A stretch of DNA of 64,000 bases from Kiritimatiellia bacterium. Lineage in GTDB: Bacteria; Verrucomicrobiota; Kiritimatiellia; PWTM01. The position numbers were made by a program, and so were the translations under genes. The notes under the pieces were generated by a model. That model worked only from the letters and a program-made list of their open reading frames with translations. It was not told the DNA's origin and ran no database searches. The stretch covers positions 1 to 64,000 of the forward strand of contig JAOACR010000018.1 of NCBI GenBank assembly GCA_026417735.1, read 5' to 3'. Below are positions 1 to 64,000 of the stretch, one piece after another (positions within the stretch are counted from its first letter, which is position 1; each line of letters opens with the position of its first letter).

Positions 1-975
1 GCGTACTGCGAAACGGACCGGGCGATCGGGGTCGCCTCCGGCCTCGACGCGTTGAAGCTCGCATTGCGAGCTCTTGAGATTGGACCGGGCGATGAGGTGA
101 TCACCGTCGCGAATAGCTTCGTCGCCACTGCGCTGGCGGTCTCCGCTGTCGGCGCGCGCCCGGTGCTCGTGGACTGTGAGCCCGAGGGGTTCACCATCAA
201 CGTCGCGGAGATTGAGGGGGCGATCACATCCCGCACGCGCGCGATCCTGCCAGTGCACCTATACGGTCATCCGGCAGAGATGGATGCGATCCGCTCGATC
301 GCCGCGCGGCACGGTCTGGAGGTGGTCGAGGATGCGGCGCAAGCGCACGGTGCGCGGTACCGCGGCCGGCGTTGCGGGTCGCTGGGGCGTATTGCGGCCT
401 TCAGTTTTTATCCCGGCAAGAATCTGGGCGCCTACGGGGATGGGGGTGCGGTGACGACGAACGATGCCGCGCTGGCCGACCGCGTTGCAACGCTGCGCAA
501 CTACGGCTCGAGGGTGAAGTACCGACATGAGGTGCTTGGTGAAAACAGCCGGCTGGACACGTTGCAGGCGGCGGTGCTGAACGCGAAGCTGCCGCACCTG
601 GATCGGTGGAATGCGGCGCGACGGCGCATTGCGGCCCACTATCGCGATCTGCTCGCGGGGGTGGGTGATCTGCGCCTCCCCGTGGCTCGCTCAGAGGTGG
701 AACATGTCTGGCACCTGTATGTGGTCCGCACCAGCCGTCGCGATGCGCTGTTGGAGTTCCTGCGTGCGCGCGGGATCGGCGCCTTGATCCACTATCCGAT
801 TCCGATTCACCTGCAGCCGGCCTACCGCGGCTACGGTTGGCGCGTGGGCCAGTTTCCCATCGCCGAGCAACTGGCGCGGGAGGTGCTTTCGCTGCCGATT
901 TATCCGGAGATGACGGAGCCGCAAGTCGAAGCGGTGACGGCGGCAGTCCGCGAGTTCTTCGACCGTGGCGGGTGA
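1..975 (+). CDS. DegT/DnrJ/EryC1/StrS family PLP aminotransferase (5' truncated)
   Basis: This family transfers an amino group onto nucleotide-linked keto-sugars (or related scaffolds) for O-antigen and exopolysaccharide synthesis. The frame is open from base 1, so the N-terminus lies outside the window; the visible part starts in the conserved [13 protein letters not shown] segment. The PLP lysine is in the motif [16 protein letters not shown] (AAG at 418-420), and the cofactor-binding region [11 protein letters not shown] is present. Only about 15-40 residues appear to be missing compared with the usual length of about 370. Its neighbours are sugar transferases, which supports a polysaccharide role. 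The exact sugar substrate cannot be read from the sequence. Confidence 0.93.
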
Positions 976-990
976 GCAAGGGCCGACAGT

Positions 991-2550
991 TCAGCTCTGG
1001 CGGTGGCGGGGCTCGGCTGGCGGAGGGGTGGGGGAACCTGCCACCGCGGCCGGTGTCACCGTGGGGGGGGAAGAATCGCTCGAGGGGACGGGACCGTCGG
1101 CACGCCCGCTGAGGATCACCCAGGCGGTCTTCCAGAGAATGGCGAGGTCGAGCAGCAGATTTGCGTTCCGGGCGTAGTAGATGTCGTACAGGATCGAAGT
1201 GCTGTACGGCATCGTTGGGTCGTGCGCCGCATGCACCTTCCAGAGGCCGGTGCAGCCAGGTTTCACGCGGAACCGCGTTTTTTGCCACTCGTTTTGAAGA
1301 TTATATTCGGAGGGCGGCAAAGGTCGCGGGCCAACCAGCGACATGTCACCGCGCAACACATTGAACAGCTGCGGCAACTCGTCCAGCGCCCACTTGCGCA
1401 GGAAGCGACCCACGGGCGTGACCATCGAGGCGTTGACCAGTTTCGTCGGCATGGGTTTGTCGGGGTTCGCGTACCCTTCCGCCAGTTTCGCGGTGCGAGT
1501 CATGTCCCGATCTGCCCCGACGTACATGGAACGGAACTTGTAGAACCGGAACGGACGCCCGTTCATGCCCACTCGTTCGCTGACGTACAGGATGGGTCCG
1601 GGCGAGGAGAGCCGCACCGCCAGCGCGATCGCCAACAGCAATGGCGAGAGCACCACGATCGCCAGCGCCGAGGCCACCACATCGAACAGCCGTTTCTGCA
1701 GCAACACGACGGGCCCGCTCTGAATGCTCCGCATGCGCAGAAACGGGATGTCGAAGTACGTGTCAGGATCCAGCCGCGAAGCGAGCGGCCGCGTCCGATC
1801 GGTGTGCACATCGACCCATCCAAACACGTGCACACACCGTTCGATCGCGTCCAGCAGCGCTTCCGGTGTGGTCTCGTCCGCGATCAGCACCGCGCCCTCA
1901 AGGTTGTAGAGGTCGACGAGGCGTTCGAGCTGGTGGAGCGAGCCGAGCACCGGAAGGCTGTCGGCGACTTCCTCCCCGGGCTTGCGGTGCTCGTCAATGA
2001 AGCCCACCACATTGAGGAAGACCCGGTGCTTTTCTTGCCGCACGCGGCGCGCAAAGGCGATGCTCGACTCGTTGACCCCCACCAGCGCGATCCGCCGGTG
2101 CAATGCGCCGCGCGCGGCGAATGCCAGCAGGGCGGGGAACACGAGGAGGCGATTGGCGCCGGTCGCAAGCAGCGTAAGTCCGCCCCACATCAGGATCACG
2201 AGCCGGGACTCAACGAAGAGCGACGACTTGGTTAGGTACTGCAGGATCAGATACGCACCGAGCAGCACGCCGATGGCCTTCACCAACTGAACCGCGGTCC
2301 AGGATCGGGACAACCAGACGCGGCGCTGATACAGCCGGTAGGCGCGAAACACCAGCGGCACCCCCACCGCCGCGAACAGGGCCACCAGCGCCACTTCCGG
2401 CAGAAGATAGCCCTCCCGGATCTCGATCACGTTGATGAACGGTCGGAACCGAAGGCGCATCGCGACGCCGAACGCGCCGAAGACGGCCGCAACGTCGGTG
2501 AGCACGAGGTAAACAACCGCGCGGCTCCAACGCTTGAGAGCCCAACCCAT
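991..2550 (-). CDS. polyprenyl-phosphate hexose-1-phosphate transferase (WbaP/WcaJ-like sugar transferase)
   Basis: Membrane enzyme that starts repeat-unit synthesis by loading a sugar phosphate onto undecaprenyl phosphate. The N-terminal half has about four hydrophobic helices and a CoA-binding-like region (IALVGVNESSIAFARRV). The C-terminal half is the bacterial sugar transferase domain: a hydrophobic entry helix (KRLFDVVASALAIVVLSPLL), then KFRSM, then LDELPQLFNVLRGDMSLVGPRP, and finally PGCTGLW. I chose the ATG at 2550 (MGWALKRW) over the one at 2586, because the longer form adds a polar tail before the first membrane segment. At about 519 residues it is normal for the family. It is divergent from a second sugar transferase at 2675. 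Confidence 0.92.
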   Translation of the reverse strand: MGWALKRWSRAVVYLVLTDVAAVFGAFGVAMRLRFRPFINVIEIREGYLLPEVALVALFAAVGVPLVFRAYRLYQRRVWLSRSWTAVQLVKAIGVLLGAYLILQYLTKSSLFVESRLVILMWGGLTLLATGANRLLVFPALLAFAARGALHRRIALVGVNESSIAFARRVRQEKHRVFLNVVGFIDEHRKPGEEVADSLPVLGSLHQLERLVDLYNLEGAVLIADETTPEALLDAIERCVHVFGWVDVHTDRTRPLASRLDPDTYFDIPFLRMRSIQSGPVVLLQKRLFDVVASALAIVVLSPLLLAIALAVRLSSPGPILYVSERVGMNGRPFRFYKFRSMYVGADRDMTRTAKLAEGYANPDKPMPTKLVNASMVTPVGRFLRKWALDELPQLFNVLRGDMSLVGPRPLPPSEYNLQNEWQKTRFRVKPGCTGLWKVHAAHDPTMPYSTSILYDIYYARNANLLLDLAILWKTAWVILSGRADGPVPSSDSSPPTVTPAAVAGSPTPPPAEPRHRQS

Positions 2551-2674
2551 TGCAAAAACATTACGCCGGAAAGGAGTGTGCGTCAACGATCCGAGGCTCT
2601 GGCCGCCGGAGCGGCCCGCCGCGGTTGCACAGGGGGGGGCGGAACGACAGGATAGATTTGCAGAGCGGGAATCG

Positions 2675-4042
2675 ATGAATCTTCGGCGATGGTGGGCGAG
2701 CGCGCTGGCGATGCTGGCGGCAGATTCCGTCGTGTTACTGGTATCGCTGCTGGTGGGCGACGGCGTTATGCGATGGGTCGCCGGTTCGCCGATCGCGCTG
2801 CGCTACAGCCTGTTGGTGATCCCCGCCTGGTGGCTCACCGCGCTGTGGAGCCGGACCGCACCGGGGTGGGGGCTGAATGCGGTTTCGGAGCTTCGAAAGC
2901 TGGAGCAATCGCTCGCACTGTTGTTCGGCTTTGTCGCCGTAGCGGTGTTCGTCGGACGAATGGGCGATGCGGCAAGCCGTGGTTCGTACCTGATCGCCTA
3001 CGCGTCGGCGGCGGTGCTGATGCCGGCGACGCGGGCGGGATTGCGCGCGTTCCTCTCGCGACAGCCGTGGTGGGGTGCGCACGCGGTGCTATACGGGCAT
3101 GGCCCTCTCGCGGAGGCGATCGCGCAGGTGCTAATCTCCGAGCCGGCGCTCGGCTATCGTCTTCGGGGCGTTTTCGGCGTGGAAAGCATTGCCGGCCTGC
3201 CTCGCCTTGGCGGTCTGATGGATGCGGCACCGGAGGTGGACACCGCGTTTTTTGTGGACCAGAACCTCGATGCGACGACGCGAGAGCGTCTGATGGAGGG
3301 CCCGCTCGCGAGCTATCGCCGGCTGATCGTGCTGCCCGACGTGCTCGATGCACCGTCAGTTTGGGTCGAGCCACGGGATTTTTCTGGAATTTTAGGGCTG
3401 GAGGCCACCAACAACCTGCTGGATCTGCGGGCGCGGGCGTTGAAGCGGGCGATGGACTTGGTCATTGCGCTGGTGCTGGCGCCCGTGTGGGGAGGGCTGC
3501 TCGGGCTGCTGGCGCTGCTTGTGTGGGCGGGCGACCGCCATGCGCCGTTCTTCTCGCAAGAGCGAGTGGGACGCAGTGGCCAACGGTTCCGAATGTGGAA
3601 GCTGCGGACGATGGTGCCGGACGCCGAAGCTCAACTTGCGGAGCGCCTCTTGCGCGATCCCGAGCTGCGGCGCGAGTGGGAGCAACGGGGGAAGCTCGCG
3701 CGGGACTGGCGCATTACGCCGGTGGGCCGGTTTCTGCGGCGATGGTCGCTCGATGAGCTGCCGCAGCTGTGGCATGTGCTGCGGGGGGAGATGTCGCTGG
3801 TGGGCCCGCGCCCGCTGCCGCCGTCTCATCACGCCGCGCTTTCGCCAACCGCGCGTTCGCTGCGTGAACGTGTGCGACCCGGCATGACGGGCCTCTGGCA
3901 AATCCGTGGCCGCAGCGAGACCGACGCCGACACCCTCGGCCGCTGGGACGCGTACTACGTTCGCAACTGGTCGGTCTGGCTCGATGCGATGATCCTCGTC
4001 CACACTCTGGGGGCGGTGCTGCGCGGTGATGGCGCCCGGTGA
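2675..4042 (+). CDS. second polyprenyl-phosphate sugar transferase (WcaJ/WbaP family)
   Basis: This 455-residue paralogue has the same architecture as the divergent neighbour: N-terminal membrane helices, a central nucleotide-binding-like region (HAVLYGHGPLAEAIAQVL) and a C-terminal transferase domain. The C-terminal domain shows FFSQERVGRSGQRFRMWKLRTM, SLDELPQLWHVLRGEMSLVGPRPLPP and RPGMTGLWQIRGRS. The frame is open from 2534, but the ATG at 2675 (MNLRRWWASALAMLAADSV) places the first membrane segment at the N-terminus and clears the opposing gene. It overlaps the next gene by about 14 bases, so the two are probably co-translated. Two initiating transferases side by side suggest two polymers or a switch in first sugar. 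Confidence 0.9.
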   Translation: MNLRRWWASALAMLAADSVVLLVSLLVGDGVMRWVAGSPIALRYSLLVIPAWWLTALWSRTAPGWGLNAVSELRKLEQSLALLFGFVAVAVFVGRMGDAASRGSYLIAYASAAVLMPATRAGLRAFLSRQPWWGAHAVLYGHGPLAEAIAQVLISEPALGYRLRGVFGVESIAGLPRLGGLMDAAPEVDTAFFVDQNLDATTRERLMEGPLASYRRLIVLPDVLDAPSVWVEPRDFSGILGLEATNNLLDLRARALKRAMDLVIALVLAPVWGGLLGLLALLVWAGDRHAPFFSQERVGRSGQRFRMWKLRTMVPDAEAQLAERLLRDPELRREWEQRGKLARDWRITPVGRFLRRWSLDELPQLWHVLRGEMSLVGPRPLPPSHHAALSPTARSLRERVRPGMTGLWQIRGRSETDADTLGRWDAYYVRNWSVWLDAMILVHTLGAVLRGDGAR

Positions 4043-4874
4043 GCTGCCGCCCGTCGCGGCCGGATCCCAGGTCGGCAACGGACCGCGCTTTGACGTGCTT
4101 GGGGTGCGGATCAGCGCGGTAAACCTGGACTCCGCCGCCCAACAGATTCTCGACACGGTGCTCAGCGGGCGCATCGGCCACGTTTGTGTAACCGGCGTCC
4201 ACGGAGTGATGGAGTGTCGGAAGGATCCTGTGCTGCTGGAGATTCACAACCACTCCCTCCTCACGGTGCCGGACGGAATGCCGTTGGTCTGGATTGGACG
4301 ACGGTGTGGCCAGCGGCAGGTTGGCCGGGTGTATGGTCCCGATCTTGTCCGGGATCTGCTCCGCCGGTGTTCGACTGCCGATGAGTTGCGATCGGCCGGC
4401 CACTTTTGGGCGGGGACGACGCAGCAGCGTTTGGAGCAACTGGTCGAAACCGTTCGGCGCGAATGGCCCGGAGTTCGGATCGCAGGATGCTGGGCCCCGC
4501 CGTACCGACTACTGGAGGAGGCCGAATGGCAGTATTTTGTGCGGCGTGTGAGGGAGACGGACGCCTCGCTCGTATGGATCGGCCTCAGCACGCCCCGACA
4601 GGAGCGTGTGGCGGCCGAGCTTGCGTTGCGGCTTCGCCGGGAACGACGAGAGTCCAGCAGGGGGCGGGGCGTCGTCGTGATCGGTGTCGGCGCCGCGTTT
4701 GACATCCTGGCGGGGGCAAGACGCGACGCGCCTCGATGGATCCAGCGGTCGGGCCTCCAGTGGGCATATCGGCTGCTCCAGGAACCCCGCCGGTTGGCGC
4801 CTCGATATCTACGGATCGTTCCGGCATTTCTCTGCGCATTTGCGATCGAGCAGTTGCGGCGTCGCCTCCGCTGA
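4029..4874 (+). CDS. WecG/TagA/CpsF family glycosyltransferase
   Basis: Glycosyltransferase family 26 enzymes add the second sugar (for example N-acetylmannosamine or its acid) to a polyprenyl-linked primer. The typical start is visible (FDVLGVRISAVNLDSAAQQIL), followed by VTGVHGVMECRKDP, TVPDGMPLVWIGR and RVYGPDL. Near the end there is VWIGLSTPRQERVAAE and GVGAAFDILAGARRDAPRW. Translation could begin at GTG 4026 or ATG 4029, both inside the end of the preceding transferase gene. Length (281 residues) is slightly above the 240-residue norm. Its position after an initiating sugar transferase matches its expected second step. Confidence 0.92.
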   Translation: MAPGELPPVAAGSQVGNGPRFDVLGVRISAVNLDSAAQQILDTVLSGRIGHVCVTGVHGVMECRKDPVLLEIHNHSLLTVPDGMPLVWIGRRCGQRQVGRVYGPDLVRDLLRRCSTADELRSAGHFWAGTTQQRLEQLVETVRREWPGVRIAGCWAPPYRLLEEAEWQYFVRRVRETDASLVWIGLSTPRQERVAAELALRLRRERRESSRGRGVVVIGVGAAFDILAGARRDAPRWIQRSGLQWAYRLLQEPRRLAPRYLRIVPAFLCAFAIEQLRRRLR

Positions 4875-5128
4875 GCGCGTGAGCGTGTGCTCTCTCCTGC
4901 GGTGCACGTTCGACTTCGCCCATGTTTGCTGGCTGCAGCGAGGGGAATCAGAGGGAGGGATTGCCGCCGCCGCAGCTTTGGCGGTGCCGCGGCAGACAGC
5001 CAGTGGATTGGGCGCGAAGTTGCCTGCCCATGTCCGCACCCATGAATCCAGAACCGCGGCGAGGCGTGCTTGACAGCGCAAGAGGGCGGGGTCATCGTGC
5101 GGCGCACTCGCAATCGCGGAGTGTCTGC

Positions 5129-6199
5129 ATGAAGCGGATCCTTTGGGTCACGGTGATCAGTCTGGTTTGCGCAGGCAGTGCCAGCGGCCAGCGTGCGCCG
5201 ATCCCGACGCTTGCGCGCGATCCTTACGCCGGTGCAATTGTAGTGGACGCGGCGGACGGCATGGTTCTGTTCGAAGACCGCGCGGACGCACCCGGCTACC
5301 CCGCCAGCATGCTGAAGCTGATGGGGCTGTTGCTGGTGCTGGAGGACGTTGAGGCGGGCCGCCGCAGGCTCGACGAGCCGGTGACGGCGACCGCGGAGGC
5401 GGCGAGCATGGGGGGATCGCAGGTCTATCTCCGGGAACACGAAGTCTTCCCGCTAGACGAACTGCTGTACGCGATGATGATCCAGTCGGCCAACGACGCG
5501 GCGGCAGCGGTGGCGATTCACTGTGCGGGGTCGCGCGCGGCGTTCGTCGAGCGCATGAACCGGAGGGCCGCGGAGCTGGGCATGACGGCGACGAGATTTT
5601 ATTCCGTCCATGGGCTGCCCCCAGCAGCGGGACAGTCGCCCGATGTCACCACCGCGCGCGACTTTGCGCGGTTGTGTCTCTACCTGGCACGACGACCGGC
5701 CGTCTTCCGTTACACCTCGGTTCGCACGCGGCCGTTCCGGGGCACAAACATGGTGATGCAATCGCACAACAACCTGCTGGGTACGTTCCCCGGCTGCGAC
5801 GGCTTCAAAACGGGCTACTTTCGCGCGGCGGGCTATTCGATCGCCGCCACTGCGCAGCGCGACGGGGCGCGGGTGATCGCGGTGGTCATGGGATCGACCA
5901 CGAAGGAGGGACGCGATCGCGTCGCCCGCGAACTACTGAATCGGGGGCTTGCTTCGGCGAAGCGACCCGCTGCCGGTGCCCCGGCGTCGCCGATCCCGCA
6001 AGCTTCGACCTCCACCGTCGTCTCCTCCTCTGCGGGCGCAGCTCCGTTGTCGACTGCGACCGCAACAGTGCCGACGCGCGCGACACCCTCCGCAGACACA
6101 CCTCGACGACACCGTCGAGTGTGGCCCGTCTTGTTGGTGGGGGCGGCGATCGCTGCGGCGTTGGTCTGGTCATATCAGCGACAGCAATGGGGCCGATGA
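5129..6199 (+). CDS. D-alanyl-D-alanine carboxypeptidase (peptidase S11, DacA/PBP5-like)
   Basis: Penicillin-binding enzyme that trims the terminal D-Ala from peptidoglycan stem peptides in the periplasm. A signal peptide is visible (MKRILWVTVISLVCAGSASG). The three serine-enzyme motifs are present: S60-M-L-K63, S120-A-N122 and K227-T-G229. The usual C-terminal beta domain and amphipathic anchor are replaced by an Ala/Pro/Thr-rich linker (about residues 275-325) and one transmembrane helix (about 331-347) ending in basic and polar residues. The ATG at 5129 is chosen because it starts the signal peptide. Upstream, TTGACA at 5070-5075 is a possible -35 element but lacks a convincing -10. The stop overlaps the next start as ATGA. 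Confidence 0.92.
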   Translation: MKRILWVTVISLVCAGSASGQRAPIPTLARDPYAGAIVVDAADGMVLFEDRADAPGYPASMLKLMGLLLVLEDVEAGRRRLDEPVTATAEAASMGGSQVYLREHEVFPLDELLYAMMIQSANDAAAAVAIHCAGSRAAFVERMNRRAAELGMTATRFYSVHGLPPAAGQSPDVTTARDFARLCLYLARRPAVFRYTSVRTRPFRGTNMVMQSHNNLLGTFPGCDGFKTGYFRAAGYSIAATAQRDGARVIAVVMGSTTKEGRDRVARELLNRGLASAKRPAAGAPASPIPQASTSTVVSSSAGAAPLSTATATVPTRATPSADTPRRHRRVWPVLLVGAAIAAALVWSYQRQQWGR

Positions 6200-7080
6200 T
6201 TGCGGGGGAGCCGCAAGCCGTTCCGCCTGACCGCCGGCGACGGCGTTGGCCGACGCCGGCCACGGTGGACGCGATTCGACGGTGGCGCTACTGGCCGCTC
6301 GATCTGTGGGAGGCGCTCACGGGCCGCCGTCCTCCGCTGATGCCTCCGCGTCGGCTGCGGTTCGTTGGCGAATCGGATTTTGAAGCCACGGGCCGTGAGT
6401 TTCTCGAGCTCTTTGTGCGGTATGGTGGCCTGACGCCGACGGACCGCGTCCTGGACGTTGGCTGCGGAATTGGCCGGATGGCGATTCCGCTCGCGACCGT
6501 TTTGCGCCCACCGGGCCATTATCTCGGATTTGATATCGTGCGGGCGGGCATCCACTGGTGCCAGCGCAACATTTCGGCGCGCTTTCCGCATATGCAGTTC
6601 GTTCATGCCGACGTCTTCAACTGGCACTACAATCCGAAAGGCCGAATTCGCGCGGAGGCGTACCGTTTCCCCTGTCCGGACGGCGATCGCAGCTTCGTGG
6701 TTCTGACCTCGGTGTTCACCCACATGTTGCGGCCTGCGGTCGAACACTATCTCGACGAAATCGCGCGCGTGCTGCGGCCGGGTGGGCGTTGCTTCGCGAC
6801 GTTCTTCCTGCTCACGCCGGAGTCGGAGGCCGTGATCGAGCGCGGTGGTGGACAGGTCCGGTTCGCCGAGCGGTTCGGCGAGGACCGTGTGGTCAGCCGC
6901 GAGGATCCGGAGGGTGCGATCGCGTTTCCCGAGCGTTACGTGCGGGGGGCGTTCGAGAGGCGAGGGCTCCGCATTCGAGACCCGATTCCCTACGGTCGCT
7001 GGGCGGACCGCGACGGTCCGACGCTGCAGGACATTGTGGTGGCGGTGAACGAGGGCCCGTCAGCGGCGATCTCAGGTTGA
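6196..7080 (+). CDS. class I SAM-dependent methyltransferase
   Basis: Rossmann-fold methyltransferase of unknown substrate. SAM-binding motif I is VLDVGCGIGRMAIPLA, followed by GFDIVRAGIHWCQRNI, the acidic motif VLTSVFTHML and the typical LDEIARVLRPGGRCFATFFL. The protein has about 294 residues and no signal peptide. The ATG at 6196 overlaps the stop of the upstream carboxypeptidase gene (ATGA), so the two are translationally coupled; an in-frame ATG at 6187 is an alternative. The coupling hints at an envelope-related substrate, such as a lipid or sugar, but that is inference. Confidence 0.88.
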   Translation: MIAGEPQAVPPDRRRRRWPTPATVDAIRRWRYWPLDLWEALTGRRPPLMPPRRLRFVGESDFEATGREFLELFVRYGGLTPTDRVLDVGCGIGRMAIPLATVLRPPGHYLGFDIVRAGIHWCQRNISARFPHMQFVHADVFNWHYNPKGRIRAEAYRFPCPDGDRSFVVLTSVFTHMLRPAVEHYLDEIARVLRPGGRCFATFFLLTPESEAVIERGGGQVRFAERFGEDRVVSREDPEGAIAFPERYVRGAFERRGLRIRDPIPYGRWADRDGPTLQDIVVAVNEGPSAAISG

Positions 7081-8088
7081 GCCGATGTGCAACATCTGCA
7101 TCGCTTCTGCTGCGACGCGGCTCGGGTGCAGGTTGCGCAGGCAGGCGTGATCGCCGCGCGCGCATCGATCGGACAGGCACGGCATGCACGGAAGGGGCGG
7201 CACGCTCAGCACGCGGGAGCGTGCGCCGTAGGGGCCAGTGCGGACCGGGTCCGTGGGGCCGAAGAGCGCCAGCACTGGCACCCCCAGTGCGGCGGCCAGG
7301 TGCATGGGGCCGGAGTCGACGGTGATCGCGAGGTCCGCGTGGGTGAGCAGACTTCCCAGCTGCGCGAGCGAGGTGCGGCCCGCGAGATTGATCACGCGTT
7401 CTGCCGGCGCAGTGCCGGCGGCGATCGCCTCGGCCACCGGGCGGTCCTGTTCCGAGCCGATGATCCACACCGTTGCGCCCTGTGCCAACAGTCGCGCCGC
7501 GAGCGCGTGGAAAAACTCGACCGGCCAGTTTTTTGTTGGCCATCTTGAGCACGGTACCAGCGCAATCCGTGGTGGCGGGCCTGGCGGTACGCTCGGTGGG
7601 AATCGCAGCGGAAACTCGACGGGCGTCTCTGGCCAACCGAGCCAGCGAATGAGGTCGGCGACCTCCAACACCGCGTGGCGGTTTCGGTTGGGTGGCCCCG
7701 CGACGGCCGTGTAGAGCCACCGAGTGCCCTCCCGCGCAAAGGAGGGTCCCACCCGCAGCCGCGCGCGAGCCAGACATGCCGGGACCGCGCTCTTCAAAAG
7801 GCCCTGTAGATCGGCCACCAGATCGTATCGTGCGCGCCGCAGATCCCAAAAGAACCGCCAGCGATCCCGTAGGCCACCGCGGCGTGGGAAGAGCAGGATC
7901 CGGGTGACGTCCGGACAGGCACGTACGAGGTCGGCGAACTCGGGCTGGACCAGCCAGTCCACCTCGGCGCCGCTGACCGCTCTCAGGTTGTGGACCGTCG
8001 GCAGCGCGTGGACGACATCGCCGAGAGAACTGAGTTTGACCACGAGAATCCGCCGCACATCGGCGGGCGCTGGAGGGGACGGCCTCAC
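7072..8088 (-). CDS. glycosyltransferase family 9 (ADP-heptose:LPS heptosyltransferase-like)
   Basis: Adds heptose, or a related sugar, to the lipopolysaccharide core at the inner membrane. The family start VKLSSLGDVVHALPTVHNL is clear. The C-terminal donor site shows LAGRTSLAQLGSLLTHADL, then ITVDSGPMHLAAALGVPVLALFGPTDP. The frame is open far upstream, but the start is set at GTG 8088, which overlaps the stop of the preceding gene as GTGA and gives a normal 338-residue protein. It is the last gene of a minus-strand run with an M50 protease and a GH5-like hydrolase. Its 3' end overlaps the convergent methyltransferase gene by a few bases. Confidence 0.92.
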   Translation of the reverse strand: MRPSPPAPADVRRILVVKLSSLGDVVHALPTVHNLRAVSGAEVDWLVQPEFADLVRACPDVTRILLFPRRGGLRDRWRFFWDLRRARYDLVADLQGLLKSAVPACLARARLRVGPSFAREGTRWLYTAVAGPPNRNRHAVLEVADLIRWLGWPETPVEFPLRFPPSVPPGPPPRIALVPCSRWPTKNWPVEFFHALAARLLAQGATVWIIGSEQDRPVAEAIAAGTAPAERVINLAGRTSLAQLGSLLTHADLAITVDSGPMHLAAALGVPVLALFGPTDPVRTGPYGARSRVLSVPPLPCMPCLSDRCARGDHACLRNLHPSRVAAEAMQMLHIGST

Positions 8089-9533
8089 GGCTTTGGCGCG
8101 CCGCCGGAGCGACGCCACCGCAACACAAGAGAGCGGCGCGCGTCCGGCAGCACAATCGAGGGACCAGCCGCTGCGATCGTCACACGGCGGTCGGCCCACG
8201 GGTCGTACAGCACAATGCGACCGTCGGGTGGTCCCCCGCCCAACGGCTCGAGTGGCACGCGCAAGCCGATGAGTGAGGGGGCGGGGTCGCCGCGCTCCAG
8301 CTCGGCGCGCCAATCGGCACGACCGTCGCGGCACCATGCCAGCGCGGTGCGGCGACCGATCAGCGCGTACACGCGCAATGGTGGCGCTGCGGTCCACACC
8401 ACCGGCTGGGGCGCTTCGGTGATGGGGTCAAACTCTTCCACCGCGGCCGCAAATCGCCCGAAATGCCACCAAAGATTCAGTTCGGCGACGTACTGGTCCC
8501 AGTGCCACGGCTGGCCGCTGCCGGCCGCCCCCGCGAAAAACGGTGCGAACAACACATCGTGCAGCAGCGTGCCTTCGCGGTCCCGTCCGTACAGCCGAAA
8601 CGGGCCGGAGTGACGCGGCTCCACGGCGCCGCCCTCCGCCAGCAGCAGCGGTCGGTCGGTGGTCATCGCGGCGAGCTCCGTCACCGCGTCAGCCACCAGC
8701 ACGTCCATCGGCCCGTGACAGACGACCAGGCCGGTGCCCAAATTCAAATAGCGGTGAACCTGCGCAACGTCGTTGCCCTTCATCACCGAATAGCGGCGGT
8801 ACAGGGATCGGTCGCCCTCAGACTCGAGGCTGCCGAGGCTCTGCATCACGAGGTGGCGGGGGAACCGCCGCCGCGCCTCGGCAAGCATGTCGGCGGTCCA
8901 CTGCGCTTGGCTTGCCGGCGAGCCGCGGGCGGCGTTGATTTCGTTCCACAGTTCCCAGCCGAAGATCTCGGGCCGGTCACGAAAGCGTGCGGCCAGCCAA
9001 TCGAGCCGCGCCAGATACAGACGCCGCCCGATGTCTCCGTTCCACCACTCGTCCATCGACCGCAGCGGTCCGCCGCGGGAAACGTGGTACATTGCGCGCA
9101 ACGCCCATGGCTGGCGCGCAGACGCGGGGTCAATCTCGCGGAAAAAGTCGAGTGTGATTTTGACGCGCACTCCGCGGCGGCTGCAGAGCTCCAGCAGCTC
9201 GCCAAGGCGCTGCGCGATCGTTTCGTCGAACACGCCGGGCGCGGTTTCGGGACACCACCAAGAGTGCCAGAGCCAGATGCGGATCAAGTTGCCGCGATGG
9301 TCCGCCAGCGCATTCACCCAGCCGGCCATTGTCTCGCGCTCCCGCCCGCGACCGTGGTGCAGTGGATGAACCATGTTCAGGCCGTTCGGAATGAAGGGAC
9401 GGCCATCGGTGGTCTCGAAATACCGGGGATGCCGGGGGCTCACGCGGATGAACTCCGCGGCCGGGGTGCGGGCGCCCGCGACGGGCAGAACCACTAGCGC
9501 CACCAGCAGCCGGACCGACGGCGGAGCCCGCAC
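8085..9533 (-). CDS. secreted glycoside hydrolase, GH5-like TIM barrel
   Basis: Putative exported glycosidase of clan GH-A type. A short signal peptide (VRLLVALVVLPVAGARTPAAE) is followed by a domain starting at FIRVSPRHPRYFETTDGRPFIPNG, common in GH5-like and collagenase-like barrels. The probable acid/base is E198 in WELWNEIN, and the probable nucleophile is E300 in LLLAEGG. The C-terminal 130 residues look like a beta-sandwich domain. The start is GTG at 9533; a purine-rich GGAAGGAG stands about 7 bases upstream on this strand. It overlaps the heptosyltransferase start by 4 bases. The substrate is unknown. Confidence 0.82.
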   Translation of the reverse strand: MRAPPSVRLLVALVVLPVAGARTPAAEFIRVSPRHPRYFETTDGRPFIPNGLNMVHPLHHGRGRERETMAGWVNALADHRGNLIRIWLWHSWWCPETAPGVFDETIAQRLGELLELCSRRGVRVKITLDFFREIDPASARQPWALRAMYHVSRGGPLRSMDEWWNGDIGRRLYLARLDWLAARFRDRPEIFGWELWNEINAARGSPASQAQWTADMLAEARRRFPRHLVMQSLGSLESEGDRSLYRRYSVMKGNDVAQVHRYLNLGTGLVVCHGPMDVLVADAVTELAAMTTDRPLLLAEGGAVEPRHSGPFRLYGRDREGTLLHDVLFAPFFAGAAGSGQPWHWDQYVAELNLWWHFGRFAAAVEEFDPITEAPQPVVWTAAPPLRVYALIGRRTALAWCRDGRADWRAELERGDPAPSLIGLRVPLEPLGGGPPDGRIVLYDPWADRRVTIAAAGPSIVLPDARRSLVLRWRRSGGAPKP

Positions 9534-9536
9534 GAG

Positions 9537-10409
9537 TCAGTCTCCTTCCCATCGCGTCAGCCGCCGCACTTGGCGGCGACGCCACCATCGTTGGAACAGC
9601 GACTGGCGCCGGTAGGGCGGCGGACTCACGATCACTTCATCGACGGGATCCATGGGTTCCTCCCCGTCTCTCCAACCCCACCACTCGTGCATGCCGCTCC
9701 ACCACGATGAGAACAGCTCCTGGTGCAGCGTTGCCTCCCATTCCATGCGGGCGGCGTGATAGAGGAACAGACCGAGCGCGGCGGTCAGCAACGAGACTGG
9801 TGGCCAGAGTGCCCAAAGCACCAGCGCGATGGCGAAGCCCTGGCCGATCCACGCCGCCAGACGTGTTGCCGCCAGCCGTCCGATCCACGGCGACAGCCAT
9901 GCGCGAAAGATGCGGCCGCCGTCCATCGGGAACGAGGGGATCAGGTTGAACAGCGCCAGCATCAAATTCACCCGCTGCAGTTGCTCCAGCAGGGCCGCGG
10001 CCGCGGAACTGGGCGCCACGCCGTTCGGTCCGCGCAGGATCGCGCACAGCGATGCGAGCGCGAAGCTCACCGCCGGCCCAGCCGCCGCGATGCGGATCTC
10101 GTGGCGTGGGGAGCGCGGCAGACAGTCCATCCGCGCCATTCCACCGATCGGCAGCAGCACGATCTCCTGCGCACGGCAGCCGTAGCGCAGCGCCACCAGC
10201 GAGTGGCCGAGTTCGTGGAGCGCAACGCTGCCAAACAGGCCGGCCATCAGTGCCAGCCCCAGCGGCCACAGGGACAGCGGAAACTGCAGCAACATCAGCG
10301 GCAGCGCGATCAACAGGGTGCCGTGCAACCGGATCGGAATGCCGGCCACTCGCGCAAGGATCACACCGTGCCAGTTCACGGCCGTATGCTGACGGAGGCG
10401 GCGGACCAC
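9537..10409 (-). CDS. site-2 protease family (M50) membrane metalloprotease
   Basis: Intramembrane zinc protease. The zinc ligands are H65-E-L-G-H69 within a hydrophobic helix, and the third ligand D163 lies in the motif FNLIPSFPMDGGR. The N-terminus (VAGIPIRLHGTLLIALPL) is typical of the SpoIVFB/Rip-like subgroup without a PDZ insert. About five or six membrane segments are visible, then a soluble tail of roughly 75 residues rich in Trp and Arg. Only 3 bases separate its stop from the next gene. Such proteases often release membrane-bound anti-sigma factors or process other membrane proteins, but no partner is evident nearby. Confidence 0.9.
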   Translation of the reverse strand: MVRRLRQHTAVNWHGVILARVAGIPIRLHGTLLIALPLMLLQFPLSLWPLGLALMAGLFGSVALHELGHSLVALRYGCRAQEIVLLPIGGMARMDCLPRSPRHEIRIAAAGPAVSFALASLCAILRGPNGVAPSSAAAALLEQLQRVNLMLALFNLIPSFPMDGGRIFRAWLSPWIGRLAATRLAAWIGQGFAIALVLWALWPPVSLLTAALGLFLYHAARMEWEATLHQELFSSWWSGMHEWWGWRDGEEPMDPVDEVIVSPPPYRRQSLFQRWWRRRQVRRLTRWEGD

Positions 10410-10465
10410 GACAAGCTCCGCGGCGGCGGATTGGAGCGCGGCCGGCAGTCTGATAAGGATCGGTC

Positions 10466-11524
10466 ATGAACGCGATTCGCATTCGGCCGGCGATCGCGGC
10501 CATGACGGGTTACACGCCCGGCGAGCAGCCGCGCGAACCGGACATCATCAAGCTGAACACGAACGAGAATCCTTATCCGCCCTCGCCCGCGGTGGTCCGC
10601 GCGCTGCGGGAGTTCGACGTCGCCTCACTGCGGCGATACCCCGAGCCGATGTGCGACGCCTTGCGCGCGCGCATCGCCGAACTCCATCGCGTGCGGGCCG
10701 AACAGGTGCTGGTGGGGAACGGTTCGGACGAACTGCTGGCGCTGTGCGTGCGCGCGCTGGTGCCGCGCAATGCAGCGATCGGGTGGTTCGAGCCGTCGTA
10801 CTCGCTGTATCCGGTTCTGGCGGCGATGGAGGAGCTGCGAGCGGTGCCCACCGAGCTGGGACCGGACTTCGAGTGGCGCGAGCCCGTTGTGGACGACGTC
10901 GCGCTGTTTCTGCTCACCCATCCGAATGCGCCAACGGGCTGCACGTATCCGGCGGAGGCGATCGAGGGCTTTCGCGCGCGATTTTCCGGGATTCTCGCGG
11001 TGGACGAGGCCTACGTGGATTTCGCCACGCGGGACCTAATGGGGATGGTGGGGAAGGACGATCGCACACTGGTGTTCCGCTCGCTGTCCAAGTCATTTTC
11101 GTTGGCCGGGCTGCGGTTGGGCTACGTGGTCGGTCCGCCGGATCTCATCCGTGCGATGGCCACCGTGAAGGACTCCTACAATGTTGACCGACTGGCCGCG
11201 GCGCTGGGTCAGGCGGCGCTGGGCGACCTCGAGTGGATGCGGCAGAACGTTCGGCGGATCCGCGCGACCCGCGAACGGGTCCGCGCCCGGCTCCACGAAC
11301 TCGGCTGCCGCGTTTGGCCCTCGGAGACGAACTTTCTGTGGTTCCGGCCGGCGGGGCGACCCGCGGCGGAGGTGATGGCTGAGCTGCGGGCGGCCCGAAT
11401 CCTGGTGCGATATTTCCCGGGTCGGCGGACTGGCGAGTGTTTGCGCGTGACGATCGGCACCGATCCGGAAATGGACACGTTCCTGGGCGCAATGGAACGG
11501 ATCCTGTGCGCGGGGAAGGGGTGA
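10466..11524 (+). CDS. hisC: histidinol-phosphate aminotransferase
   Basis: PLP enzyme converting imidazole acetol phosphate and glutamate to histidinol phosphate in histidine synthesis. The hallmark N-terminus is present (DIIKLNTNENPYPPSPAV). VGNGSDELLALCVRA, ILAVDEAYVDFA and the PLP lysine K209 in FRSLSKSFSLAGLRLGY are also seen, and the phosphate-binding arginine is in ECLRVTIG. At 352 residues the length is normal. It stands alone: its left neighbour is divergent, its right neighbour convergent, and no other his genes are in the window. Confidence 0.93.
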   Translation: MNAIRIRPAIAAMTGYTPGEQPREPDIIKLNTNENPYPPSPAVVRALREFDVASLRRYPEPMCDALRARIAELHRVRAEQVLVGNGSDELLALCVRALVPRNAAIGWFEPSYSLYPVLAAMEELRAVPTELGPDFEWREPVVDDVALFLLTHPNAPTGCTYPAEAIEGFRARFSGILAVDEAYVDFATRDLMGMVGKDDRTLVFRSLSKSFSLAGLRLGYVVGPPDLIRAMATVKDSYNVDRLAAALGQAALGDLEWMRQNVRRIRATRERVRARLHELGCRVWPSETNFLWFRPAGRPAAEVMAELRAARILVRYFPGRRTGECLRVTIGTDPEMDTFLGAMERILCAGKG

Positions 11525-11562
11525 AGGCGGGCCCAGCGCCGGGCCGGTCGGCGGGGCGAGGC

Positions 11563-12312
11563 TCAGGGCGGGGTGACGGGTGTGTCGCCGAACAGCCGCG
11601 CGAGCGTGGGCTCCATCGCGCGTGCCCAGATGCGGTAGCCGGTTTCGTTCGGGTGCAGGAGATCCGGCATGATGTCCCGCGACAGCGTCCCGTCCGGCCG
11701 CAGGAGTTCGCGGTTGATGTCGAGGAACACGACGTGCTCGCCGTCGGCCATTGCGCGGAGCTTTTCGTTCAGGCGATCGTTCAGGCGGCGGAGCTCGCCT
11801 TCGGGCGTTTCCTCGCGCGGAAACACTGCCAGCAGCAGCACCCTCGCGTCGGGCATGCGGCGGCGCAACCGTTCGAGAATCAGGCGGATCCCTTCCGCGG
11901 TGTGCTCGGGGGGGTCCTTCCGGTGGCCGGTGTTGTTAGTACCCAGCATCATGACGACGACTTTGGGCGTCTGTCCCTCGATCTCGCCGTTGTCGAGGCG
12001 CCACAGCACGTGTTCGGTGCGATCGCCGCTGAACCCCAAGTTGAACGCGTTGCGGTGGCCGTAGTAGGTGTCCCAGATTGCCTTCGCCTTGGTCTCCCAG
12101 CCCTGGGTGATCGAGTCGCCGATGAAAATCAAATCGTGATTTCGTGCGCGAGCCTCGGCGACGCGCGCCTCGTGGCGGGTGCGCCACCACTCCTCTTTCA
12201 GACGATCCGCCGGGCGGGTCGCGGGCACGTCCAGCGGCGGCGTGGCGGCGATCGCCGTGATGTCGGCCAGAAGAATCCAGCAGGCCACTGCGGGCAGCAA
12301 GGGCGTCAGCAT
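11563..12312 (-). CDS. secreted SGNH/GDSL hydrolase
   Basis: Serine esterase/lipase-like enzyme of the SGNH superfamily; similar proteins act on acetylated carbohydrates or platelet-activating-factor-like esters. Block I is IFIGDSITQGW (nucleophile Ser), block III is MMLGTNNTGH, and block V is DLLHPNETGYRIWA with the Asp/His pair. A signal peptide follows the ATG at 12312 (MLTPLLPAVACWILLADITA). That start has a GGAGG about 8 bases upstream on the minus strand, so it is preferred to the longer frame from 12366. The mature protein is about 230 residues. Confidence 0.9.
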   Translation of the reverse strand: MLTPLLPAVACWILLADITAIAATPPLDVPATRPADRLKEEWWRTRHEARVAEARARNHDLIFIGDSITQGWETKAKAIWDTYYGHRNAFNLGFSGDRTEHVLWRLDNGEIEGQTPKVVVMMLGTNNTGHRKDPPEHTAEGIRLILERLRRRMPDARVLLLAVFPREETPEGELRRLNDRLNEKLRAMADGEHVVFLDINRELLRPDGTLSRDIMPDLLHPNETGYRIWARAMEPTLARLFGDTPVTPP

Positions 12313-12407
12313 TTGAACAACCTCCAAATAATCTTGCATTCTATGAGCCAATGCGGCGTGCGGCAACGCCGCGCCGGGGGAGAGATGGCCGCAACGGAGT
12401 TTGGAGG

Positions 12408-14507
12408 ATGAAACCTGCGCGGTGGACCTGGCTTTTGGGGGCGGTGCTGGGAACGGGCTTTCGTGCGCTGGCGGGTGCGGCGACTCCGGACGCGCCCTGG
12501 CAGGCCGGATACGGCGTGAACATCCACTTCACCGACGCGCGGCCGGGAGAGCTGGAGATGCTGGCGGCCTCCGGCTGCCGGTGGGTGCGCATGGATCTGA
12601 CGTGGGGGCGCACGGAGCGGGTGCGCGATGTGTATGACTTTGAACCTTATGATCGGCTGGTGCGCTCGCTCGAGCAGCACCAGCTCCGCGCGCTGTTCAT
12701 CCTGGACTACGGGAATGTTCTTTATGATGGGGGGCTGGCCCCTCACACCGAGACCGGCCGCGCCGCGTTCGCGCGCTGGGCGGCCGCCGCGGTCGCCCGC
12801 TACCGGGGACGCGGCTATTTATGGGAAATCTGGAACGAACCCAACCTGCGGCAGTTCTGGAAACCGGAGCCGAATGTCTCCAACTACGTTGCACTGGCAC
12901 GCGCGGTGGCGCGCGAGGTGCGGGCGGTGGCGCCGGGGGAGCGGTTGATTGGCCCGGCGACCTCTGGCATCGACCTCGAGTTCGTCGAGGGCTGTCTGCG
13001 GGGCGGGGTGCTGGAGGACTGGTGGGCGATCTCTGTGCATCCCTATCGGCAGACGGAGCCGGAAACGGTTGTCGCCGACTATGGTCGGCTGCGAGATTTG
13101 ATCCGCCGGTATGCGCCGGCCGGCCGCGACGTGCCGGTCCTTTCGGGAGAATGGGGGTATTCCACTGCGTGGCGCGGAATCGATGCGTCGGCACAGGGGA
13201 TGTTTTTGGCCCGCCAGTGGCTGGTGAACGCCTCCGTCGGAGTACCGCTTTCTATCTGGTACGACTGGCGCGACGACGGCGTCGACCCGGCGGACGCCGA
13301 ACATAATTTCGGCACGGTGCGATACCGGTGGCAACCGGGTTGGCCGCCGTTCGAGCCGAAGCCTGCGTGGTATGCGATGCGGGGTTTTCATCGCGCGCTG
13401 GATCGCTGCCAGTTTGTACGGCGCATTAGCCGTCGCCGCGTCACCGGCGCCGCAGATCCTTCAGACTGGCTGCTGTTGTTCCGAGGTGCGGACCAATGGC
13501 GGCTGGCAATGTGGACGACCGCGACCGGCGGTCCGGCCGTGGTGCGGGTACCGGGTCTGCGCAAGCTGTGGAACCATGTGGGACAGGAGATCGGCCCCCT
13601 CAACGCCGGCGAACTGGAGGTGCGGCTGACCACCGCTCCGCTCTATGCGGAACTTGATGCTGCAGTCGCCGCGGAGCTGTGCGGTCCGAGCCCGTGGGAC
13701 TGGAGTGACGCGCGGATCGGGTCGGTGGAGCTAGGCGTCGGTGCGGACGGTACGCTGCTGGCCGAGCTGCGCAAGAGCCATGGGGCGGCAATGTGCGGCA
13801 GGCTGCGGGCGATCGCCAGCGGCCGGACGAATGAGCTCGAGTGGGCCGCTGGAGAGGGCGCCAGCGTGGTGCGGGCCGCGCCATTGGCAATTTCGGCGGA
13901 TACACCGGTCGCGCTGGAGGTGGTGCGGGACGACGGCGTGATCATCGCGTTGCGCTCACCGCTCAGCCTCGTGCGTGTCGCCGGCTGGGGCGAGATGCCG
14001 CTGCGGGTCGCCGCGAACACTGACCGTCACCCCCCCCTCCCGCACCAGATCGGCCTGCAGAGCCTGCCGGCTCCTGCCGACTGCCCGGCGGCACCGGGCG
14101 GTGCGGTCAGGATCTCGATCGCAACCGAGGCTGGGTTCCAATATTTTCCGGTGACCATGGAGCGGCCAGAGGACCGGCGGGTCGCCGGCCGGCCCGCCGC
14201 GTTGGTGGCGTGGGCGAAGGTGGAGGGAGATTCGCTACGGTTGACCTGTCGTCTCGAAGATTCTAGCGGCGAAGTGTTTCAGCCACCCGCTGTGCAGCTG
14301 CAGCCGGCCGACGGCTGGCGGCTGGTGAAGCTGCCGTTTGTCGGCAGTGGCGTAGGCCGGTGGGGTGGCGACGGCGATGGCGTTCTGACCCTCCCCCTGC
14401 GATGGCAGGCAGTGCTGCTGGTGGACCGGGACCACGCCCGGGCGCAGACGGGCGCGGTGGTGGTGGCGGGGGCGGCGTTGTTGTATGAGGAGAGCGGACC
14501 GCGCTGA
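12408..14507 (+). CDS. secreted clan GH-A glycoside hydrolase (GH39/GH5-like) with C-terminal beta domains
   Basis: Probable polysaccharide or glycoside hydrolase. After a signal peptide (WTWLLGAVLGTGFRALAGAA) comes a TIM barrel containing GVNIHF, RWVRMDLTWGRTE, the acid/base E144 in IWNEPNLRQFW and the nucleophile E248 in VLSGEWGYST. The barrel ends near residue 350. The remaining 350 residues look like beta-sandwich domains of unknown type. The ATG at 12408 is chosen because it starts the signal peptide and directly follows GGAGG; the spacing is unusually short. It is divergent from the SGNH hydrolase gene. The substrate is not predictable by eye. Confidence 0.83.
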   Translation: MKPARWTWLLGAVLGTGFRALAGAATPDAPWQAGYGVNIHFTDARPGELEMLAASGCRWVRMDLTWGRTERVRDVYDFEPYDRLVRSLEQHQLRALFILDYGNVLYDGGLAPHTETGRAAFARWAAAAVARYRGRGYLWEIWNEPNLRQFWKPEPNVSNYVALARAVAREVRAVAPGERLIGPATSGIDLEFVEGCLRGGVLEDWWAISVHPYRQTEPETVVADYGRLRDLIRRYAPAGRDVPVLSGEWGYSTAWRGIDASAQGMFLARQWLVNASVGVPLSIWYDWRDDGVDPADAEHNFGTVRYRWQPGWPPFEPKPAWYAMRGFHRALDRCQFVRRISRRRVTGAADPSDWLLLFRGADQWRLAMWTTATGGPAVVRVPGLRKLWNHVGQEIGPLNAGELEVRLTTAPLYAELDAAVAAELCGPSPWDWSDARIGSVELGVGADGTLLAELRKSHGAAMCGRLRAIASGRTNELEWAAGEGASVVRAAPLAISADTPVALEVVRDDGVIIALRSPLSLVRVAGWGEMPLRVAANTDRHPPLPHQIGLQSLPAPADCPAAPGGAVRISIATEAGFQYFPVTMERPEDRRVAGRPAALVAWAKVEGDSLRLTCRLEDSSGEVFQPPAVQLQPADGWRLVKLPFVGSGVGRWGGDGDGVLTLPLRWQAVLLVDRDHARAQTGAVVVAGAALLYEESGPR

Positions 14508-14534
14508 AGCGGCGTGATTGGCGGAGGATGGGTG

Positions 14535-15635
14535 ATGAGCCTCAAGGTGCGAACGGCGGGGGCGGCGATCTGGCTGGCGATTTCGACCGCGGGGGTGGCC
14601 GACCCGACCAATGCGCCGGCGGAGCCGCCTCGCCCGCCGAGCGAGCGGAACTTCGCGCGTCTACTGGGCGACGCGCTTGCCGGCGCCATTGAACGCGCGG
14701 TGCCGTCAGTGGTGCAGGTCAAAGTCGCCCGCCACGTGAAGCGCGCGGTGGTTGATCCCCAGAGTGGCGAACTGAGGGATGCCGAGGGCGTCGCGCTCGG
14801 GATCGGTTCCGGCTTTTTCTTCGATGACCAGAATCGAGTGCTGACCGCTCACCATGTGGTCGAGGGCCGGCGGGTCGAGATCGTGGTGCAGACGCATTCC
14901 GGCGAAGTGCTGCCGGCGCGGCTGGTCGGTGCGGACCCGAACACCGACCTGGCCGTGCTCGCGGTGGAGGCGCCGGAGGGACGGCGGTATCCGCCGTTGG
15001 TGGCGGGAGACTCCGACGCGGTGCGGGTCGGCGAGATCGTCATCGCGCTCGGCGCGCCCCTCGGGTTGGAGAACACCGCCACGTTCGGGATCGTCAGTCA
15101 GAAGGGACGCAGCGTCGGCAAGCTCACCTATGAGAGCTTCATCCAGACCGACGCCTCGATCAATCCCGGCACCAGCGGCGGGCCGGTGCTGGACGCGGAT
15201 GGCCGCTGGATCGGTGTCAGCGTCATGATCGAGACCACCGCAGAGAATGCCGGCAACGTCGGCATCGGTTTCGTGGTGCCCTCCGCGATCGCAAGGCGAG
15301 TGGCGGAGATCCTCGCACGGCATGGGCAGATGGTCCGGTCGTTCATCGGGATCGCACCGGAGCAGATGGTGCCCTCCGCGACGCCCCTGCCGGCGGGGCT
15401 CGCCGAGGCGGTGCGGATCGCGAAGGTGACCGCCGGCTCCCCCGCAGAGACCGCCGGTCTGAAGGTGGGGGACATCATTCTGCGCGTGGATGGCCGCCCG
15501 ACGCCGACGCTCAACGAGCTCAAGAAGTACATGCATGTGCACGAGCCGGGCGACAAGGTCAGGTTCGAGGTGCTGCGCGACGGCACGGAGCTGACGATCG
15601 AAGTGACCGCGGGCGCGCCGCCGTCCGCCCGCTAG
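14535..15635 (+). CDS. HtrA/DegQ-like trypsin-type serine protease with one PDZ domain
   Basis: Periplasmic quality-control protease. There is an N-terminal signal-like segment, then the catalytic triad H107 (LTAHHVVEG), D139 (DPNTDLAVL) and S214 (INPGTSGGPV). A single PDZ domain (about residues 270-360) contains VTAGSPAETAGLKVGDIILRVDGRPTP-like sequence. GTSGG replaces the commoner GNSGG or GDSGG. The start at ATG 14535 has GGAGG 8 bases upstream; the frame extends to a GTG at 14514 without a ribosome site. At 366 residues with one PDZ it resembles DegS-type more than two-PDZ DegP proteins, although no membrane anchor is certain. Confidence 0.9.
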   Translation: MSLKVRTAGAAIWLAISTAGVADPTNAPAEPPRPPSERNFARLLGDALAGAIERAVPSVVQVKVARHVKRAVVDPQSGELRDAEGVALGIGSGFFFDDQNRVLTAHHVVEGRRVEIVVQTHSGEVLPARLVGADPNTDLAVLAVEAPEGRRYPPLVAGDSDAVRVGEIVIALGAPLGLENTATFGIVSQKGRSVGKLTYESFIQTDASINPGTSGGPVLDADGRWIGVSVMIETTAENAGNVGIGFVVPSAIARRVAEILARHGQMVRSFIGIAPEQMVPSATPLPAGLAEAVRIAKVTAGSPAETAGLKVGDIILRVDGRPTPTLNELKKYMHVHEPGDKVRFEVLRDGTELTIEVTAGAPPSAR

Positions 15636-15663
15636 CGGCGCGCTCGGCGGCAGCGGGCTCGGA

Positions 15664-15692
15664 TTGACGCGGCCGCGGCATCCCCCTACTGT
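15664..15692 (+). promoter_or_regulatory. sigma70-like promoter for aspS
   Basis: TTGACG at 15664-15669 and TACTGT at 15687-15692 are separated by exactly 17 bases, in the short intergenic space ahead of aspS and pointing toward it. Expected transcription start is near 15699, leaving a leader of about 27 bases. The -35 is near consensus and the -10 keeps three consensus positions. No riboswitch or T-box is visible. Confidence 0.5.
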
Positions 15693-15725
15693 GCTGGTCC
15701 TTTACACAACGGGAACTCCGGTGCC

Positions 15726-17495
15726 ATGATGCGAAGCCATCACTGCGGAGAGCTCAGGCGGGAGGATGCCGGCCGGGAGGTGGTGCTCTGCGGCTGGGCG
15801 GACACAATCCGCGACCACGGCGGCCTGGTCTTCATTGACCTGCGGGATCGGTACGGAGTCACCCAGGTGGTGTTTGACCCGCGGGATTCCATGCAGGCCT
15901 GGACGCTCGCGCAGCAGGTGCGGCCGGAGTATGTGATTCGCGTTCGCGGTGTCGTTGAGCCGCGCCCGCCGGACATGATCAATCCGAAGCTCGCGACCGG
16001 CGACATCGAGGTCCGATGCGCTTTCATTGAACTTCTGAACCGGAGCGCGACGCCGCCGTTCCCGCTCGAGGACGCGGCGTCCGAGAAGGTGGGCGAGGAG
16101 CTGCGGCTGACCTACCGGTACCTCGACCTGCGCCGGCCCTCGATGCAGCGGAACCTGCAGATTCGGCACGCGGTCGTGATGGCCGCGCGCCGGTATTTCG
16201 ACCGGCTCGGATTTCTCGAAATCGAAACGCCGATTCTGACAAAAAGCACGCCCGAAGGGGCGCGCGACTACCTGGTGCCGAGCCGCGTGAACCCCGGACT
16301 CTTCTACGCACTGCCCCAGGCGCCCCAGCAGTACAAGCAACTGCTGATGATCGCGGGGCTTGACCGATACGTGCAGATTGCGCGCTGCTTCCGCGACGAG
16401 GACCTGCGCGCGGACCGGCAGCCCGAGTTCACGCAGATTGACGTGGAAATGTCGTTCGTGGAGCCGGAGGATATTTACGCGCTGGTGGATGGTCTGCTCG
16501 CGGAGCTTTGTGCGGCGGCCGGTCGGCCGGTGCCCTCGCTGCCGCTGCCCCGCATGACCTATGCGGAGGCGATGAGCCGGTATGGCAGCGACAAGCCCGA
16601 TCTCAGGTTCGGGATGCCGATCACCGATTTGACGGACATCTTCCGGGAGAGCGGGTTAAAGGTCTTCCAGCAGGCCGTCGCCCGCGGCCATGTGGTGAAA
16701 GCGATCAACGCGAGAGGGCTGGAAACGGTGCCGCTGCGGGTGACCGATGAGTGGACCGAGGCGGCGAAGGCGGCCGGATTCGCGGGGCTGGCACACATCC
16801 GGGTGCAGCCGGACGGCAGCTGGAAGTCGCCGATCACGAAGTTTCTGAGCGAGGGCGAGCGGGCGGCACTGCAGCAGCGGCTCGACATCCGGCCGGGCGA
16901 TCTGGTGTTGTTCGCCGCGCACGAGGCGGCGCGCGTGCACGCGTTTTTGGGGCGTCTGCGGCTGGAGGCCGCCGGCCATGCGAACGTGGTCCGACCCGAC
17001 GCGATGGCGTTCACCTGGGTGACCGAGTTCCCGCTGTTCGAGCTCGACGCGGAGGGCCGGCTTTCGCCGATGCACCACCCCTTCACCGCTCCGCATCCCG
17101 ACGACGTGGGTCGGCTCGAGAGCGATCCGCTGAGTGTTCGCGCCCGCGCGTACGACATCGTGCTGAACGGCGTCGAGCTCGGCGGCGGCAGCATCCGGAT
17201 CCATCAGCCGGACCTCCAGCGGGCGATGTTCCGCCGGCTCGGTCTTCCCGAAACGGAGATCGAAGAGCGATTCGGTCACCTGCTCCGCGCGCTCGGCTTC
17301 GGCGCGCCGCCTCACGGTGGCATTGCGCTTGGTCTGGACCGGTTGGTGATGCTGCTGACCGGTGCCGCCTCGATCCGCGACGTGATCGCGTTTCCGAAGA
17401 CGCAGAAGGCCGTGGATCTGATGATGGGCGCGCCGTCGAGGCCCGATCCGCGCCAGTTGCGGGACGTGCACATCCGCACGCTGCTGGAGCCCTGA
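15726..17495 (+). CDS. aspS: aspartyl-tRNA synthetase (possibly nondiscriminating type)
   Basis: Class II synthetase charging tRNA with aspartate, cytoplasmic. Domains in order are the OB-fold anticodon-binding domain (residues 1-110, GWADTIRDHGGLVFIDLRDR), catalytic motif 1, motif 2 (FRDEDLRADRQPEFTQID), the bacterial GAD insert (about 290-410), and motif 3 (HGGIALGLDRLVMLL). The length of 589 residues is normal. Residue 31 is histidine in RDHGG; from what I know of Pseudomonas AspRS, His here is associated with relaxed tRNA-Asp/tRNA-Asn discrimination, while E. coli has Leu. An asnS gene is also present 5 kb away. Start could be ATG 15726 or 15729. Confidence 0.96.
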   Translation: MMRSHHCGELRREDAGREVVLCGWADTIRDHGGLVFIDLRDRYGVTQVVFDPRDSMQAWTLAQQVRPEYVIRVRGVVEPRPPDMINPKLATGDIEVRCAFIELLNRSATPPFPLEDAASEKVGEELRLTYRYLDLRRPSMQRNLQIRHAVVMAARRYFDRLGFLEIETPILTKSTPEGARDYLVPSRVNPGLFYALPQAPQQYKQLLMIAGLDRYVQIARCFRDEDLRADRQPEFTQIDVEMSFVEPEDIYALVDGLLAELCAAAGRPVPSLPLPRMTYAEAMSRYGSDKPDLRFGMPITDLTDIFRESGLKVFQQAVARGHVVKAINARGLETVPLRVTDEWTEAAKAAGFAGLAHIRVQPDGSWKSPITKFLSEGERAALQQRLDIRPGDLVLFAAHEAARVHAFLGRLRLEAAGHANVVRPDAMAFTWVTEFPLFELDAEGRLSPMHHPFTAPHPDDVGRLESDPLSVRARAYDIVLNGVELGGGSIRIHQPDLQRAMFRRLGLPETEIEERFGHLLRALGFGAPPHGGIALGLDRLVMLLTGAASIRDVIAFPKTQKAVDLMMGAPSRPDPRQLRDVHIRTLLEP

Positions 17496-17501
17496 ACCGT
17501 G

Positions 17502-17518
17502 GGCGGCGCTCCGCCGCC
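17502..17518 (+). terminator. possible terminator hairpin after aspS
   Basis: A perfect 7-bp inverted repeat, GGCGGCG-CTC-CGCCGCC, starts 6 bases after the aspS stop codon. It lacks an immediate U-tract (TGTTGCCCC follows), so it is not a classical intrinsic terminator. A run of six T occurs further on at 17581-17586. Aspartyl-tRNA synthetase and the AraC gene converge here, so a terminator is expected in this stretch. Confidence 0.3.
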
Positions 17519-17701
17519 TGTTGCCCCAGCCGGCCGTTTTGACGTGTTCGAGGCGTTCAGCGGCGGCAGGCGGAGGGGCGTTTTTTCTGCGGGAAAACCG
17601 GCAGCCCGCTTGTCGCCGCCGGCCGCGCCCTCTGTGGTTCCTGGGGTGGGTGGGTCGCCGACCCGGGGTGCCCGCCTTTGAAACGATGCGCACCGCGGGG
17701 G

Positions 17702-18679
17702 TCACCGGCTACGAATGGTGGCGGGCTGGCCGTTGGGACGCACGCCCGAGGGGGGTAGTGGTGATGCGATCCTCCTGGGTGTGTCTGCCGCCTGGAACTT
17801 GCGACGGAATTCGAGGGGGGTACACCGGTACATCGCGCGGAACTGGTGGTGGAAATGCGACAGGTTGTTCCAGCCCGACGCGAACGCGATCGCACCGACG
17901 GGTTCCTCGGTTTCCGCGAGTCGCCGGGCCGCGTGGTTCAGCCGGACCTCGGCGACGAAATGGCTGAAGGTGCGGCCAGTAAACCTGCGGAACTGACGGC
18001 AGAAGGTGGCCCGGCTCATGCCCAGTTCAGGCAGCAGTGTGTCGAGCTGCAGCGGTTCGGCGAAACGTTCGAACGCGATGTGCACCGCGGTTTGGATGCC
18101 GCGGTAGGGCGGCGCGCGCCGTGACGTTGGCACAGGAGCACGGGCGATCGGGCGGCAGTCACGGCGGGGCCAACGCGCAATCGCGGCCAGTACCGCCAGC
18201 AGCCGCGCGATACGGTCGGGGCCACGTGCGCGCTCAAGGGCGCGCAGCGCGCGGAGCATCGCGGGCACGCCGCGGCCGCTGAACTGAACGCCGCGCGCCG
18301 CCGCCCGCCAGGTCTCGCCCAGGGCGGCGAGTTCGCCAAACCGCGCCAGCGTGTCCTCGAACTCGGGGCCCATCTGCACGGCGAAGCCCGCCGTCGTGCC
18401 GGCCTCGTGCCAGTAGTGTGGCAACCCTCCGCCGATCAGCACGACGTCCGGTGCACGGAACGATCGGATGTCATCCCCAATAAACCGCAGTCCCGAACCT
18501 CGCACGATCGCGGTCAACTCAGTGTGCGCGTGGTAGTGCCAGCGGTCGCCGGCACCCGCCAGCGGGTGCGCGCGTCCCGCGGCATCCACCACTTCCACCT
18601 CCCGGAGCGAGCGGCGCCATCGCAGCAGCCGGAACGAGTCCCCCGGCAGCAGCTGAATGTTCTCCGCAAGCAGTTTCAT
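17702..18679 (-). CDS. AraC family transcriptional regulator
   Basis: Sugar-responsive DNA-binding regulator. The N-terminal half contains a cupin-like sensing region (HYHAHTELTAIVRGSGLRFIGD, and LPHYWHEAG). The C-terminal 110 residues form the double helix-turn-helix domain (LLPELGMSRATFCRQFRRFTG, then AIAFASGWNNLSHFHHQFRAMYRCTPLEFRR). It is divergent from the xylose-isomerase-like gene with about 130 bases between them, the standard arrangement for a regulator of that operon. The ATG at 18679 (MKLLAENIQLLPGDSF) is chosen; an in-frame ATG at 18712 would add 11 residues. Confidence 0.92.
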   Translation of the reverse strand: MKLLAENIQLLPGDSFRLLRWRRSLREVEVVDAAGRAHPLAGAGDRWHYHAHTELTAIVRGSGLRFIGDDIRSFRAPDVVLIGGGLPHYWHEAGTTAGFAVQMGPEFEDTLARFGELAALGETWRAAARGVQFSGRGVPAMLRALRALERARGPDRIARLLAVLAAIARWPRRDCRPIARAPVPTSRRAPPYRGIQTAVHIAFERFAEPLQLDTLLPELGMSRATFCRQFRRFTGRTFSHFVAEVRLNHAARRLAETEEPVGAIAFASGWNNLSHFHHQFRAMYRCTPLEFRRKFQAADTPRRIASPLPPSGVRPNGQPATIRSR

Positions 18680-18813
18680 GTGGAGCGCTGCGCCCGCATG
18701 AGACTTTAGCACACAATTTTGATCCGGGCGGACAAGACCACCGTTGGCGCCGGTGGCAGCATCGGGACCGAGGCGGCCGGGATGGGCTCGGTCGCCCCTG
18801 GAGACGTGAGGTG

Positions 18814-19851
18814 ATGAGCGGACAGTATCGCTTCTCGTTTGGACCCTGGAACCTCCATGAGGGCGCCGATCCGTTCGGTCCGCCCGTGCGGCGCAGCGTG
18901 CCGATGGCGGAGAAGTTCCGCCTGTTCAAGCCGCTCGGGTTCGACGCGGTGCAGTTTCACGACGACGATGTGGTGCCGGAGATCGAACAGCTCGACGCGG
19001 CGGGCATTCGACGGCGCGCCGCGGAGGTCAAACGACAACTGGATGGCGAGGGGCTCGCCGCGGAGTTCGTCGCGCCCCGACTGTGGGAGGACCCGCGCAC
19101 GATTGACGGCGCGTACACCTCGAATGACGCCGCCTGTCGGCGCTGGGCGATCGAGCGCAGTCTGCGAACCATCGATATTGCGCGCGAGCTCGGCACCAGG
19201 TTGGTGGTGGTCTGGCTCGCCCGGGAGGGCACCTACCTCAGAGAGGCGAAGGACAGCCGCCGCGCGGTGGCGCAGATCGTGGAGGCGATCGACCGGATGC
19301 TGGAGTATGACCCGGAGATCCGGATTGCGATTGAACCGAAGCCCAACGAGCCGATGGACCACGCCTATATTCCGACCACTGGTCATGCGATGGCGATCGG
19401 GTATCTCACGCGCGATCCGTCGCGCGTTGGGGTCAACATTGAGACCGCGCACGCCGTGCTGGCGGGGCTGGATCCGTCGGACGAAATGGGCTTTGCGCTC
19501 GCGTTTGACAAGCTCTACACGGTCCATCTGAACGACCAGAACGGCCTGAAGTTCGACGAAGACCGCAGCTTCGGCAGCGTGGATCTGCGGCGCGCGTTCA
19601 ATCAGGTCCGCGTGCTGGACCGCCACGGATACGGCCGCCGCGGCGAGTATGTCGGGCTGGACGTGAAGGCGTTGCGCACCCAGCGCGGCGAGCCCGCGAC
19701 GCAGCACCTTTCGAACAGCCGCACGTTCTTTCTGATGCTGCTGGACGTGGTGCGCAGCCTGAACGCGGCGGAGGTGGACCGTCTGATTGCGGAGCGGAAC
19801 TACGAGGAGCTCGACCTGCTGATCATTCGTGCGCTGATGGGGCGCCGCTGA
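18814..19851 (+). CDS. xylose isomerase-like TIM-barrel sugar isomerase
   Basis: Probable aldose-ketose isomerase. The sequence starts as in xylose isomerases (YRFSFGPWNLHEGADPFG) and has a metal-ligand region EPKPNEPMDHAYIPTTGHA, then VGVNIETAHAVLAGLD and a late VHLNDQNGLKFDEDRSFG. It is shorter (345 residues) than typical XylA (about 390-440), so the physiological substrate may not be xylose. The start could be GTG 18811 or ATG 18814. It is first in an operon with a PfkB kinase and an MtlD-like dehydrogenase and divergent from an AraC regulator, all consistent with pentose or polyol catabolism. Confidence 0.88.
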   Translation: MSGQYRFSFGPWNLHEGADPFGPPVRRSVPMAEKFRLFKPLGFDAVQFHDDDVVPEIEQLDAAGIRRRAAEVKRQLDGEGLAAEFVAPRLWEDPRTIDGAYTSNDAACRRWAIERSLRTIDIARELGTRLVVVWLAREGTYLREAKDSRRAVAQIVEAIDRMLEYDPEIRIAIEPKPNEPMDHAYIPTTGHAMAIGYLTRDPSRVGVNIETAHAVLAGLDPSDEMGFALAFDKLYTVHLNDQNGLKFDEDRSFGSVDLRRAFNQVRVLDRHGYGRRGEYVGLDVKALRTQRGEPATQHLSNSRTFFLMLLDVVRSLNAAEVDRLIAERNYEELDLLIIRALMGRR

Positions 19852-19870
19852 CGCGCGGGGAGCTTGGCCG

Positions 19871-21103
19871 ATGGCCGCGGACGTGCTGGTGCTCAACACC
19901 GCGGTGCTCGATCTGCGCAGCCGCGGGTTCGACTTCGTGGACGCGCTGGTCGGTGCCGGCGGGCTGGCGAAGTGTCCCCTCGAGGCGCTGCCGCACCTGG
20001 CGCCGGAGGAGATTTTTGCGCTCGACCGCGAGGGTGGGGCGACGGCGGGCGGCTGTGGCAACGTCGCGCCGCTGCTTGCCCGTGCCGGGCTGCGGGTGGC
20101 GGTCGGCGCGATGCTTGGCGGTGGGCCGTTTCGCGGGCTGGACGCGGCCGGCCGCATATTTGCGGACAAGCTGGCGGCCGCGGGCGTGGACCTATCGGCG
20201 ATGGTCACCCACCCGACACTCCCGACTGGCACCACCTTCATCCACTTGGTGCCGGCGGGAGAACGGGGCGGTATCGCCTATTTTCCGAACGCGAACGACG
20301 ACTTTGATTTTGAGATCTTTCGTGCCCACGTGAAACGGTTGCGCCCGACGGTGGTGCACTACATGTACTCCGGTCTCTCCGCGCGGGGCGATGCGGACGG
20401 CGGGCGGGACCTGGCGCGTTTTCTGGCGGACTGTCGCGCGCTGGGGGCGATGACCGTTGCAGACAGCCACACGCTGGCCGGCAATCCCGCCGAGATCATT
20501 CGCCGGCGCGAGCCGGTGCCCGCCTACCGTTTGCTCGAGCCGCTCTGGCCGGAGCTGGACGTGTTGTTCACGTCGGCGGACGAGGCGCGCATGATCCTGA
20601 ACACGCTCGAGCCCACGCATCGGCTGCCGCTGGAGGACACGGGGGCGCTCTGCCGCGGGTTTCTGGACTGGGTGCTGCCGCGCGCGATGCGGTGGCGCGA
20701 TCCGCCGCGGCCGCGACTGTTTGGGGTCACTGTTGCGAATGGCGCCTGGGCTCGCGCGGTGGGCGCCGATGGGGTTGCGAGCGAAGTGGTGTTTGTGCGC
20801 TCACGGTTTCTCGCCGGCGAGGTGGTGGACCTGGTGGGGGCCGGGGACGCGTTTCGTGCGGGTGTGATCGCGTGGCTGGCGCGACACGCGCAGGATTTTC
20901 GCGCGGGCCGGCTCGCGTTGGAGGAGGCGGTTCAGCTGGGCAATCTCACCGCTTCGCTCTTCATCAAGGCGCCGCTTCGCGATCGGTGCGCCTACATCGC
21001 GCCACTGCCCAGAATGCTGGAGGTGGTGCGGGGGGGGCGCGTGTTCGACGACCTTCCAACGTTGCTAGCGGCGTTGGGAGTGGACGAGACGCAGCAGGGG
21101 TGA
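19871..21103 (+). CDS. PfkB family carbohydrate kinase
   Basis: Ribokinase-fold sugar kinase. The C-terminal PfkB signature with the catalytic Asp is DLVGAGDAFRAGVIAWL, and the N-terminal glycine-rich sugar-binding region is GGATAGGCGNVAPLLARAGL. With 410 residues it is about 100 longer than ribokinase or fructokinase; the extra length is spread through the middle (residues 190-270) and C-terminus. It lies 19 bases after the isomerase-like gene, and its stop overlaps the start of the dehydrogenase gene as GTGA. Likely it phosphorylates the ketose made upstream; the substrate is inferred from context only. Confidence 0.88.
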   Translation: MAADVLVLNTAVLDLRSRGFDFVDALVGAGGLAKCPLEALPHLAPEEIFALDREGGATAGGCGNVAPLLARAGLRVAVGAMLGGGPFRGLDAAGRIFADKLAAAGVDLSAMVTHPTLPTGTTFIHLVPAGERGGIAYFPNANDDFDFEIFRAHVKRLRPTVVHYMYSGLSARGDADGGRDLARFLADCRALGAMTVADSHTLAGNPAEIIRRREPVPAYRLLEPLWPELDVLFTSADEARMILNTLEPTHRLPLEDTGALCRGFLDWVLPRAMRWRDPPRPRLFGVTVANGAWARAVGADGVASEVVFVRSRFLAGEVVDLVGAGDAFRAGVIAWLARHAQDFRAGRLALEEAVQLGNLTASLFIKAPLRDRCAYIAPLPRMLEVVRGGRVFDDLPTLLAALGVDETQQG

Positions 21104-22359
21104 GCCGGACGCTGGTCGGATTTGGTTTCGGACCGATTCAGGCGGGGCTTTTTGTGCCCACCGCGCGGGCGGAGGGGTTCGACCGGATCACGATCGCGGA
21201 GATTGACCGCGTACTGGTGCGGGCGTTGCGGGAAAGCGGCGGTACATACGTCGTGAACGTCGCGTATTGCGACGGGCTGGAAACGCTGACGATCACGGGC
21301 GTCGAGGTGCTCGATCCGAGTGACGGGGCGGATGCGGCGGTGTTGGACGCGCGATTGCGCGCGGCGACGACGGTGGTGACCGCGCTGCCCTCTCCTTCCG
21401 TGTACGGGGCGGGTGGCCCGCGTTCGGTTGCGGCGCGGATCGCGGCGGCGCTGTGCGCGGAGGGGCCGCCGGTGGTGGTGTACGCCGCGGAGAACCACCC
21501 GGATGCGCCGCAACAGCTAGCGGCCGAGGTGGAGCGTTACGTGCCCGGGGGGGCGTTCGCTCGGCCGACGGCGTTTGTCGGCACGGTGATTGGCAAGATG
21601 AGCCAGACGCTCAGCGGCGAGGCGTTGCGGACGCGCACGGCGTTGGTGCCGGTGACACCGGACCTGGACCGTGCCTTTCTGGTGGAATCGTTTCACCGGA
21701 TCGTCGCCGGCCCCGTGCCCGCGGTGTGTGGGCGGGGGCGGATCCTCGCGTTTCGCGAAGAGGAGGAGCTGCGGCCGTTCCAGGAACTGAAGCTGTATGG
21801 TCACAATGCGGCGCACCTGCTGCTGGGCCTGGTCGCGCGCGCGCTGGGACGGCGCCGGATGCCAGAGCTGAGCGGGTGCGGGGCCGCGATCGCGGCGGCG
21901 CAGGCACTGATTGACCGCGAGTCCGGCGCCGCACTTCGGCGCCGGTGGCCATCGGTGGGCGGCGAACTCGCTTCGTCGGACACATTGCAACAATATGCCG
22001 CAGACCTCGTGCACCGGATGATTTGCCCGTGGTTGGACGACGCGGTCGGCCGGGTCCTTCGCGATCTTCCGCGCAAGCTGGCACGGGACGACCGCATCTT
22101 TGGCGCGCTGGCGGTCTGCGACCAGCATGATGTGCCTGCGCCGAACCTCGAGGCGGCGGCGCTGGGCGGTCTGGCGGTCTGGCGGGCGGAGGCCACCGGC
22201 GGGGGAGTGAGCGCCCCACTCACCGTCGAGGGCGTCGAGGCGGCGCTGCGGGAGCTGTGGGGCGGCGGGGTGGAAGCCGCGGAGCTTCGAAGTTGGGCGG
22301 TCCGGCTGCTCGCGGCCCAATCGCGCTGGCAGTCGTGGCTGGCTCAGGGCGGCGACTGA
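21100..22359 (+). CDS. mannitol-1-phosphate 5-dehydrogenase-like NAD-dependent polyol dehydrogenase
   Basis: Long-chain polyol dehydrogenase-like protein. It begins directly with a Rossmann glycine motif, GFGFGPIQAGLF, followed by the family pattern DGADAAVLDARLRAATTVVTA. The second domain has the conserved EENHPDA-like AAENHPDAP, GTVIGKMSQ and the catalytic-region motif ELKLYGHNAAHLLLG, comparable to KL-x-HN-x-GH in MtlD. The GTG start at 21100 overlaps the upstream kinase stop, so the two are coupled. Length is 419 residues. With the isomerase and kinase it could link a polyol phosphate to a ketose phosphate. Confidence 0.8.
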   Translation: MSRTLVGFGFGPIQAGLFVPTARAEGFDRITIAEIDRVLVRALRESGGTYVVNVAYCDGLETLTITGVEVLDPSDGADAAVLDARLRAATTVVTALPSPSVYGAGGPRSVAARIAAALCAEGPPVVVYAAENHPDAPQQLAAEVERYVPGGAFARPTAFVGTVIGKMSQTLSGEALRTRTALVPVTPDLDRAFLVESFHRIVAGPVPAVCGRGRILAFREEEELRPFQELKLYGHNAAHLLLGLVARALGRRRMPELSGCGAAIAAAQALIDRESGAALRRRWPSVGGELASSDTLQQYAADLVHRMICPWLDDAVGRVLRDLPRKLARDDRIFGALAVCDQHDVPAPNLEAAALGGLAVWRAEATGGGVSAPLTVEGVEAALRELWGGGVEAAELRSWAVRLLAAQSRWQSWLAQGGD

Positions 22360-22383
22360 GCGAGGAGGCGCGCGCTGGGCGGA

Positions 22384-23895
22384 TCACGGGTAGAGGCGGC
22401 CCATCATGCGAGGGAAGGGTATCGCCTCGCGAATGTGACGGAGACCGCAGATCCAGGCGATGAACCGCTCCAATCCGAGGCCGAACCCACCGTGCGGCAC
22501 GGAGCCGTAGCGCCGCAGATCCAGGTACCATTCATAGGCGGCCGGATCGAGCTTCTCTTCGCGCATGCGCGCCAGCAACGGTTCGAGGCGGTCCTCCCGC
22601 TGGCTGCCGCCAATGATCTCGCCGTAGCCTTCCGGTGCCAGCATATCCACGTTCAACACCACGCGGGGGTCATCCGGCGCCGGTTTCATGTAGAACGCTT
22701 TCACGCCGCGCGGGTAGCGGGTGATCATCAGCGGCCGGTCAAACAGACGGGAGAGAATCGTTTCCTCGTCGCCGCCCAGATCGTCGCCCCACTGGAAGCG
22801 TGCCGCGGAGTCCAGCCGGGCTGCGCGCTGCTCGAGGTCCTGGCCGAGGTGGGCGACGTCCTCTCGCAGTTCAGCGATCTCGCGGGCCAGCCGGTCCTGG
22901 GGCCACCCTTTGCGCGCGGTCTCCGCTTCGCGTTCGAGCGCGGCGAGCCGCTCGCGCATCCCGGCAAGACGTTCACGGTCGCGTTCGATTTCCTCGCGCA
23001 TGCGCCGATGGGTGTCTTCGCTGCGCAGCAGTTCCACCGCCTCGCTGTAGGTAATGCGGGGGAAGGGGGCTTTGACGCGCTCCAGCGGCGACGGATCACG
23101 GCCGAGTAAAGCGAGTTCGGCGCGGTGCTCGGCGAGCACGCGGGCGACCAGCGCGCCGACCAGTTCCTCCGCGATTGCTAGCACCTCGTCCAGCTCTGCC
23201 CACGCGATCTCCGGCTCCAGCATCCAGAACTCGGTGAGATGCCGCCGAGTTTTCGATTTTTCCGCGCGGAATGTTGGGCCGAAACAGTAGACCCGCCCCA
23301 GCGCCATTGCGGCGGCCTCGAGGTAGAGCTGACCGGTCTGCGCCAGATAAACGGTCTGGCCGAAGTACTCGACCGGGAACAGCGTCGCGGCGCCCTCGGC
23401 CGCGCCCGGCGCGAGGATCGGCGTGTCCACCCGCACGAACCCGCGCGCCGCGAACCATTCGTGAATGGTTCGGATCAGCGTGTCCCGAATGCGCAGAATC
23501 GCGCACTGGCGCGGCGAACGCAGCCACAGGTGGCGGTGACGCAGCAGAAAGTCCACGCCGTGTTCCTTGCGTGCGATCGGGTAGTCCGCGACCGGCTGGA
23601 CCACCTCAAGGCGCGTGACCGAGAGCTCCACTCCGCCGGGTGCGCGCGGGTCCGCACGAACCGCGCCGGCGACCCGCACCGACGACTCGTGCCCGAGGTC
23701 CGTGGCCACACGGAACGCCTCCGCCTGCACCGCCTCCACCACGCACTGCACGACGCCGGTCCCGTCGCGCACCAGCAGAAAGACGATTTTTCCGCCGCTG
23801 CGTCGGCCGTGGACCCACCCTTGCACGATCACCTCGCGCCCGATCTGGGTGGGTAGCTCCGCAATCCGCGACACGGTCAGCGTTTCACCGCTCAT
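22384..23895 (-). CDS. asnS: asparaginyl-tRNA synthetase with a coiled-coil insertion
   Basis: Class IIb synthetase charging tRNA-Asn, cytoplasmic. The OB domain carries VIVQGWVHGRRSGGKIVFL. The catalytic core has YFGQTVYLAQTGQLYLEA, motif 2 FGPTFRAEKSKTRRHLTEFWMLEPE, KAFYMKPAPDDPRVVLNVDMLAP-like sequence, GEIIGGSQRE and motif 3 PHGGFGLGLERFIAW. Residues about 296-365 form a charged, heptad-like coiled coil between motifs 2 and 3, where E. coli AsnRS has only a short loop; total length is 503 versus about 466. It is minus-strand, immediately upstream of a DUF481 gene with a 4-base gap. Confidence 0.95.
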   Translation of the reverse strand: MSGETLTVSRIAELPTQIGREVIVQGWVHGRRSGGKIVFLLVRDGTGVVQCVVEAVQAEAFRVATDLGHESSVRVAGAVRADPRAPGGVELSVTRLEVVQPVADYPIARKEHGVDFLLRHRHLWLRSPRQCAILRIRDTLIRTIHEWFAARGFVRVDTPILAPGAAEGAATLFPVEYFGQTVYLAQTGQLYLEAAAMALGRVYCFGPTFRAEKSKTRRHLTEFWMLEPEIAWAELDEVLAIAEELVGALVARVLAEHRAELALLGRDPSPLERVKAPFPRITYSEAVELLRSEDTHRRMREEIERDRERLAGMRERLAALEREAETARKGWPQDRLAREIAELREDVAHLGQDLEQRAARLDSAARFQWGDDLGGDEETILSRLFDRPLMITRYPRGVKAFYMKPAPDDPRVVLNVDMLAPEGYGEIIGGSQREDRLEPLLARMREEKLDPAAYEWYLDLRRYGSVPHGGFGLGLERFIAWICGLRHIREAIPFPRMMGRLYP

Positions 23896-23899
23896 CGTC

Positions 23900-24685
23900 T
23901 CAAAGCTCGAGGGCGAGGCCGGTCAGCAGAGTGACGTCGTTGTGGCGCACCCCCTCTGCCGGCCGGGTGTCGTACCGGTCCTGCAACACCGAGCGCAGGC
24001 GCGTGCGGCGACCGACGCGGGACTCGATGCCCGCTTCAATGTTCCACAGCGCGTTTGCCGCATCCGAGCTGTCCGCTGTCCATTCGAGCCGCTGCCAGAT
24101 CCGGAGTCGTTCGTCGGGGCGCCAGTCGAACTGCTCGGCGATGCGCACCGCAACGTAGGCATCGTTGATCCCCGCGACGCGCTCCCAGAGCATCGCGGGA
24201 CCGGCTTCGATGCTCCACCGCAGCCCGGGCCGGCGCAGGAGGTCCGCACCGAGCGCGGGACCGATGGTGACCCGCCGGTCAATTTCCGCCATGCGGTCGT
24301 ACATCGCCGAGGCGTCCAGTGCGGCGAACCACGGCGGCTGGAAGGTCCAGCGCACGTTGCCGAACATCTTGCCGTTGTCCACATCGCGGGCCGACGCGCG
24401 CTCGCCGGCGGCGCTTTCGCCGTAGTTGAAATCGACCCCGAGGTGGTAGGAGATCTCGTCGTTGAGATCGGCGGCGCTGACTGCACCGACGTTCAGACGC
24501 AGGCTCTCGCTGTTACCCGCGTTGAGCGAGAGACCAAGGTGCGCCGCGTGGTCGCTGCTAACCGCCGGCGTCACCTCCGGTGCATTGAGCGCGGCACGGG
24601 CGGCCCACGCGACGGCGACCAACGGCGCGGCCGTGATCGGCCGCCGGAAGCGCCATACCCGAGACGGAGAAGGGCGGGCGAGCAT
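23900..24685 (-). CDS. DUF481 family outer-membrane beta-barrel protein (YdiY-like)
   Basis: Predicted exported beta-barrel protein of the DUF481 family, whose E. coli member is described as salt-induced. After an N-terminal hydrophobic stretch (PLVAVAWAARAALNA) the sequence alternates polar and hydrophobic residues, as in barrel strands. It has the family opening LGLSLNAGNSESLRLNVGAV, then YHLGVDFNYGES, and ends in the C-terminal strand VTLLTGLALEL. Length is 261 residues. It sits between asnS and a DUF1080 gene on the same strand, with gaps of 4 and 3 bases. The function is unknown. Confidence 0.85.
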   Translation of the reverse strand: MLARPSPSRVWRFRRPITAAPLVAVAWAARAALNAPEVTPAVSSDHAAHLGLSLNAGNSESLRLNVGAVSAADLNDEISYHLGVDFNYGESAAGERASARDVDNGKMFGNVRWTFQPPWFAALDASAMYDRMAEIDRRVTIGPALGADLLRRPGLRWSIEAGPAMLWERVAGINDAYVAVRIAEQFDWRPDERLRIWQRLEWTADSSDAANALWNIEAGIESRVGRRTRLRSVLQDRYDTRPAEGVRHNDVTLLTGLALEL

Positions 24686-24688
24686 ACC

Positions 24689-25366
24689 TCAGTTCCGCGC
24701 CGGCCGCACGCGCAGATTGCGAAACCAAACCGGAGCTCCCGCATGGCGCCCCTGCAACCCGATGCGACCGCGCGTCGCCAGCGACGCGAGCGGGCGGCGC
24801 AGCCATGGGGGGATCTCGGAGCCGTCCGGGTTGCGGTCCGGCGAGGTCCACTGGCGCATGTCCATTTCGGTGACCGTGCGATCGTTCACCGCGACACTGA
24901 TCATCGGGCCCCGCGCGACAATGCGAAGCCGGTGCCAGCGGTCAGGCCCGCAGCCGGTCGGCTCCTTCGGGCCGAGGTGACCGAAGATCGCGGCACACCG
25001 CATGGTCGGCGGAACGGTCGCGTGTTGCGGCGCGGTGTCATCAAGCAGTTGCACTTCGACCGACTTTAGAATCCAGTTCGCCGGATCGGTGCAGTAGAGA
25101 ATCACGCCGCTGTTGGCGCCCGGACTGAGCCGAAACTCCAGCTCGAGCTCGAAATTCTCAAATTCCTCCCGCGTCCAGAGGCAGCGATCTTCCGAGGCGG
25201 TGAGCGCGCCATCCTCCCACCGCCAGACGCCGGGCGGCGCATCGGCGTCGGAGAGATCCGCTGCGAACAAGGGGCGCCAGCCGTCCCCGTCCGCCGGTGC
25301 GATCGTCGGGGTGAAGACCGGCAGCAGCAGGCAGGTGCAAGCCGCGACGGAAGTCGTGAGTTTCAT
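24689..25366 (-). CDS. secreted DUF1080 (3-keto-disaccharide hydrolase-like) protein
   Basis: Concanavalin-like beta-sandwich domain very common in Planctomycetes, Verrucomicrobia and relatives; some members hydrolyse 3-keto-glycosides. A signal peptide is clear (TTSVAACTCLLLPVFTPTIA). Family motifs include WRPLFAADLSD, WRWEDGALTA, FELELEFRLSPGANSGVIL, VEVQLLDD and GRIGLQGRHAGAPVWFRNLRVRP. The protein is a single domain of 225 residues. It is the first gene of the minus-strand run DUF1080-DUF481-asnS. Confidence 0.92.
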   Translation of the reverse strand: MKLTTSVAACTCLLLPVFTPTIAPADGDGWRPLFAADLSDADAPPGVWRWEDGALTASEDRCLWTREEFENFELELEFRLSPGANSGVILYCTDPANWILKSVEVQLLDDTAPQHATVPPTMRCAAIFGHLGPKEPTGCGPDRWHRLRIVARGPMISVAVNDRTVTEMDMRQWTSPDRNPDGSEIPPWLRRPLASLATRGRIGLQGRHAGAPVWFRNLRVRPARN

Positions 25367-26030
25367 TTGAGCGCCCTCATCGCTGTGAGCTCATCCTAGG
25401 GAGGCGGGGTGAGGATCGCAAGCGTACGGTCGCGCGGCCGATGAGGGACCTCGAGGCCTTTGCGGGCTTGCGGTCCGGCACGGCTCGCCAGACAGGGGGG
25501 CTTTGCGTGGCTCCTTGGAGACAGGACGCGAGGCAAAGGCGGGGCGCTGCTGTTCGCGCGTGGGCGGACGATGGCGGCGTCCATGGATTGGAAGCCGCCG
25601 GCCACGGAGTCTCCAAGGCTTGGAACGACAATACGCGACCATACGGTACGGTTGGCTGCGTGTGATGGTGGGACGGCGCACGGGTGCGGTGGAGCGCCGC
25701 TTGCCGCCTGCCGGTGCGCCGACCGCGAGTGTGGTGCGGGACTTCTGTCGCCCGTATGTGGAGCTCGCAGGGGGGACGGTAGTGGCGTGAGGGCTGCGAG
25801 TATGGGAACGCGAAGAGCAAGAAGAGATCGTGTCCCAAGCGGTGCGCGATCGCGGCAGGGATGATTTTGCGGGCAGGGGGAGGAGTCCGGAGGCTTTGTG
25901 CGGGCAGATGGCCGATTCAAGGCGACGCCGGCAAGCCTGAGGGTCTGTCCCCGAAACCGAGGAATCATTGCGGGAGCGGAACTTGCGCGCCGGTGACAAC
26001 GGGGCGCTGAAATGCGGTCGAAATTTTTTC
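25367..26030 (+). other. gene-free region upstream of the dcw cluster
   Basis: About 660 bases between the DUF1080 start and the candidate mraZ promoter. Open frames exist on both strands (for example 25460-25864 plus and 25377-25838 minus), but none has a plausible ribosome site, codon usage or a recognisable domain. The region carries two TCCAnGGnTTGGAA boxes, listed separately. It also carries a nested hairpin: GGCGCAC at 25675-25681 pairs with GTGCGCC at 25714-25720. I see no tRNA, RNase P, tmRNA or SRP RNA consensus. Confidence 0.5.
25580..25625. repeat. pair of near-palindromic TCCAnGGnTTGGAA boxes
   Basis: TCCATGGATTGGAA at 25580-25593 and TCCAAGGCTTGGAA at 25612-25625 match at 12 of 14 positions and are offset by exactly 32 bp, about three helical turns. 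Each is close to a dyad (TTCCAA/TTGGAA type half-sites). I found no other intergenic copy in this window. It may be an operator pair, or a degenerate copy of a dispersed repeat family. Confidence 0.5.
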
Positions 26031-26086
26031 TTGACGCGTGGTGGGGAATAGTGTCACATGGTGTCAGAAAGAGCAGCGAGGTGTCA
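26031..26086 (+). promoter_or_regulatory. candidate mraZ promoter with 10-bp phased GTGTCA array (putative MraZ operator)
   Basis: A TTGACG (26031-26036) could serve as -35; the matching -10 region (about 26054) is poor. Immediately downstream, GTGTCA recurs at 26051, 26061 and 26081 in strict 10-base phase, with degenerate units GTGGGG at 26041 and GAGCAG at 26071. From known biology, MraZ binds direct repeats spaced about 10 bp upstream of its own gene and represses it (TGGGN boxes in E. coli, GTG-containing boxes in mollicutes). The array sits in the right place for autoregulation. Assignment is inference. Confidence 0.5.
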
Positions 26087-26116
26087 GACTCGGTTCCAGC
26101 GTTGGGTCAGGAAGGG

Positions 26117-26575
26117 ATGGAGACGGTGCCGTATTTCTGCGGTCAGTACCGGCATCAGCTCGACCCGAAGCTGCGTCTGACGATTCCGGCGGAATGGCGG
26201 GAGAAGGTCGGTAAGCCGCCGCAGTTTTTCATCGTGCCGAGTGTCGGCGAACAGCGGCTGCTCTACGCGTACCCCGCGCGTGTGATGAGCCTGAAGTTTC
26301 GGAACATTCACAACCTTTCGATGGCGGACGCAAAGGGTCGGGCGTATCTGCGGATTATGGGGGCGCGCTCGGAGCTGGTGGGGTGGGACTCGCAGGGGCG
26401 CATTCGCATTCGGGATGAGTTGCTGGCGCACGCGGGGCTGAGTCGCAGCAGCGGAGTGCTGCTGGTGGGCAATTTCGAAGGGTTCGAGCTCTGGAATCCG
26501 GAGCGCTGGGCGGCGTTCGAGTCCGGCATTGACGATCAGGGACTGCTGGAGGCCTCCCAGTACGTCGGCGTCTGA
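26117..26575 (+). CDS. mraZ: transcriptional regulator MraZ
   Basis: Ring-forming DNA-binding protein that begins the dcw cluster and regulates it. Two tandem AbrB/SpoVT-like repeats are visible. The first has GQYRHQLDPKLRLTIPAEWR with the D-x-x-x-R motif; the second has LGWDSQGRIRIRDELLAHAGL with D-x-x-G-R. The frame is open from 26012, but that start would run through the phased repeats and give a non-homologous extension. The ATG at 26117 (METVPYFCGQY) follows GGAAGG closely and yields the normal 152 residues. An unknown small ORF and rsmH follow. Confidence 0.93.
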   Translation: METVPYFCGQYRHQLDPKLRLTIPAEWREKVGKPPQFFIVPSVGEQRLLYAYPARVMSLKFRNIHNLSMADAKGRAYLRIMGARSELVGWDSQGRIRIRDELLAHAGLSRSSGVLLVGNFEGFELWNPERWAAFESGIDDQGLLEASQYVGV

Positions 26576-26602
26576 GCTCGGGCGGAGACGGAGGATCACA
26601 CA

Positions 26603-26821
26603 ATGGTGAGGATCGCGAGGTATCTGGGAATCAACCGTTCGTTGGACAGTTCGATTGAGGAGCCGAAGCGGTACGAGCTGCCGGCGGGCGGAGTTCGGGC
26701 GTGGGAGGGCTGGTGGGGGCGCTGGGGACTGCGTCGGGAACCGACGGGGCGGCCGGCGGCTCGCGCGGTGCGCTTCCATGACCCGCTGGTGCGCAGTGGT
26801 GGTGTCCGGATTCTGTTCTGA
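26603..26821 (+). CDS. small hypothetical protein between mraZ and rsmH
   Basis: A 72-codon ORF fills the mraZ-rsmH gap. It has a good ribosome site (GGAGG about 8 bases before ATG 26603) and its stop lies 2 bases before the GTG of rsmH, so translation fits the operon. The product is basic and rich in Arg, Trp and Gly (for example GGVRAWEGWWGRWGLRREP), with no signal peptide or membrane helix. I recognise no family. It could be a coupling ORF for rsmH or a lineage-specific division factor. The tight spacing is the main support. Confidence 0.55.
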   Translation: MVRIARYLGINRSLDSSIEEPKRYELPAGGVRAWEGWWGRWGLRREPTGRPAARAVRFHDPLVRSGGVRILF

Positions 26822-26823
26822 CG

Positions 26824-27768
26824 GTGGAGCCGACGCGACACGCGCCGGTGATGGTCGCCGAGGTGTTGCGGTGGCTGCGGCCGCGGCCGGGAGGCCGATA
26901 CGTGGATGCGACGCTCGGTGGTGGAGGACACGCGGAGGCGGTGCTGACCGCGAGCGAACCGGACGGCCGCCTGCTGGGGATTGACGCCGATCCCGAAGCG
27001 ATCGAGCGGGCGTCCGCCCGGTTGGCGAGATTCGGCGGACGTGTGGTGACGGTACACGCCAGGTTCTCATCGCTCCGGCAAGTGGCCGCCGCGCACGGCT
27101 TTGTGCCGAGCGACGGTGTGCTGATGGATTTGGGGGTCTCGTCGGATCAGCTGGAGACGCCTCGCCGGGGCTTCAGTTTTCAGTTGAGCGGTCCGCTCGA
27201 CATGCGGATGGATCCCCGCAGCGCGCCCACTGCCGCGGAGATAGTGAACCTGTGGCCGGAGGGGCGGCTGGCGGAACTGTTCCGGCGGTGGGGGGAGGAG
27301 CCGCGCGCGGCGCGGATCGCGCGAAGGATCGTCGCGCGCCGTGCGATTCGCCCGATTGAGACGACCGACGAGCTGGCCCGGATTGTTGCGGAGGCGGTGG
27401 GGCGGGGAGCAGGCGCGCGGCATCCGGCGACGCGGGTGTTTCAGGCGCTGCGCATCGCGGTGAACCGGGAGCTGGAAGAACTCGAGCGGGGGCTGGCGGC
27501 GGCGTTGGACATCGTGGGCGAAGGGGGGCGGGTGGTGGTGATCGCATTTCACAGTCTTGAGGACCGGTGCGTGAAACAGACCTTCCGTGCGCACGAGCCC
27601 CGATGCGAGGGGCGGCCGGAGGGGGGTGTCCGATGGACGTTCGAGCCCCCGCCGGTGAAGGTGATCACGCGACACGCGCTGCGGCCAGCGGCCGAGGAGG
27701 TGGCGGCCAATCCCCGGGCGCGGTCCGCACGGCTGCGGGTGGCGGAGCGGACAGCCGCGCCATGTTGA
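26824..27768 (+). CDS. rsmH: 16S rRNA (cytosine(1402)-N(4))-methyltransferase
   Basis: Methylates C1402 in the ribosomal P site using SAM (also called MraW). Motifs are HAPVMVAEVLRWL, the SAM loop YVDATLGGGGHAEAVL, DGVLMDLGVSSDQLETPRRGFSF, MRMDP, RVFQALRIAVNRELEELE and VVVIAFHSLEDRCVKQTF. Length is 314 residues, normal for the family. The start is GTG at 26824 (VEPTRHAPVM), 2 bases after the small ORF stop. Its end overlaps the ftsL-like gene by 7 bases. Confidence 0.96.
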   Translation: MEPTRHAPVMVAEVLRWLRPRPGGRYVDATLGGGGHAEAVLTASEPDGRLLGIDADPEAIERASARLARFGGRVVTVHARFSSLRQVAAAHGFVPSDGVLMDLGVSSDQLETPRRGFSFQLSGPLDMRMDPRSAPTAAEIVNLWPEGRLAELFRRWGEEPRAARIARRIVARRAIRPIETTDELARIVAEAVGRGAGARHPATRVFQALRIAVNRELEELERGLAAALDIVGEGGRVVVIAFHSLEDRCVKQTFRAHEPRCEGRPEGGVRWTFEPPPVKVITRHALRPAAEEVAANPRARSARLRVAERTAAPC

Positions 27769-28139
27769 GCCGGCGTCGAGCTCGGGTGCGGGCCGCCCCG
27801 CAGGGGGGAGCGGCGCTCGGCGTGGTGCTGTGGTTGGTGGCCGCGGCCGCGGCGGGGCTGGGCTATGTGCAGCTGAGCGTGCGGGTGCGCGCGCTGGCGC
27901 GCGAGGTGGCGGCGGCGGAAGAGGCGCTGGTGCGCCAGCGGCAGTTCCGACTGAACGAGGAGGGACGTTGGGCGCAGCTCTGCGCGCTAAAACCGGTCCG
28001 CGCGGCGCTGCAGCAGTTCGGCATTGCGATGGACTGGGCCGGCAGCGAGCGGATGGTCTACCTCGTGCGGGAGGTGGCAGCGCCGGCGCCGGCCGCGACC
28101 GGCGAGACCCGCTGGGCGCGCGTGCGGCGGGAGCCGTGA
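27762..28139 (+). CDS. ftsL: FtsL-like cell division protein
   Basis: Small bitopic membrane protein of the divisome; FtsL forms a coiled coil with FtsB and recruits FtsWI. The product has a short basic cytoplasmic tail, one transmembrane helix (about residues 20-40, GVVLWLVAAAAAGLGYVQL), then a heptad-like stretch (VRALAREVAAAEEALVRQRQ). FtsL is poorly conserved, so the call rests on topology, size (125 residues) and position between rsmH and ftsI. The ATG at 27762 lies within the end of rsmH. One base separates its stop from ftsI. Confidence 0.8.
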   Translation: MLSRRRARVRAAPQGGAALGVVLWLVAAAAAGLGYVQLSVRVRALAREVAAAEEALVRQRQFRLNEEGRWAQLCALKPVRAALQQFGIAMDWAGSERMVYLVREVAAPAPAATGETRWARVRREP

Positions 28140-28140
28140 A

Positions 28141-29907
28141 ATGCGTGCGTGGAGTCGAGGCCATCGACTGCTGGTGGTGCTGGCGGGACTGCTGGCGCTG
28201 TTCGCGGCGTATGCGTTTCGGCTGACCTCACTGCATACCCGCGAGCTCGATCCGGTATTCCGTGGCCCAGTGACGCGGGAGGTTCGGATCGAGACGCCCG
28301 CCCCGCGGGGGCGGATCCTCGATCGCAACGGCACCGCGCTGGCGCTCGACGTGCCGTTGTACCGACTGAACGCGGATCCCGAGGGGGTGGTGCTGGACGG
28401 GCTGGTCGTCGCGTACGCGGAGCTGTTTGCACGATTGCTGGGGCTGGACCGCGTGGAGCTGCAGCGGCGGCTGCAGCAGCCAGAGCGCCGGCAGGTGTAC
28501 CTCGCCGACGGCCTGACCCGGGAGCAAATCGACCACATCCGCCAGCTCAAGCTCCGCCATATCTGGTGGGAGGAAACGCCGCGGCGCCAGTATCCGCTGC
28601 GCGAGCTGGCCTGCCATGTGGTCGGCTTTGTGAACGCCGAGCGCGTCGGTGCCGCCGGCATCGAAATGGCCTATCACCGGTGGCTGAAGGGCCGGCCGGG
28701 TGTTCGGGTGACGGTACGGAACGCGCGCCGCCAGGAGATCGCCGACCAGCGGCGATTCGATCTGCCCGCGGAGCCTGGCGCGACGGTCGAGCTGACGCTG
28801 GACGCCGTCGTGCAGACGGTGGTGGAGGACGCGCTCGATGAGGCAGTGCGGCTGCACCGGCCGCTCGGCGCCTGGGCGATCGTGTTGGACGTGCGCACCG
28901 GCGAGGTTCTCGCGATGGCCTCGCGGCCCGCGTTCGACCCCAACAACTACGGCGCCAGCAGCCTCGACCACCACCTGAACCGCGCGATCGGCTACGTGTA
29001 CGAGCCGGGCTCTACGTTCAAGGCCGCGACGATCGCGGCGGCGCTCGACGCCGGCGTCGTGCGCGCGGACACTCCGTTCGACTGCGAGCACGGGGTCTGG
29101 TACTACCGCGGACGTCCCCTGCGCGATTTTCACCCCTACGGCCAGCTCACCGTCGCAGGTATCGTGCAGAAGTCCAGCAACATCGGCGCGGCCAAGATCG
29201 CGGTGATGCTGGGCGACGCCGCGCTGGACACGTATCTGCGCAACTTCGGGTTCGGCACGCGCACCGGCATCGAACTGCCCGGCGAGGAGTCCGGTATTCT
29301 GCCGCCGCGGCGTCAATGGGACTCACTGACTGCGACGCGCATCGCAATGGGCCACAGTGTTGCGGCGACCGCGCTGCAGATGATTTCCGCGCTCGGTGCG
29401 ATCGGCAACGGCGGCGTGCGGATGAAACCGGTGATCGTTCGACGCGTCACCGACGCGCGCGGCCGCACGCTCCATGAGTTCTCGCCCACTGCGGCCGCGA
29501 CGCCGCTTCGCGCGGACTCCGCGCGGCTGATGACCGAGTTGCTGGTGGGCGTCACTGCGCCCGAGGGCACCGGACGCCGCGCGGCGGTGCCGGGCTACCG
29601 GGTGGCCGGGAAGACGGGCACCGCGATCAAGGCTGGCGTGGGGGGCTATGACCACCACCGCAACATCGCCTCCTTCATGGGTCTGATCCCGGCCGATTCG
29701 CCGGCACTGGGCATCATCGTTGTGGTGGATGAGCCGCAGCCGGAACACACCGGTGGGGTGGTCGCTGCGCCGGTGTTCCGGCAGATCGCGCAGGACGTGG
29801 TGCGGTATCTCGGCATTCCGCCGTCGGAGCCAGCGCGGCCCGCGGTGGCGCCGGGCATCGAGATGCCGCCGGAGGGTGACGCCGATGTGGATTGGTCAAC
29901 TCTGTGA
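28141..29907 (+). CDS. ftsI: peptidoglycan D,D-transpeptidase FtsI (PBP3)
   Basis: Septal class B penicillin-binding protein cross-linking new peptidoglycan. It has one N-terminal transmembrane helix (about residues 8-26) and a dimerisation domain opening with RGRILDRNGTALALDV. The transpeptidase domain has S291-T-F-K294, S345-S-N347 and K491-T-G493. At 588 residues the length is normal. There is no C-terminal PASTA domain. The ATG at 28141 follows the ftsL stop by one base, and an earlier in-frame start at 28024 lies inside ftsL. Confidence 0.95.
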   Translation: MRAWSRGHRLLVVLAGLLALFAAYAFRLTSLHTRELDPVFRGPVTREVRIETPAPRGRILDRNGTALALDVPLYRLNADPEGVVLDGLVVAYAELFARLLGLDRVELQRRLQQPERRQVYLADGLTREQIDHIRQLKLRHIWWEETPRRQYPLRELACHVVGFVNAERVGAAGIEMAYHRWLKGRPGVRVTVRNARRQEIADQRRFDLPAEPGATVELTLDAVVQTVVEDALDEAVRLHRPLGAWAIVLDVRTGEVLAMASRPAFDPNNYGASSLDHHLNRAIGYVYEPGSTFKAATIAAALDAGVVRADTPFDCEHGVWYYRGRPLRDFHPYGQLTVAGIVQKSSNIGAAKIAVMLGDAALDTYLRNFGFGTRTGIELPGEESGILPPRRQWDSLTATRIAMGHSVAATALQMISALGAIGNGGVRMKPVIVRRVTDARGRTLHEFSPTAAATPLRADSARLMTELLVGVTAPEGTGRRAAVPGYRVAGKTGTAIKAGVGGYDHHRNIASFMGLIPADSPALGIIVVVDEPQPEHTGGVVAAPVFRQIAQDVVRYLGIPPSEPARPAVAPGIEMPPEGDADVDWSTL

Positions 29908-29914
29908 GGAAGCG

Positions 29915-31384
29915 ATGAGGATCGAGTCCCTGCTCAGTGTGATCCAGCCAATGACCGTCGCGGGCCCGACGGAACCGGACATCGCCGGCATCGCCTACGA
30001 TTCGCGGCAGGTGCGGCCGGGGTACCTCTTCGTCGCGATCCGGGGCGCGCACGACGACGGTACGCGGTACATCGATGATGCGATCCGACGCGGCGCGGTC
30101 GCGGTGGTCGCGGAGACCGCGGTGCGTCCGCGGCGCGACGTCACGATGCTGCGGGTGGAGGATGCGCGCCGCGCGCTCGCGGAGATCGCCTGCGCGTTTC
30201 ACGGCCATCCGTCCGCGCGGCTGGAGGTGATCGGGGTGACCGGCACGAACGGCAAGACCACCACCACCTTCATGATCCGCGACATCCTCGCCGCGGCGGG
30301 GCGGCGGCCCGGGCTGATCGGCACCGTGCAGTATGAGATCGGCGACCGCTGCATTCCGGCTTCGCGCACCACGCCCGAGGCGCCGGACCTGCAGGCGATG
30401 CTCGCGCAAATGCTGAAGGCCGGCTGCGGCGCCGCGGTGATGGAAGTTTCGTCGCACGCGCTCGAGCAGAAGCGGGTATGGGGGGTGGACTTCGACGTGG
30501 GCGTGTTCACGAACCTCACGCACGATCATCTGGACTACCATGGCACGATCGAGCGTTACTTCGCCGCGAAGGCGCGGCTGTTTGCGGGGCTGGGCCGGAT
30601 GGAAAAGCGCGCGGCCGCGGTGCTGAATCTGGATGACCCGTGGGGGCATCAGCTCGCCGACATGATCGGCGGTTGGGCGCAGATCATCACGTACGGCGCG
30701 CATCCAGCGGCGAGCGTCCGTGCGGAGGACATCGAGACCGGCGCGGAGGGGTCACGGTTTGTGCTGCGGAGCCCGTGGGGCGATGCGGAGGTGCGGCTGG
30801 CGGTGCTCGGTCGCTTCAACGTCTCCAACGCGCTGGCCGCGCTGGCGGCGGCGGGCGCCCGCGGGGTTCCGGTCTCGACGATGGTGGCGGCGCTGGAGCA
30901 GTTCCGCGGCGCGCCCGGCCGGCTCGAGCGCATCCCGTGCGACCGCGGCTTCGAGGTGTTCGTGGACTATGCGCACACGGGCGATGCGCTCGCGAACGTG
31001 CTGACCACGCTGCGCGCGGTGACCCGTCGGCGGCTGATCGTGGTGTTCGGTTGCGGTGGCGACCGCGACCGAGCGAAGCGGCCGGTGATGGGCCGCGTCG
31101 CGGCGGAGCTCGCCGACCATGTGATTTTGACCAGTGACAATCCGAGGAGCGAGGATCCGCGGGCGATCATCGAGGAGATTCTCGCCGGGATGCCGCCCGG
31201 CACGCGTCGCGAGATGATTCCGGACCGGGAGGAGGCGATTGCGCGGGCGATCGAGTTGGCGCGGCCGGGGGACATGGTGTTGATCGCCGGCAAGGGCCAT
31301 GAGAACTACCAAGAGTTCGCCCGGCACGTGGTGCCGTTCGACGACCGCGAGGTCGCACGGCGGCTTCTTTCGGGCGGCGGGTGA
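29915..31384 (+). CDS. murE: UDP-MurNAc-tripeptide synthetase MurE (meso-DAP-adding)
   Basis: Adds the third amino acid to UDP-MurNAc-L-Ala-D-Glu in the cytoplasm. The ATP loop is VTGTNGKTTTTFMI, the central domain includes EVSSHALEQKRV and FTNLTHDHLDYHGT, and the C-terminal motif is LTSDNPRSEDP. The DNPR tetrad is the established marker for meso-diaminopimelate rather than lysine specificity, so this organism most likely has DAP-type peptidoglycan. Length is 489 residues. The ATG at 29915 follows TGAGGA; the frame upstream overlaps ftsI. Confidence 0.96.
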   Translation: MRIESLLSVIQPMTVAGPTEPDIAGIAYDSRQVRPGYLFVAIRGAHDDGTRYIDDAIRRGAVAVVAETAVRPRRDVTMLRVEDARRALAEIACAFHGHPSARLEVIGVTGTNGKTTTTFMIRDILAAAGRRPGLIGTVQYEIGDRCIPASRTTPEAPDLQAMLAQMLKAGCGAAVMEVSSHALEQKRVWGVDFDVGVFTNLTHDHLDYHGTIERYFAAKARLFAGLGRMEKRAAAVLNLDDPWGHQLADMIGGWAQIITYGAHPAASVRAEDIETGAEGSRFVLRSPWGDAEVRLAVLGRFNVSNALAALAAAGARGVPVSTMVAALEQFRGAPGRLERIPCDRGFEVFVDYAHTGDALANVLTTLRAVTRRRLIVVFGCGGDRDRAKRPVMGRVAAELADHVILTSDNPRSEDPRAIIEEILAGMPPGTRREMIPDREEAIARAIELARPGDMVLIAGKGHENYQEFARHVVPFDDREVARRLLSGGG

Positions 31385-31393
31385 ACCGATCGC

Positions 31394-32782
31394 ATGTTGA
31401 CCTCCTCCATGCTGGCCCGCTGGTGCGGCGGGCGGTGGACGCGGCCGGCGCCGCCGGTCCGTCGGGTCGTGCACGATTCGCGCGAGGTGGAGCCGGGAGA
31501 TTTGTTCGTCGCGATTCGTGGCGACCGGTTCGATGGCCACGACTTCGTGGCGGACGCTGCGGGCCGGGGTGCGGTCGGGGCGGTGGTGGAGCGTGGCGCC
31601 GCCGCGCGACTGAACATGTCGCTGCCGCTGCTGGTGGTGGAGGACAGCCGGCGTGCGCTCGCTGAAATGGCGGCGCGTCATCGGGCGCGTTGGCGCGGCC
31701 GGGTGATCGGCATCACGGGCAGTGTCGGCAAAACCACCACCAAGGAGCTGCTGGCCGACGTGCTCGCCACGCAGGGGCGCACCGCCCGTACACCGGGCAA
31801 CCGCAACAACGACATCGGCCTACCGCTCGCGCTGCTGAACGCGCCGCCGGATTTGCGGTGGGGGGTCTTCGAGGTGGGCATCAGCCATCCCGGTGAGATG
31901 GAACCGCTGGCGGCGATGCTGCAGCCGGACTGGGTGGTGTTCACGCGAATCGGACCCGCGCACATCGAGTTCTTCGGGAGCGAGGCGGCGATCGCGCGCG
32001 AGAAGGCGCAACTGGCGGCGAACCTGCCGCCGCGCGGCACGGTGATCGCGGCGGCGGACGAGCCGTGGCTGGAGGTGATCCGTTCTGCGACGCGCGCGCG
32101 GATTGTGACGGTGGCGCTGGAGGCGCCGGCGGATTTCGTCGGTCGGGTCGAGAGCACGGCGGAGGGCCCTTGGCTGGAAGTGCGCGGCGGGGCCGGTTTT
32201 GTGCTGCGATGCAGGTTGCCGGTTCGTGGGGAACCGTTCGCGCGGGCGGCGCTGAGAGCGGCGGCGGTCGCCGCGCTGGCTGGTGCGGACCCGGAAGCGG
32301 CCGCGGTCGCGATTGCGGAGTTTCGACCGCTTCCGATGCGCGGGGAGGAGCAGATTGTGGGCGGCGTGCGGTGGATCAACGACGCATACAATGCGAATCC
32401 GCTCAGCGTCAGGGCCGCGGTGGAGACGTTCGCGGCAGACCGTGCGCCGCGAAAGTGGCTGGTGCTGGGTGGCATGCACGAGCTGGGCGCCACGGCGGCG
32501 GAGGCGCACCGGCAGGTCGGGCGGGAGGTTGCTCGGGGCGAGTGGGCCGGGGTGATCACGGTGGGCGATCTCGCCGCCGGTATCGCGGAGGGCGCGGCGG
32601 AGTCGGGCCGGCCTGCGCTGCGGTTGTACCGCTGCGCGAATGTCGAAGAGGCGGCGCAGTGTCTTGCCGAGCTGCTGCGGCCGGGCGATGCGGTGCTGCT
32701 GAAAGGCTCGCGCGCGGAGCACGTGGACCGGGTGGTCGAGGAATGGGCCCGTCGGCGGCGGGCGGGCGCATTGGACGGTTGA
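31394..32782 (+). CDS. murF: UDP-MurNAc-tripeptide--D-Ala-D-Ala ligase MurF
   Basis: Adds D-Ala-D-Ala to complete the UDP-MurNAc-pentapeptide. The N-terminal domain has VVHDSREVEPGDLFVAIRGDRFDGHDFV. The ATP loop is GITGSVGKTTTKELLADVL, then GNRNNDIGLPLALLNAP, and the third domain has WINDAYNANPLSVRAAVETF and LVLGGMHELG. Length is 462 residues, as expected. It starts 9 bases after murE and ends one base before mraY, so it is part of one transcription unit. Confidence 0.96.
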   Translation: MLTSSMLARWCGGRWTRPAPPVRRVVHDSREVEPGDLFVAIRGDRFDGHDFVADAAGRGAVGAVVERGAAARLNMSLPLLVVEDSRRALAEMAARHRARWRGRVIGITGSVGKTTTKELLADVLATQGRTARTPGNRNNDIGLPLALLNAPPDLRWGVFEVGISHPGEMEPLAAMLQPDWVVFTRIGPAHIEFFGSEAAIAREKAQLAANLPPRGTVIAAADEPWLEVIRSATRARIVTVALEAPADFVGRVESTAEGPWLEVRGGAGFVLRCRLPVRGEPFARAALRAAAVAALAGADPEAAAVAIAEFRPLPMRGEEQIVGGVRWINDAYNANPLSVRAAVETFAADRAPRKWLVLGGMHELGATAAEAHRQVGREVARGEWAGVITVGDLAAGIAEGAAESGRPALRLYRCANVEEAAQCLAELLRPGDAVLLKGSRAEHVDRVVEEWARRRRAGALDG

Positions 32783-32783
32783 G

Positions 32784-33920
32784 ATGCTCTACTACTTGAG
32801 CGAATGGTCCCGTTGGTGGGGGCCGCTGAACCTCTTCCAGTACGTGACGTTCCGCGCACTGGGCGGCGCGGCGACCGCCTTTGCGCTCTCATTGTTGCTG
32901 GGGCCGGCGGTGATCCGTCGGCTTACCGCGCTGCGCCTCCGCCACCCGTCTCGACTCAAGGACGTGCCGGAGCTCGATCGCCACTACGCGGCGAAGAAGG
33001 TGCCGACGATGGGCGGGGTGCTGATCATCGGCACGACCAGTGTCGCGGCGCTGCTGTGGGCGATGCCCTCCAATGCGCTCGTCTGGCTCACGCTCGCGGT
33101 GATGTGGACGATGGGCGCAGTCGGCGCGGCGGATGACCTGCTCAAAATTACGGCGCGCAACGCGAAGGGGCTGCCCGCCCGCTGGAAGCTGGCGGCGCAG
33201 TCCGCCTGCGCGATCGCATTGGTTGCCGTGCTCTGGCAGCGGCCGGAATGGCGGCCGATGGCGAGCGATTTGGCGGTGCCCTTTTTAAAAACGCCGCTGA
33301 TCGCGAACCTGGGCCCCGTGCCGTCCGCGTTGTTCGCGCTCGTGGTGCTGGCGGGATGCTCGAACGCGGTCAACCTCACCGACGGGCTCGACGGGCTGGC
33401 GGTCGGCTGCAGCGGGTCCGCGGCAATGTCGTATCTGGTGATGGCGTACTGTGCGGGGCACGCGGTGTTCGCGCGGTATCTGCTGATTCCGTATGTGCCG
33501 GGCGCCGGCGAGCTGGCGGTTGTCTGCGGCTGCTTGGTGGGTGCCTGTCTGGGGTTTCTCTGGTGGAACTGCCGGCCGGCGCAGATGTTCATGGGGGACA
33601 CCGGCAGCCTTGCGCTCGGCGGCGCGATCGCGACGGTCGCGATGCTGATCAACCAGGAGCTCACGTTGATTCTGGTGGGCGGGGTGTTCGTGCTGGAGTC
33701 GCTGAGCGTGATCATCCAGGTGCTGTATTTTCGCTGGAGCGGCGGCCGGAGGGTGTTCCGCTGTGCGCCGATTCACCATCATTTCGAGTGGAACGCGAAG
33801 GACCAGCTGGCACGGGAGGGTCTGGATCCCGGTCTGGCGGAATCGCGCGTGACGGTGCGCTTCTGGATCGTGTCGTTGATTCTCGCGCTGGCGGGCATTG
33901 CGACGCTGAAGATTCGGTGA
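32784..33920 (+). CDS. mraY: phospho-N-acetylmuramoyl-pentapeptide transferase MraY
   Basis: Integral membrane enzyme forming lipid I from UDP-MurNAc-pentapeptide and undecaprenyl phosphate. About ten membrane helices are visible. Motifs are KKVPTMGGVLIIG, the DD-x-x-K site GAADDLLKITARNAKGL, NLTDGLDGLAVG, FMGDTGSLALGG and the His-rich loop IHHHFEWNAKDQLA. After HHHFE there are roughly ten more residues before VRFWIVS than in E. coli MraY. Length 378 is slightly above the usual 360. Its stop overlaps the murD GTG start. Confidence 0.95.
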   Translation: MLYYLSEWSRWWGPLNLFQYVTFRALGGAATAFALSLLLGPAVIRRLTALRLRHPSRLKDVPELDRHYAAKKVPTMGGVLIIGTTSVAALLWAMPSNALVWLTLAVMWTMGAVGAADDLLKITARNAKGLPARWKLAAQSACAIALVAVLWQRPEWRPMASDLAVPFLKTPLIANLGPVPSALFALVVLAGCSNAVNLTDGLDGLAVGCSGSAAMSYLVMAYCAGHAVFARYLLIPYVPGAGELAVVCGCLVGACLGFLWWNCRPAQMFMGDTGSLALGGAIATVAMLINQELTLILVGGVFVLESLSVIIQVLYFRWSGGRRVFRCAPIHHHFEWNAKDQLAREGLDPGLAESRVTVRFWIVSLILALAGIATLKIR

Positions 33921-35287
33921 CGGCGGTCGGAACAGGGTCGGTGGCAGAGGAGCGTGCGGTGCTGGTGCTGGGGGCCGGCGAAAGCGGCGTCGCCGCGGCG
34001 CGGTTGCTGGCGGCGGACGGCCGGCGGGTGGTGGTTGTGGACCGGGCGCCGGCGTCACAGCTGGGTGCGGCCGCGGCCGAGATCGGCCGGACGGGCGCGC
34101 AGTTGCGCACGGGGGAGAATCCCGAGCGCGTGCCGGAGGGCCGGTGGGCCTTTGCGGTGGCGGCGCCGGGCATTCCGCCCACATCGCCATGGATCGCGGG
34201 TCTTCGCGCGCAAGGTGTGCCGGTGATCGCAGAAATCGAACTGGGCTGGCGGCGCTGTGGCGCGGTGCGAACGATCGCGGTGAGCGGTTCCAACGGCAAG
34301 AGCACCGCGGTACGGCTGATCGCGGACGCGCTGCGGATCGCGGGCGCGAAGGTCGCGTCGGGTGGCAACGGCGGGCCGCCCGCCTGCGAGGTGGCGCGGC
34401 GATGCGGCGCGCTCGATGTACTGGTGCTCGAGGTCAGCTCGTTCCAGCTCGAGACCTGTACCGCGTTCCGGCCGGACGTCGCGGTGCTGCTGAATGTGCA
34501 ACCCAACCACCTCGACCGGCACCGGACCTATGAGGCGTACCGCGAGGTGAAGACGCGGCTGTGGGCGTGGCAGCGGGGCGACGATGTGGCGGTGTTGCCG
34601 GCGGAACAGGCGGAGGAGCTGCGGGGGGTGCGAGCGCCGCGCGCGTGCACGGTCACGTTCGGTGCGGCGGGTGCCGCGAACGTGCGTTTCGCCGCCGGTG
34701 CGGTCTGGTTCGGCGGGCGAGCGCCGGCGTCGGTGCGCGGCACATGGTTTGACAACGAGGTGCTCGGTCTGACCGCGGCGGCGGCGGCGGCAGCGCTGGG
34801 CGAGCTCGGCGTGGACCCTGGGGCGCTGGAGGCGGCCGCGCGCGCATTTCAGCCGCTGCCGCACCGCACCGCGCCCGTCGCGGAGATCCGTGGCGTGCTG
34901 TACGTGAACGACTCGAAGGCGACGAGCTGTGCGGCGCTGATCGCTGCGCTGCGCATCGCGTCACGGCCAGTGCGGCTGATCGCAGGAGGTCGTCCGAAAG
35001 AGCCGACGTTTGCGGCGGCGCGAGCGCTGCTCGCCACTCGCGTGCGGGCGGCGTACCTGATCGGCGAGGCGGCCGAGCTGCTTGCGTCGGAATGGCGGGA
35101 TGTGGTTCCATGTCACTGTTGCGACCGGCTCGAGGCGGCGCTGGAGCGCGCGTCCCGGGAGGCGACGGCGGGCGAAATGGTGTTGCTATCGCCCGGCTGT
35201 ACGAGTTTTGACCAGTATCGGAACTTCGAGGAGCGCGGAGAGGCGTTCGAACAGTGGGTGCGGGCCCGCGCGATGCGGGCGATCTGA
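33917..35287 (+). CDS. murD: UDP-N-acetylmuramoylalanine--D-glutamate ligase MurD
   Basis: Adds D-glutamate to UDP-MurNAc-L-Ala. The N-terminal Rossmann-like domain has VLVLGAGESGVAAARLLAADG, the ATP loop is AVSGSNGKSTAVRLI, then VLEVSSFQLET and NVQPNHLDRHRTYEAY. The C-terminal domain has YVNDSKATSCAALIAAL and LLSPGCTSFDQYRNFEERG. The GTG at 33917 overlaps the mraY stop (GTGA); a second in-frame GTG lies at 33941. Length is 456 residues. Note the order murD before murE is not used here; murD follows mraY as in E. coli. Confidence 0.95.
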   Translation: MTAVGTGSVAEERAVLVLGAGESGVAAARLLAADGRRVVVVDRAPASQLGAAAAEIGRTGAQLRTGENPERVPEGRWAFAVAAPGIPPTSPWIAGLRAQGVPVIAEIELGWRRCGAVRTIAVSGSNGKSTAVRLIADALRIAGAKVASGGNGGPPACEVARRCGALDVLVLEVSSFQLETCTAFRPDVAVLLNVQPNHLDRHRTYEAYREVKTRLWAWQRGDDVAVLPAEQAEELRGVRAPRACTVTFGAAGAANVRFAAGAVWFGGRAPASVRGTWFDNEVLGLTAAAAAAALGELGVDPGALEAAARAFQPLPHRTAPVAEIRGVLYVNDSKATSCAALIAALRIASRPVRLIAGGRPKEPTFAAARALLATRVRAAYLIGEAAELLASEWRDVVPCHCCDRLEAALERASREATAGEMVLLSPGCTSFDQYRNFEERGEAFEQWVRARAMRAI

Positions 35288-35300
35288 GGAGAGAGCAAGC

Positions 35301-36263
35301 ATGCGCAAGCTGAGTGCGAAGGAACTGTGGGTGCTGGGTGTTTTCGCGGGGCTGCATGCGGTCGCGGTGGCCGCGATCGTGTTGTCGCAGGGCTGCGGTA
35401 CGCCGCGGCCGACGGCGGTTGAGCCTCCGCCGGCGCCGGTGATGCCGCCGCCAGCGGTACCGGAGCCGCCGCCCGCGGTACTGCCTCCGCCGGCGCCGGT
35501 GCCGCCGCCGGCGCAGCGTCCCAGCCCGCCGCCGTCGGCGGATCTGGCGCCGAAAGAGTATGTGGTGCAGCCGGGCGACTCGCTCTCGAAGATTGCGGCG
35601 CGGCACGGTGTGAGCACGCGGGAGCTGGCCGAGCTGAACGCGATCACGGACCCGAACAAGCTGCGCGCGGGCCAGAAACTGCTGCTGCCCGGTCATGCGA
35701 GCCGGCCCCGGCCCGAGAAGCCCGCGTCGGCGCGGGCGGCGGCCGCCGCCGACGAGTACGTGGTGCAGCCGGGTGACTCGCTCTCGAAGATTGCGGCGCG
35801 GCACGGCGTGAGCGCGCGGGAGCTGGCGGAGCTGAACGCGATCACGGATCCGAACAAGCTGCGCGCTGGTCAAAAGCTCAAGCTGCCCGCCGCCGCGAAG
35901 ACGTCCGAGTCGCGGCCAGCCAGACCGATGGAAAAACCGGTTGCACCGCCGCCCGCGCCGGTGCCGCCCTCGGTCACCGTGCCGACGCCCGCCCCCGCGC
36001 CTGCTCCCGAGCCCTCACCGCAGCTGACGCCGCCACCGCCGACGGCGCCGGCCCCCCCGGCCAGCCCGTCTCCTGCCGCGCCGACGCCGACGCTGGGCGC
36101 ATCGGCGCAGCCGATCCGGTACCCTGTCAGCGCGGGCGAAACGCTGGAATCAATCGCGAAGATTTTTCTCGTGACGCCCGAGTCGATCCTGAAGCTGAAC
36201 AATCTGCCGGACGCGTCCGCGGTGAAGCCTGGGATGACGCTGCTGATTCCGATCTCCCAGTGA
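35301..36263 (+). CDS. membrane-anchored protein with three LysM domains and proline-rich linkers
   Basis: Probable peptidoglycan-binding protein placed between murD and ftsW. It has one N-terminal hydrophobic segment (ELWVLGVFAGLHAVAVAAIVLSQGCG; the Cys could be a lipobox but lacks the usual LxGC context). Proline-rich linkers surround LysM 1 and 2, which are nearly identical (YVVQPGDSLSKIAARHGVS, ending AGQKL-LLP), and a divergent LysM 3 ends the protein (YPVSAGETLESIAKIF). The ATG at 35301 has GAGGAGAG upstream. No catalytic domain is attached, so it may scaffold or localise division proteins at the wall. Confidence 0.88.
   Translation: MRKLSAKELWVLGVFAGLHAVAVAAIVLSQGCGTPRPTAVEPPPAPVMPPPAVPEPPPAVLPPPAPVPPPAQRPSPPPSADLAPKEYVVQPGDSLSKIAARHGVSTRELAELNAITDPNKLRAGQKLLLPGHASRPRPEKPASARAAAAADEYVVQPGDSLSKIAARHGVSARELAELNAITDPNKLRAGQKLKLPAAAKTSESRPARPMEKPVAPPPAPVPPSVTVPTPAPAPAPEPSPQLTPPPPTAPAPPASPSPAAPTPTLGASAQPIRYPVSAGETLESIAKIFLVTPESILKLNNLPDASAVKPGMTLLIPISQ
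35556..35888 (+). repeat. tandem LysM-coding direct repeat
   Basis: Bases 35556-35690 and 35754-35888 are two 135-base copies at a period of 198 bases, differing at few positions. They encode LysM 1 and LysM 2 of the same protein, indicating a recent internal duplication or gene conversion; the third LysM copy is much more diverged. Confidence 0.85.
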
Positions 36264-36285
36264 TCGGCAGCAAGCGGGATCGCCG

Positions 36286-37428
36286 ATGAGGAGGGCGGTC
36301 AACGCGGTTCTGGTGCTGTTGGTGATCTCCCTCGCGGCGGCGGGCCTGATGGTTCTGGCCAGCGCGAGCGCCGCGTACGCAGAGCACCGGTTCCGCGATC
36401 CCGCGTATCTGATTCAGCGGCAGATCATGTGGGCGGCGGTTGCCGCGGTGGTGGGGCTGATCGCGTCGGTCGTGGACTATCATCGCTGGCGGCCCTGGGC
36501 GGTGCCGCTGCTGGTGGTCTCCGCGGTGCTGTTGATTCTCTGTTTTGTGCCGGGCGTCGGCGTACGCCGCAACGGTGCCAGCCGATGGATTTCGCTTGGG
36601 TTCGGTCTGTTTCAGCCATCGGAGCTGACAAAGTTCGTGATGGTGCTGTTTCTGTCGTGGTGGATCCACCGCAACGAGCGACGGGTGGCGGGGCTGCAGG
36701 ATGGCATCGTGATTCCGATGGCGGTGATGGGCACGGTGCTGGGGCTGGTGCTGATTGAGCCGGACTTTGGCACGACGATGCTGGTCTTTCTGATCGGGGT
36801 GCTGCTGCTGTACCTGGGCGGCGCGCATGTTGGGTATTTGGCGGTGCTTGGCGCGCTGGTCAGCGGCGGGTTCGCCGTCCTCGTGTTCAGCGACCAGGAG
36901 CGAATGGAGCGGATGCTGGCCTATCTGCACCCGGAGCGGCACGTGGAGGGCGCCGCGCATCAGCTGGTGGAGGCAATGCGGGCGTTCTCGCTGGGCGGTG
37001 TGGCGGGGGTGGGCCTAGACAACAGCGTGCAAAAGCATTTCTGGTTGCCGGAGTCCCACACCGATTTCATCTTCCCCATCATCGGTGAGGAGCTTGGGCT
37101 TTGGGCGACGCTCGCGTTTCTGGCCGCCTATCTGGGTATTCTGTTGTGCGGGACCTGGATCGGGTGGCGGGCCCCAGACACGTTTGGACGCCTGCTGGCG
37201 TGGGGCATCACGCTGACGATCGTTGCGCAGGCGCTGCTGAACATCGGCGTGGTCACCGGCTGTCTGCCGACGAAGGGCATTGCGCTGCCGCTGGTGAGCT
37301 ACGGGGGATCGAGCCTCGCGGTGACGGGGCTGATGATCGGCGTACTGCTGAACGTCGGTCGCCACGCGGGCGGGCTGGTGAGCGACCCGGACACACAGCG
37401 AATCAAGGACGGGCTGCGGCATGTGTGA
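36286..37428 (+). CDS. ftsW: SEDS-family peptidoglycan glycosyltransferase FtsW
   Basis: Polytopic membrane enzyme polymerising lipid II at the septum with FtsI. About ten helices; family features include LVLASASAAYA near the N-terminus, LGFGLFQPSELTKFVMVLFLSWW, LIEPDFGTTMLVFLIGV, the large periplasmic loop with HQLVEAMRAFSLGG and LPESHTDFIFPIIGEELG, and GCLPTKGIALPLVSYGGSSL. Length is 380 residues. Its stop lies inside the start of the fumarase-type gene (8-base overlap), a join not seen in standard dcw clusters, where murG follows. Confidence 0.95.
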   Translation: MRRAVNAVLVLLVISLAAAGLMVLASASAAYAEHRFRDPAYLIQRQIMWAAVAAVVGLIASVVDYHRWRPWAVPLLVVSAVLLILCFVPGVGVRRNGASRWISLGFGLFQPSELTKFVMVLFLSWWIHRNERRVAGLQDGIVIPMAVMGTVLGLVLIEPDFGTTMLVFLIGVLLLYLGGAHVGYLAVLGALVSGGFAVLVFSDQERMERMLAYLHPERHVEGAAHQLVEAMRAFSLGGVAGVGLDNSVQKHFWLPESHTDFIFPIIGEELGLWATLAFLAAYLGILLCGTWIGWRAPDTFGRLLAWGITLTIVAQALLNIGVVTGCLPTKGIALPLVSYGGSSLAVTGLMIGVLLNVGRHAGGLVSDPDTQRIKDGLRHV

Positions 37429-38011
37429 GCGGAGCGCCGCCGCGGCGGGCGCCCCGTCTCCGCCGGCATGGCGGGATGTCCGGTTGCCGCCGGACGATCG
37501 CGTGTGGCGGACGCTTCGGGCGGGAGAATGGGTTCGCCTGTATGGAGAGGTCGTTGCCGCCCGCGACGCCGCACATCGTCGGATGTGGGAGGCGCTCAAC
37601 CGTGGCGAGCCGCTACCGTTCGATCTTCGCGGCGCAACGATCTATTACGTGGGCCCGACGCCGGGGGGGCCCGATCGGCCGGTCGGGTCGGCGGGGCCGA
37701 CCACCAGCAGTCGCATGGATGTGTACACACCACGTCTGATTCAACTCGGACTGCGGGGCATGATCGGCAAAGGGCAGAGGAGCGCCGCGGTGATCGAGGC
37801 GATCCGCCAGCACGGCGCGGTGTACTTCCTCGCGGTGGGTGGAGCGGGAGCGCTGCTGGGGCGCTGCGTTCAGCGGGCGGAGACGATCGCATATGAGGAT
37901 CTCGGCCCGGAGGCGGTGCGGCGACTGACGCTGGTGGGCTTTCCCGCCGTCGTCGCGATTGACGCGCAGGGCCACACCGTCTGGGACCGCCGCGCGGAGG
38001 GGGCGAGATGA
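37421..38011 (+). CDS. class I fumarate hydratase/tartrate dehydratase beta-type subunit
   Basis: Matches the C-terminal (beta) domain of iron-sulfur fumarases and tartrate dehydratases: LRAGEWVRLYGEVVAARDAAHRRM, then IYYVGPTPGGPDRPVGSAGPTTSSRMD, GMIGKGQRS, GAVYFLAVGGAGALLGRCV and AYEDLGPEAV. In two-subunit enzymes this part completes the active site with the Fe-S alpha subunit. No alpha subunit is in the window. The ATG at 37421 overlaps the end of ftsW, and its stop overlaps the next gene as ATGA. Length (196 residues) fits a stand-alone beta subunit. Confidence 0.9.
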   Translation: MCERSAAAAGAPSPPAWRDVRLPPDDRVWRTLRAGEWVRLYGEVVAARDAAHRRMWEALNRGEPLPFDLRGATIYYVGPTPGGPDRPVGSAGPTTSSRMDVYTPRLIQLGLRGMIGKGQRSAAVIEAIRQHGAVYFLAVGGAGALLGRCVQRAETIAYEDLGPEAVRRLTLVGFPAVVAIDAQGHTVWDRRAEGAR

Positions 38012-38394
38012 GCCGGCGCCTCGATCCGGTGGTGCGCCGACGGCTGCGCGCGGCGGCGGCCGAGGAAGTGCGTCGGGTGCTGGAGGCGCTCCCGGCGCCA
38101 TTGCGCCACCGGGCACGCGCGATCCCGGTGGTGATCGAGGACCGACCGTCCACCGAACTGATCCGTGAGGGTCATGACCCCGACTTGCTGGGGCTGTTCG
38201 TCGGACGCGGTCATGCGGACGACGCGGACGATCCCCTGCCGGCCGAAGTCCTCTTGTTTGTCGAGAACCTGTGGGCCGAGGCAGAGGGAGACGCGGCGGC
38301 GTTTCGCATGGAGGTGCGGCGGACGCTACTGCACGAGCTGGGCCACTATCTGGGGCTGGATGAGGACGCGCTGGCCGAACGCGACCTCGACTGA
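38008..38394 (+). CDS. small zincin-like metallopeptidase family protein (PF06262-type)
   Basis: Single-domain putative zinc peptidase of 128 residues. The zinc motif is H109-E-L-G-H113 in LLHELGHYLGLDEDAL, the characteristic end of this family, preceded by DLLGLFVGR and the strand ILLFVENLW-like LLFVENLWAEA. No signal peptide, so cytoplasmic. The start overlaps the fumarase-type stop (ATGA), making it the tail of the dcw transcription unit. The physiological substrate of this family is not known to me. Confidence 0.85.
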   Translation: MSRRLDPVVRRRLRAAAAEEVRRVLEALPAPLRHRARAIPVVIEDRPSTELIREGHDPDLLGLFVGRGHADDADDPLPAEVLLFVENLWAEAEGDAAAFRMEVRRTLLHELGHYLGLDEDALAERDLD

Positions 38395-38414
38395 CCGCCC
38401 CTGCCGCCGCCACA

Positions 38415-40772
38415 ATGCGGTTTCGCTGCTCAGACTCTGTTGCAATGACCAGAGGTGGACAGCTGAAGCTGGTGACAGCGGTGTGGCTGGTGGGATGCGC
38501 CGCGGGGGCGCTCGGCCCTCACGAGCTGCTGGTGGTCGTCAACGAGCGATCCCGCGACTCATGGGAGCTGGCGCGCGAGTACGCGGTGCTCCGCGGTGTG
38601 CCGCCGGAGAATCTGGTTGGTGTCGAGGTGCCGGATTCCGCGCTGCGGGCGGAAGGAGATCTTTCGCTGGAGGAGTTTGAGCGGCACATCCGGCTGCCCG
38701 TATTTGCCGCGATGCGGGCCCGCGGCATCGAAGACCGAATTCTGGCGTTCGTATATTCCGCAGATCTGCCCGTACGGGTGCGCGGTGCCCCGCCGGTCTC
38801 GCTCCACGGCGCGACGCTGGTAGGCGGTCAGCTGCCGAGCGGAGGATTGATCGCGACGGGCCTTTGGATCTCTGCGCTCTTTCGAGGTCCGCCGGCGCCC
38901 GGCGGACCCGCGTTGCCGACGGCGACGCTCGATCAGTTGAAGCGGCATCCCGCCGCGGCGGCGTTGATGCCGGCAATGTCGTTGACGTGGTCCGGCGCGC
39001 GGGGTCTGCCCCGCCACGTCGCGCTGGCGTTGTTGCGTCGGTCGGCCGCGGCAGGGCCCGCGTGGGCGTCCGGAACCGTCTACCTGGTGACCGGTACCGA
39101 CATTCGCGCGCGCTGCCGGCAGTGGCAAATTGAGGACGCGGCCCGGGAGATTCGCGAGCTCGGGGTCCGCACGGTGGTCACGTCGAACTTTCCGGCCGGC
39201 GCCAGCGACGTCGCGGGTCTGATGATGGGCGCGGCGGCGCCGGAGCCGTCGCGAATCGCCGCGTTCCTACCCGGCGCGGTGGCGGACCACCTGACGAGTT
39301 TCGGGGCGGTGTTTCACGGTGCGGCGCAGACGAAGCTGACGGCTTGGCTGCGGGCCGGTGCGAGCGCCGCGGCGGGCACGGTGACCGAGCCCTACTCGAT
39401 CTGGATGAAATTCCCCGCCGCGCGGCTGTTCGCGCACCTCGCCCGCGGTTGCACCGCATTGGAAGCCTACTATCAGTCGGTCGCCAGTCCGCTGCAGTTG
39501 TTCATTGTGGGCGACCCGCTGCTGGCGCCGCGAGCGTCCCCGCCGAAGGTCCGGTTGTCCCAGAAAGAGGAGAACCGGCCGGAGCTGTTGGCATTTGAGC
39601 TCGAGGTGGAGGGGGGCCAGGCAGAGGACGATGTGGTGATGTTTTTGCTGGATGGGCGGACGGTGGCGTTGCAGCAATCGTCCCTTTTGCGACTGGAGGC
39701 CTCCTCGCTGGCGCCCGGCCATCACCGCTTGCGGGCGGTGCTCTACCGCGGCGGTGACGTGCGGGTGCAGGCGTTCGCGGAGACCGGGTTTGAATGGGGG
39801 CCGCCATCGCGCCGCGTGCGCATCCTCTCGCCTACGGAGGGGGCGGAGGTGGACGAGCGTCGGGGTACGACGGTTCTTCTGGAAGCGGGCGGCGCGCCGT
39901 CCGCGGTGGCGCTGTTTGCGGGGGCGCGCAAGGTGGCGGAGGGGCCGGGTGCGGCGCGCGAGCTGAAGGTGCGCACATGGCCCGGCGGGCCGGGGCCCGT
40001 CGAGCTGCAGGCCGTGGCGGCGTATACGGACGGTACGCTGGCCCGATCCGCGCCGGTGCGCGTGCGCATTGTTGCGCGCAACCGACCGCCGAGCGTCGGG
40101 CGGGCCATGCTGGCTGGTGGGGAGGGTGAGCGACGCTGGGTCCTGCCGGCCGAGGATCCGGATGGGGACCCGCTCGTGTGGAGCTGGTGGGTGCCGATCG
40201 CGTTGAACCCTCCCGATGCGATGCGGCCCCGTGCGAACGACGCCGTGCCCAAGCCGTTGCATCGGATCGCGCTCGCGGACGCGCCGATGTGCCGGGCCGC
40301 CGCGGCACTCTGGCGGCCCACCGCGGCGCCGCCGGGGCCGGGTGTTTCCGCGGCGGTGCTCGGAGATGGCGGCACCGGCGTGGTCTGGTGTTTCGGCTGG
40401 AGCGAAGAGAAGTGCGCATGGGTGCTCGGCACGCTAACCGAGAGCAATCTGACCGTGCGCGTGTCTCGCGGTCGGCCGGCCCTGGCCGGGGGAGAGGTCC
40501 GGATGATGCTGCGCGTTGCCGAGGACGGCGCACTGGAGGGCTGGACCGACGATACGCTGCAGTGCCGCTGGCCGGCTGCGAGCGCCCGCCCGTTCTGTCG
40601 TGTCGGGTTTGCGGCCGGCGATGCTGCGGTGACGATTTCCGATTGTCTGGCGGAACTTCCGGCGGAGCGGCTCCGCGAGGGGGGCCGCTCGGTCGCGGCG
40701 GGGGACGCACACGAGCTCGTTGCGCGCATCAGCGACGGATGGACGTCGGTCTGGCGGAGGGTCTCGCGATGA
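38415..40772 (+). CDS. TIGR03790-like secreted protein with C-terminal beta domains
   Basis: Large exported protein of unknown function. The first 350 residues fit the TIGR03790 family (LLVVVNERSRDSWELAREYAVLRGVP, then ILAFVYSADLPVRV, VTGTDIRARCRQW, a Tyr/Ser-rich GTVTEPYSIWMKFPAARLFAHLARG, and FIVGDPLLAP). Similar proteins occur in Verrucomicrobia, Planctomycetes and Acidobacteria. The remaining 430 residues look like Ig-like and jelly-roll modules. The hydrophobic signal follows GGQLK; translation may begin at ATG 38415 or 38445, neither with a clear ribosome site. Its stop overlaps the HAD phosphatase start. Confidence 0.8.
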   Translation: MRFRCSDSVAMTRGGQLKLVTAVWLVGCAAGALGPHELLVVVNERSRDSWELAREYAVLRGVPPENLVGVEVPDSALRAEGDLSLEEFERHIRLPVFAAMRARGIEDRILAFVYSADLPVRVRGAPPVSLHGATLVGGQLPSGGLIATGLWISALFRGPPAPGGPALPTATLDQLKRHPAAAALMPAMSLTWSGARGLPRHVALALLRRSAAAGPAWASGTVYLVTGTDIRARCRQWQIEDAAREIRELGVRTVVTSNFPAGASDVAGLMMGAAAPEPSRIAAFLPGAVADHLTSFGAVFHGAAQTKLTAWLRAGASAAAGTVTEPYSIWMKFPAARLFAHLARGCTALEAYYQSVASPLQLFIVGDPLLAPRASPPKVRLSQKEENRPELLAFELEVEGGQAEDDVVMFLLDGRTVALQQSSLLRLEASSLAPGHHRLRAVLYRGGDVRVQAFAETGFEWGPPSRRVRILSPTEGAEVDERRGTTVLLEAGGAPSAVALFAGARKVAEGPGAARELKVRTWPGGPGPVELQAVAAYTDGTLARSAPVRVRIVARNRPPSVGRAMLAGGEGERRWVLPAEDPDGDPLVWSWWVPIALNPPDAMRPRANDAVPKPLHRIALADAPMCRAAAALWRPTAAPPGPGVSAAVLGDGGTGVVWCFGWSEEKCAWVLGTLTESNLTVRVSRGRPALAGGEVRMMLRVAEDGALEGWTDDTLQCRWPAASARPFCRVGFAAGDAAVTISDCLAELPAERLREGGRSVAAGDAHELVARISDGWTSVWRRVSR

Positions 40773-41341
40773 AGGCCGGCCGGGCGCGCCCCGCGGTGTT
40801 TTTCGATCGCGACGGCATTGTGAACGTGAGTCCCGGGCCGGGATACGTCGAGCGGCCGGAGGATTTCCATTTGATCCCGGAGTTTCTGGACGCGCTGCGG
40901 ATCGTGCGCGAGCGCGGGTATGCGGCGGTGATTGTAACGAATCAACGGGGCGTCGGACTGGGCCGCTTTTCGCGTGAGATGCTGGATCGGATTCACGGCA
41001 ATCTCATCGCGGCGGTGCGCGCGGCGGGTCTGGATCTGACGGACATCCTGGTCTGTACGGCCGTCACCGACGACGACCCGCGGCGGAAGCCGAATCCCGG
41101 CATGCTGCTGGAGGCGGCCGACCGGCATCGACTGGATTTGCGCCGCTCCTGGATGATCGGTGACTCCGCGAAGGACATCGAGGCCGGTCGGCGTGCGGGC
41201 TGCGCGGTGACGGTGAAGGTCGGGGCAGAGGCCGACGCCGTCGGGGCAGACCACTGTGTGCCGAACATGCGGGAGCTCGTGGAGCTGCTTCGGCGCCAGC
41301 TGCCGGCGTGGGGTGAGGGTTGCCGCGGGAGTTCTTCCTGA
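40769..41341 (+). CDS. HAD-IIIA family phosphatase (GmhB/histidinol-phosphatase-like)
   Basis: Phosphatase resembling D,D-heptose 1,7-bisphosphate phosphatase. Motif I is VFFDRDGIVN with the nucleophile Asp, then GYVERPEDFHLIPEFLDAL, motif II VIVTNQRGVGLG, and motif III/IV RRKPNPGMLLEAA and MIGDSAKDIEAGRRAG. The zinc loop of true GmhB (CPHxP...CxCRKP) is missing; only ILVCTAVTDDDPRRKP is seen. So a heptose role is possible, since a heptosyltransferase is in the window, but not secured. ATG 40769 overlaps the upstream stop. Length is 190 residues. Confidence 0.85.
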   Translation: MKAGRARPAVFFDRDGIVNVSPGPGYVERPEDFHLIPEFLDALRIVRERGYAAVIVTNQRGVGLGRFSREMLDRIHGNLIAAVRAAGLDLTDILVCTAVTDDDPRRKPNPGMLLEAADRHRLDLRRSWMIGDSAKDIEAGRRAGCAVTVKVGAEADAVGADHCVPNMRELVELLRRQLPAWGEGCRGSSS

Positions 41342-41420
41342 ACGGGAGGCAATCTGGCCACGCCTCGCCGGCGCGAACGGTCTTGAGAGGGAGCTGACCG
41401 GGTGCGATAGTGGGCCCATC

Positions 41421-44400
41421 GTGAGCTATCGATTATGGTTCTGTTATCGAGCCGGCGTTGCGGCTGCGATGATTGCCGCCAGGGGGGAGCGAGTCATCGC
41501 CGCGGTACGGATCACCGAACTGATGGCGGCGCCGTCGGCGCGGCTGTTGCAGGCCGACAGCAACGGTGTGCCCCGCCTTGGTTCCGGAGTGCCCTGGATG
41601 TCGCCGGCATTCATCGCGACGAACTGGCTCAGTGCCACCGGTTCGTTCGGCTTTGGTTCCACCGTGGTGAACGTCAACAACGACGTGGCCGACCAGCTCA
41701 GCGGTGCTTCGCTGACGATGTACCTGCGGGGTTCGTTTGTGGTTGCGCCGGCGCTGCTGACCAGCGGCGGCACGGTGCGGCTGACGTTGGACTACGACAG
41801 CGGATTCATTGCTTATTTGAACGGCCGCGAGGTGGCGCGGCGGAACCTGGGACCCAGCAACTCGTTCGCCTACTGTGACCAGCCCGCCTACAACTGGCGC
41901 CTCTCAGGGACAAACGAGACGTATCTGCCAGGTGCGGCGACAAATCTGCTCGGCGCCGGCACGAACGTGTTGGCCGTGCAGGTGCATGGTTTCACGAATG
42001 TGTCGTTCAAGGCCGCGGTGTCGCTGCATCTGCTGGCGCCGACGGGGACCGTCACGCTGGTGCCCTCGAATCAGGCCTGGCGATGCTTTTTTGGAACCAC
42101 CGAGCCATCTGGTGGGATTCCGGAGGTCGCGCAGGTGGCACGGACGATGTGGGGGCTCGAATGGACGCTTCCGGATTTTCCGGACTCCGGCTGGCCGGTC
42201 GGTCCGGGGGGCATCGGCTTCGGCGATGGCGACGACGCGACTGATGTGTACGACCAGATGTACGGCAAGGCGGTCTCGCTGTACATGCGGCGCGCGTTTG
42301 TGGTGGATGGAGCGACCGCCGCCTCCACGAACCTGCTCGAGTTTCAGGTGGACTTCGACGACGGCTTTGTCGCGTATCTGAACGGCGTCGAGATTGCGAG
42401 GTCGAACCTGGGTTCGGTGGGGATGCTGGTGCCCTACAACATGCCGGCGACCCGCAGCCGAGAGGCGGGGGCGCCGGTGACGATCACGGTCGGTATTGCG
42501 TCGAACTTTCTGGTGGCCGGTACCAACCTGTTGGCGATCCAGACGCACAACACCAGCGCAACGAGCTCGGACCTCTCGATGATCCCGTATTTGCGTTTGC
42601 GAGGCGGTCCGACGCTGGTCGCGGCGGGGGACCTGTGGCGTTATTTCGTCGGCGTGCGCGCGCCTCTCGCCAGCGGCGATGAGGAAGAGGGAGAAGATGA
42701 CCCCGAGCCGTTGGAGCCGGACTTCGCGGACTGGGTGGAGCTGTACAACGACGGCACCGCGCCGGTCTCGCTCAGCGGCTGGAGCCTCACGGACGATCCT
42801 CGCGCGCCGGCGCGATGGACGTTTCCGGCCGGGGTGGTGATTCCACCGGGCGGCTATCTCGTCGTTTTGTGCACGGGCCGGAACCTGCGCGATCCCTCCA
42901 AAACGCTGCACACGAGTTTTGGCCTGAGCCGACACGGTGAATACTTGGGACTGTACGACGCGAGCGGAAATGTGGTGAGTGAAATAGCTCCCGGATTTCC
43001 GCCGCAGTCGCCGTTTTACAGCTACGGGTGGAGTGAATCGCATGGGGGCTGGCGGTACTTCGAGGTCGCGACGCCGGGCGAGCCGAACGCCGGCCCGACC
43101 TGGCCGGGGATTCTCGCGCCGCCCGGGTTTGTGCCCGCCGCGGGTCTCTACACGAACAATCTCACGGTCGCGATCACCTCCGCGGTGCCCGGCGCGACGA
43201 TCCGGGTGACGATCAATGGCGAGGAGCCGGACCTGACGAATGGCTTCGCGTACAGCGGTCCGTTCACACTGACGACGACCGCGACGCTGCGCGCCCGCGC
43301 ATTTCTGGCCGGCTGGATCCCCTCGCCGACGGTGACCCGGTCGTATTTGGTCAATCCGCCGGCACTGCTGCGTGGCTCGCCGGCGGTGTTGTTGGCCGGC
43401 CCGTGGGAGACAGCATGGCACAAGCCCAACGGAGTGATGGCGATCGTCGGCGGGGTGTGGAGCGGCGGTCTCTGGAATGCGACGTCGCTGGATGATTACA
43501 ACATCCCGCTGAAGCGCGGCCGAGCGTACGAACGCGTGATTTCGATCGAATGGTGGGATCCGGCCAGCAATGCGGTGAAACAGACCGATGCCGGCGTCCG
43601 GATCGCCGGCAGCAACCACGCCCGGTCGCGGTACGAGCTGCAGCAGATGACCGGCACCTGGTACGGTTCATGGACGTCGAAGCCGCAGTTCAACACCTAC
43701 TTCCGGAGCATGTACGGGGAGGAGCCCTGGCAGATCTCGCTGAATGCACCTTTGTGGCCGGTGCGTCCGTACGAAAGTCTTCGCCTCCGGGCCGGGAAGA
43801 ATGACTATGACCGCCCGTTCATTCGCGACGAGCTGATGCGGCGTTTGTATGCGGACACCGGTCAGCCCTCGAGCGTGGGCTGCATTGCGGCGTTGTATGT
43901 GAATGGCATTTTTCGCTGTTACTACAATCCCGTTGAGCGGTACGACGTGGGTTACCTGCAGTACTGGCACGGGGGAACGGGGCGGTGGGACATCATCAGC
44001 CACGGCGGTGTCACCGAGGGCGACGCGGTGGCGCTGACCGCCCTGATCCAGCAGGCGACGAACAGCAACATGGCGGTGCTGTCGAACTATCTGGCCATCG
44101 TCGAGAAGCTCGATCCGACGAATCTCGCCGACTATATCCTCGCGAACGCCTACGGCGCGACCTGGGACTGGCCGCACAACAACTACTACATGGCGCGCGA
44201 ACGGTCCGCCCGCGGCCGGTTTCGGTTCTACATGTGGGATGCCGAAGGCGCCTTCGGTATGAATTTCAAGAACGACATCCGCTTTGACATTCTCTACGAA
44301 TGCATGACCAACCGGAGCACCGCGGCGCGCGCGGCGATCCTGTACCGGGCGCTGTGGGCAAGCCCCGAGTTCCGGTTGCTGATGGCCGATCGCATCCATC

Positions 44401-46730
44401 GTCATTTCTTCAACAATGGTGCGTTCACGACGAACAACGCGATGCGCCGGTTCCTCGAGCTGAAGGCGGAGGCGGATCCGTTAATCATTTACGTGCGCGG
44501 CAGCGGGATCACCAACGCGCACATGACCGTTTTTACAAACTGGATCAGCTATCGGTTGCCGCACATGTTCACACAGTTTGTGACGAACCTGGTATGGCCT
44601 GCGACGGGACCGCCGCTGCTGCTGACGCCGCCGGGGATTGTGTCGAACGGCACGGTGGTGCAGATCGCGAACACGAACGCCGGTGGCGCGGTGTACTATA
44701 CGCTGGACGGAACCGATCCGCGCGCGCCCGGAGGGGCGATCGCGGGCACGCTCTACACCAATGGCGTTGTGCTTACCGAACCGGCGCGGCTGCTTGCGCG
44801 TGTGCGCTCGCCCGGTGGCGAGTGGAGCGCGCTGACGGAGGGCGTGTATTCCACCGAGGACCCGCCGCCGATCTACATCACCGAGATCATGTATCACCCG
44901 CCCGGCAACGCGGCGTGGGAGTTCGTCGAGCTCTACAATGCCGGTGACCGACCGGTGGAGCTCTGGCCCCTCTCGTTCACCGCCGGCATCCAGTTTTCGT
45001 TTGCAACCGGCGCGGTCACCCGGCTGGGGCCCCGTCAGTATGTGCTGGTGGTCCAGGACCTCGCCGCGTTTGCAGCTCGATTCAATACCAACGGGCTCGC
45101 GATCGCGGGCACATTCTCCGGACGTCTCGACAATGCGGGCGAACGCCTCGAGTTGCGCCATGCGTACTTTGGCGCGATCCACTCCTTCGATTATGACGAC
45201 GACTGGTACCCGCAAACCGATGGCGAAGGGTTTTCGCTGGTGATCCGGGCGATCCACGCGGACCGGCAGATGTGGGGCCGGCGGGAGGGGTGGGCCGCCA
45301 GCGCGAAGCTCGGCGGTAGCCCCGGCGGACCCGATCTCGGCGATGTGCCGCCGCCCGGTTCGGTCGTCATCAATGAGGTTCTCGCCCACACCGACACTTC
45401 CCCGGTCGGCGATTGGGTGGAACTCCATAACACGACCAGCTCCAACCTGAACCTTGGCGGATGGTGGCTGAGCGACAGCGAATCCGAGCCGTTCAAGTAC
45501 CGAATACCCGACGGCACCGTGCTGCCGGCGGGCGGTTTTCTCGTCTTCAACACCACAAATCACTTCGGTGCGGCCGGCGCGTCGAACGCGTTCTCGTTCA
45601 GCGAGTACGGCGAGAAGGCGGTGCTGTCCTCGGCGTGGGACGAGTTTGGCAATCCCACCGGCTACCGGGAGGTTCGTTCGTTTGGCGCCTCGGACCGGGA
45701 AACCACCTTCGGCCGACATGTGCGCAGCGACGGCCGGGAGGTGTTCGTGATCCAGAAGTGGCCGACGCCCGGTGCCCCGAACGCGGGACCGCGGGTGGGG
45801 CCGATTGTGATCTCCGAGATTCTGTACGCACCCACCGGCGCGGTGCCGGAGCACGTGGAGTTCTACTGTCTTGCGCCGACGAACGTCCCGCTGTTCGATC
45901 CCGCTACGCCCACGAACCGATGGCGTTTCCGTGGCGCCGGAACCTTCGTGTTTCCTTCAGGCGCGGTCGCGCGGGCGTTTGACACGTTTGTGCTCACCGG
46001 CACAAATCCGGCCGCGTTCCGCGCGATGCGTGGTCTGCCCGAAAGCTATCCGGTGTACGGTCCGTTCACCGGCCGTCTCGACAATGCGGGCGATCTGCTC
46101 CGGCTCGAACGCCCCCTTTCCTTTGACCCTGCCGCGCAGCCGTACGAGACGGTGGAAGAGATCGAGTACAACGATAAAGCGCCGTGGCCGGTGTTGTCCG
46201 GGGCGGGCGAGAGTCTCCGCCGCATCCGGCTCGCGCAGTTTGGGAATGATCCCGCGAACTGGACGGCGGGCCCATCCGGCGGCGCGGCCGGTCCGAAGCC
46301 CCGCGAGGACAGCGATGGCGATGGCCTGCCCGACCGCTGGGAGGCGGCGCGGGGACGTGCGCCGGACCGGTTTGAGCCGCCGGGCCTCGACCGTGATGGC
46401 GACGGGATGTCGGATACCGAGGAATATTTGGCCGGCACCGATCCGGCCGACTCCAACGATCTGTTTCGCATCTCGATCACTCTCTCGAATGGAGTACCGG
46501 CGGTGGTGTTTTTCGGCCGGGCGGCGACGGGGGCGGGCTATGAGGGGCTCCAGCGGCGTTATGCGGTCGAGGGTGCGCCGACGGGCTGGTCCACCGGCGG
46601 GTGGACCGCGGTGTCCGGGGCGGAGGAGCTGATTGGATCGAACCGCTGGTTGTCCGTGCCACTGCCGGTCGTGCTGACAAACGGGAGATTTCGTATCCAG
46701 CGCGTTCGCGCATGGCTCGAGGTCCCCTAA
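41421..46730 (+). CDS. giant secreted CotH-kinase / lamin-tail-domain protein
   Basis: Extracellular protein of about 1,769 residues. Two related jelly-roll modules come first (DYDSGFIAYLNGREVARRNLG and DFDDGFVAYLNGVEIARSNLG). A lamin-tail domain (DFADWVELYNDG) and a chitobiase-type beta domain follow. A CotH region spans roughly bases 43,400-44,500 (SNHARSRYELQQ, LRLRAGKNDYDRPFIRDEL, FYMWDAEGAFGMNF). Then come a second chitobiase-type domain, three more lamin-tail-like domains (EFVELYNAGDRP, DWVELHNTTSSN, EHVEFYCLAP) and an Asp-rich calcium-binding stretch (DSDGDGLPDRWE, DRDGDGMSDTEE). GTG 41421 is chosen as start because it precedes a short hydrophobic segment; ATG 41469 is possible. CotH proteins are atypical kinases of secreted proteins in spores. 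Confidence 0.88.
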   Translation: MSYRLWFCYRAGVAAAMIAARGERVIAAVRITELMAAPSARLLQADSNGVPRLGSGVPWMSPAFIATNWLSATGSFGFGSTVVNVNNDVADQLSGASLTMYLRGSFVVAPALLTSGGTVRLTLDYDSGFIAYLNGREVARRNLGPSNSFAYCDQPAYNWRLSGTNETYLPGAATNLLGAGTNVLAVQVHGFTNVSFKAAVSLHLLAPTGTVTLVPSNQAWRCFFGTTEPSGGIPEVAQVARTMWGLEWTLPDFPDSGWPVGPGGIGFGDGDDATDVYDQMYGKAVSLYMRRAFVVDGATAASTNLLEFQVDFDDGFVAYLNGVEIARSNLGSVGMLVPYNMPATRSREAGAPVTITVGIASNFLVAGTNLLAIQTHNTSATSSDLSMIPYLRLRGGPTLVAAGDLWRYFVGVRAPLASGDEEEGEDDPEPLEPDFADWVELYNDGTAPVSLSGWSLTDDPRAPARWTFPAGVVIPPGGYLVVLCTGRNLRDPSKTLHTSFGLSRHGEYLGLYDASGNVVSEIAPGFPPQSPFYSYGWSESHGGWRYFEVATPGEPNAGPTWPGILAPPGFVPAAGLYTNNLTVAITSAVPGATIRVTINGEEPDLTNGFAYSGPFTLTTTATLRARAFLAGWIPSPTVTRSYLVNPPALLRGSPAVLLAGPWETAWHKPNGVMAIVGGVWSGGLWNATSLDDYNIPLKRGRAYERVISIEWWDPASNAVKQTDAGVRIAGSNHARSRYELQQMTGTWYGSWTSKPQFNTYFRSMYGEEPWQISLNAPLWPVRPYESLRLRAGKNDYDRPFIRDELMRRLYADTGQPSSVGCIAALYVNGIFRCYYNPVERYDVGYLQYWHGGTGRWDIISHGGVTEGDAVALTALIQQATNSNMAVLSNYLAIVEKLDPTNLADYILANAYGATWDWPHNNYYMARERSARGRFRFYMWDAEGAFGMNFKNDIRFDILYECMTNRSTAARAAILYRALWASPEFRLLMADRIHRHFFNNGAFTTNNAMRRFLELKAEADPLIIYVRGSGITNAHMTVFTNWISYRLPHMFTQFVTNLVWPATGPPLLLTPPGIVSNGTVVQIANTNAGGAVYYTLDGTDPRAPGGAIAGTLYTNGVVLTEPARLLARVRSPGGEWSALTEGVYSTEDPPPIYITEIMYHPPGNAAWEFVELYNAGDRPVELWPLSFTAGIQFSFATGAVTRLGPRQYVLVVQDLAAFAARFNTNGLAIAGTFSGRLDNAGERLELRHAYFGAIHSFDYDDDWYPQTDGEGFSLVIRAIHADRQMWGRREGWAASAKLGGSPGGPDLGDVPPPGSVVINEVLAHTDTSPVGDWVELHNTTSSNLNLGGWWLSDSESEPFKYRIPDGTVLPAGGFLVFNTTNHFGAAGASNAFSFSEYGEKAVLSSAWDEFGNPTGYREVRSFGASDRETTFGRHVRSDGREVFVIQKWPTPGAPNAGPRVGPIVISEILYAPTGAVPEHVEFYCLAPTNVPLFDPATPTNRWRFRGAGTFVFPSGAVARAFDTFVLTGTNPAAFRAMRGLPESYPVYGPFTGRLDNAGDLLRLERPLSFDPAAQPYETVEEIEYNDKAPWPVLSGAGESLRRIRLAQFGNDPANWTAGPSGGAAGPKPREDSDGDGLPDRWEAARGRAPDRFEPPGLDRDGDGMSDTEEYLAGTDPADSNDLFRISITLSNGVPAVVFFGRAATGAGYEGLQRRYAVEGAPTGWSTGGWTAVSGAEELIGSNRWLSVPLPVVLTNGRFRIQRVRAWLEVP

Positions 46731-46772
46731 CTTGACGGTGCGCCAGCCGGGCCGGATAATGAGCCGGTCTGC

Positions 46773-46849
46773 GTACCTGTAGCTCAATTGGACAGAGCAC
46801 CAGACTACGGATCTGGGGGTTGCAGGTTCGACTCCTGCCAGGTACGCCA
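46773..46849 (+). tRNA. tRNA-Arg (anticodon ACG)
   Basis: A complete cloverleaf: acceptor GTACCTG (46773-46779) pairs perfectly with CAGGTAC (46839-46845); the D stem is GCTC/GAGC, the anticodon stem CCAGA/TCTGG with loop CTACGGA, and the T stem GCAGG/CCTGC with loop TTCGACT. Anticodon ACG at 46807-46809 reads CGU, and after A34-to-inosine editing also CGC and CGA. Discriminator G is followed by an encoded CCA (46847-46849). It stands alone between the CotH gene and the sulfatase gene; no integrase or direct-repeat att site is seen. Confidence 0.96.
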
Positions 46850-46905
46850 CGCCGCGGCGCGGGTGGAGGGTCAGGGAGCGCCCCCGGGTGGTGAGCTACA
46901 GCGCG

Positions 46906-48258
46906 ATGAAGGGGCGAACCTCGCTGATTGGCGTGTTTGCGTTGGCGTTCGTGGTGGTCGCTGCGTACGCGGCGCCGCGGCACCCCAACGTGCTGCTCAT
47001 CCTCAGCGACGATCAAGGTGTCGGCGATGTCGCCGGCTACGGGGCGACGGACCTCGAGACCCCCGCACTCGATCGCCTGGCGCTCGAGGGCGCCCGGTTC
47101 GAACGTTTTTATGCGGCCGCGCCGGTGTGCTCGCCGTCTCGTGCCAGCGTGCTGACCGGGCGATGGCCCCGGCGCGCGGGCGTGCCCGCCAACGTTAGCT
47201 CCCAGCGTGGCCGCGCCGGCATGCCAGGCGACGAGCTGACCCTCGCCGAGGTGTTCCGGTCGGCCGGCTACCGCACCGCGCATTTGGGCAAATGGCACCT
47301 CGGCTACACCCCCGACACGATGCCCAACGCGCAAGGGTTCGACGTCTCCGTCGGCCACATGGGTGGGTGCATTGACAACTGGTCACACTTTTTCTACTGG
47401 GAAGGGCCAAACCGTCACGATTTGCACCGCGACGGCGCGGAAATCCTCCGGGACGGCCGCTTTTTTCCCGACCTCATTGTTGACGAGGCGGAGGCGTTGC
47501 TGCGATCTTGGCGAGACCATCCGTGGTTCTTGTATGTCGCGTTCAATCTCCCGCACTACCCCTACCAGCCCGACGAACGGTGGCTGCGTCGCTACGCGCA
47601 GCTGCCGTACCCGCGCAACCTGTACGCGGCGGTCGTGTCAACGATGGACGAGCGAATCGGCCGACTGCTGAACCGGCTCGATGAGCTTGGCCTCGCCCGC
47701 TCCACTATCGTGGTATTCCAGTCGGACAACGGCCACTCCCGCGAGGAGCGAGCCCATTTTGGCGGCGGGTCGGCGGGGCAGCACCGGGGGGCGAAGTTCA
47801 GCCTGTTCGAGGGCGGCATCCGCGTACCGGCGATCGTACGGTGGCCCGGCCGCGTGCCGGCGGGTCGGGTGATCGCGGCACCCGCGCACGCGGTGGATTG
47901 GTTGCCGACGCTCGCGGAGCTTGCCGGCGTGCCGCTGCCGGCGCGCCGGTTGGACGGCGTCAGCCTCGCGGCGGTGCTGTGTGGTGAGCAACCGCCGCCC
48001 ACCCGTGTGCTGCACTTCGAACACGGAGAGCAGTGGGCGGTAATCGAGGGCGAATGGAAGCTCATTGCGAATCCGCACGATACCGGCGAGGTGCCGCCGG
48101 TGCGTCTGGAGGGGTTGTGGCTCTTCAACCTCGGGTCCGACCCGGCCGAACGGCAGAACCTTGCCGCGCGGCAACCGGAGCTCGTCGCGCGGTTGCGGCG
48201 GGCGCACGATCTGTGGGCCGCGGACCTCGGCCGAGGGCACGCCGCTGCGCCGCAATGA
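46906..48258 (+). CDS. secreted sulfatase (formylglycine-dependent, arylsulfatase type)
   Basis: Hydrolyses sulfate esters, probably on polysaccharides. Signal peptide LIGVFALAFVVVAAYAA is followed by the family start RHPNVLLILSDDQGVGDVAGYG. The active-site motif C75-S-P-S-R79 needs conversion of the Cys to formylglycine, so a maturase (FGE or anSME) must exist elsewhere. Metal and substrate residues are seen in GKWHLGY and FQSDNGHSREE. Length is 450 residues. ATG 46906 is preferred over GTG 46888 or 46891 because it opens the signal peptide. The stop overlaps the photolyase-family start (ATGA). Confidence 0.94.
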   Translation: MKGRTSLIGVFALAFVVVAAYAAPRHPNVLLILSDDQGVGDVAGYGATDLETPALDRLALEGARFERFYAAAPVCSPSRASVLTGRWPRRAGVPANVSSQRGRAGMPGDELTLAEVFRSAGYRTAHLGKWHLGYTPDTMPNAQGFDVSVGHMGGCIDNWSHFFYWEGPNRHDLHRDGAEILRDGRFFPDLIVDEAEALLRSWRDHPWFLYVAFNLPHYPYQPDERWLRRYAQLPYPRNLYAAVVSTMDERIGRLLNRLDELGLARSTIVVFQSDNGHSREERAHFGGGSAGQHRGAKFSLFEGGIRVPAIVRWPGRVPAGRVIAAPAHAVDWLPTLAELAGVPLPARRLDGVSLAAVLCGEQPPPTRVLHFEHGEQWAVIEGEWKLIANPHDTGEVPPVRLEGLWLFNLGSDPAERQNLAARQPELVARLRRAHDLWAADLGRGHAAAPQ

Positions 48259-49790
48259 CCGCCGCCAGGGCCGAGCGGGCGAGCGCACCGCACGTCGAGG
48301 TCGCGCGTGGCGATGCGGCGATCGTGTTCCCCCATCAACTCTTCGAGCGGCATCCCGCGGTCGAGCGGGGCCGGCCGGTGGTGCTGATCGAGGATTCGCT
48401 GTTCTTCGGCGACCCGCACGCGCCGGCGCGGTTCCACCAGCAGAAGCTCGCGTTTCACCGCATTGCGATGCGCCGCTTCGAGGAGCGGCTGCGGCGCAAC
48501 GGCTATGCGGTGCGGCTGATTCGCCATGCGGCCGGCGTGACTGCGGTCGAGGCGCTCTCCGCGCTGGCCCGCGAGGGCATCACTCGATGGTGGATCGTGG
48601 ATCCGGTGGATGACTGGCTCGAACGGCGAATCCGCCGCGCGGCGCGCGAGACCGGCGCGAATGTCCAATGGTTGGATACGCCGGCCTTTCTGGTGTCCAA
48701 CGCCTGGAACGACGGATGGCTCGATGCGCATCCGCGGCCGCGCCTGGCGGACTACTACATCGCGCAACGGCGTGAGCGCGGGCTGTTGCTCGACCATGCG
48801 GGCCGGCCGGTGGGCGGACGGTGGAGTTTCGATGCGGACAACCGCCGTCGGTGGCCGCGGGGCCGCCTGCCGCCGTGTGTCCCGCGCGAGGCGCTGCGTC
48901 CCGAGGATCGCCCGCTGGCGGAGGCGATCGCGGCGGAGTTTTCCGCGAATCCGGGGCGCGCAGCGGACCTTTGGATCCCGACGGACCCTGCCGGTGCGCG
49001 CCGCTGGCTGGGCGACTTTGTTGAGCACCGCCTCGCGGGTTTTGGGCCGTACGAGGATGCGATTGCCGCGCGGCACGACGTGCTGTGTCACTCGGTGCTG
49101 TCCCCGCTGCTGAACGCGGGGCTGCTGCGACCCGGCGAGGTGCTCGAGGCGGTGCTGGAGGCCGGGCGCTCCGGCCGCGCGCCATTGAACTCGGTGGAGG
49201 GCTTTGTGCGGCAGGTGCTCGGCTGGCGCGAGTTCGTGCGCGCGATGTACCGCCGCTATGGCGTCGCGATGCGTACCGCGAACCACTGGGGGCATCGCGC
49301 GCCACTGCCGCGCGCGTTCTACACCGCCCAGACGGGTCTTGAACCGCTCGACTGCGCGATTGGCCGCCTGTTGCGGCTCGGCTGGTGTCACCACATCGAG
49401 CGGTTGATGGTGATCGGCGCTGCGATGATGATGCTCGAAGTGGCGCCGGACGCCGTCTATCGGTGGTTCATGGAGATGTGCCTGGATGCGTACGACTGGG
49501 TGATGGTGCCGAACGTGTACGGAATGAGCCAGTATGCGGATGGTGGCCGGATGGCGACGAAGCCCTACTTCAGCGCGTCGGCGTATCTGCGGCAGATGAG
49601 CGATCATGTGCCCGGCCGATGGTGCGAAGTCTGGGACGGTTTGTTCTGGCGGTTTGTGGAGCGCCGTCGCGCGGAGCTGGAGCGACATCCGCGGCTTCGC
49701 ATGCTGGCGCGGCAGTTTGAACGGCTCGACCGCGAGCGCCGCCGGCGGGTGTTCGCGGCGGCGGAGTCGTGGAGATCTTCGCTGAGCTGA
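48255..49790 (+). CDS. cryptochrome/photolyase family protein (FeS-BCP-related, cluster Cys lacking)
   Basis: Belongs to the deoxyribodipyrimidine-photolyase-related group that includes Agrobacterium PhrB, a (6-4) photolyase. N-terminal Rossmann region: VFPHQLFERHPAV and LIEDSLFFGD. FAD-domain motifs: VEGFVRQVLGWREFVRAMY, GWCHHIERLMVIGAAMM, DAYDWVMVPNVYGMSQYADGG and KPYFSASAYLRQMSD. The Fe-S-binding members have a Cys-x-x-Cys and a further Cys after MSD; here the segment reads HVPGRWCEVWDGLFW with a single Cys457, so no [4Fe-4S] site is evident. Length is 511 residues. It is coupled to the sulfatase gene by an ATGA overlap, without functional logic. Confidence 0.88.
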   Translation: MTAARAERASAPHVEVARGDAAIVFPHQLFERHPAVERGRPVVLIEDSLFFGDPHAPARFHQQKLAFHRIAMRRFEERLRRNGYAVRLIRHAAGVTAVEALSALAREGITRWWIVDPVDDWLERRIRRAARETGANVQWLDTPAFLVSNAWNDGWLDAHPRPRLADYYIAQRRERGLLLDHAGRPVGGRWSFDADNRRRWPRGRLPPCVPREALRPEDRPLAEAIAAEFSANPGRAADLWIPTDPAGARRWLGDFVEHRLAGFGPYEDAIAARHDVLCHSVLSPLLNAGLLRPGEVLEAVLEAGRSGRAPLNSVEGFVRQVLGWREFVRAMYRRYGVAMRTANHWGHRAPLPRAFYTAQTGLEPLDCAIGRLLRLGWCHHIERLMVIGAAMMMLEVAPDAVYRWFMEMCLDAYDWVMVPNVYGMSQYADGGRMATKPYFSASAYLRQMSDHVPGRWCEVWDGLFWRFVERRRAELERHPRLRMLARQFERLDRERRRRVFAAAESWRSSLS

Positions 49791-49849
49791 GCGGCACCGC
49801 GCGGGCGAACTGCGGCAGCGCGACATCTCGACGGAAAGGAGTGATCTCG

Positions 49850-51907
49850 ATGCGGACGCTTCGACTGGCAATCGTGATGGCGGCGATCACCGCGGCCGGT
49901 GCGGAGGAAACGGCACTGCGGATCTACTACATCGGCAACAGCCTCACCGACGAGCTAAAGTACGGAGAGTTTGCAGCATTGGCGCAGCTGGCCGGCGAAC
50001 GGGTCGTGTGGGGCCGGCACATGATTCCGGGCGCGCCGATCCGCTGGATGTGGGGGGCGACGAACGGCTTCACCGAGCGGCCGTTCGGCCCGTGGACCAC
50101 CGCGCTGCGGGAGTTTGAGTGGGACGTCGTCACCCTGCAGCCGTTCAACCCGTTTGAAAGCGAGTTCCCTCATGCGCAGCGGTTCTGCGAGGAAATCGCG
50201 CGGAGAAGTCCGGCCGCGGAAGTGCTGATCTACGCGCAGTGGCCCGGACGCCGGCGCGGGGCCGACTGGGAGCTGGCGTTCGCCGGGCCGGAGCGCACTG
50301 CCCGTGCACGTGCGGCTGACCCGAACGCCTATGCCGTGCGCGCCGCCGCCGCACCACCGCCCTGGCGCGAGCTTCTGGCAGAACGGTCGCTGCGCAATGA
50401 GTACGAACTGATCGTGGTCTCGCTGAACGCGGAGCGCGCGATGCGCCGGCCGGTGCGACTAATTCCCGCAGGTCACGTGATGCAGTTGCTGGCGCAGAAA
50501 ATGCGGGCCGGCATGATGCCGGGCTATCGGACGCCGTGGGACTTCTATTCCGACGGCATTCACGTGAACAACGACGGCTCCTATCTCGTTGCCTGCACTT
50601 TCTTCGCGACCATCTTCCGACGCAGTCCGGTGGGGCTGCCGGTGGCCGGCTACCAGGGACGGCCTGGGCTGGGCGCGGACGGCGTAAAGATCTCGCCGGA
50701 GACAGCGCGGACGATTCAAGAGACGGTGTGGGAGGTCGTCGCGACGCATCCGCTCAGTGGCGTGACGTCGTCGGCGCCGTTGCGGGTCGCCACGCCCGCG
50801 CTGGGGCCGGCGGTCGCGGGCGAGCCCTACCGGATGGAGCTGCTGCCCGCTTTCGGCCGGGGGCCGTACGAGTGGGCAACGATCGGCGCGACATTGCCCG
50901 CCGGGCTAATGCTCACGCGTGCGGGTGTGATCACGGGAACCGCTGTGGAGGCCACGCGGGCGGAACTACTCGTGCGCGTTGCCGACGCCGCCGGCGCCAC
51001 GGCGACCGCGCACTTGGCACTGGTGGTCGAACCGGACCGTGCGCCGACGATTCCGGAGCAGCCGATGCCGGAACTGGCGCTGGGCGAGTTTGTGGAGCAC
51101 CGCCTGTACGGCGAGGGTGGCAACGGCGTACAGCGGTGGTCGGTCGCGGAGGGCGAGCGTCTGCCGCCCGGGTTGACGCTGGATCCGGACGGTCGGCTGT
51201 GGGGCGCGCCGGGCCGCGAGGGCCGCTTCGAGTTCACCGTGGTTGCGGAGGACGGCGACAGCGCGCGACCGGAACGGGCGCAGCGGCGGTTCGCCGTGTT
51301 GGTCGGAGCAGCTCGACGGGAGATCGCTCGTGCGCGACGTTTGGCGAGCGCACCGGCGCGGGAGGCGCTCGTGACGGAGCGCACGTGGTGTTTCCAGTAT
51401 CCGATCCACAAACGGGTGGAGGGCGAAGCGACGACTGTCGGGGGCCGGTTCGACGTGGCATGGACCGCGGAGGCGCTGTATGTGGCCGTTCGGGTGGAGG
51501 ACTCGACGAACGACAGGTTCCCCGGCGGCTCACGGCTCCGCGGCGATCACGTGATCCTGTGTCTGGATGCGTTCAACAACCGGGAGTCGGCATACAATGC
51601 GGACGATCGGTATCTGCCCTATCCGCGTGGCCAGCGGTATCCGCACCGCGAGACGATGATCGGACCGGCGCTCGGTCATGCGTGCCATCCGGCGGAGCTC
51701 GAGGGGGGGTATTTGGCGGTGTTCGAAGTGTCATGGAAGGGCCTCGGGCTGCCCTTGCCGATGGAGCCCGGGCGAACGATCGGGCTGGATGTGATGCTGG
51801 TGGACGGCGCCGGCGAACAGGGCGCCCGGTCTGTGGTGGTCTGGCAGGGGACGAAGGACAACGCAACCGATCCGAGCCGCTTTGGCACGGTCGTGTTGGA
51901 GGAGTGA
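49850..51907 (+). CDS. secreted SGNH-type hydrolase with Ig-like and CBM9-like domains
   Basis: Exported multidomain protein of about 685 residues. After the signal peptide (RLAIVMAAITAAGAEE) the N-terminal domain starts LRIYYIGNSLTDELKY, an SGNH block I, and includes DFYSDGIHVNNDGSYLVA as a possible Asp/His block V. Next come two Ig-like modules of the putative-Ig type (PAGLMLTRAGVITGTA; PPGLTLDPDGRLWGAP). The C-terminal part resembles a CBM9-type carbohydrate-binding module (VAWTAEALYVAVRVEDSTND). The ATG at 49850 has AAGGAG about 8 bases upstream, better than the longer frame from 49769. A carbohydrate esterase role is plausible. Confidence 0.82.
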   Translation: MRTLRLAIVMAAITAAGAEETALRIYYIGNSLTDELKYGEFAALAQLAGERVVWGRHMIPGAPIRWMWGATNGFTERPFGPWTTALREFEWDVVTLQPFNPFESEFPHAQRFCEEIARRSPAAEVLIYAQWPGRRRGADWELAFAGPERTARARAADPNAYAVRAAAAPPPWRELLAERSLRNEYELIVVSLNAERAMRRPVRLIPAGHVMQLLAQKMRAGMMPGYRTPWDFYSDGIHVNNDGSYLVACTFFATIFRRSPVGLPVAGYQGRPGLGADGVKISPETARTIQETVWEVVATHPLSGVTSSAPLRVATPALGPAVAGEPYRMELLPAFGRGPYEWATIGATLPAGLMLTRAGVITGTAVEATRAELLVRVADAAGATATAHLALVVEPDRAPTIPEQPMPELALGEFVEHRLYGEGGNGVQRWSVAEGERLPPGLTLDPDGRLWGAPGREGRFEFTVVAEDGDSARPERAQRRFAVLVGAARREIARARRLASAPAREALVTERTWCFQYPIHKRVEGEATTVGGRFDVAWTAEALYVAVRVEDSTNDRFPGGSRLRGDHVILCLDAFNNRESAYNADDRYLPYPRGQRYPHRETMIGPALGHACHPAELEGGYLAVFEVSWKGLGLPLPMEPGRTIGLDVMLVDGAGEQGARSVVVWQGTKDNATDPSRFGTVVLEE

Positions 51908-51965
51908 GGGAGGTGTGGTCGCGGCGTGTGCGTAGTCGTCCGCTTTGGGATAGTGCGCGGCGGCG

Positions 51966-52991
51966 ATGAGCGGGATCGGACAGGCGGGGGGCGCTCCGCT
52001 GACGTGGCGCTCGTGGTGGGGCTTATGGGTGGGCGGGCTGGCGGTGGCGGCGGCCGCGTTCTGGCTGGCGACGCGACTGGGGCCGTTGCCGCTGGGATCG
52101 GGGTCGCCCTGGGCGGACCCGGTGTGGCGGCTTCGAGCAGCTCGGGCGGTGGCGGCAGGCATCGTGGGCGGCGGGCTGGGAATCGCGGGCGCGGCGATGC
52201 AGGGGCTGCTGCGTAATCCGTTGGGCGAGCCGTACCTGCTGGGAATGTCCAGTGGAGCGGGCGTCGGTGTGCGATTGGGCGGGCTGTTGGGATGGGGGGC
52301 GGGCTGGCTCGCATGGCGGACGCCGCTGCTGGCGCTGGCTGGCGCACTGGCCGCGGGGGCGATCGTGTACGCGGTGGCCTGGCGGGGGGGGTGGCGGGAC
52401 CCGTGGTCGCTGGTACTGGCCGGTGTGATGATGAACGTGGTGAACGGCGCGGTCATTATGGCGCTATATCTTTGGAGCGACCCGTGGAAGCTCGACGAGT
52501 TTGCGCGCTGGACGATGGGGGAGGTGCCCGAAACCGTGGAGCCAGTGTTGCTGGTGGCGGCTGGAGGCATGCTGGCACTGGGAACGGTGGTGCTCTGCGG
52601 GCAGGCGGCGCCGCTGAACGCCATCGCCATGGGGGATGAAACGGCGATGTCGGTGGGGGTGTCGGTTGAGGCGGTGCGGCGGGCGGCGGCGGTTGCCGCG
52701 GGCGTCACGACGGCGGCGGCGGTTTCCCTGGCCGGGCCGGTGAGCTTCGTCGGGCTGCTGGTGCCGCACCTGGGGCGGTGGGCGGTGGGGCCAGATCACC
52801 GTCGGTTGCTGCCGTGGTCGTTGTGGGGAGGGGCGGTATGGATGATGCTGGCCGACGCGTTCTGTCGCTGGCTTGGCGCTCGGCTGGGCGTTGGCCGGCT
52901 GCCGGTGGGGTTGATGATGGCCCTGATCGGCGCGCCGCTGTTTTTCGCCGTGCTGAGATCCGCGATTCGAACGGAAGCCGACGGTGGATGA
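51966..52991 (+). CDS. FecCD/BtuC-family ABC transporter permease
   Basis: Inner-membrane permease for iron-siderophore, haem or cobalamin import. About nine or ten helices; the family region RLRAARAVAAGIVGGGLGIAGAAMQGLLRNPLGEPYLLGMSSGA is unmistakable in its pieces, with later GPVSFVGLLVPHLGRWAVGPDHR, the loop contacting the ATPase. Length is 341 residues. The ATP-binding subunit gene overlaps its stop as ATGA. No substrate-binding protein, TonB receptor or cobalamin riboswitch is seen within the window, so the cargo is unresolved. Confidence 0.93.
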   Translation: MSGIGQAGGAPLTWRSWWGLWVGGLAVAAAAFWLATRLGPLPLGSGSPWADPVWRLRAARAVAAGIVGGGLGIAGAAMQGLLRNPLGEPYLLGMSSGAGVGVRLGGLLGWGAGWLAWRTPLLALAGALAAGAIVYAVAWRGGWRDPWSLVLAGVMMNVVNGAVIMALYLWSDPWKLDEFARWTMGEVPETVEPVLLVAAGGMLALGTVVLCGQAAPLNAIAMGDETAMSVGVSVEAVRRAAAVAAGVTTAAAVSLAGPVSFVGLLVPHLGRWAVGPDHRRLLPWSLWGGAVWMMLADAFCRWLGARLGVGRLPVGLMMALIGAPLFFAVLRSAIRTEADGG

Positions 52992-53776
52992 ACGCGGCAC
53001 TCGAAGCACGACGGGTGGTCGTTTGTGCCGGCGCGGCGACGATCCTCGATTCGGTGAGCTTCGAGTTGCGCGCGGGCGAGCTCGCCGCGCTGTTGGGCCC
53101 GAACGGCGCAGGAAAGACCACGCTGTTGCGGTGTCTGGCCGCACTGCGCGCGCCCACGTCCGGTGAGGTGCGGGTAGACGGCCGGCCGATCCGGCGCCTA
53201 CCGCGGGCGGTGGTCGCGCGCCAGCTCGCGTACGTGCCGCAAGCGACAGTGGCCGCGCCGGGTTTCCGCGCGCGGGATCTGGTGCTGCTGGGGCGGCATG
53301 CGCGCATGGGGTGGCTGGGTGTGCCGGGCCAGGGGGATCTGGCGGTGGTCACGGCCGCGATGGAGATGACCGGCACCGCGGCGGTCGCGGACCGGCCGCT
53401 GAGCGAGTTGTCCGCCGGGGAGCTTCAACGCGTCGCGATCGCGCGCGCGCTCGCGCAGCAGCCCGCGATCCTGCTGCTCGACGAGCCCACCAGCCACCTC
53501 GACCTGCATCAGCAGCTGCGCATTGGCGAAATGCTGCGGCGCGTGGCTCACGACTGGCCGCTCGCGGTACTGGCGGTGATGCACGATCCGAATCTCGCCG
53601 CTCGCTTCGCCGACCGCGTGCTGGTGCTGGATCGCGGAAGGCTGGTCGCGGACGGGCCGCCGGCCACCGCGCTAACCGCCGAGCTGCTGCGGGCAGTTTA
53701 CGGCGTGGAGGCGGAGGTCCGAACGAGCCCGGGGGACCCGCCGCTGATCGTGGTGCGAGGACGCGCTTCAGCCTGA
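52988..53776 (+). CDS. FecE/BtuD-type ABC transporter ATP-binding protein
   Basis: ATPase partner of the upstream permease. Walker A is LLGPNGAGKTTLLRCL, the Q-loop is YVPQ, the ABC signature LSAGELQRVAIARAL, Walker B AILLLDEPTSHLDLHQQL and the switch His in AVMHDPNLAARFAD. Length is 262 residues. ATG 52988 overlaps the permease stop (ATGA). It converges with the minus-strand gene ending at 53800. Confidence 0.94.
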   Translation: MNAALEARRVVVCAGAATILDSVSFELRAGELAALLGPNGAGKTTLLRCLAALRAPTSGEVRVDGRPIRRLPRAVVARQLAYVPQATVAAPGFRARDLVLLGRHARMGWLGVPGQGDLAVVTAAMEMTGTAAVADRPLSELSAGELQRVAIARALAQQPAILLLDEPTSHLDLHQQLRIGEMLRRVAHDWPLAVLAVMHDPNLAARFADRVLVLDRGRLVADGPPATALTAELLRAVYGVEAEVRTSPGDPPLIVVRGRASA

Positions 53777-53799
53777 GGGTGCCGCGGTCCGCTGCGCTG

Positions 53800-55269
53800 T
53801 TAGCGCTCCGGCGCGAGGTCCCGAAGGCCGTACACGCGGCCGCTGTCGGCGGCGATCACCCACGCACGGCCACTCGTGCGCAGCGAAAACCCCCTCGCCG
53901 GCGGCAGCGGCCCACCATGGTGCGCGATCGCGGTGGCGGCCTCTTCCAGAGTCGCCGGCAGGCGTCCCTCCGCGAGCGCGAAGCGGCGCACCGCGAGCAC
54001 CCAGCGCGTGGCGGCCAGTTCCTCGTCCATTTCCGCCACGCGTTGTCGCAACGCGGTGAGGTTCGGCAAAAAGGCACGCAGAACCGACACCGCGACCGGA
54101 TCGCTGAACAGTGCTCCGGGCGCGCGCAGACGGTGTCGCAGCTCCAGGTACTGGCGTTCGACCTCCGGCGCACCCTCCATCGCACCGATCAGCAGGGACA
54201 TCGCGGCGACGATGCGCCGCTGGGTTGCCGAGGGCTCGCTGCCGAAACGAACGAGCAACCGCCGGTTGATGGCCCGCAACCAGCGCGGCAGGCGACGCAC
54301 CCCCTCCACCGGCGGGTGGCCCAGCCACAGCAACGAGTGGATCTGCTGCGCCGCGTTCATCACCATCGCGGCTTCGTACCGCAGACCCTCCAGCGCCGCG
54401 GTAGCGGCGGAGCTCGGAATCGATTGCACCAGTTGGTCGAGGCGATCAATCTCCGCGACCGCGGGGGCACGCCGTGCAAGACGGCGCGCGCCCCGCAGTG
54501 CCTGCGCGCTGACCGCCCACCCCGCGATCACCTCGGGCAGAGGCCCACCGGCCGACAGTCCTCTGCCGATGTGGAAGAGGTCATCGAGAGCCCCCCAGGC
54601 GACGTTCGTCCGGCCGTTGACCCACTCCAGCTCCGCGCGCGCGGCTTCGAGCGTCGCCATCGCGACCGTTTCGGCCAGCCAGCCGGCCAGCTCATCGCTA
54701 GATTCATCTTCGCAGTAGACCCAGCGCGCGCGGGCTGCGCGACTCCATGCGGGGCGGTGCGGCGAGACCGTCTGCAGAGCCCTCGTCCACAGCGCGGCGG
54801 AACCCTCGGCGATACCGTCGGTTCGAAACCGGCTGCGTTCGGCGGCCGGTACGTTCGCCAGAGCGCGCGCGGCACCGCGAATAGAACGGAGCAGAGCGGG
54901 TGCCGAATCCCTTGGCAGCGCGTGCGAGGAAACCGGCGGGGCGCTGGGCAGAACGCGCACACCCGGCCGGGGCTCCGGCCAAACAACCGGCTGCCAGCGC
55001 TGCCGAAAGGCCAGTGCGGTACCGATGAAGACGGCGAGCAGCACGGCAGTCAACGCGGTCCACAGCCATCGGCGCCGGCGGGGGGAGGGCGGCACCGGCG
55101 GGCGCATGACGGGCAGGGGCGGGGGCGCAGGGGCGGGCGTTGCGGGTAGAGCGGGGGGTGGCGATCCGCCCGCTTCTCGCATTGTCAACTGCCGCAGCCG
55201 CTCCAACGGATCCGGCTGGAGGCCGCCCCCGCCCAACGGCGGCGGAACAGTGGGAGGTGGTGCGTGCAT
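53800..55269 (-). CDS. hypothetical single-pass membrane protein coupled to argH
   Basis: No family recognised. The N-terminal 65 residues are Pro/Gly-rich and presumably cytoplasmic (MHAPPPTVPPPLGGGGLQPD). A basic stretch RRRR then precedes one transmembrane helix (about residues 68-88, WLWTALTAVLLAVFIGTALAF). The remaining 400 residues are predicted mainly helical and extracytoplasmic, with few Cys, and end in VYGLRDLAPER. The ATG at 55269 overlaps the argH stop (ATGA), so it is translated with argH. Helical periplasmic proteins of this shape occur in planctomycetes and relatives, but I cannot assign a role. Confidence 0.75.
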   Translation of the reverse strand: MHAPPPTVPPPLGGGGLQPDPLERLRQLTMREAGGSPPPALPATPAPAPPPLPVMRPPVPPSPRRRRWLWTALTAVLLAVFIGTALAFRQRWQPVVWPEPRPGVRVLPSAPPVSSHALPRDSAPALLRSIRGAARALANVPAAERSRFRTDGIAEGSAALWTRALQTVSPHRPAWSRAARARWVYCEDESSDELAGWLAETVAMATLEAARAELEWVNGRTNVAWGALDDLFHIGRGLSAGGPLPEVIAGWAVSAQALRGARRLARRAPAVAEIDRLDQLVQSIPSSAATAALEGLRYEAAMVMNAAQQIHSLLWLGHPPVEGVRRLPRWLRAINRRLLVRFGSEPSATQRRIVAAMSLLIGAMEGAPEVERQYLELRHRLRAPGALFSDPVAVSVLRAFLPNLTALRQRVAEMDEELAATRWVLAVRRFALAEGRLPATLEEAATAIAHHGGPLPPARGFSLRTSGRAWVIAADSGRVYGLRDLAPER

Positions 55270-56666
55270 CAGGTGGGATCGTCGCCGCCCGCAAATGGCC
55301 GCCGGAACAGCCGAGAGAGCGCGCGGTGCAGATGCGCTCGTTCACCTGCTGCCTCTTCACGGACGGCCGAAGCCCGGCGGCGCAACTCGTCCCAGCGAAT
55401 ACCGGCCGGAGCGCCGAGGTGAGTTTTGCGCGCGATCGCGGCGCCCGGATCCTCCGCGCGCAGCTCCCCGAGGCGCTGCCGGATCGCGCCATAAGCATCC
55501 CGGAAGGGCATGCCCGAGGCGACCAGCTCGAGCGCGCGGTCCGTCGCGAACACAGAGGGATCAAAGGACGCTCGCAGGCGGTCCGCGCAGACCTTCAGAC
55601 CGCGGACCAGGGGCGCAAGAATCCGCAGTGAGGCGCGGGTCGTTGCCATGCCGCGCAGGTACGGTTCTTTGGTCTCCTGCAGATCGCGCTGGTACCCTGA
55701 GGGAGCCGCTCGCAGGATTTCGAGCGTAACGGCGGCGTCGGCGGCGACGCGCGCGGCGCGCGCCCGTACCAGTTCGAGCACGTCGGGGTTACGCTTCTGC
55801 GGCATGATGCTGCTGCCGGTGCAGAACCCCTCCGGCAGCTCGAAGTACCCGAACTCCGGCATCGAAAACAGAACGAGGTCTTCCGCCAGCCGCGAGAGCG
55901 TCGTCATCGTTTGCGCGGCGGCGTGCAGGGCGAGTGCCTCGATCTTTCCGCGGGTGTGGTTGGCATAGAGCACGGTGTGGGTTGCTCGGGAGAAACCCAG
56001 CAGCTCCGCGGTCCGTTCGCGGTCAATCGGCAGCGGCACGCCGTAACTGGCCGCGGAGCCCAGCGGACACTGGTCCGCGAGGTCCGCCGCATCCAGCGCG
56101 ATCGCGGCGTCGTCGAGCAGGTCTTCGGCCCACGCGGCGGCCCACAGGCCAACGGACGACGGCATCGCCGGCTGAAGATGGGTCCGGCCGACCATCGGCA
56201 CGTCCCGGTGCGCTTCCCCGAGCGTCAGCAGCGCGTCTGCGAGATCTGCAATCTCTAACGCGGCGGCGAGCAGATGGTCACGGGTGTGCAGACGCAGCGC
56301 AGTCGCCACCTGGTCGTTGCGGCTGCGGCCGGTGTGGATGCGCCGTCCGATCTCGCCGAGCCGCTGGGTGAGACGTCGCTCGATGGCGAGGTGCCCGTCC
56401 TGGTCCTCCGGCCGGATTTGAAACCGGCCGCGAGTGGCCTCCTCCGCGAGCTCGGCGAGCACCTCGACGGCCGCGCGCGCATCACGGCGCCGGAGCACCG
56501 GCGGACGGATTTTCATTTCCGAGAGCATGATCGCGTGCGCGGCGGTGCCGGCACAGTCGTAGACGAGCAGCTCGCGGTCGAGTTCGACGTCGCGACTCGC
56601 GGTGTAGGCGAGCACATCCTCCCGCACGCGACCGACCACGGTGGAACGAATGGCTGGTTTGCTCAT
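55269..56666 (-). CDS. argH: argininosuccinate lyase
   Basis: Last step of arginine synthesis: argininosuccinate to arginine and fumarate. The superfamily signature GSSIMPQKRNPD is present, with HTGRSRNDQVATALRLHTRD, GRTHLQPAMPSSVGLWA and LQETKEPYLRGM. The start is ATG 56666 (MSKPAIRSTVVG) with GGAG about 6 bases before it; the open frame to 56783 is non-homologous. Length 465 residues is normal. No other arg gene is in the window. Confidence 0.95.
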   Translation of the reverse strand: MSKPAIRSTVVGRVREDVLAYTASRDVELDRELLVYDCAGTAAHAIMLSEMKIRPPVLRRRDARAAVEVLAELAEEATRGRFQIRPEDQDGHLAIERRLTQRLGEIGRRIHTGRSRNDQVATALRLHTRDHLLAAALEIADLADALLTLGEAHRDVPMVGRTHLQPAMPSSVGLWAAAWAEDLLDDAAIALDAADLADQCPLGSAASYGVPLPIDRERTAELLGFSRATHTVLYANHTRGKIEALALHAAAQTMTTLSRLAEDLVLFSMPEFGYFELPEGFCTGSSIMPQKRNPDVLELVRARAARVAADAAVTLEILRAAPSGYQRDLQETKEPYLRGMATTRASLRILAPLVRGLKVCADRLRASFDPSVFATDRALELVASGMPFRDAYGAIRQRLGELRAEDPGAAIARKTHLGAPAGIRWDELRRRASAVREEAAGERAHLHRALSRLFRRPFAGGDDPT

Positions 56667-56784
56667 AGCGTTCTCCGGCGGCAAACGTGAACCTACGATA
56701 GCCGCGTGAACGCGGGCTGGCGAGAAGGGCGGGGCGGTCCACTGGCGGGGGTGGGGTCGCGGCCGGCGAGCGCCCACCCGCACA

Positions 56785-58152
56785 TCAGCCGAGATAGGCG
56801 CCCTGCTCGCGCAGCAGCGCCTGCAGCTTCGGAATGTCCACCTGCCGCGGCTCGCATCGGTCCTTCACCGCGAGCGCCGCCGCCGCCCCGGCGGCGTGGC
56901 CGGTGACGAGGCAGGCGGCGATCAGACGCATGCTTTCGATCAACTTCTCGTCCACACTGACGCACCGACCCGCCGCGAGCAGGCCGTCGAGCTTCTTGGG
57001 GACGAGCACGCCATATGGAATTGGCCATTCGCACCCTTTCCCTGCCTCGTCGCCGCCGACGCCGATCGTGTTGGGGAACCGGCGGCTCGTTCGCGCCTCC
57101 GCGCGCGTAAGCGTCTGCTCGCCGGCCAGGATCCGGCTGATGCGTACGCCGAGCTGGGGTGCGGTGTCGAGCAAAAAGAGCGGCTCGCCGCCCGGTTTCT
57201 GGCGCAGCGAGACGACTCGCCGCCAGATCGCGCGACGGTGCTCGATCTCCAGCCGTGTGAGCTCCCGTATGTCCAGCGCGTTCGCGCTCGGCCCTCGCAG
57301 GTTGACCCACGTCACCGACGGCAGCGGCGTGACCCCTCCAAGATGGGTGACGCCGGCGGCGCGCAGCCGTTCGCGGTCCACCCGATCCACGTTGCCGAGC
57401 CGGTGCACCAGCCCGATCGCATGCAGGCGCTGTTCGTGTTCGGCGCCCGCGGCCGCAAACACGTCGCCATCGCCGGTGGCATCAACCAGCACCTTCCCCA
57501 GCACCGCCTGTCGCCCCGACTTGCCATCCACCACCACGCCGCAGGGGCGGTCACCGTCCATCACCACGTCGGTCGCCCAGCAGTGGAACAGCACGCGAAC
57601 GCCCGCCTCGCCGACCATTTCATCCATGGCGATCTTCGTCGCCTCGGGGTCGGAGGTGGGGTTCGCACGGTCGTCGCGGTGGTGGATGATCGCGCCGTCC
57701 ATTCGGGCGAGGCGGTCGAGCAGCTCGCCGCCGATTCCTCGAAGGGTTCGGCGCAGTTGTCCCCCAACCACGGCGTGCGTGCCCATCACGTACAGCACCA
57801 TGCCACCGCTCCAGAGGCCACCGAAAAAGCCGTAGCGTTCGATCAGCGCAGTACGCACGCCCGCCCGCGCGGCGGCGACCGCCGCCGCCACGCCGGCCGC
57901 GCCGCCACCGACGACCAACACGTCGGTCTCCTCGAGAATCGGCAGTGGACGGGCCGGCTGGATCACGCCCTCAGCGGTCCGCCGGGCGGGATATTGCGGC
58001 CGGTGCTCCCGGGGGACCAGTTGCAGTTCGCGGGCGCTTTCGCTCGCAGGCCGTTCTTCGGCGATGGTGCGGCGTGCGAATGGCGCTCCGAGACCCGCCA
58101 GCGCCATCGAACAGAGAATCTCTCGGCGCGACACGCGCCTCAACGGATTCAT
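56785..58152 (-). CDS. FAD-dependent oxidoreductase (PF12831-type) with Tat-like signal
   Basis: Flavoprotein of unknown substrate, in a family expanded in Verrucomicrobia, Lentisphaerae and Planctomycetes. The N-terminus is Tat-like (RRVSRREILCSMALAGLG). The dinucleotide-binding motif is DVLVVGGGAAGVAAAVAAARAG, then ERYGFFGGLWSGG, ATGDGDVFAAAGAE, and a C-terminal FAD contact LLAAGRCVSVDEKLIESMR. Length is 455 residues. It lies upstream of argH on the same strand with a gap of 118 bases, so it may be a separate transcript. Confidence 0.9.
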   Translation of the reverse strand: MNPLRRVSRREILCSMALAGLGAPFARRTIAEERPASESARELQLVPREHRPQYPARRTAEGVIQPARPLPILEETDVLVVGGGAAGVAAAVAAARAGVRTALIERYGFFGGLWSGGMVLYVMGTHAVVGGQLRRTLRGIGGELLDRLARMDGAIIHHRDDRANPTSDPEATKIAMDEMVGEAGVRVLFHCWATDVVMDGDRPCGVVVDGKSGRQAVLGKVLVDATGDGDVFAAAGAEHEQRLHAIGLVHRLGNVDRVDRERLRAAGVTHLGGVTPLPSVTWVNLRGPSANALDIRELTRLEIEHRRAIWRRVVSLRQKPGGEPLFLLDTAPQLGVRISRILAGEQTLTRAEARTSRRFPNTIGVGGDEAGKGCEWPIPYGVLVPKKLDGLLAAGRCVSVDEKLIESMRLIAACLVTGHAAGAAAALAVKDRCEPRQVDIPKLQALLREQGAYLG

Positions 58153-58273
58153 GAGGACCTCCCGTGGCTGATGCGCCGCACCCTAAGACGAGAGGCGACT
58201 CGATGCAACCAGAACTGTCGTCGGCGCGGGAAACCGCTGAAGTCCTCAGCCGGCGCGGCGGGGCCGCAGCGGA

Positions 58274-58960
58274 TCAGATGCCGCTCGCGGCGGCGCGGTC
58301 GAGCCAGAGGCCGACCGAGGGATGGCCCGCGGTTGCTGCACCGGCCGGCAGCTGCTCGGGCGAACGAACCAGCCGTGAAACGATCTGCGCCTTGTCCGCG
58401 CCGGTGACGACGAAGAGCAACTCGGCGATGAGCTGGAAGAATGGGGGGGTGGTGCTCACGCGGTCCGGCGGCGAGGCGCGTCGTACCGCCACGGCCCACC
58501 GGCCCGAGCCGGTCGCTCGGGCGACGTCCTCCAATGAGAACAGGGACGCGGTGTGCCCGTCCGCGCCGAGCCCGAGGAGCCCCAAGCGGATCGTCGTCCC
58601 CCGCGTCCGAAGTGAGTCCAGGTCGGCGGAGAACCTCGCCGCCGCCTCGTCGGCGGAGCGGTCGGTGAGCACCGGAATGAACCGCTCCGGCGGCAGGCCT
58701 GCGGCCCGAAGTCGCGGGAGGATCGCGCCCTGATTCGACTCCGGAGAGTCGGTCGGCACGACACGCTCATCGCTCAGAAATGCGATTGCGGGGTCCGGCC
58801 CGAGACCACCGTCCTCCGCCAGTTTGGAGTATGCGGCTAACGGTGTCCGGCCGCCCGCGAGCATCACCGCGGTGTCCGGGCCCTCCCGGAACGCTTCCCG
58901 CAGCCGCTGCGCGAGCGCCTCCGCCAGGGTCTGGGAATCGGAAAAGATTCGAATTTGCAT
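58274..58960 (-). CDS. pgl: 6-phosphogluconolactonase
   Basis: Hydrolyses 6-phosphogluconolactone in the oxidative pentose phosphate pathway. It resembles the DevB/Pgl type of the NagB superfamily: VMLAGGRTPLAAYSKLAE, IAFLSDERVVPTDSPESNQGAI, RLGLLGLGADGHTASLFS and FFQLIAELLFVVTGADKA. Length 228 residues is typical. It is minus strand with about 120 bases to the FAD oxidoreductase start. No zwf or gnd gene is in the window. Confidence 0.94.
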   Translation of the reverse strand: MQIRIFSDSQTLAEALAQRLREAFREGPDTAVMLAGGRTPLAAYSKLAEDGGLGPDPAIAFLSDERVVPTDSPESNQGAILPRLRAAGLPPERFIPVLTDRSADEAAARFSADLDSLRTRGTTIRLGLLGLGADGHTASLFSLEDVARATGSGRWAVAVRRASPPDRVSTTPPFFQLIAELLFVVTGADKAQIVSRLVRSPEQLPAGAATAGHPSVGLWLDRAAASGI

Positions 58961-59154
58961 CGTGCGGCTACTATACCGCCGCCGGCGGCCGCCGCCAGCC
59001 TGGGCCTCATTCGGCCGAGAGGTTCGGGCGGCGGCGCGCAGCGGGTGTCCGTTGTGGTTCCGCGGGCCGCCGCAGCAGAGGTTTCCGAGGGGTCAACGCA
59101 GAATGAGCAGCCGGCGGCCCGGGGGGGCGGCGGAGGAGTGGTGCGCCGGCCAGC

Positions 59155-59559
59155 TCAGCCGGGGTTAGCGGCGGAACTCGCGGAGCCTGCGGCGCGCGCG
59201 CCACCTGGCCGTTCGAAATGGTGGCGCACTGCGGCAAGGATTTCCTCCGGATACAACGGCTTGTGAAACAGCCGCCGGACATTTGCGAACTGCTTCATTT
59301 CTTCTTCGTCGAAGTCCGGGTCGGCCGTCATCACGATGACCGGCCGGCGGATACCCTCGGCCTCCATCACCATCAGAAGTTCCGCGCCGTTGACGCCGGG
59401 CATGTGAAAGTCGAGCAGCACCCCCTTGCACTTGGGGTCACGGAGGTGGCGGTACGCGGAGGCGCCGTCGTGGGCGATCCGCACCTCGTAGCCCTCGCTT
59501 GTGAGAAGTTCGGCCAGCAGCGCGGTCAGCGTTCGGTCGTCATCGACGACAAGGATCAT
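59155..59559 (-). CDS. stand-alone response regulator receiver protein (CheY-like)
   Basis: Single-domain receiver of 134 residues. The acidic pocket is D6-D7 (VVDDDRTL), the phosphoryl acceptor is D50 in LLDFHMPGVNG, the switch Thr is in VIVMTADPDF, and the conserved Lys is in LFHKPLYP. A short Ala/Gly/Ser tail follows the domain, with no output domain. The ATG at 59559 overlaps the stop of a small basic protein gene (ATGA). No histidine kinase is nearby. Confidence 0.93.
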   Translation of the reverse strand: MILVVDDDRTLTALLAELLTSEGYEVRIAHDGASAYRHLRDPKCKGVLLDFHMPGVNGAELLMVMEAEGIRRPVIVMTADPDFDEEEMKQFANVRRLFHKPLYPEEILAAVRHHFERPGGARAAGSASSAANPG

Positions 59560-59876
59560 TCCGCACCGTCCGATTTCTCCGATTCAGAGCCGTGCAGCTC
59601 AATGGGCTCGCCGACAGGTTCGTTCGGTGTGCTTGAAGCGGTCGGCGCTGGCTCCGGCGCGTTCTCGAGCGGCGCAGCGGAGGTGATGGTCTCGGAGGCC
59701 TCCCGGGGGGGCGGTTCCGGCGCCGGCTCGGCGGCGCGTGCCGTCTTTGCGGGCGTCGGCGGGCTTTTTTTGGTCTTCGCCGCTGCCGCAGCTTCCTGAC
59801 GGCGACGCTCGGCGAGCCGTTTCCAATAGCGTTTGCGGGCCTTTCGTTTGACCCGAATGCGGAGTTGCTGTCCCAT
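59556..59876 (-). CDS. small protein with basic N-terminus and acidic Pro/Ala/Glu-rich tail
   Basis: No known family assigned. The first 30 residues are highly basic (MGQQLRIRVKRKARKRYWKR), suggesting RNA, DNA or ribosome binding; the rest is low-complexity with Pro, Ala and Glu, ending in an acidic SEKSDGAE. The frame is open to 60143, but the ATG at 59876 begins the structured part and gives 106 residues. It is co-translated with the receiver protein through an ATGA overlap. On this strand TTGACG (59907-59912) lies at a promoter-like distance, with a weak -10. Confidence 0.7.
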   Translation of the reverse strand: MGQQLRIRVKRKARKRYWKRLAERRRQEAAAAAKTKKSPPTPAKTARAAEPAPEPPPREASETITSAAPLENAPEPAPTASSTPNEPVGEPIELHGSESEKSDGAE

Positions 59877-60319
59877 GGCTATGATCGTGCCTTTGCGACC
59901 CTGCGCCGTCAATCCGGACGGAGGGTCAAGCCGGGTTGCGTCGCTCTCACATGCGTTCTTCACATTGAGGGGGGTGTGATGGTCGCTCAGGTGGATGTTC
60001 CCCATCGAGGGACACTGCACCGATGCAGAGGGGTCGTCCGAAGCTACTGCACGTCGGACGGGGAGGCACCGGCTGGGGCGAGGAGGAGGACGCGACCTCT
60101 CCGGCGGGCGTTCGCGAAGGGGAAACGGGCAAGACGGGACCATGCTCGCCGGCGACGGTCAGCCAGGGCGGCTGACACGCGCTCACGCGAAACTGCGGCG
60201 GGGAGGGCCTTGCCGGGTGTTGCCGGTGGAACGGCGCCCTCCACGCATGTCGAGTTCACGGCGTTTGGCGGTGTGGCGAACGCACTTGGAAAGCCGAGTT
60301 CCGCCCTGCCGGATGGGCT
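59877..60319. other. gene-free region with several inverted repeats
   Basis: No convincing protein gene lies in these 443 bases. Four inverted repeats cluster at 60015-60175: CTGCA-CCGA-TGCAG (60015-60028), CGTCCGA/TCGGACG (60035-60041 and 60054-60060), CCGGCG/CGCCGG (60101-60106 and 60147-60152) and TCAGCC/GGCTGA (60159-60175). I see no consensus of RNase P, tmRNA, SRP RNA or a cobalamin riboswitch. It may be a structured RNA or simply GC-rich spacer between the promoter of the small-protein operon and the end of ccsA. Confidence 0.4.
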
Positions 60320-62014
60320 TCAGGCCTGCTGTACGGATGAGGCTGGGGGATGCTTCGACAGTTCGCGCGCGATTCTGTGGCGGACGGCGAGAAGTCCGAG
60401 CGTGGCGAACGCCAGCTCGAACAAGGTTGCGGCCATCCAGCCGCGCGCAGTGCCCGATGTGAAGCCGTAAGCGTGAAGCCCGATCCCCAGGAGGTTGACG
60501 CCCAGCCAGGCGGTGAGCACCACCGCGACGGTCACCACCGCTCCTGCGGCCAGCCCGGCGTCGCGGATCAGGCCGGAGGCCCGTGCATGGAGCACCGCAG
60601 AGGTCCAGAGGATGATGAGCAGCGCGCCGTTCTCCTTTGGATCCCATCCCCAGAACCGTCCCCACGACAGGTCGGCCCAGACCCCGCCCAGTGTGGTGCC
60701 GAGGAACGTGAAGACGAGGCCAAAGGCAAGGCATGCGCGGATCGCGCGGAACTGTTCTGCGGCGGCGTCGGGGCCGTGTCGCGCCGCGGTCCAGAGAGCG
60801 GCGTGGCCGATCGCGCCGGCGAGCAGGCAACCGGCGTAGCCCAGCATGATCGTCATCACGTGTGCGGTGAGCCAGAGGTTCGAATCCAGCACCGCGACGA
60901 CCCGGGCCATCGTGTCGCCATCGGCCTCGTAGCGGCCGGCGGCAAGAAGGAGCACCGCGGCGACTGCAGCACCGCCGCGGCGCAGCGGGTCGGAGCGCCG
61001 TACGAGCCCGATCCCGGCGGCCACACCTGACGCCCACGCCGCAAAAATGAAGGTCGAGTACAAGTTCGTGACGGGAGGCCGGCCCATGATGAATGCACGG
61101 AGTCCGAGCCCTGCGGTGTGCAGCCCGAGCGCGATGGCGAGTAGGGCGGCACCGCCGGTACGCAACAGGCGTCGGGTGCGGTCGGTTCCAGCGCGTCGTG
61201 GCCAGAGCGCGGCGGCGATCCAGATCAGGCACGCCCACCAGAACGGGCGCACCCGCACCAGCCACCCCTCGGCTTCGAGGTGCGCACGGAAATGCGGAAT
61301 CGCGGCCTCAGCGATGACCAAATCTCGCAACCGCCGCACATGGGCCGCGAGGCTTGCGGCGTCGCCGGAGCGCCAGGCGGCTGCGATCTCGTTCCATGTG
61401 GCGAGCGCTTCGCGAGCGATCGGCCGGCTGGCCGCCGCTTCGGACAGATCAGCGGGTGCCAGCCAGTGCGCATGTGGGCCTTGGCCTCCGGGGACGATGT
61501 GGGGCGCGAGCCCGCGGCGCAGCGATGCATACAGCTCCGCTGCCGAAGCCAGTCGTAGCGCTTCACGGTCCAGAGCGGAACGTTCTGCTGCCGGTCGCGC
61601 GGCGGCCGACGCGGCAAGTCGCTGCAAGCGATCGAGCGCTGGCGCCAGCGCCCGGTAGGACGTGCGGAACCTGGGTCGCTCGGCCGTGAGGCCCAGCGCG
61701 TCGGCCAGGTCGGGATGACCGATCAGGAAGACCGGGTCGTCCTCGGTCGCCTCGCCCCGGAAGAGGACGTCACCGAGCCAGGCCGAGGCGCTGCGGTGCT
61801 GCGGTACGCTTCCGCGGCCGGACATCTGAAGCAGCACGAGGCGCGCGAACGCGCTGAGGGGCATCGGCCGGCCGCCTTCCAGCACTGGCAGCAGCGTCCA
61901 CTCCCGAAGTTCGGGTGGCGCGGCCGACGCATCTGCCGATGGCCACCACGGAGCCAGCATGGTTGCGAGCAGGAGCCTTGCGAGCCAGATCGCGCGCTGG
62001 GAAGGGATCCTCAC
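60320..62014 (-). CDS. ccsA: cytochrome c biogenesis protein CcsA/ResC-type, long N-terminal extension
   Basis: Haem-handling membrane protein of System II cytochrome c maturation. The C-terminal half has about eight helices and the tryptophan-rich WWD motif WGRFWGWDPKENGALL, plus conserved His in LWLTAHVMTIMLGYAG and GIGLHAYGF. The N-terminal 220 residues follow a signal-like helix and form a probable periplasmic domain, as in the long CcsA proteins of Bacteroidetes-like bacteria. GTG 62014 overlaps the resB stop (GTGA) and has GGGGAGG upstream; the longer frame to 62686 lies inside resB. Length is 564 residues. Confidence 0.9.
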   Translation of the reverse strand: MRIPSQRAIWLARLLLATMLAPWWPSADASAAPPELREWTLLPVLEGGRPMPLSAFARLVLLQMSGRGSVPQHRSASAWLGDVLFRGEATEDDPVFLIGHPDLADALGLTAERPRFRTSYRALAPALDRLQRLAASAAARPAAERSALDREALRLASAAELYASLRRGLAPHIVPGGQGPHAHWLAPADLSEAAASRPIAREALATWNEIAAAWRSGDAASLAAHVRRLRDLVIAEAAIPHFRAHLEAEGWLVRVRPFWWACLIWIAAALWPRRAGTDRTRRLLRTGGAALLAIALGLHTAGLGLRAFIMGRPPVTNLYSTFIFAAWASGVAAGIGLVRRSDPLRRGGAAVAAVLLLAAGRYEADGDTMARVVAVLDSNLWLTAHVMTIMLGYAGCLLAGAIGHAALWTAARHGPDAAAEQFRAIRACLAFGLVFTFLGTTLGGVWADLSWGRFWGWDPKENGALLIILWTSAVLHARASGLIRDAGLAAGAVVTVAVVLTAWLGVNLLGIGLHAYGFTSGTARGWMAATLFELAFATLGLLAVRHRIARELSKHPPASSVQQA

Positions 62015-63099
62015 CGAGCCTGCCTCCCCGGCCGCAGATAGTGCATCACCATGCCGATGGCCATTAGCGCGGTGGCCAGATAGGGGGCCGGGCGGAAGCG
62101 GTTTTCGCTCACCGCCAGCACCGAGATTTCCCGCCCGTTCGGCGTGTCCATGTACGATGATTGATAGAACGCAAACGGACCATGTAGCAAGGGGCGGTTC
62201 ATCGAAATCACGACCTCCCGGGCGCGGTTGTCCTCCAAGAGCTCCACCCGGCTGCGGAAGCTGCGGGGGAGCCGGGTGTTGGGATGGAAGGCCTTTTCGA
62301 AGTCGAGCAGTCGGATCGTGAAGGGCAGAGGATGGCGTGCGCGGCGGAGCTGGACGTAGACGGTCGCCGGTTCGGTGCCGGCTGGTGGCCCCAGCGCCAG
62401 GGCTTCGCCCTCGCCCAGCAGCGCGATCCGCTGATCGGCGACGCGCAGAACGATGGCCGGCAGGGCGCGCCGCGGATCGGCGGGCACGGGCGCGGGCCGC
62501 AGGTTCTCGGGGGCGGGGCGCGCGGGCAGGTGTGTGGTGTCCACGGAGCGCCAGGCCTGCTCGATCGCCACCGTGCCGAGGGCCGCGGGAAGCGCGATCA
62601 CGAGATCCGGTCGCAGGCCGCGGAACGGATGTGCGGTGATTTGGCGGGAACCGTCGGGCAAGGGGCGGATCACAGCCAGTTCCCACTCTGTTTCCGATAC
62701 CGAGACCGCGGTTTGTTCGCCCTCCGCGAGCACGACGACGGTCTCACGCGCGGACTGGCGGGTGAAAAACGCGCCGAGCATCATCAGCAATAGCCCCAGA
62801 TGTGTCAGCCAGAGCCCGGCGCCGCGGCGCCGCAATCGCACGGCCATCGAGGCCAGCAAATGGATCGTCAGCAGTGCACACGATCCCATCATGCCCGGCA
62901 GCGGCAGGCCAAACGGACCGCGGAACACCCACGAGTGGAAAAAGCGCTGAGTTGCGCCGTGGAGGCCGACCGCCGGGTTCGCCTGCGCGAGGGTGCCCCA
63001 CACGGTTAGCGCGGCCAACCAGAGGAGGCCCGCAACGGTGATGCGCGGGTCGGCGAGGCGGCGGAGCCACGGAGGGGTGTCGCGGCTGTATTCACCCAT
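62011..63099 (-). CDS. resB: ResB-like cytochrome c biogenesis protein
   Basis: Partner of CcsA in System II haem delivery. Membrane helices occur near residues 20-40, 70-90 and 98-112 and at the C-terminus (LATALMAIGMVMHYL). The periplasmic domain ends with the family pattern FEKAFHPNTRLPRSFRSRVEL and GPFAFYQSSYMDTPNG. Length is 362 residues, shorter than Bacillus ResB. It is first of the resB-ccsA pair and divergent from a secreted-protein gene with about 70 bases between. Confidence 0.9.
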   Translation of the reverse strand: MGEYSRDTPPWLRRLADPRITVAGLLWLAALTVWGTLAQANPAVGLHGATQRFFHSWVFRGPFGLPLPGMMGSCALLTIHLLASMAVRLRRRGAGLWLTHLGLLLMMLGAFFTRQSARETVVVLAEGEQTAVSVSETEWELAVIRPLPDGSRQITAHPFRGLRPDLVIALPAALGTVAIEQAWRSVDTTHLPARPAPENLRPAPVPADPRRALPAIVLRVADQRIALLGEGEALALGPPAGTEPATVYVQLRRARHPLPFTIRLLDFEKAFHPNTRLPRSFRSRVELLEDNRAREVVISMNRPLLHGPFAFYQSSYMDTPNGREISVLAVSENRFRPAPYLATALMAIGMVMHYLRPGRQAR

Positions 63100-63173
63100 A
63101 GTATGGGTCTACAGTACCGCACAAAACGGTCGTGAGCGAATTGGGGATCGGGGCTGACGGAAAGGCAGTGCGG

Positions 63174-64000
63174 ATGCGAGGCCGGGCGATGGGTTTGTGC
63201 CGGGTCGGGGCCGTGGGGCTGTGCGCGCTGGTGGCGGCGGCGGAGGGCGGGGGGCGCCCCTATGAGCTGGATTGGGCGGGCCGGACGAATGATTTCTGGC
63301 CACCACTGGAGGATTTTGAGGCGACCGGCCGCACTTGGCAGGTAGAATGCCGCGATGCGCTGGCGCGCTTCGAACGGGTGGAGGAACCCGGCTTGTGGGG
63401 GGCGCGGGTGGGGCGTTTGACCTACCGGGGCACCGGTCCGGGGGCGGAGGTGCGAGTGGTGGCCGATCCGCCGCTGGTGCTGACCGGCGGGTTCGACGCG
63501 GTGACGGTGTGGTGTTACGGCAACACATGGGGGTGGCGCCGCGATCCGACAACACCAAACGTTTCGATATTTGCGATGCTGCGGGATCTTGAGGGCCGCG
63601 CGCACGAGGTGCCGCTGGGGATCGTGAACTGGCAGGAGTGGCATCTGCTCCACCGGCGTTTGAATGCGGCTCAACTCAACGCGCTGCGAGACGGCGGCGT
63701 CATGCTCGGGCTGCGCATCGCGGGCGGCACCAACACGGCGGATCGCTGGTTGGCATTTGACCATCTGGGGGTGCATCGCGAGGCGTTTCCACCGCTCAAG
63801 TTCGCGACGCGGCCGGCTCGCAACCTTTCGCCATGGCCGGGCCAGAATCTCGGCTTGAACACGGGGCCAGGTCGGCTGCCCTTCCCGACCACGCCGACTA
63901 CGATTGCGCCGACGAATCTCACGCCGGAATTTTCGGTCCGGGTCGTGGCGGAGGATCGAACGGCCGTGTTCACGTATGAGGGTGCCGACGGTCGCCTGGT
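63174..64000 (+). CDS. secreted protein, 3' truncated by window edge (jelly-roll-like N-terminal domain)
   Basis: The frame is open from ATG 63174 to the last base, encoding at least 275 residues. GGAAAGG lies about 9 bases before the start; in-frame GTG codons at 63132 and 63168 are alternatives. A signal peptide (CRVGAVGLCALVAAAEGG) is followed by a beta-rich domain (DFWPPLEDFEATGRTWQVECRDA, FDAVTVWCYGNTWGW, VNWQEWHLLHRRL, DRWLAFDHLGVHRE). The pattern suggests a carbohydrate-binding jelly-roll in front of a larger glycoside hydrolase-type protein, but no catalytic motif is visible before the edge. Confidence 0.75.
   Translation, partial: MRGRAMGLCRVGAVGLCALVAAAEGGGRPYELDWAGRTNDFWPPLEDFEATGRTWQVECRDALARFERVEEPGLWGARVGRLTYRGTGPGAEVRVVADPPLVLTGGFDAVTVWCYGNTWGWRRDPTTPNVSIFAMLRDLEGRAHEVPLGIVNWQEWHLLHRRLNAAQLNALRDGGVMLGLRIAGGTNTADRWLAFDHLGVHREAFPPLKFATRPARNLSPWPGQNLGLNTGPGRLPFPTTPTTIAPTNLTPEFSVRVVAEDRTAVFTYEGADGRL

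Follow-up and report, generated by a model that had tools for sequence, protein, structure and literature searches.

A probable MraZ operator of three phased GTG boxes ahead of mraZ in a Kiritimatiellia bacterium

The 10-bp phased array ahead of mraZ in the 64-kb stretch of DNA analysed here (the window, 64,000 nucleotides) is very probably an autoregulatory MraZ operator, as a sequence-only reading had claimed, because the array keeps its phase, is conserved throughout the class, stands alone in the genome by model score and lies ahead of mraZ. It can be proposed with high confidence that a predicted MraZ ring on the boxes at 26041, 26051 and 26061 limits expression of its own operon, with the ribosome-binding region then at 26071 and the start codon at 26081. 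From the sequence and its relatives we infer MraZ binding, repression, the exact -10 and the transcription start.

The phased array

Read directly in 10-bp steps from 26041, the units are GTGGGGAATA (26041), GTGTCACATG (26051), GTGTCAGAAA (26061), GAGCAGCGAG (26071) and GTGTCAGACT (26081), so that the stretch from 26031 runs TTGACG-CGTG-GTGGGGAATA-GTGTCACATG-GTGTCAGAAA-GAGCAGCGAG-GTGTCAGACT. GTGTCA had been placed at 26051, 26061 and 26081, after TTGACG (26031) and before mraZ, and these coordinates were correct on re-reading. The units at 26041 and 26071 had both been called degenerate, which holds for 26071; GTGGGG at 26041 matches the E. coli-type TGGGN box exactly, and no unit is better conserved in the class. 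The features of the array are as follows:

26031..26036, plus strand: probable -35, TTGACG, beginning ten bases before box 1; TTGAC stands at that distance in most class loci
26041..26046, plus strand: MraZ box 1, GTGGGG, E. coli-type, the most conserved unit (direct reading, class alignment, comparison with MG1655)
26051..26056, plus strand: MraZ box 2, GTGTCA, overlapping the probable -10 (T and G at unit-2 positions 2-3 in class operators)
26054..26059, plus strand: probable -10, TCACAT, weak, with a 17-base spacer, suggested by conserved A/T-rich positions inside unit 2 in the class
26061..26066, plus strand: MraZ box 3, GTGTCA, where transcription is expected to start (direct reading, class alignment)
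26067..26080, plus strand: probable ribosome-binding region (GAAAGAG, 26067-26073), running into degenerate unit 4 (26071); purine-rich in the class, with the start codon next
26081..26086, plus strand: unit 5, GTGTCA, the predicted mraZ start codon GTG and possibly a fourth MraZ contact (start-codon conservation at +40/+41)

GTGTCA is rarer than expected in the 64-kb window (16 sites against 23.4), and three of the 16 are packed into 36 bases in 10-bp phase. The 150 bases ahead of ATG 26117 were shuffled 20,000 times with dinucleotides preserved: none of the shuffles contained three phased GTGTCA, 0.04% contained a run of three GTG[G/T] at 10 bp, and 0.21% contained any 6-mer three times in phase, the last being the fair chance figure for an open-ended reading. 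As 64 kb had been read, the window sequence taken alone gives only moderately strong evidence; at 0.21% it is suggestive, and it is therefore the cross-species evidence that decides.

The mraZ gene and the dcw cluster

The genes identified after the array are:

26081..26575, plus strand: mraZ, 164 codons from GTG 26081 (alternative start ATG 26117, 152 aa), identified by PF02381, its DxxxR motifs and solved MraZ chains
26824..27768, plus strand: rsmH (mraW), the next conserved dcw gene (PF01795, 344 bits)
28024..29907, plus strand: division transpeptidase of FtsI type, its true start probably further in (PF00905, PF03717)

The presence of rsmH and the division transpeptidase after mraZ indicates that mraZ opens the dcw cluster. 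The protein, the only MraZ copy in the genome, matches PF02381 with 48.1 bits (cut-off 23) through its second half-repeat only, the first being divergent, and solved MraZ chains match it by sequence with an E value of 9e-6. Both DxxxR motifs are kept, D16-R20 (DPKLR) and D91-R95 (DSQGR) in numbering from ATG 26117, and their D and R are invariant in nine MraZ proteins, that of E. coli included. The first half-repeat (26117-26340) is without a Pfam match, and the first DNA-contact motif is DPKLR, as against DSKGR in E. coli.

Two further observations concern the neighbourhood. Between mraZ and rsmH lies a 72-aa open frame (26603-26821) without a Pfam match, which is kept at the same place in the order with identities of 60% (L039), 49% (L042), 37% (L041) and 37% (L040). 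On the minus strand, 22384-23895 encodes an asparaginyl-type class II tRNA synthetase whose catalytic domain holds a charged insert, from the translation probably a coiled-coil.

Conservation in relatives

Besides the window's own mraZ locus, the comparison covered 80 others from Kiritimatiellia and neighbours, 81 in all. A run of three or more GTG[G/T] boxes spaced exactly 10 bp apart is found in 61 of the 81 against 0.05 expected; the same run at 8, 9, 11 or 12 bp occurs in none of them, and six control positions in the same loci hold no GTG[G/T] three-box run. The class consensus is TTGAC-N4-G-GTGGGGCAAA-GTG[T/G]T-N-[T/A]AAA-GTG[T/G][C/G][A/G]CA, in which box 1 is conserved by selection, the loci having been anchored on TTGAC and the first GTG[G/T], and boxes 2 and 3 are unselected. 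Positions 2-3 of unit 2 are T and G in 100% of nonredundant class operators, with no selection for them.

By its named relatives, the window's genome belongs to the Kiritimatiellia. Eight genomes of its family, its own included, have mraZ, and in every one a phased array precedes the gene, so that the phased repeats looked for in close relatives are kept by all seven of them, one (L008) with just two clean boxes. The nearest relative, whose MraZ is 93% identical, has GTGGGG, GTGTCA, GTGTCA, a degenerate unit and GTGTCA in the same succession as the window, and another genome of the genus has three successive GTGTCA ahead of mraZ. Pairwise identity within the family is 0.70 in the -35 stretch, 0.64 in boxes 1-3 and 0.45 in unit 5, with most flanking zones at 0.27-0.37. 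A further member of the family (G006, a genome 83% complete) gave neither an mraZ match nor a hit of the operator model described below.

Arrays with a 10-bp period are recognisable in several other classes of the phylum as well, several of them with TGG cores. Genomes with two MraZ-like genes also occur in other classes (G199, G203, G206, G208, G210, G212, G216, G218, G220, G222). At locus L171 of one of these, G206, the 10-bp array ahead of mraZ reads AGGAGTAAAT AGGGGTAAAA AGGAGCAAAA AGGAATAAAA, a clearly different unit, which makes it a better candidate than the window's array for a truly changed box.

Start codon or fourth box

The unit at 26081 had been taken for a plain repeat unit; it is most likely the start codon of mraZ. 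Of 76 loci, 56 have an open in-frame ATG or GTG at +40 or +41 relative to box 1, compared with at most six of the 76 at any other offset from 30 to 59. In 25 of the 56 this codon is ATG, and in 25 of the 56 it is displaced from the phase by one base, which would not be tolerable for a strict box and is unlike boxes 1-3. Translation from GTG 26081 reads MSDSVPALGQEGMETVPYFCG into MraZ, the predicted N-terminus being MSDSVPALGQEG from this codon and METVPYF from ATG 26117. With 26081 as start codon and 26071 as ribosome-binding site, three strong boxes are left.

A tentative alternative, on balance unlikely, is an operator in which all five units, 26071 and 26081 included, are MraZ contacts and translation starts at ATG 26117. 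The conservation of open starts at +40/+41 and their looseness in letter and phase speak against it, whereas [AG]TG is still kept at +40/+41 in 16 of the 20 loci where a start there is impossible, the GTCA of unit 4 is in phase in many loci, and Burkholderia has four repeats. One clade (Pontiellaceae and kin) supplies ten of the 16 exceptions. The kept [AG]TG makes it possible that 26081 is also a fourth putative MraZ contact, the other reading being that it is a relic of a former start.

Promoter and proposed control

In the arrangement favoured here, that of three boxes followed by a ribosome-binding region and a start codon, transcription is expected to start near 26066, leaving a leader of about 15 bases. 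The GTG[G/T] boxes read by the MraZ ring would be those at 26041, 26051 and 26061, which would span the spacer of the promoter together with the -10 and the transcription start; as the boxes are one DNA turn apart, their GTG cores would lie on one face of the helix, the arrangement that a ring-shaped MraZ requires. Once bound, MraZ would shut out RNA polymerase, resulting in less MraZ and less expression of the dcw operon. The ribosome-binding region would fall at the unit at 26071 and the mraZ start codon at that at 26081, which the ring would perhaps touch too. A strict sigma-70 promoter scan found no promoter because the -10 is weak, and an Rfam scan of 25400-26900 gave no match.

It is very improbable that only a core promoter (TTGAC and -10) and a ribosome-binding site are conserved and that the repetition at 10 bp is accidental. 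Both TTGAC and the A/T-rich -10 region are indeed conserved; however, a promoter has no need for GTG at exact 10-bp steps in its spacer, -10 and +1, GTGK pairs number 142 at a distance of 10 and 1-2 at distances of 9 and 11, and in E. coli the same three boxes lie outside the -35/-10. Slighter still is the chance that another regulator reading GTG repeats is responsible, such as the restriction controller HsdC with its (GTGTTAN5)2 site: HsdC and MraZ boxes are alike (PMC5282649), but the HsdC spacing is 11 rather than 10, the MraZ site is unbound by HsdC (PMC5282649), and the array follows mraZ throughout the class. A coding or chance repeat, the array lying inside the open frame from ATG 26012 (26012-26575), has next to no probability and is ruled out by conservation, as the 10-base period is out of step with codons and the array is not produced by shuffles and is kept in relatives.

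Search for further sites in the genome

The operator sequence model was built from 48 operators with the window's order excluded. Applied to the 3.09-Mb genome with E up to 10, it returned a single site, 26031-26065, with an E value of 3.9e-5, the best 150 of 576 first-look candidates having been scored. The mraZ operon thus appears to be the sole strong target in the genome among those best 150 of 576 candidates, and the operon has likewise been reported as the only strong MraZ target in M. genitalium (PMC8475190). In the further genomes searched, strong hits fell directly upstream of mraZ wherever the position of mraZ was listed. Over nine genomes of the family, the model gave no hit in two (G004, G006) and a weak hit elsewhere in G002; boxes ahead of mraZ were seen by eye in G004 and G002 despite this result. 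The bare three-box pattern occurs eight times in the whole genome compared with ten in the reversed control, which is chance level and gives no sign of a further regulon; the boxes alone are thus not specific without their surrounding sequence.

Box type and MraZ residue 17

Position 17 of MraZ, directly after the first D of DxxxR, is proline in 39 of 40 proteins with a TCA box 3; where box 3 is GGG-like, 9 of 26 proteins have it. When placed on the tree, the association between box-3 type and proline 17 is not significant, with two supported independent pairs (six on all branches) and about eight box switches; the link is suggestive and was rejected as a significant one once kinship was considered. 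Several other MraZ columns correlate with box-3 type more strongly than position 17, and these stronger correlations probably arise through kinship. A wider proposal for Kiritimatiellia holds that one predicted MraZ ring spans promoter, ribosome-binding site and start codon, that a fourth box has merged with the start codon, and that the preference has moved from GTGGGG to GTGTCA together with a proline after the first D of DxxxR; taken as a whole, this is doubtful.

Implications

An operator of this kind would add a phylum for which regulatory data are scarce to those with MraZ self-control, and the class-wide consensus can serve for promoter annotation and for correcting mraZ start codons. 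Operators with GTGGGG boxes and operators with GTGTCA boxes form a natural series that could be used to work out how specific the MraZ ring is. No new mechanism is revealed; this type of MraZ operator is already known.

Comparison with known MraZ sites

The MraZ boxes at the E. coli mraZ promoter are said to have been described as TGGGN repeats by Eraso et al. in 2014. In the MG1655 sequence ahead of mraZ, the boxes read GTGGGAAATT-GTGGGGCAAA-GTGGGAATAA and stand downstream of the -10. Both systems have three direct repeats with a GTG core and a 10-bp period before mraZ in the dcw cluster, and box 1 of the window is GTGGGG; however, every E. coli box is GTGGG[A/G], whereas boxes 2 and 3 of the window are GTGTCA, and the window's boxes begin ten bases past the start of the -35 and run across the -10. 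TGGG is found in box 1 of the window only, and it is not defining outside E. coli because the Mollicutes box allows GTGT.

That Mollicutes site is given as (AAAGTGKN3)3, where K is G or T, as quoted from Fisunov et al. 2016 in PMC5282649 and PMC8475190. It shares the GTG[G/T] core, the 10-bp period and the three units, and the class consensus likewise has AAA-GTG[G/T]; the window genome differs in having ATA and ATG before GTG and a TCA extension after it. In Burkholderia cenocepacia, MraZ binds a PmraBc fragment in which GTG recurs four times at 10-base intervals; these repeats were recognised from a repeated GTG motif stated to be common to B. subtilis, E. coli and mycoplasmas (PMC7761207). 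The repeats, of 7 + 3 bases, also overlap the transcription start and binding of the fragment by MraZ is demonstrated, the differences being that there are four of them and that they are reported downstream of the -10.

The claim that the box differs from that of E. coli is therefore not supported, since box 1 is GTGGGG as in E. coli and the GTG[G/T] core at 10 bp is known from Mollicutes and was used for Burkholderia. The shared core is GTG[G/T]-N6 and GTGTCA a local variant within this known core; what differs here is the three letters that follow GTG and the register of the predicted boxes relative to the promoter.
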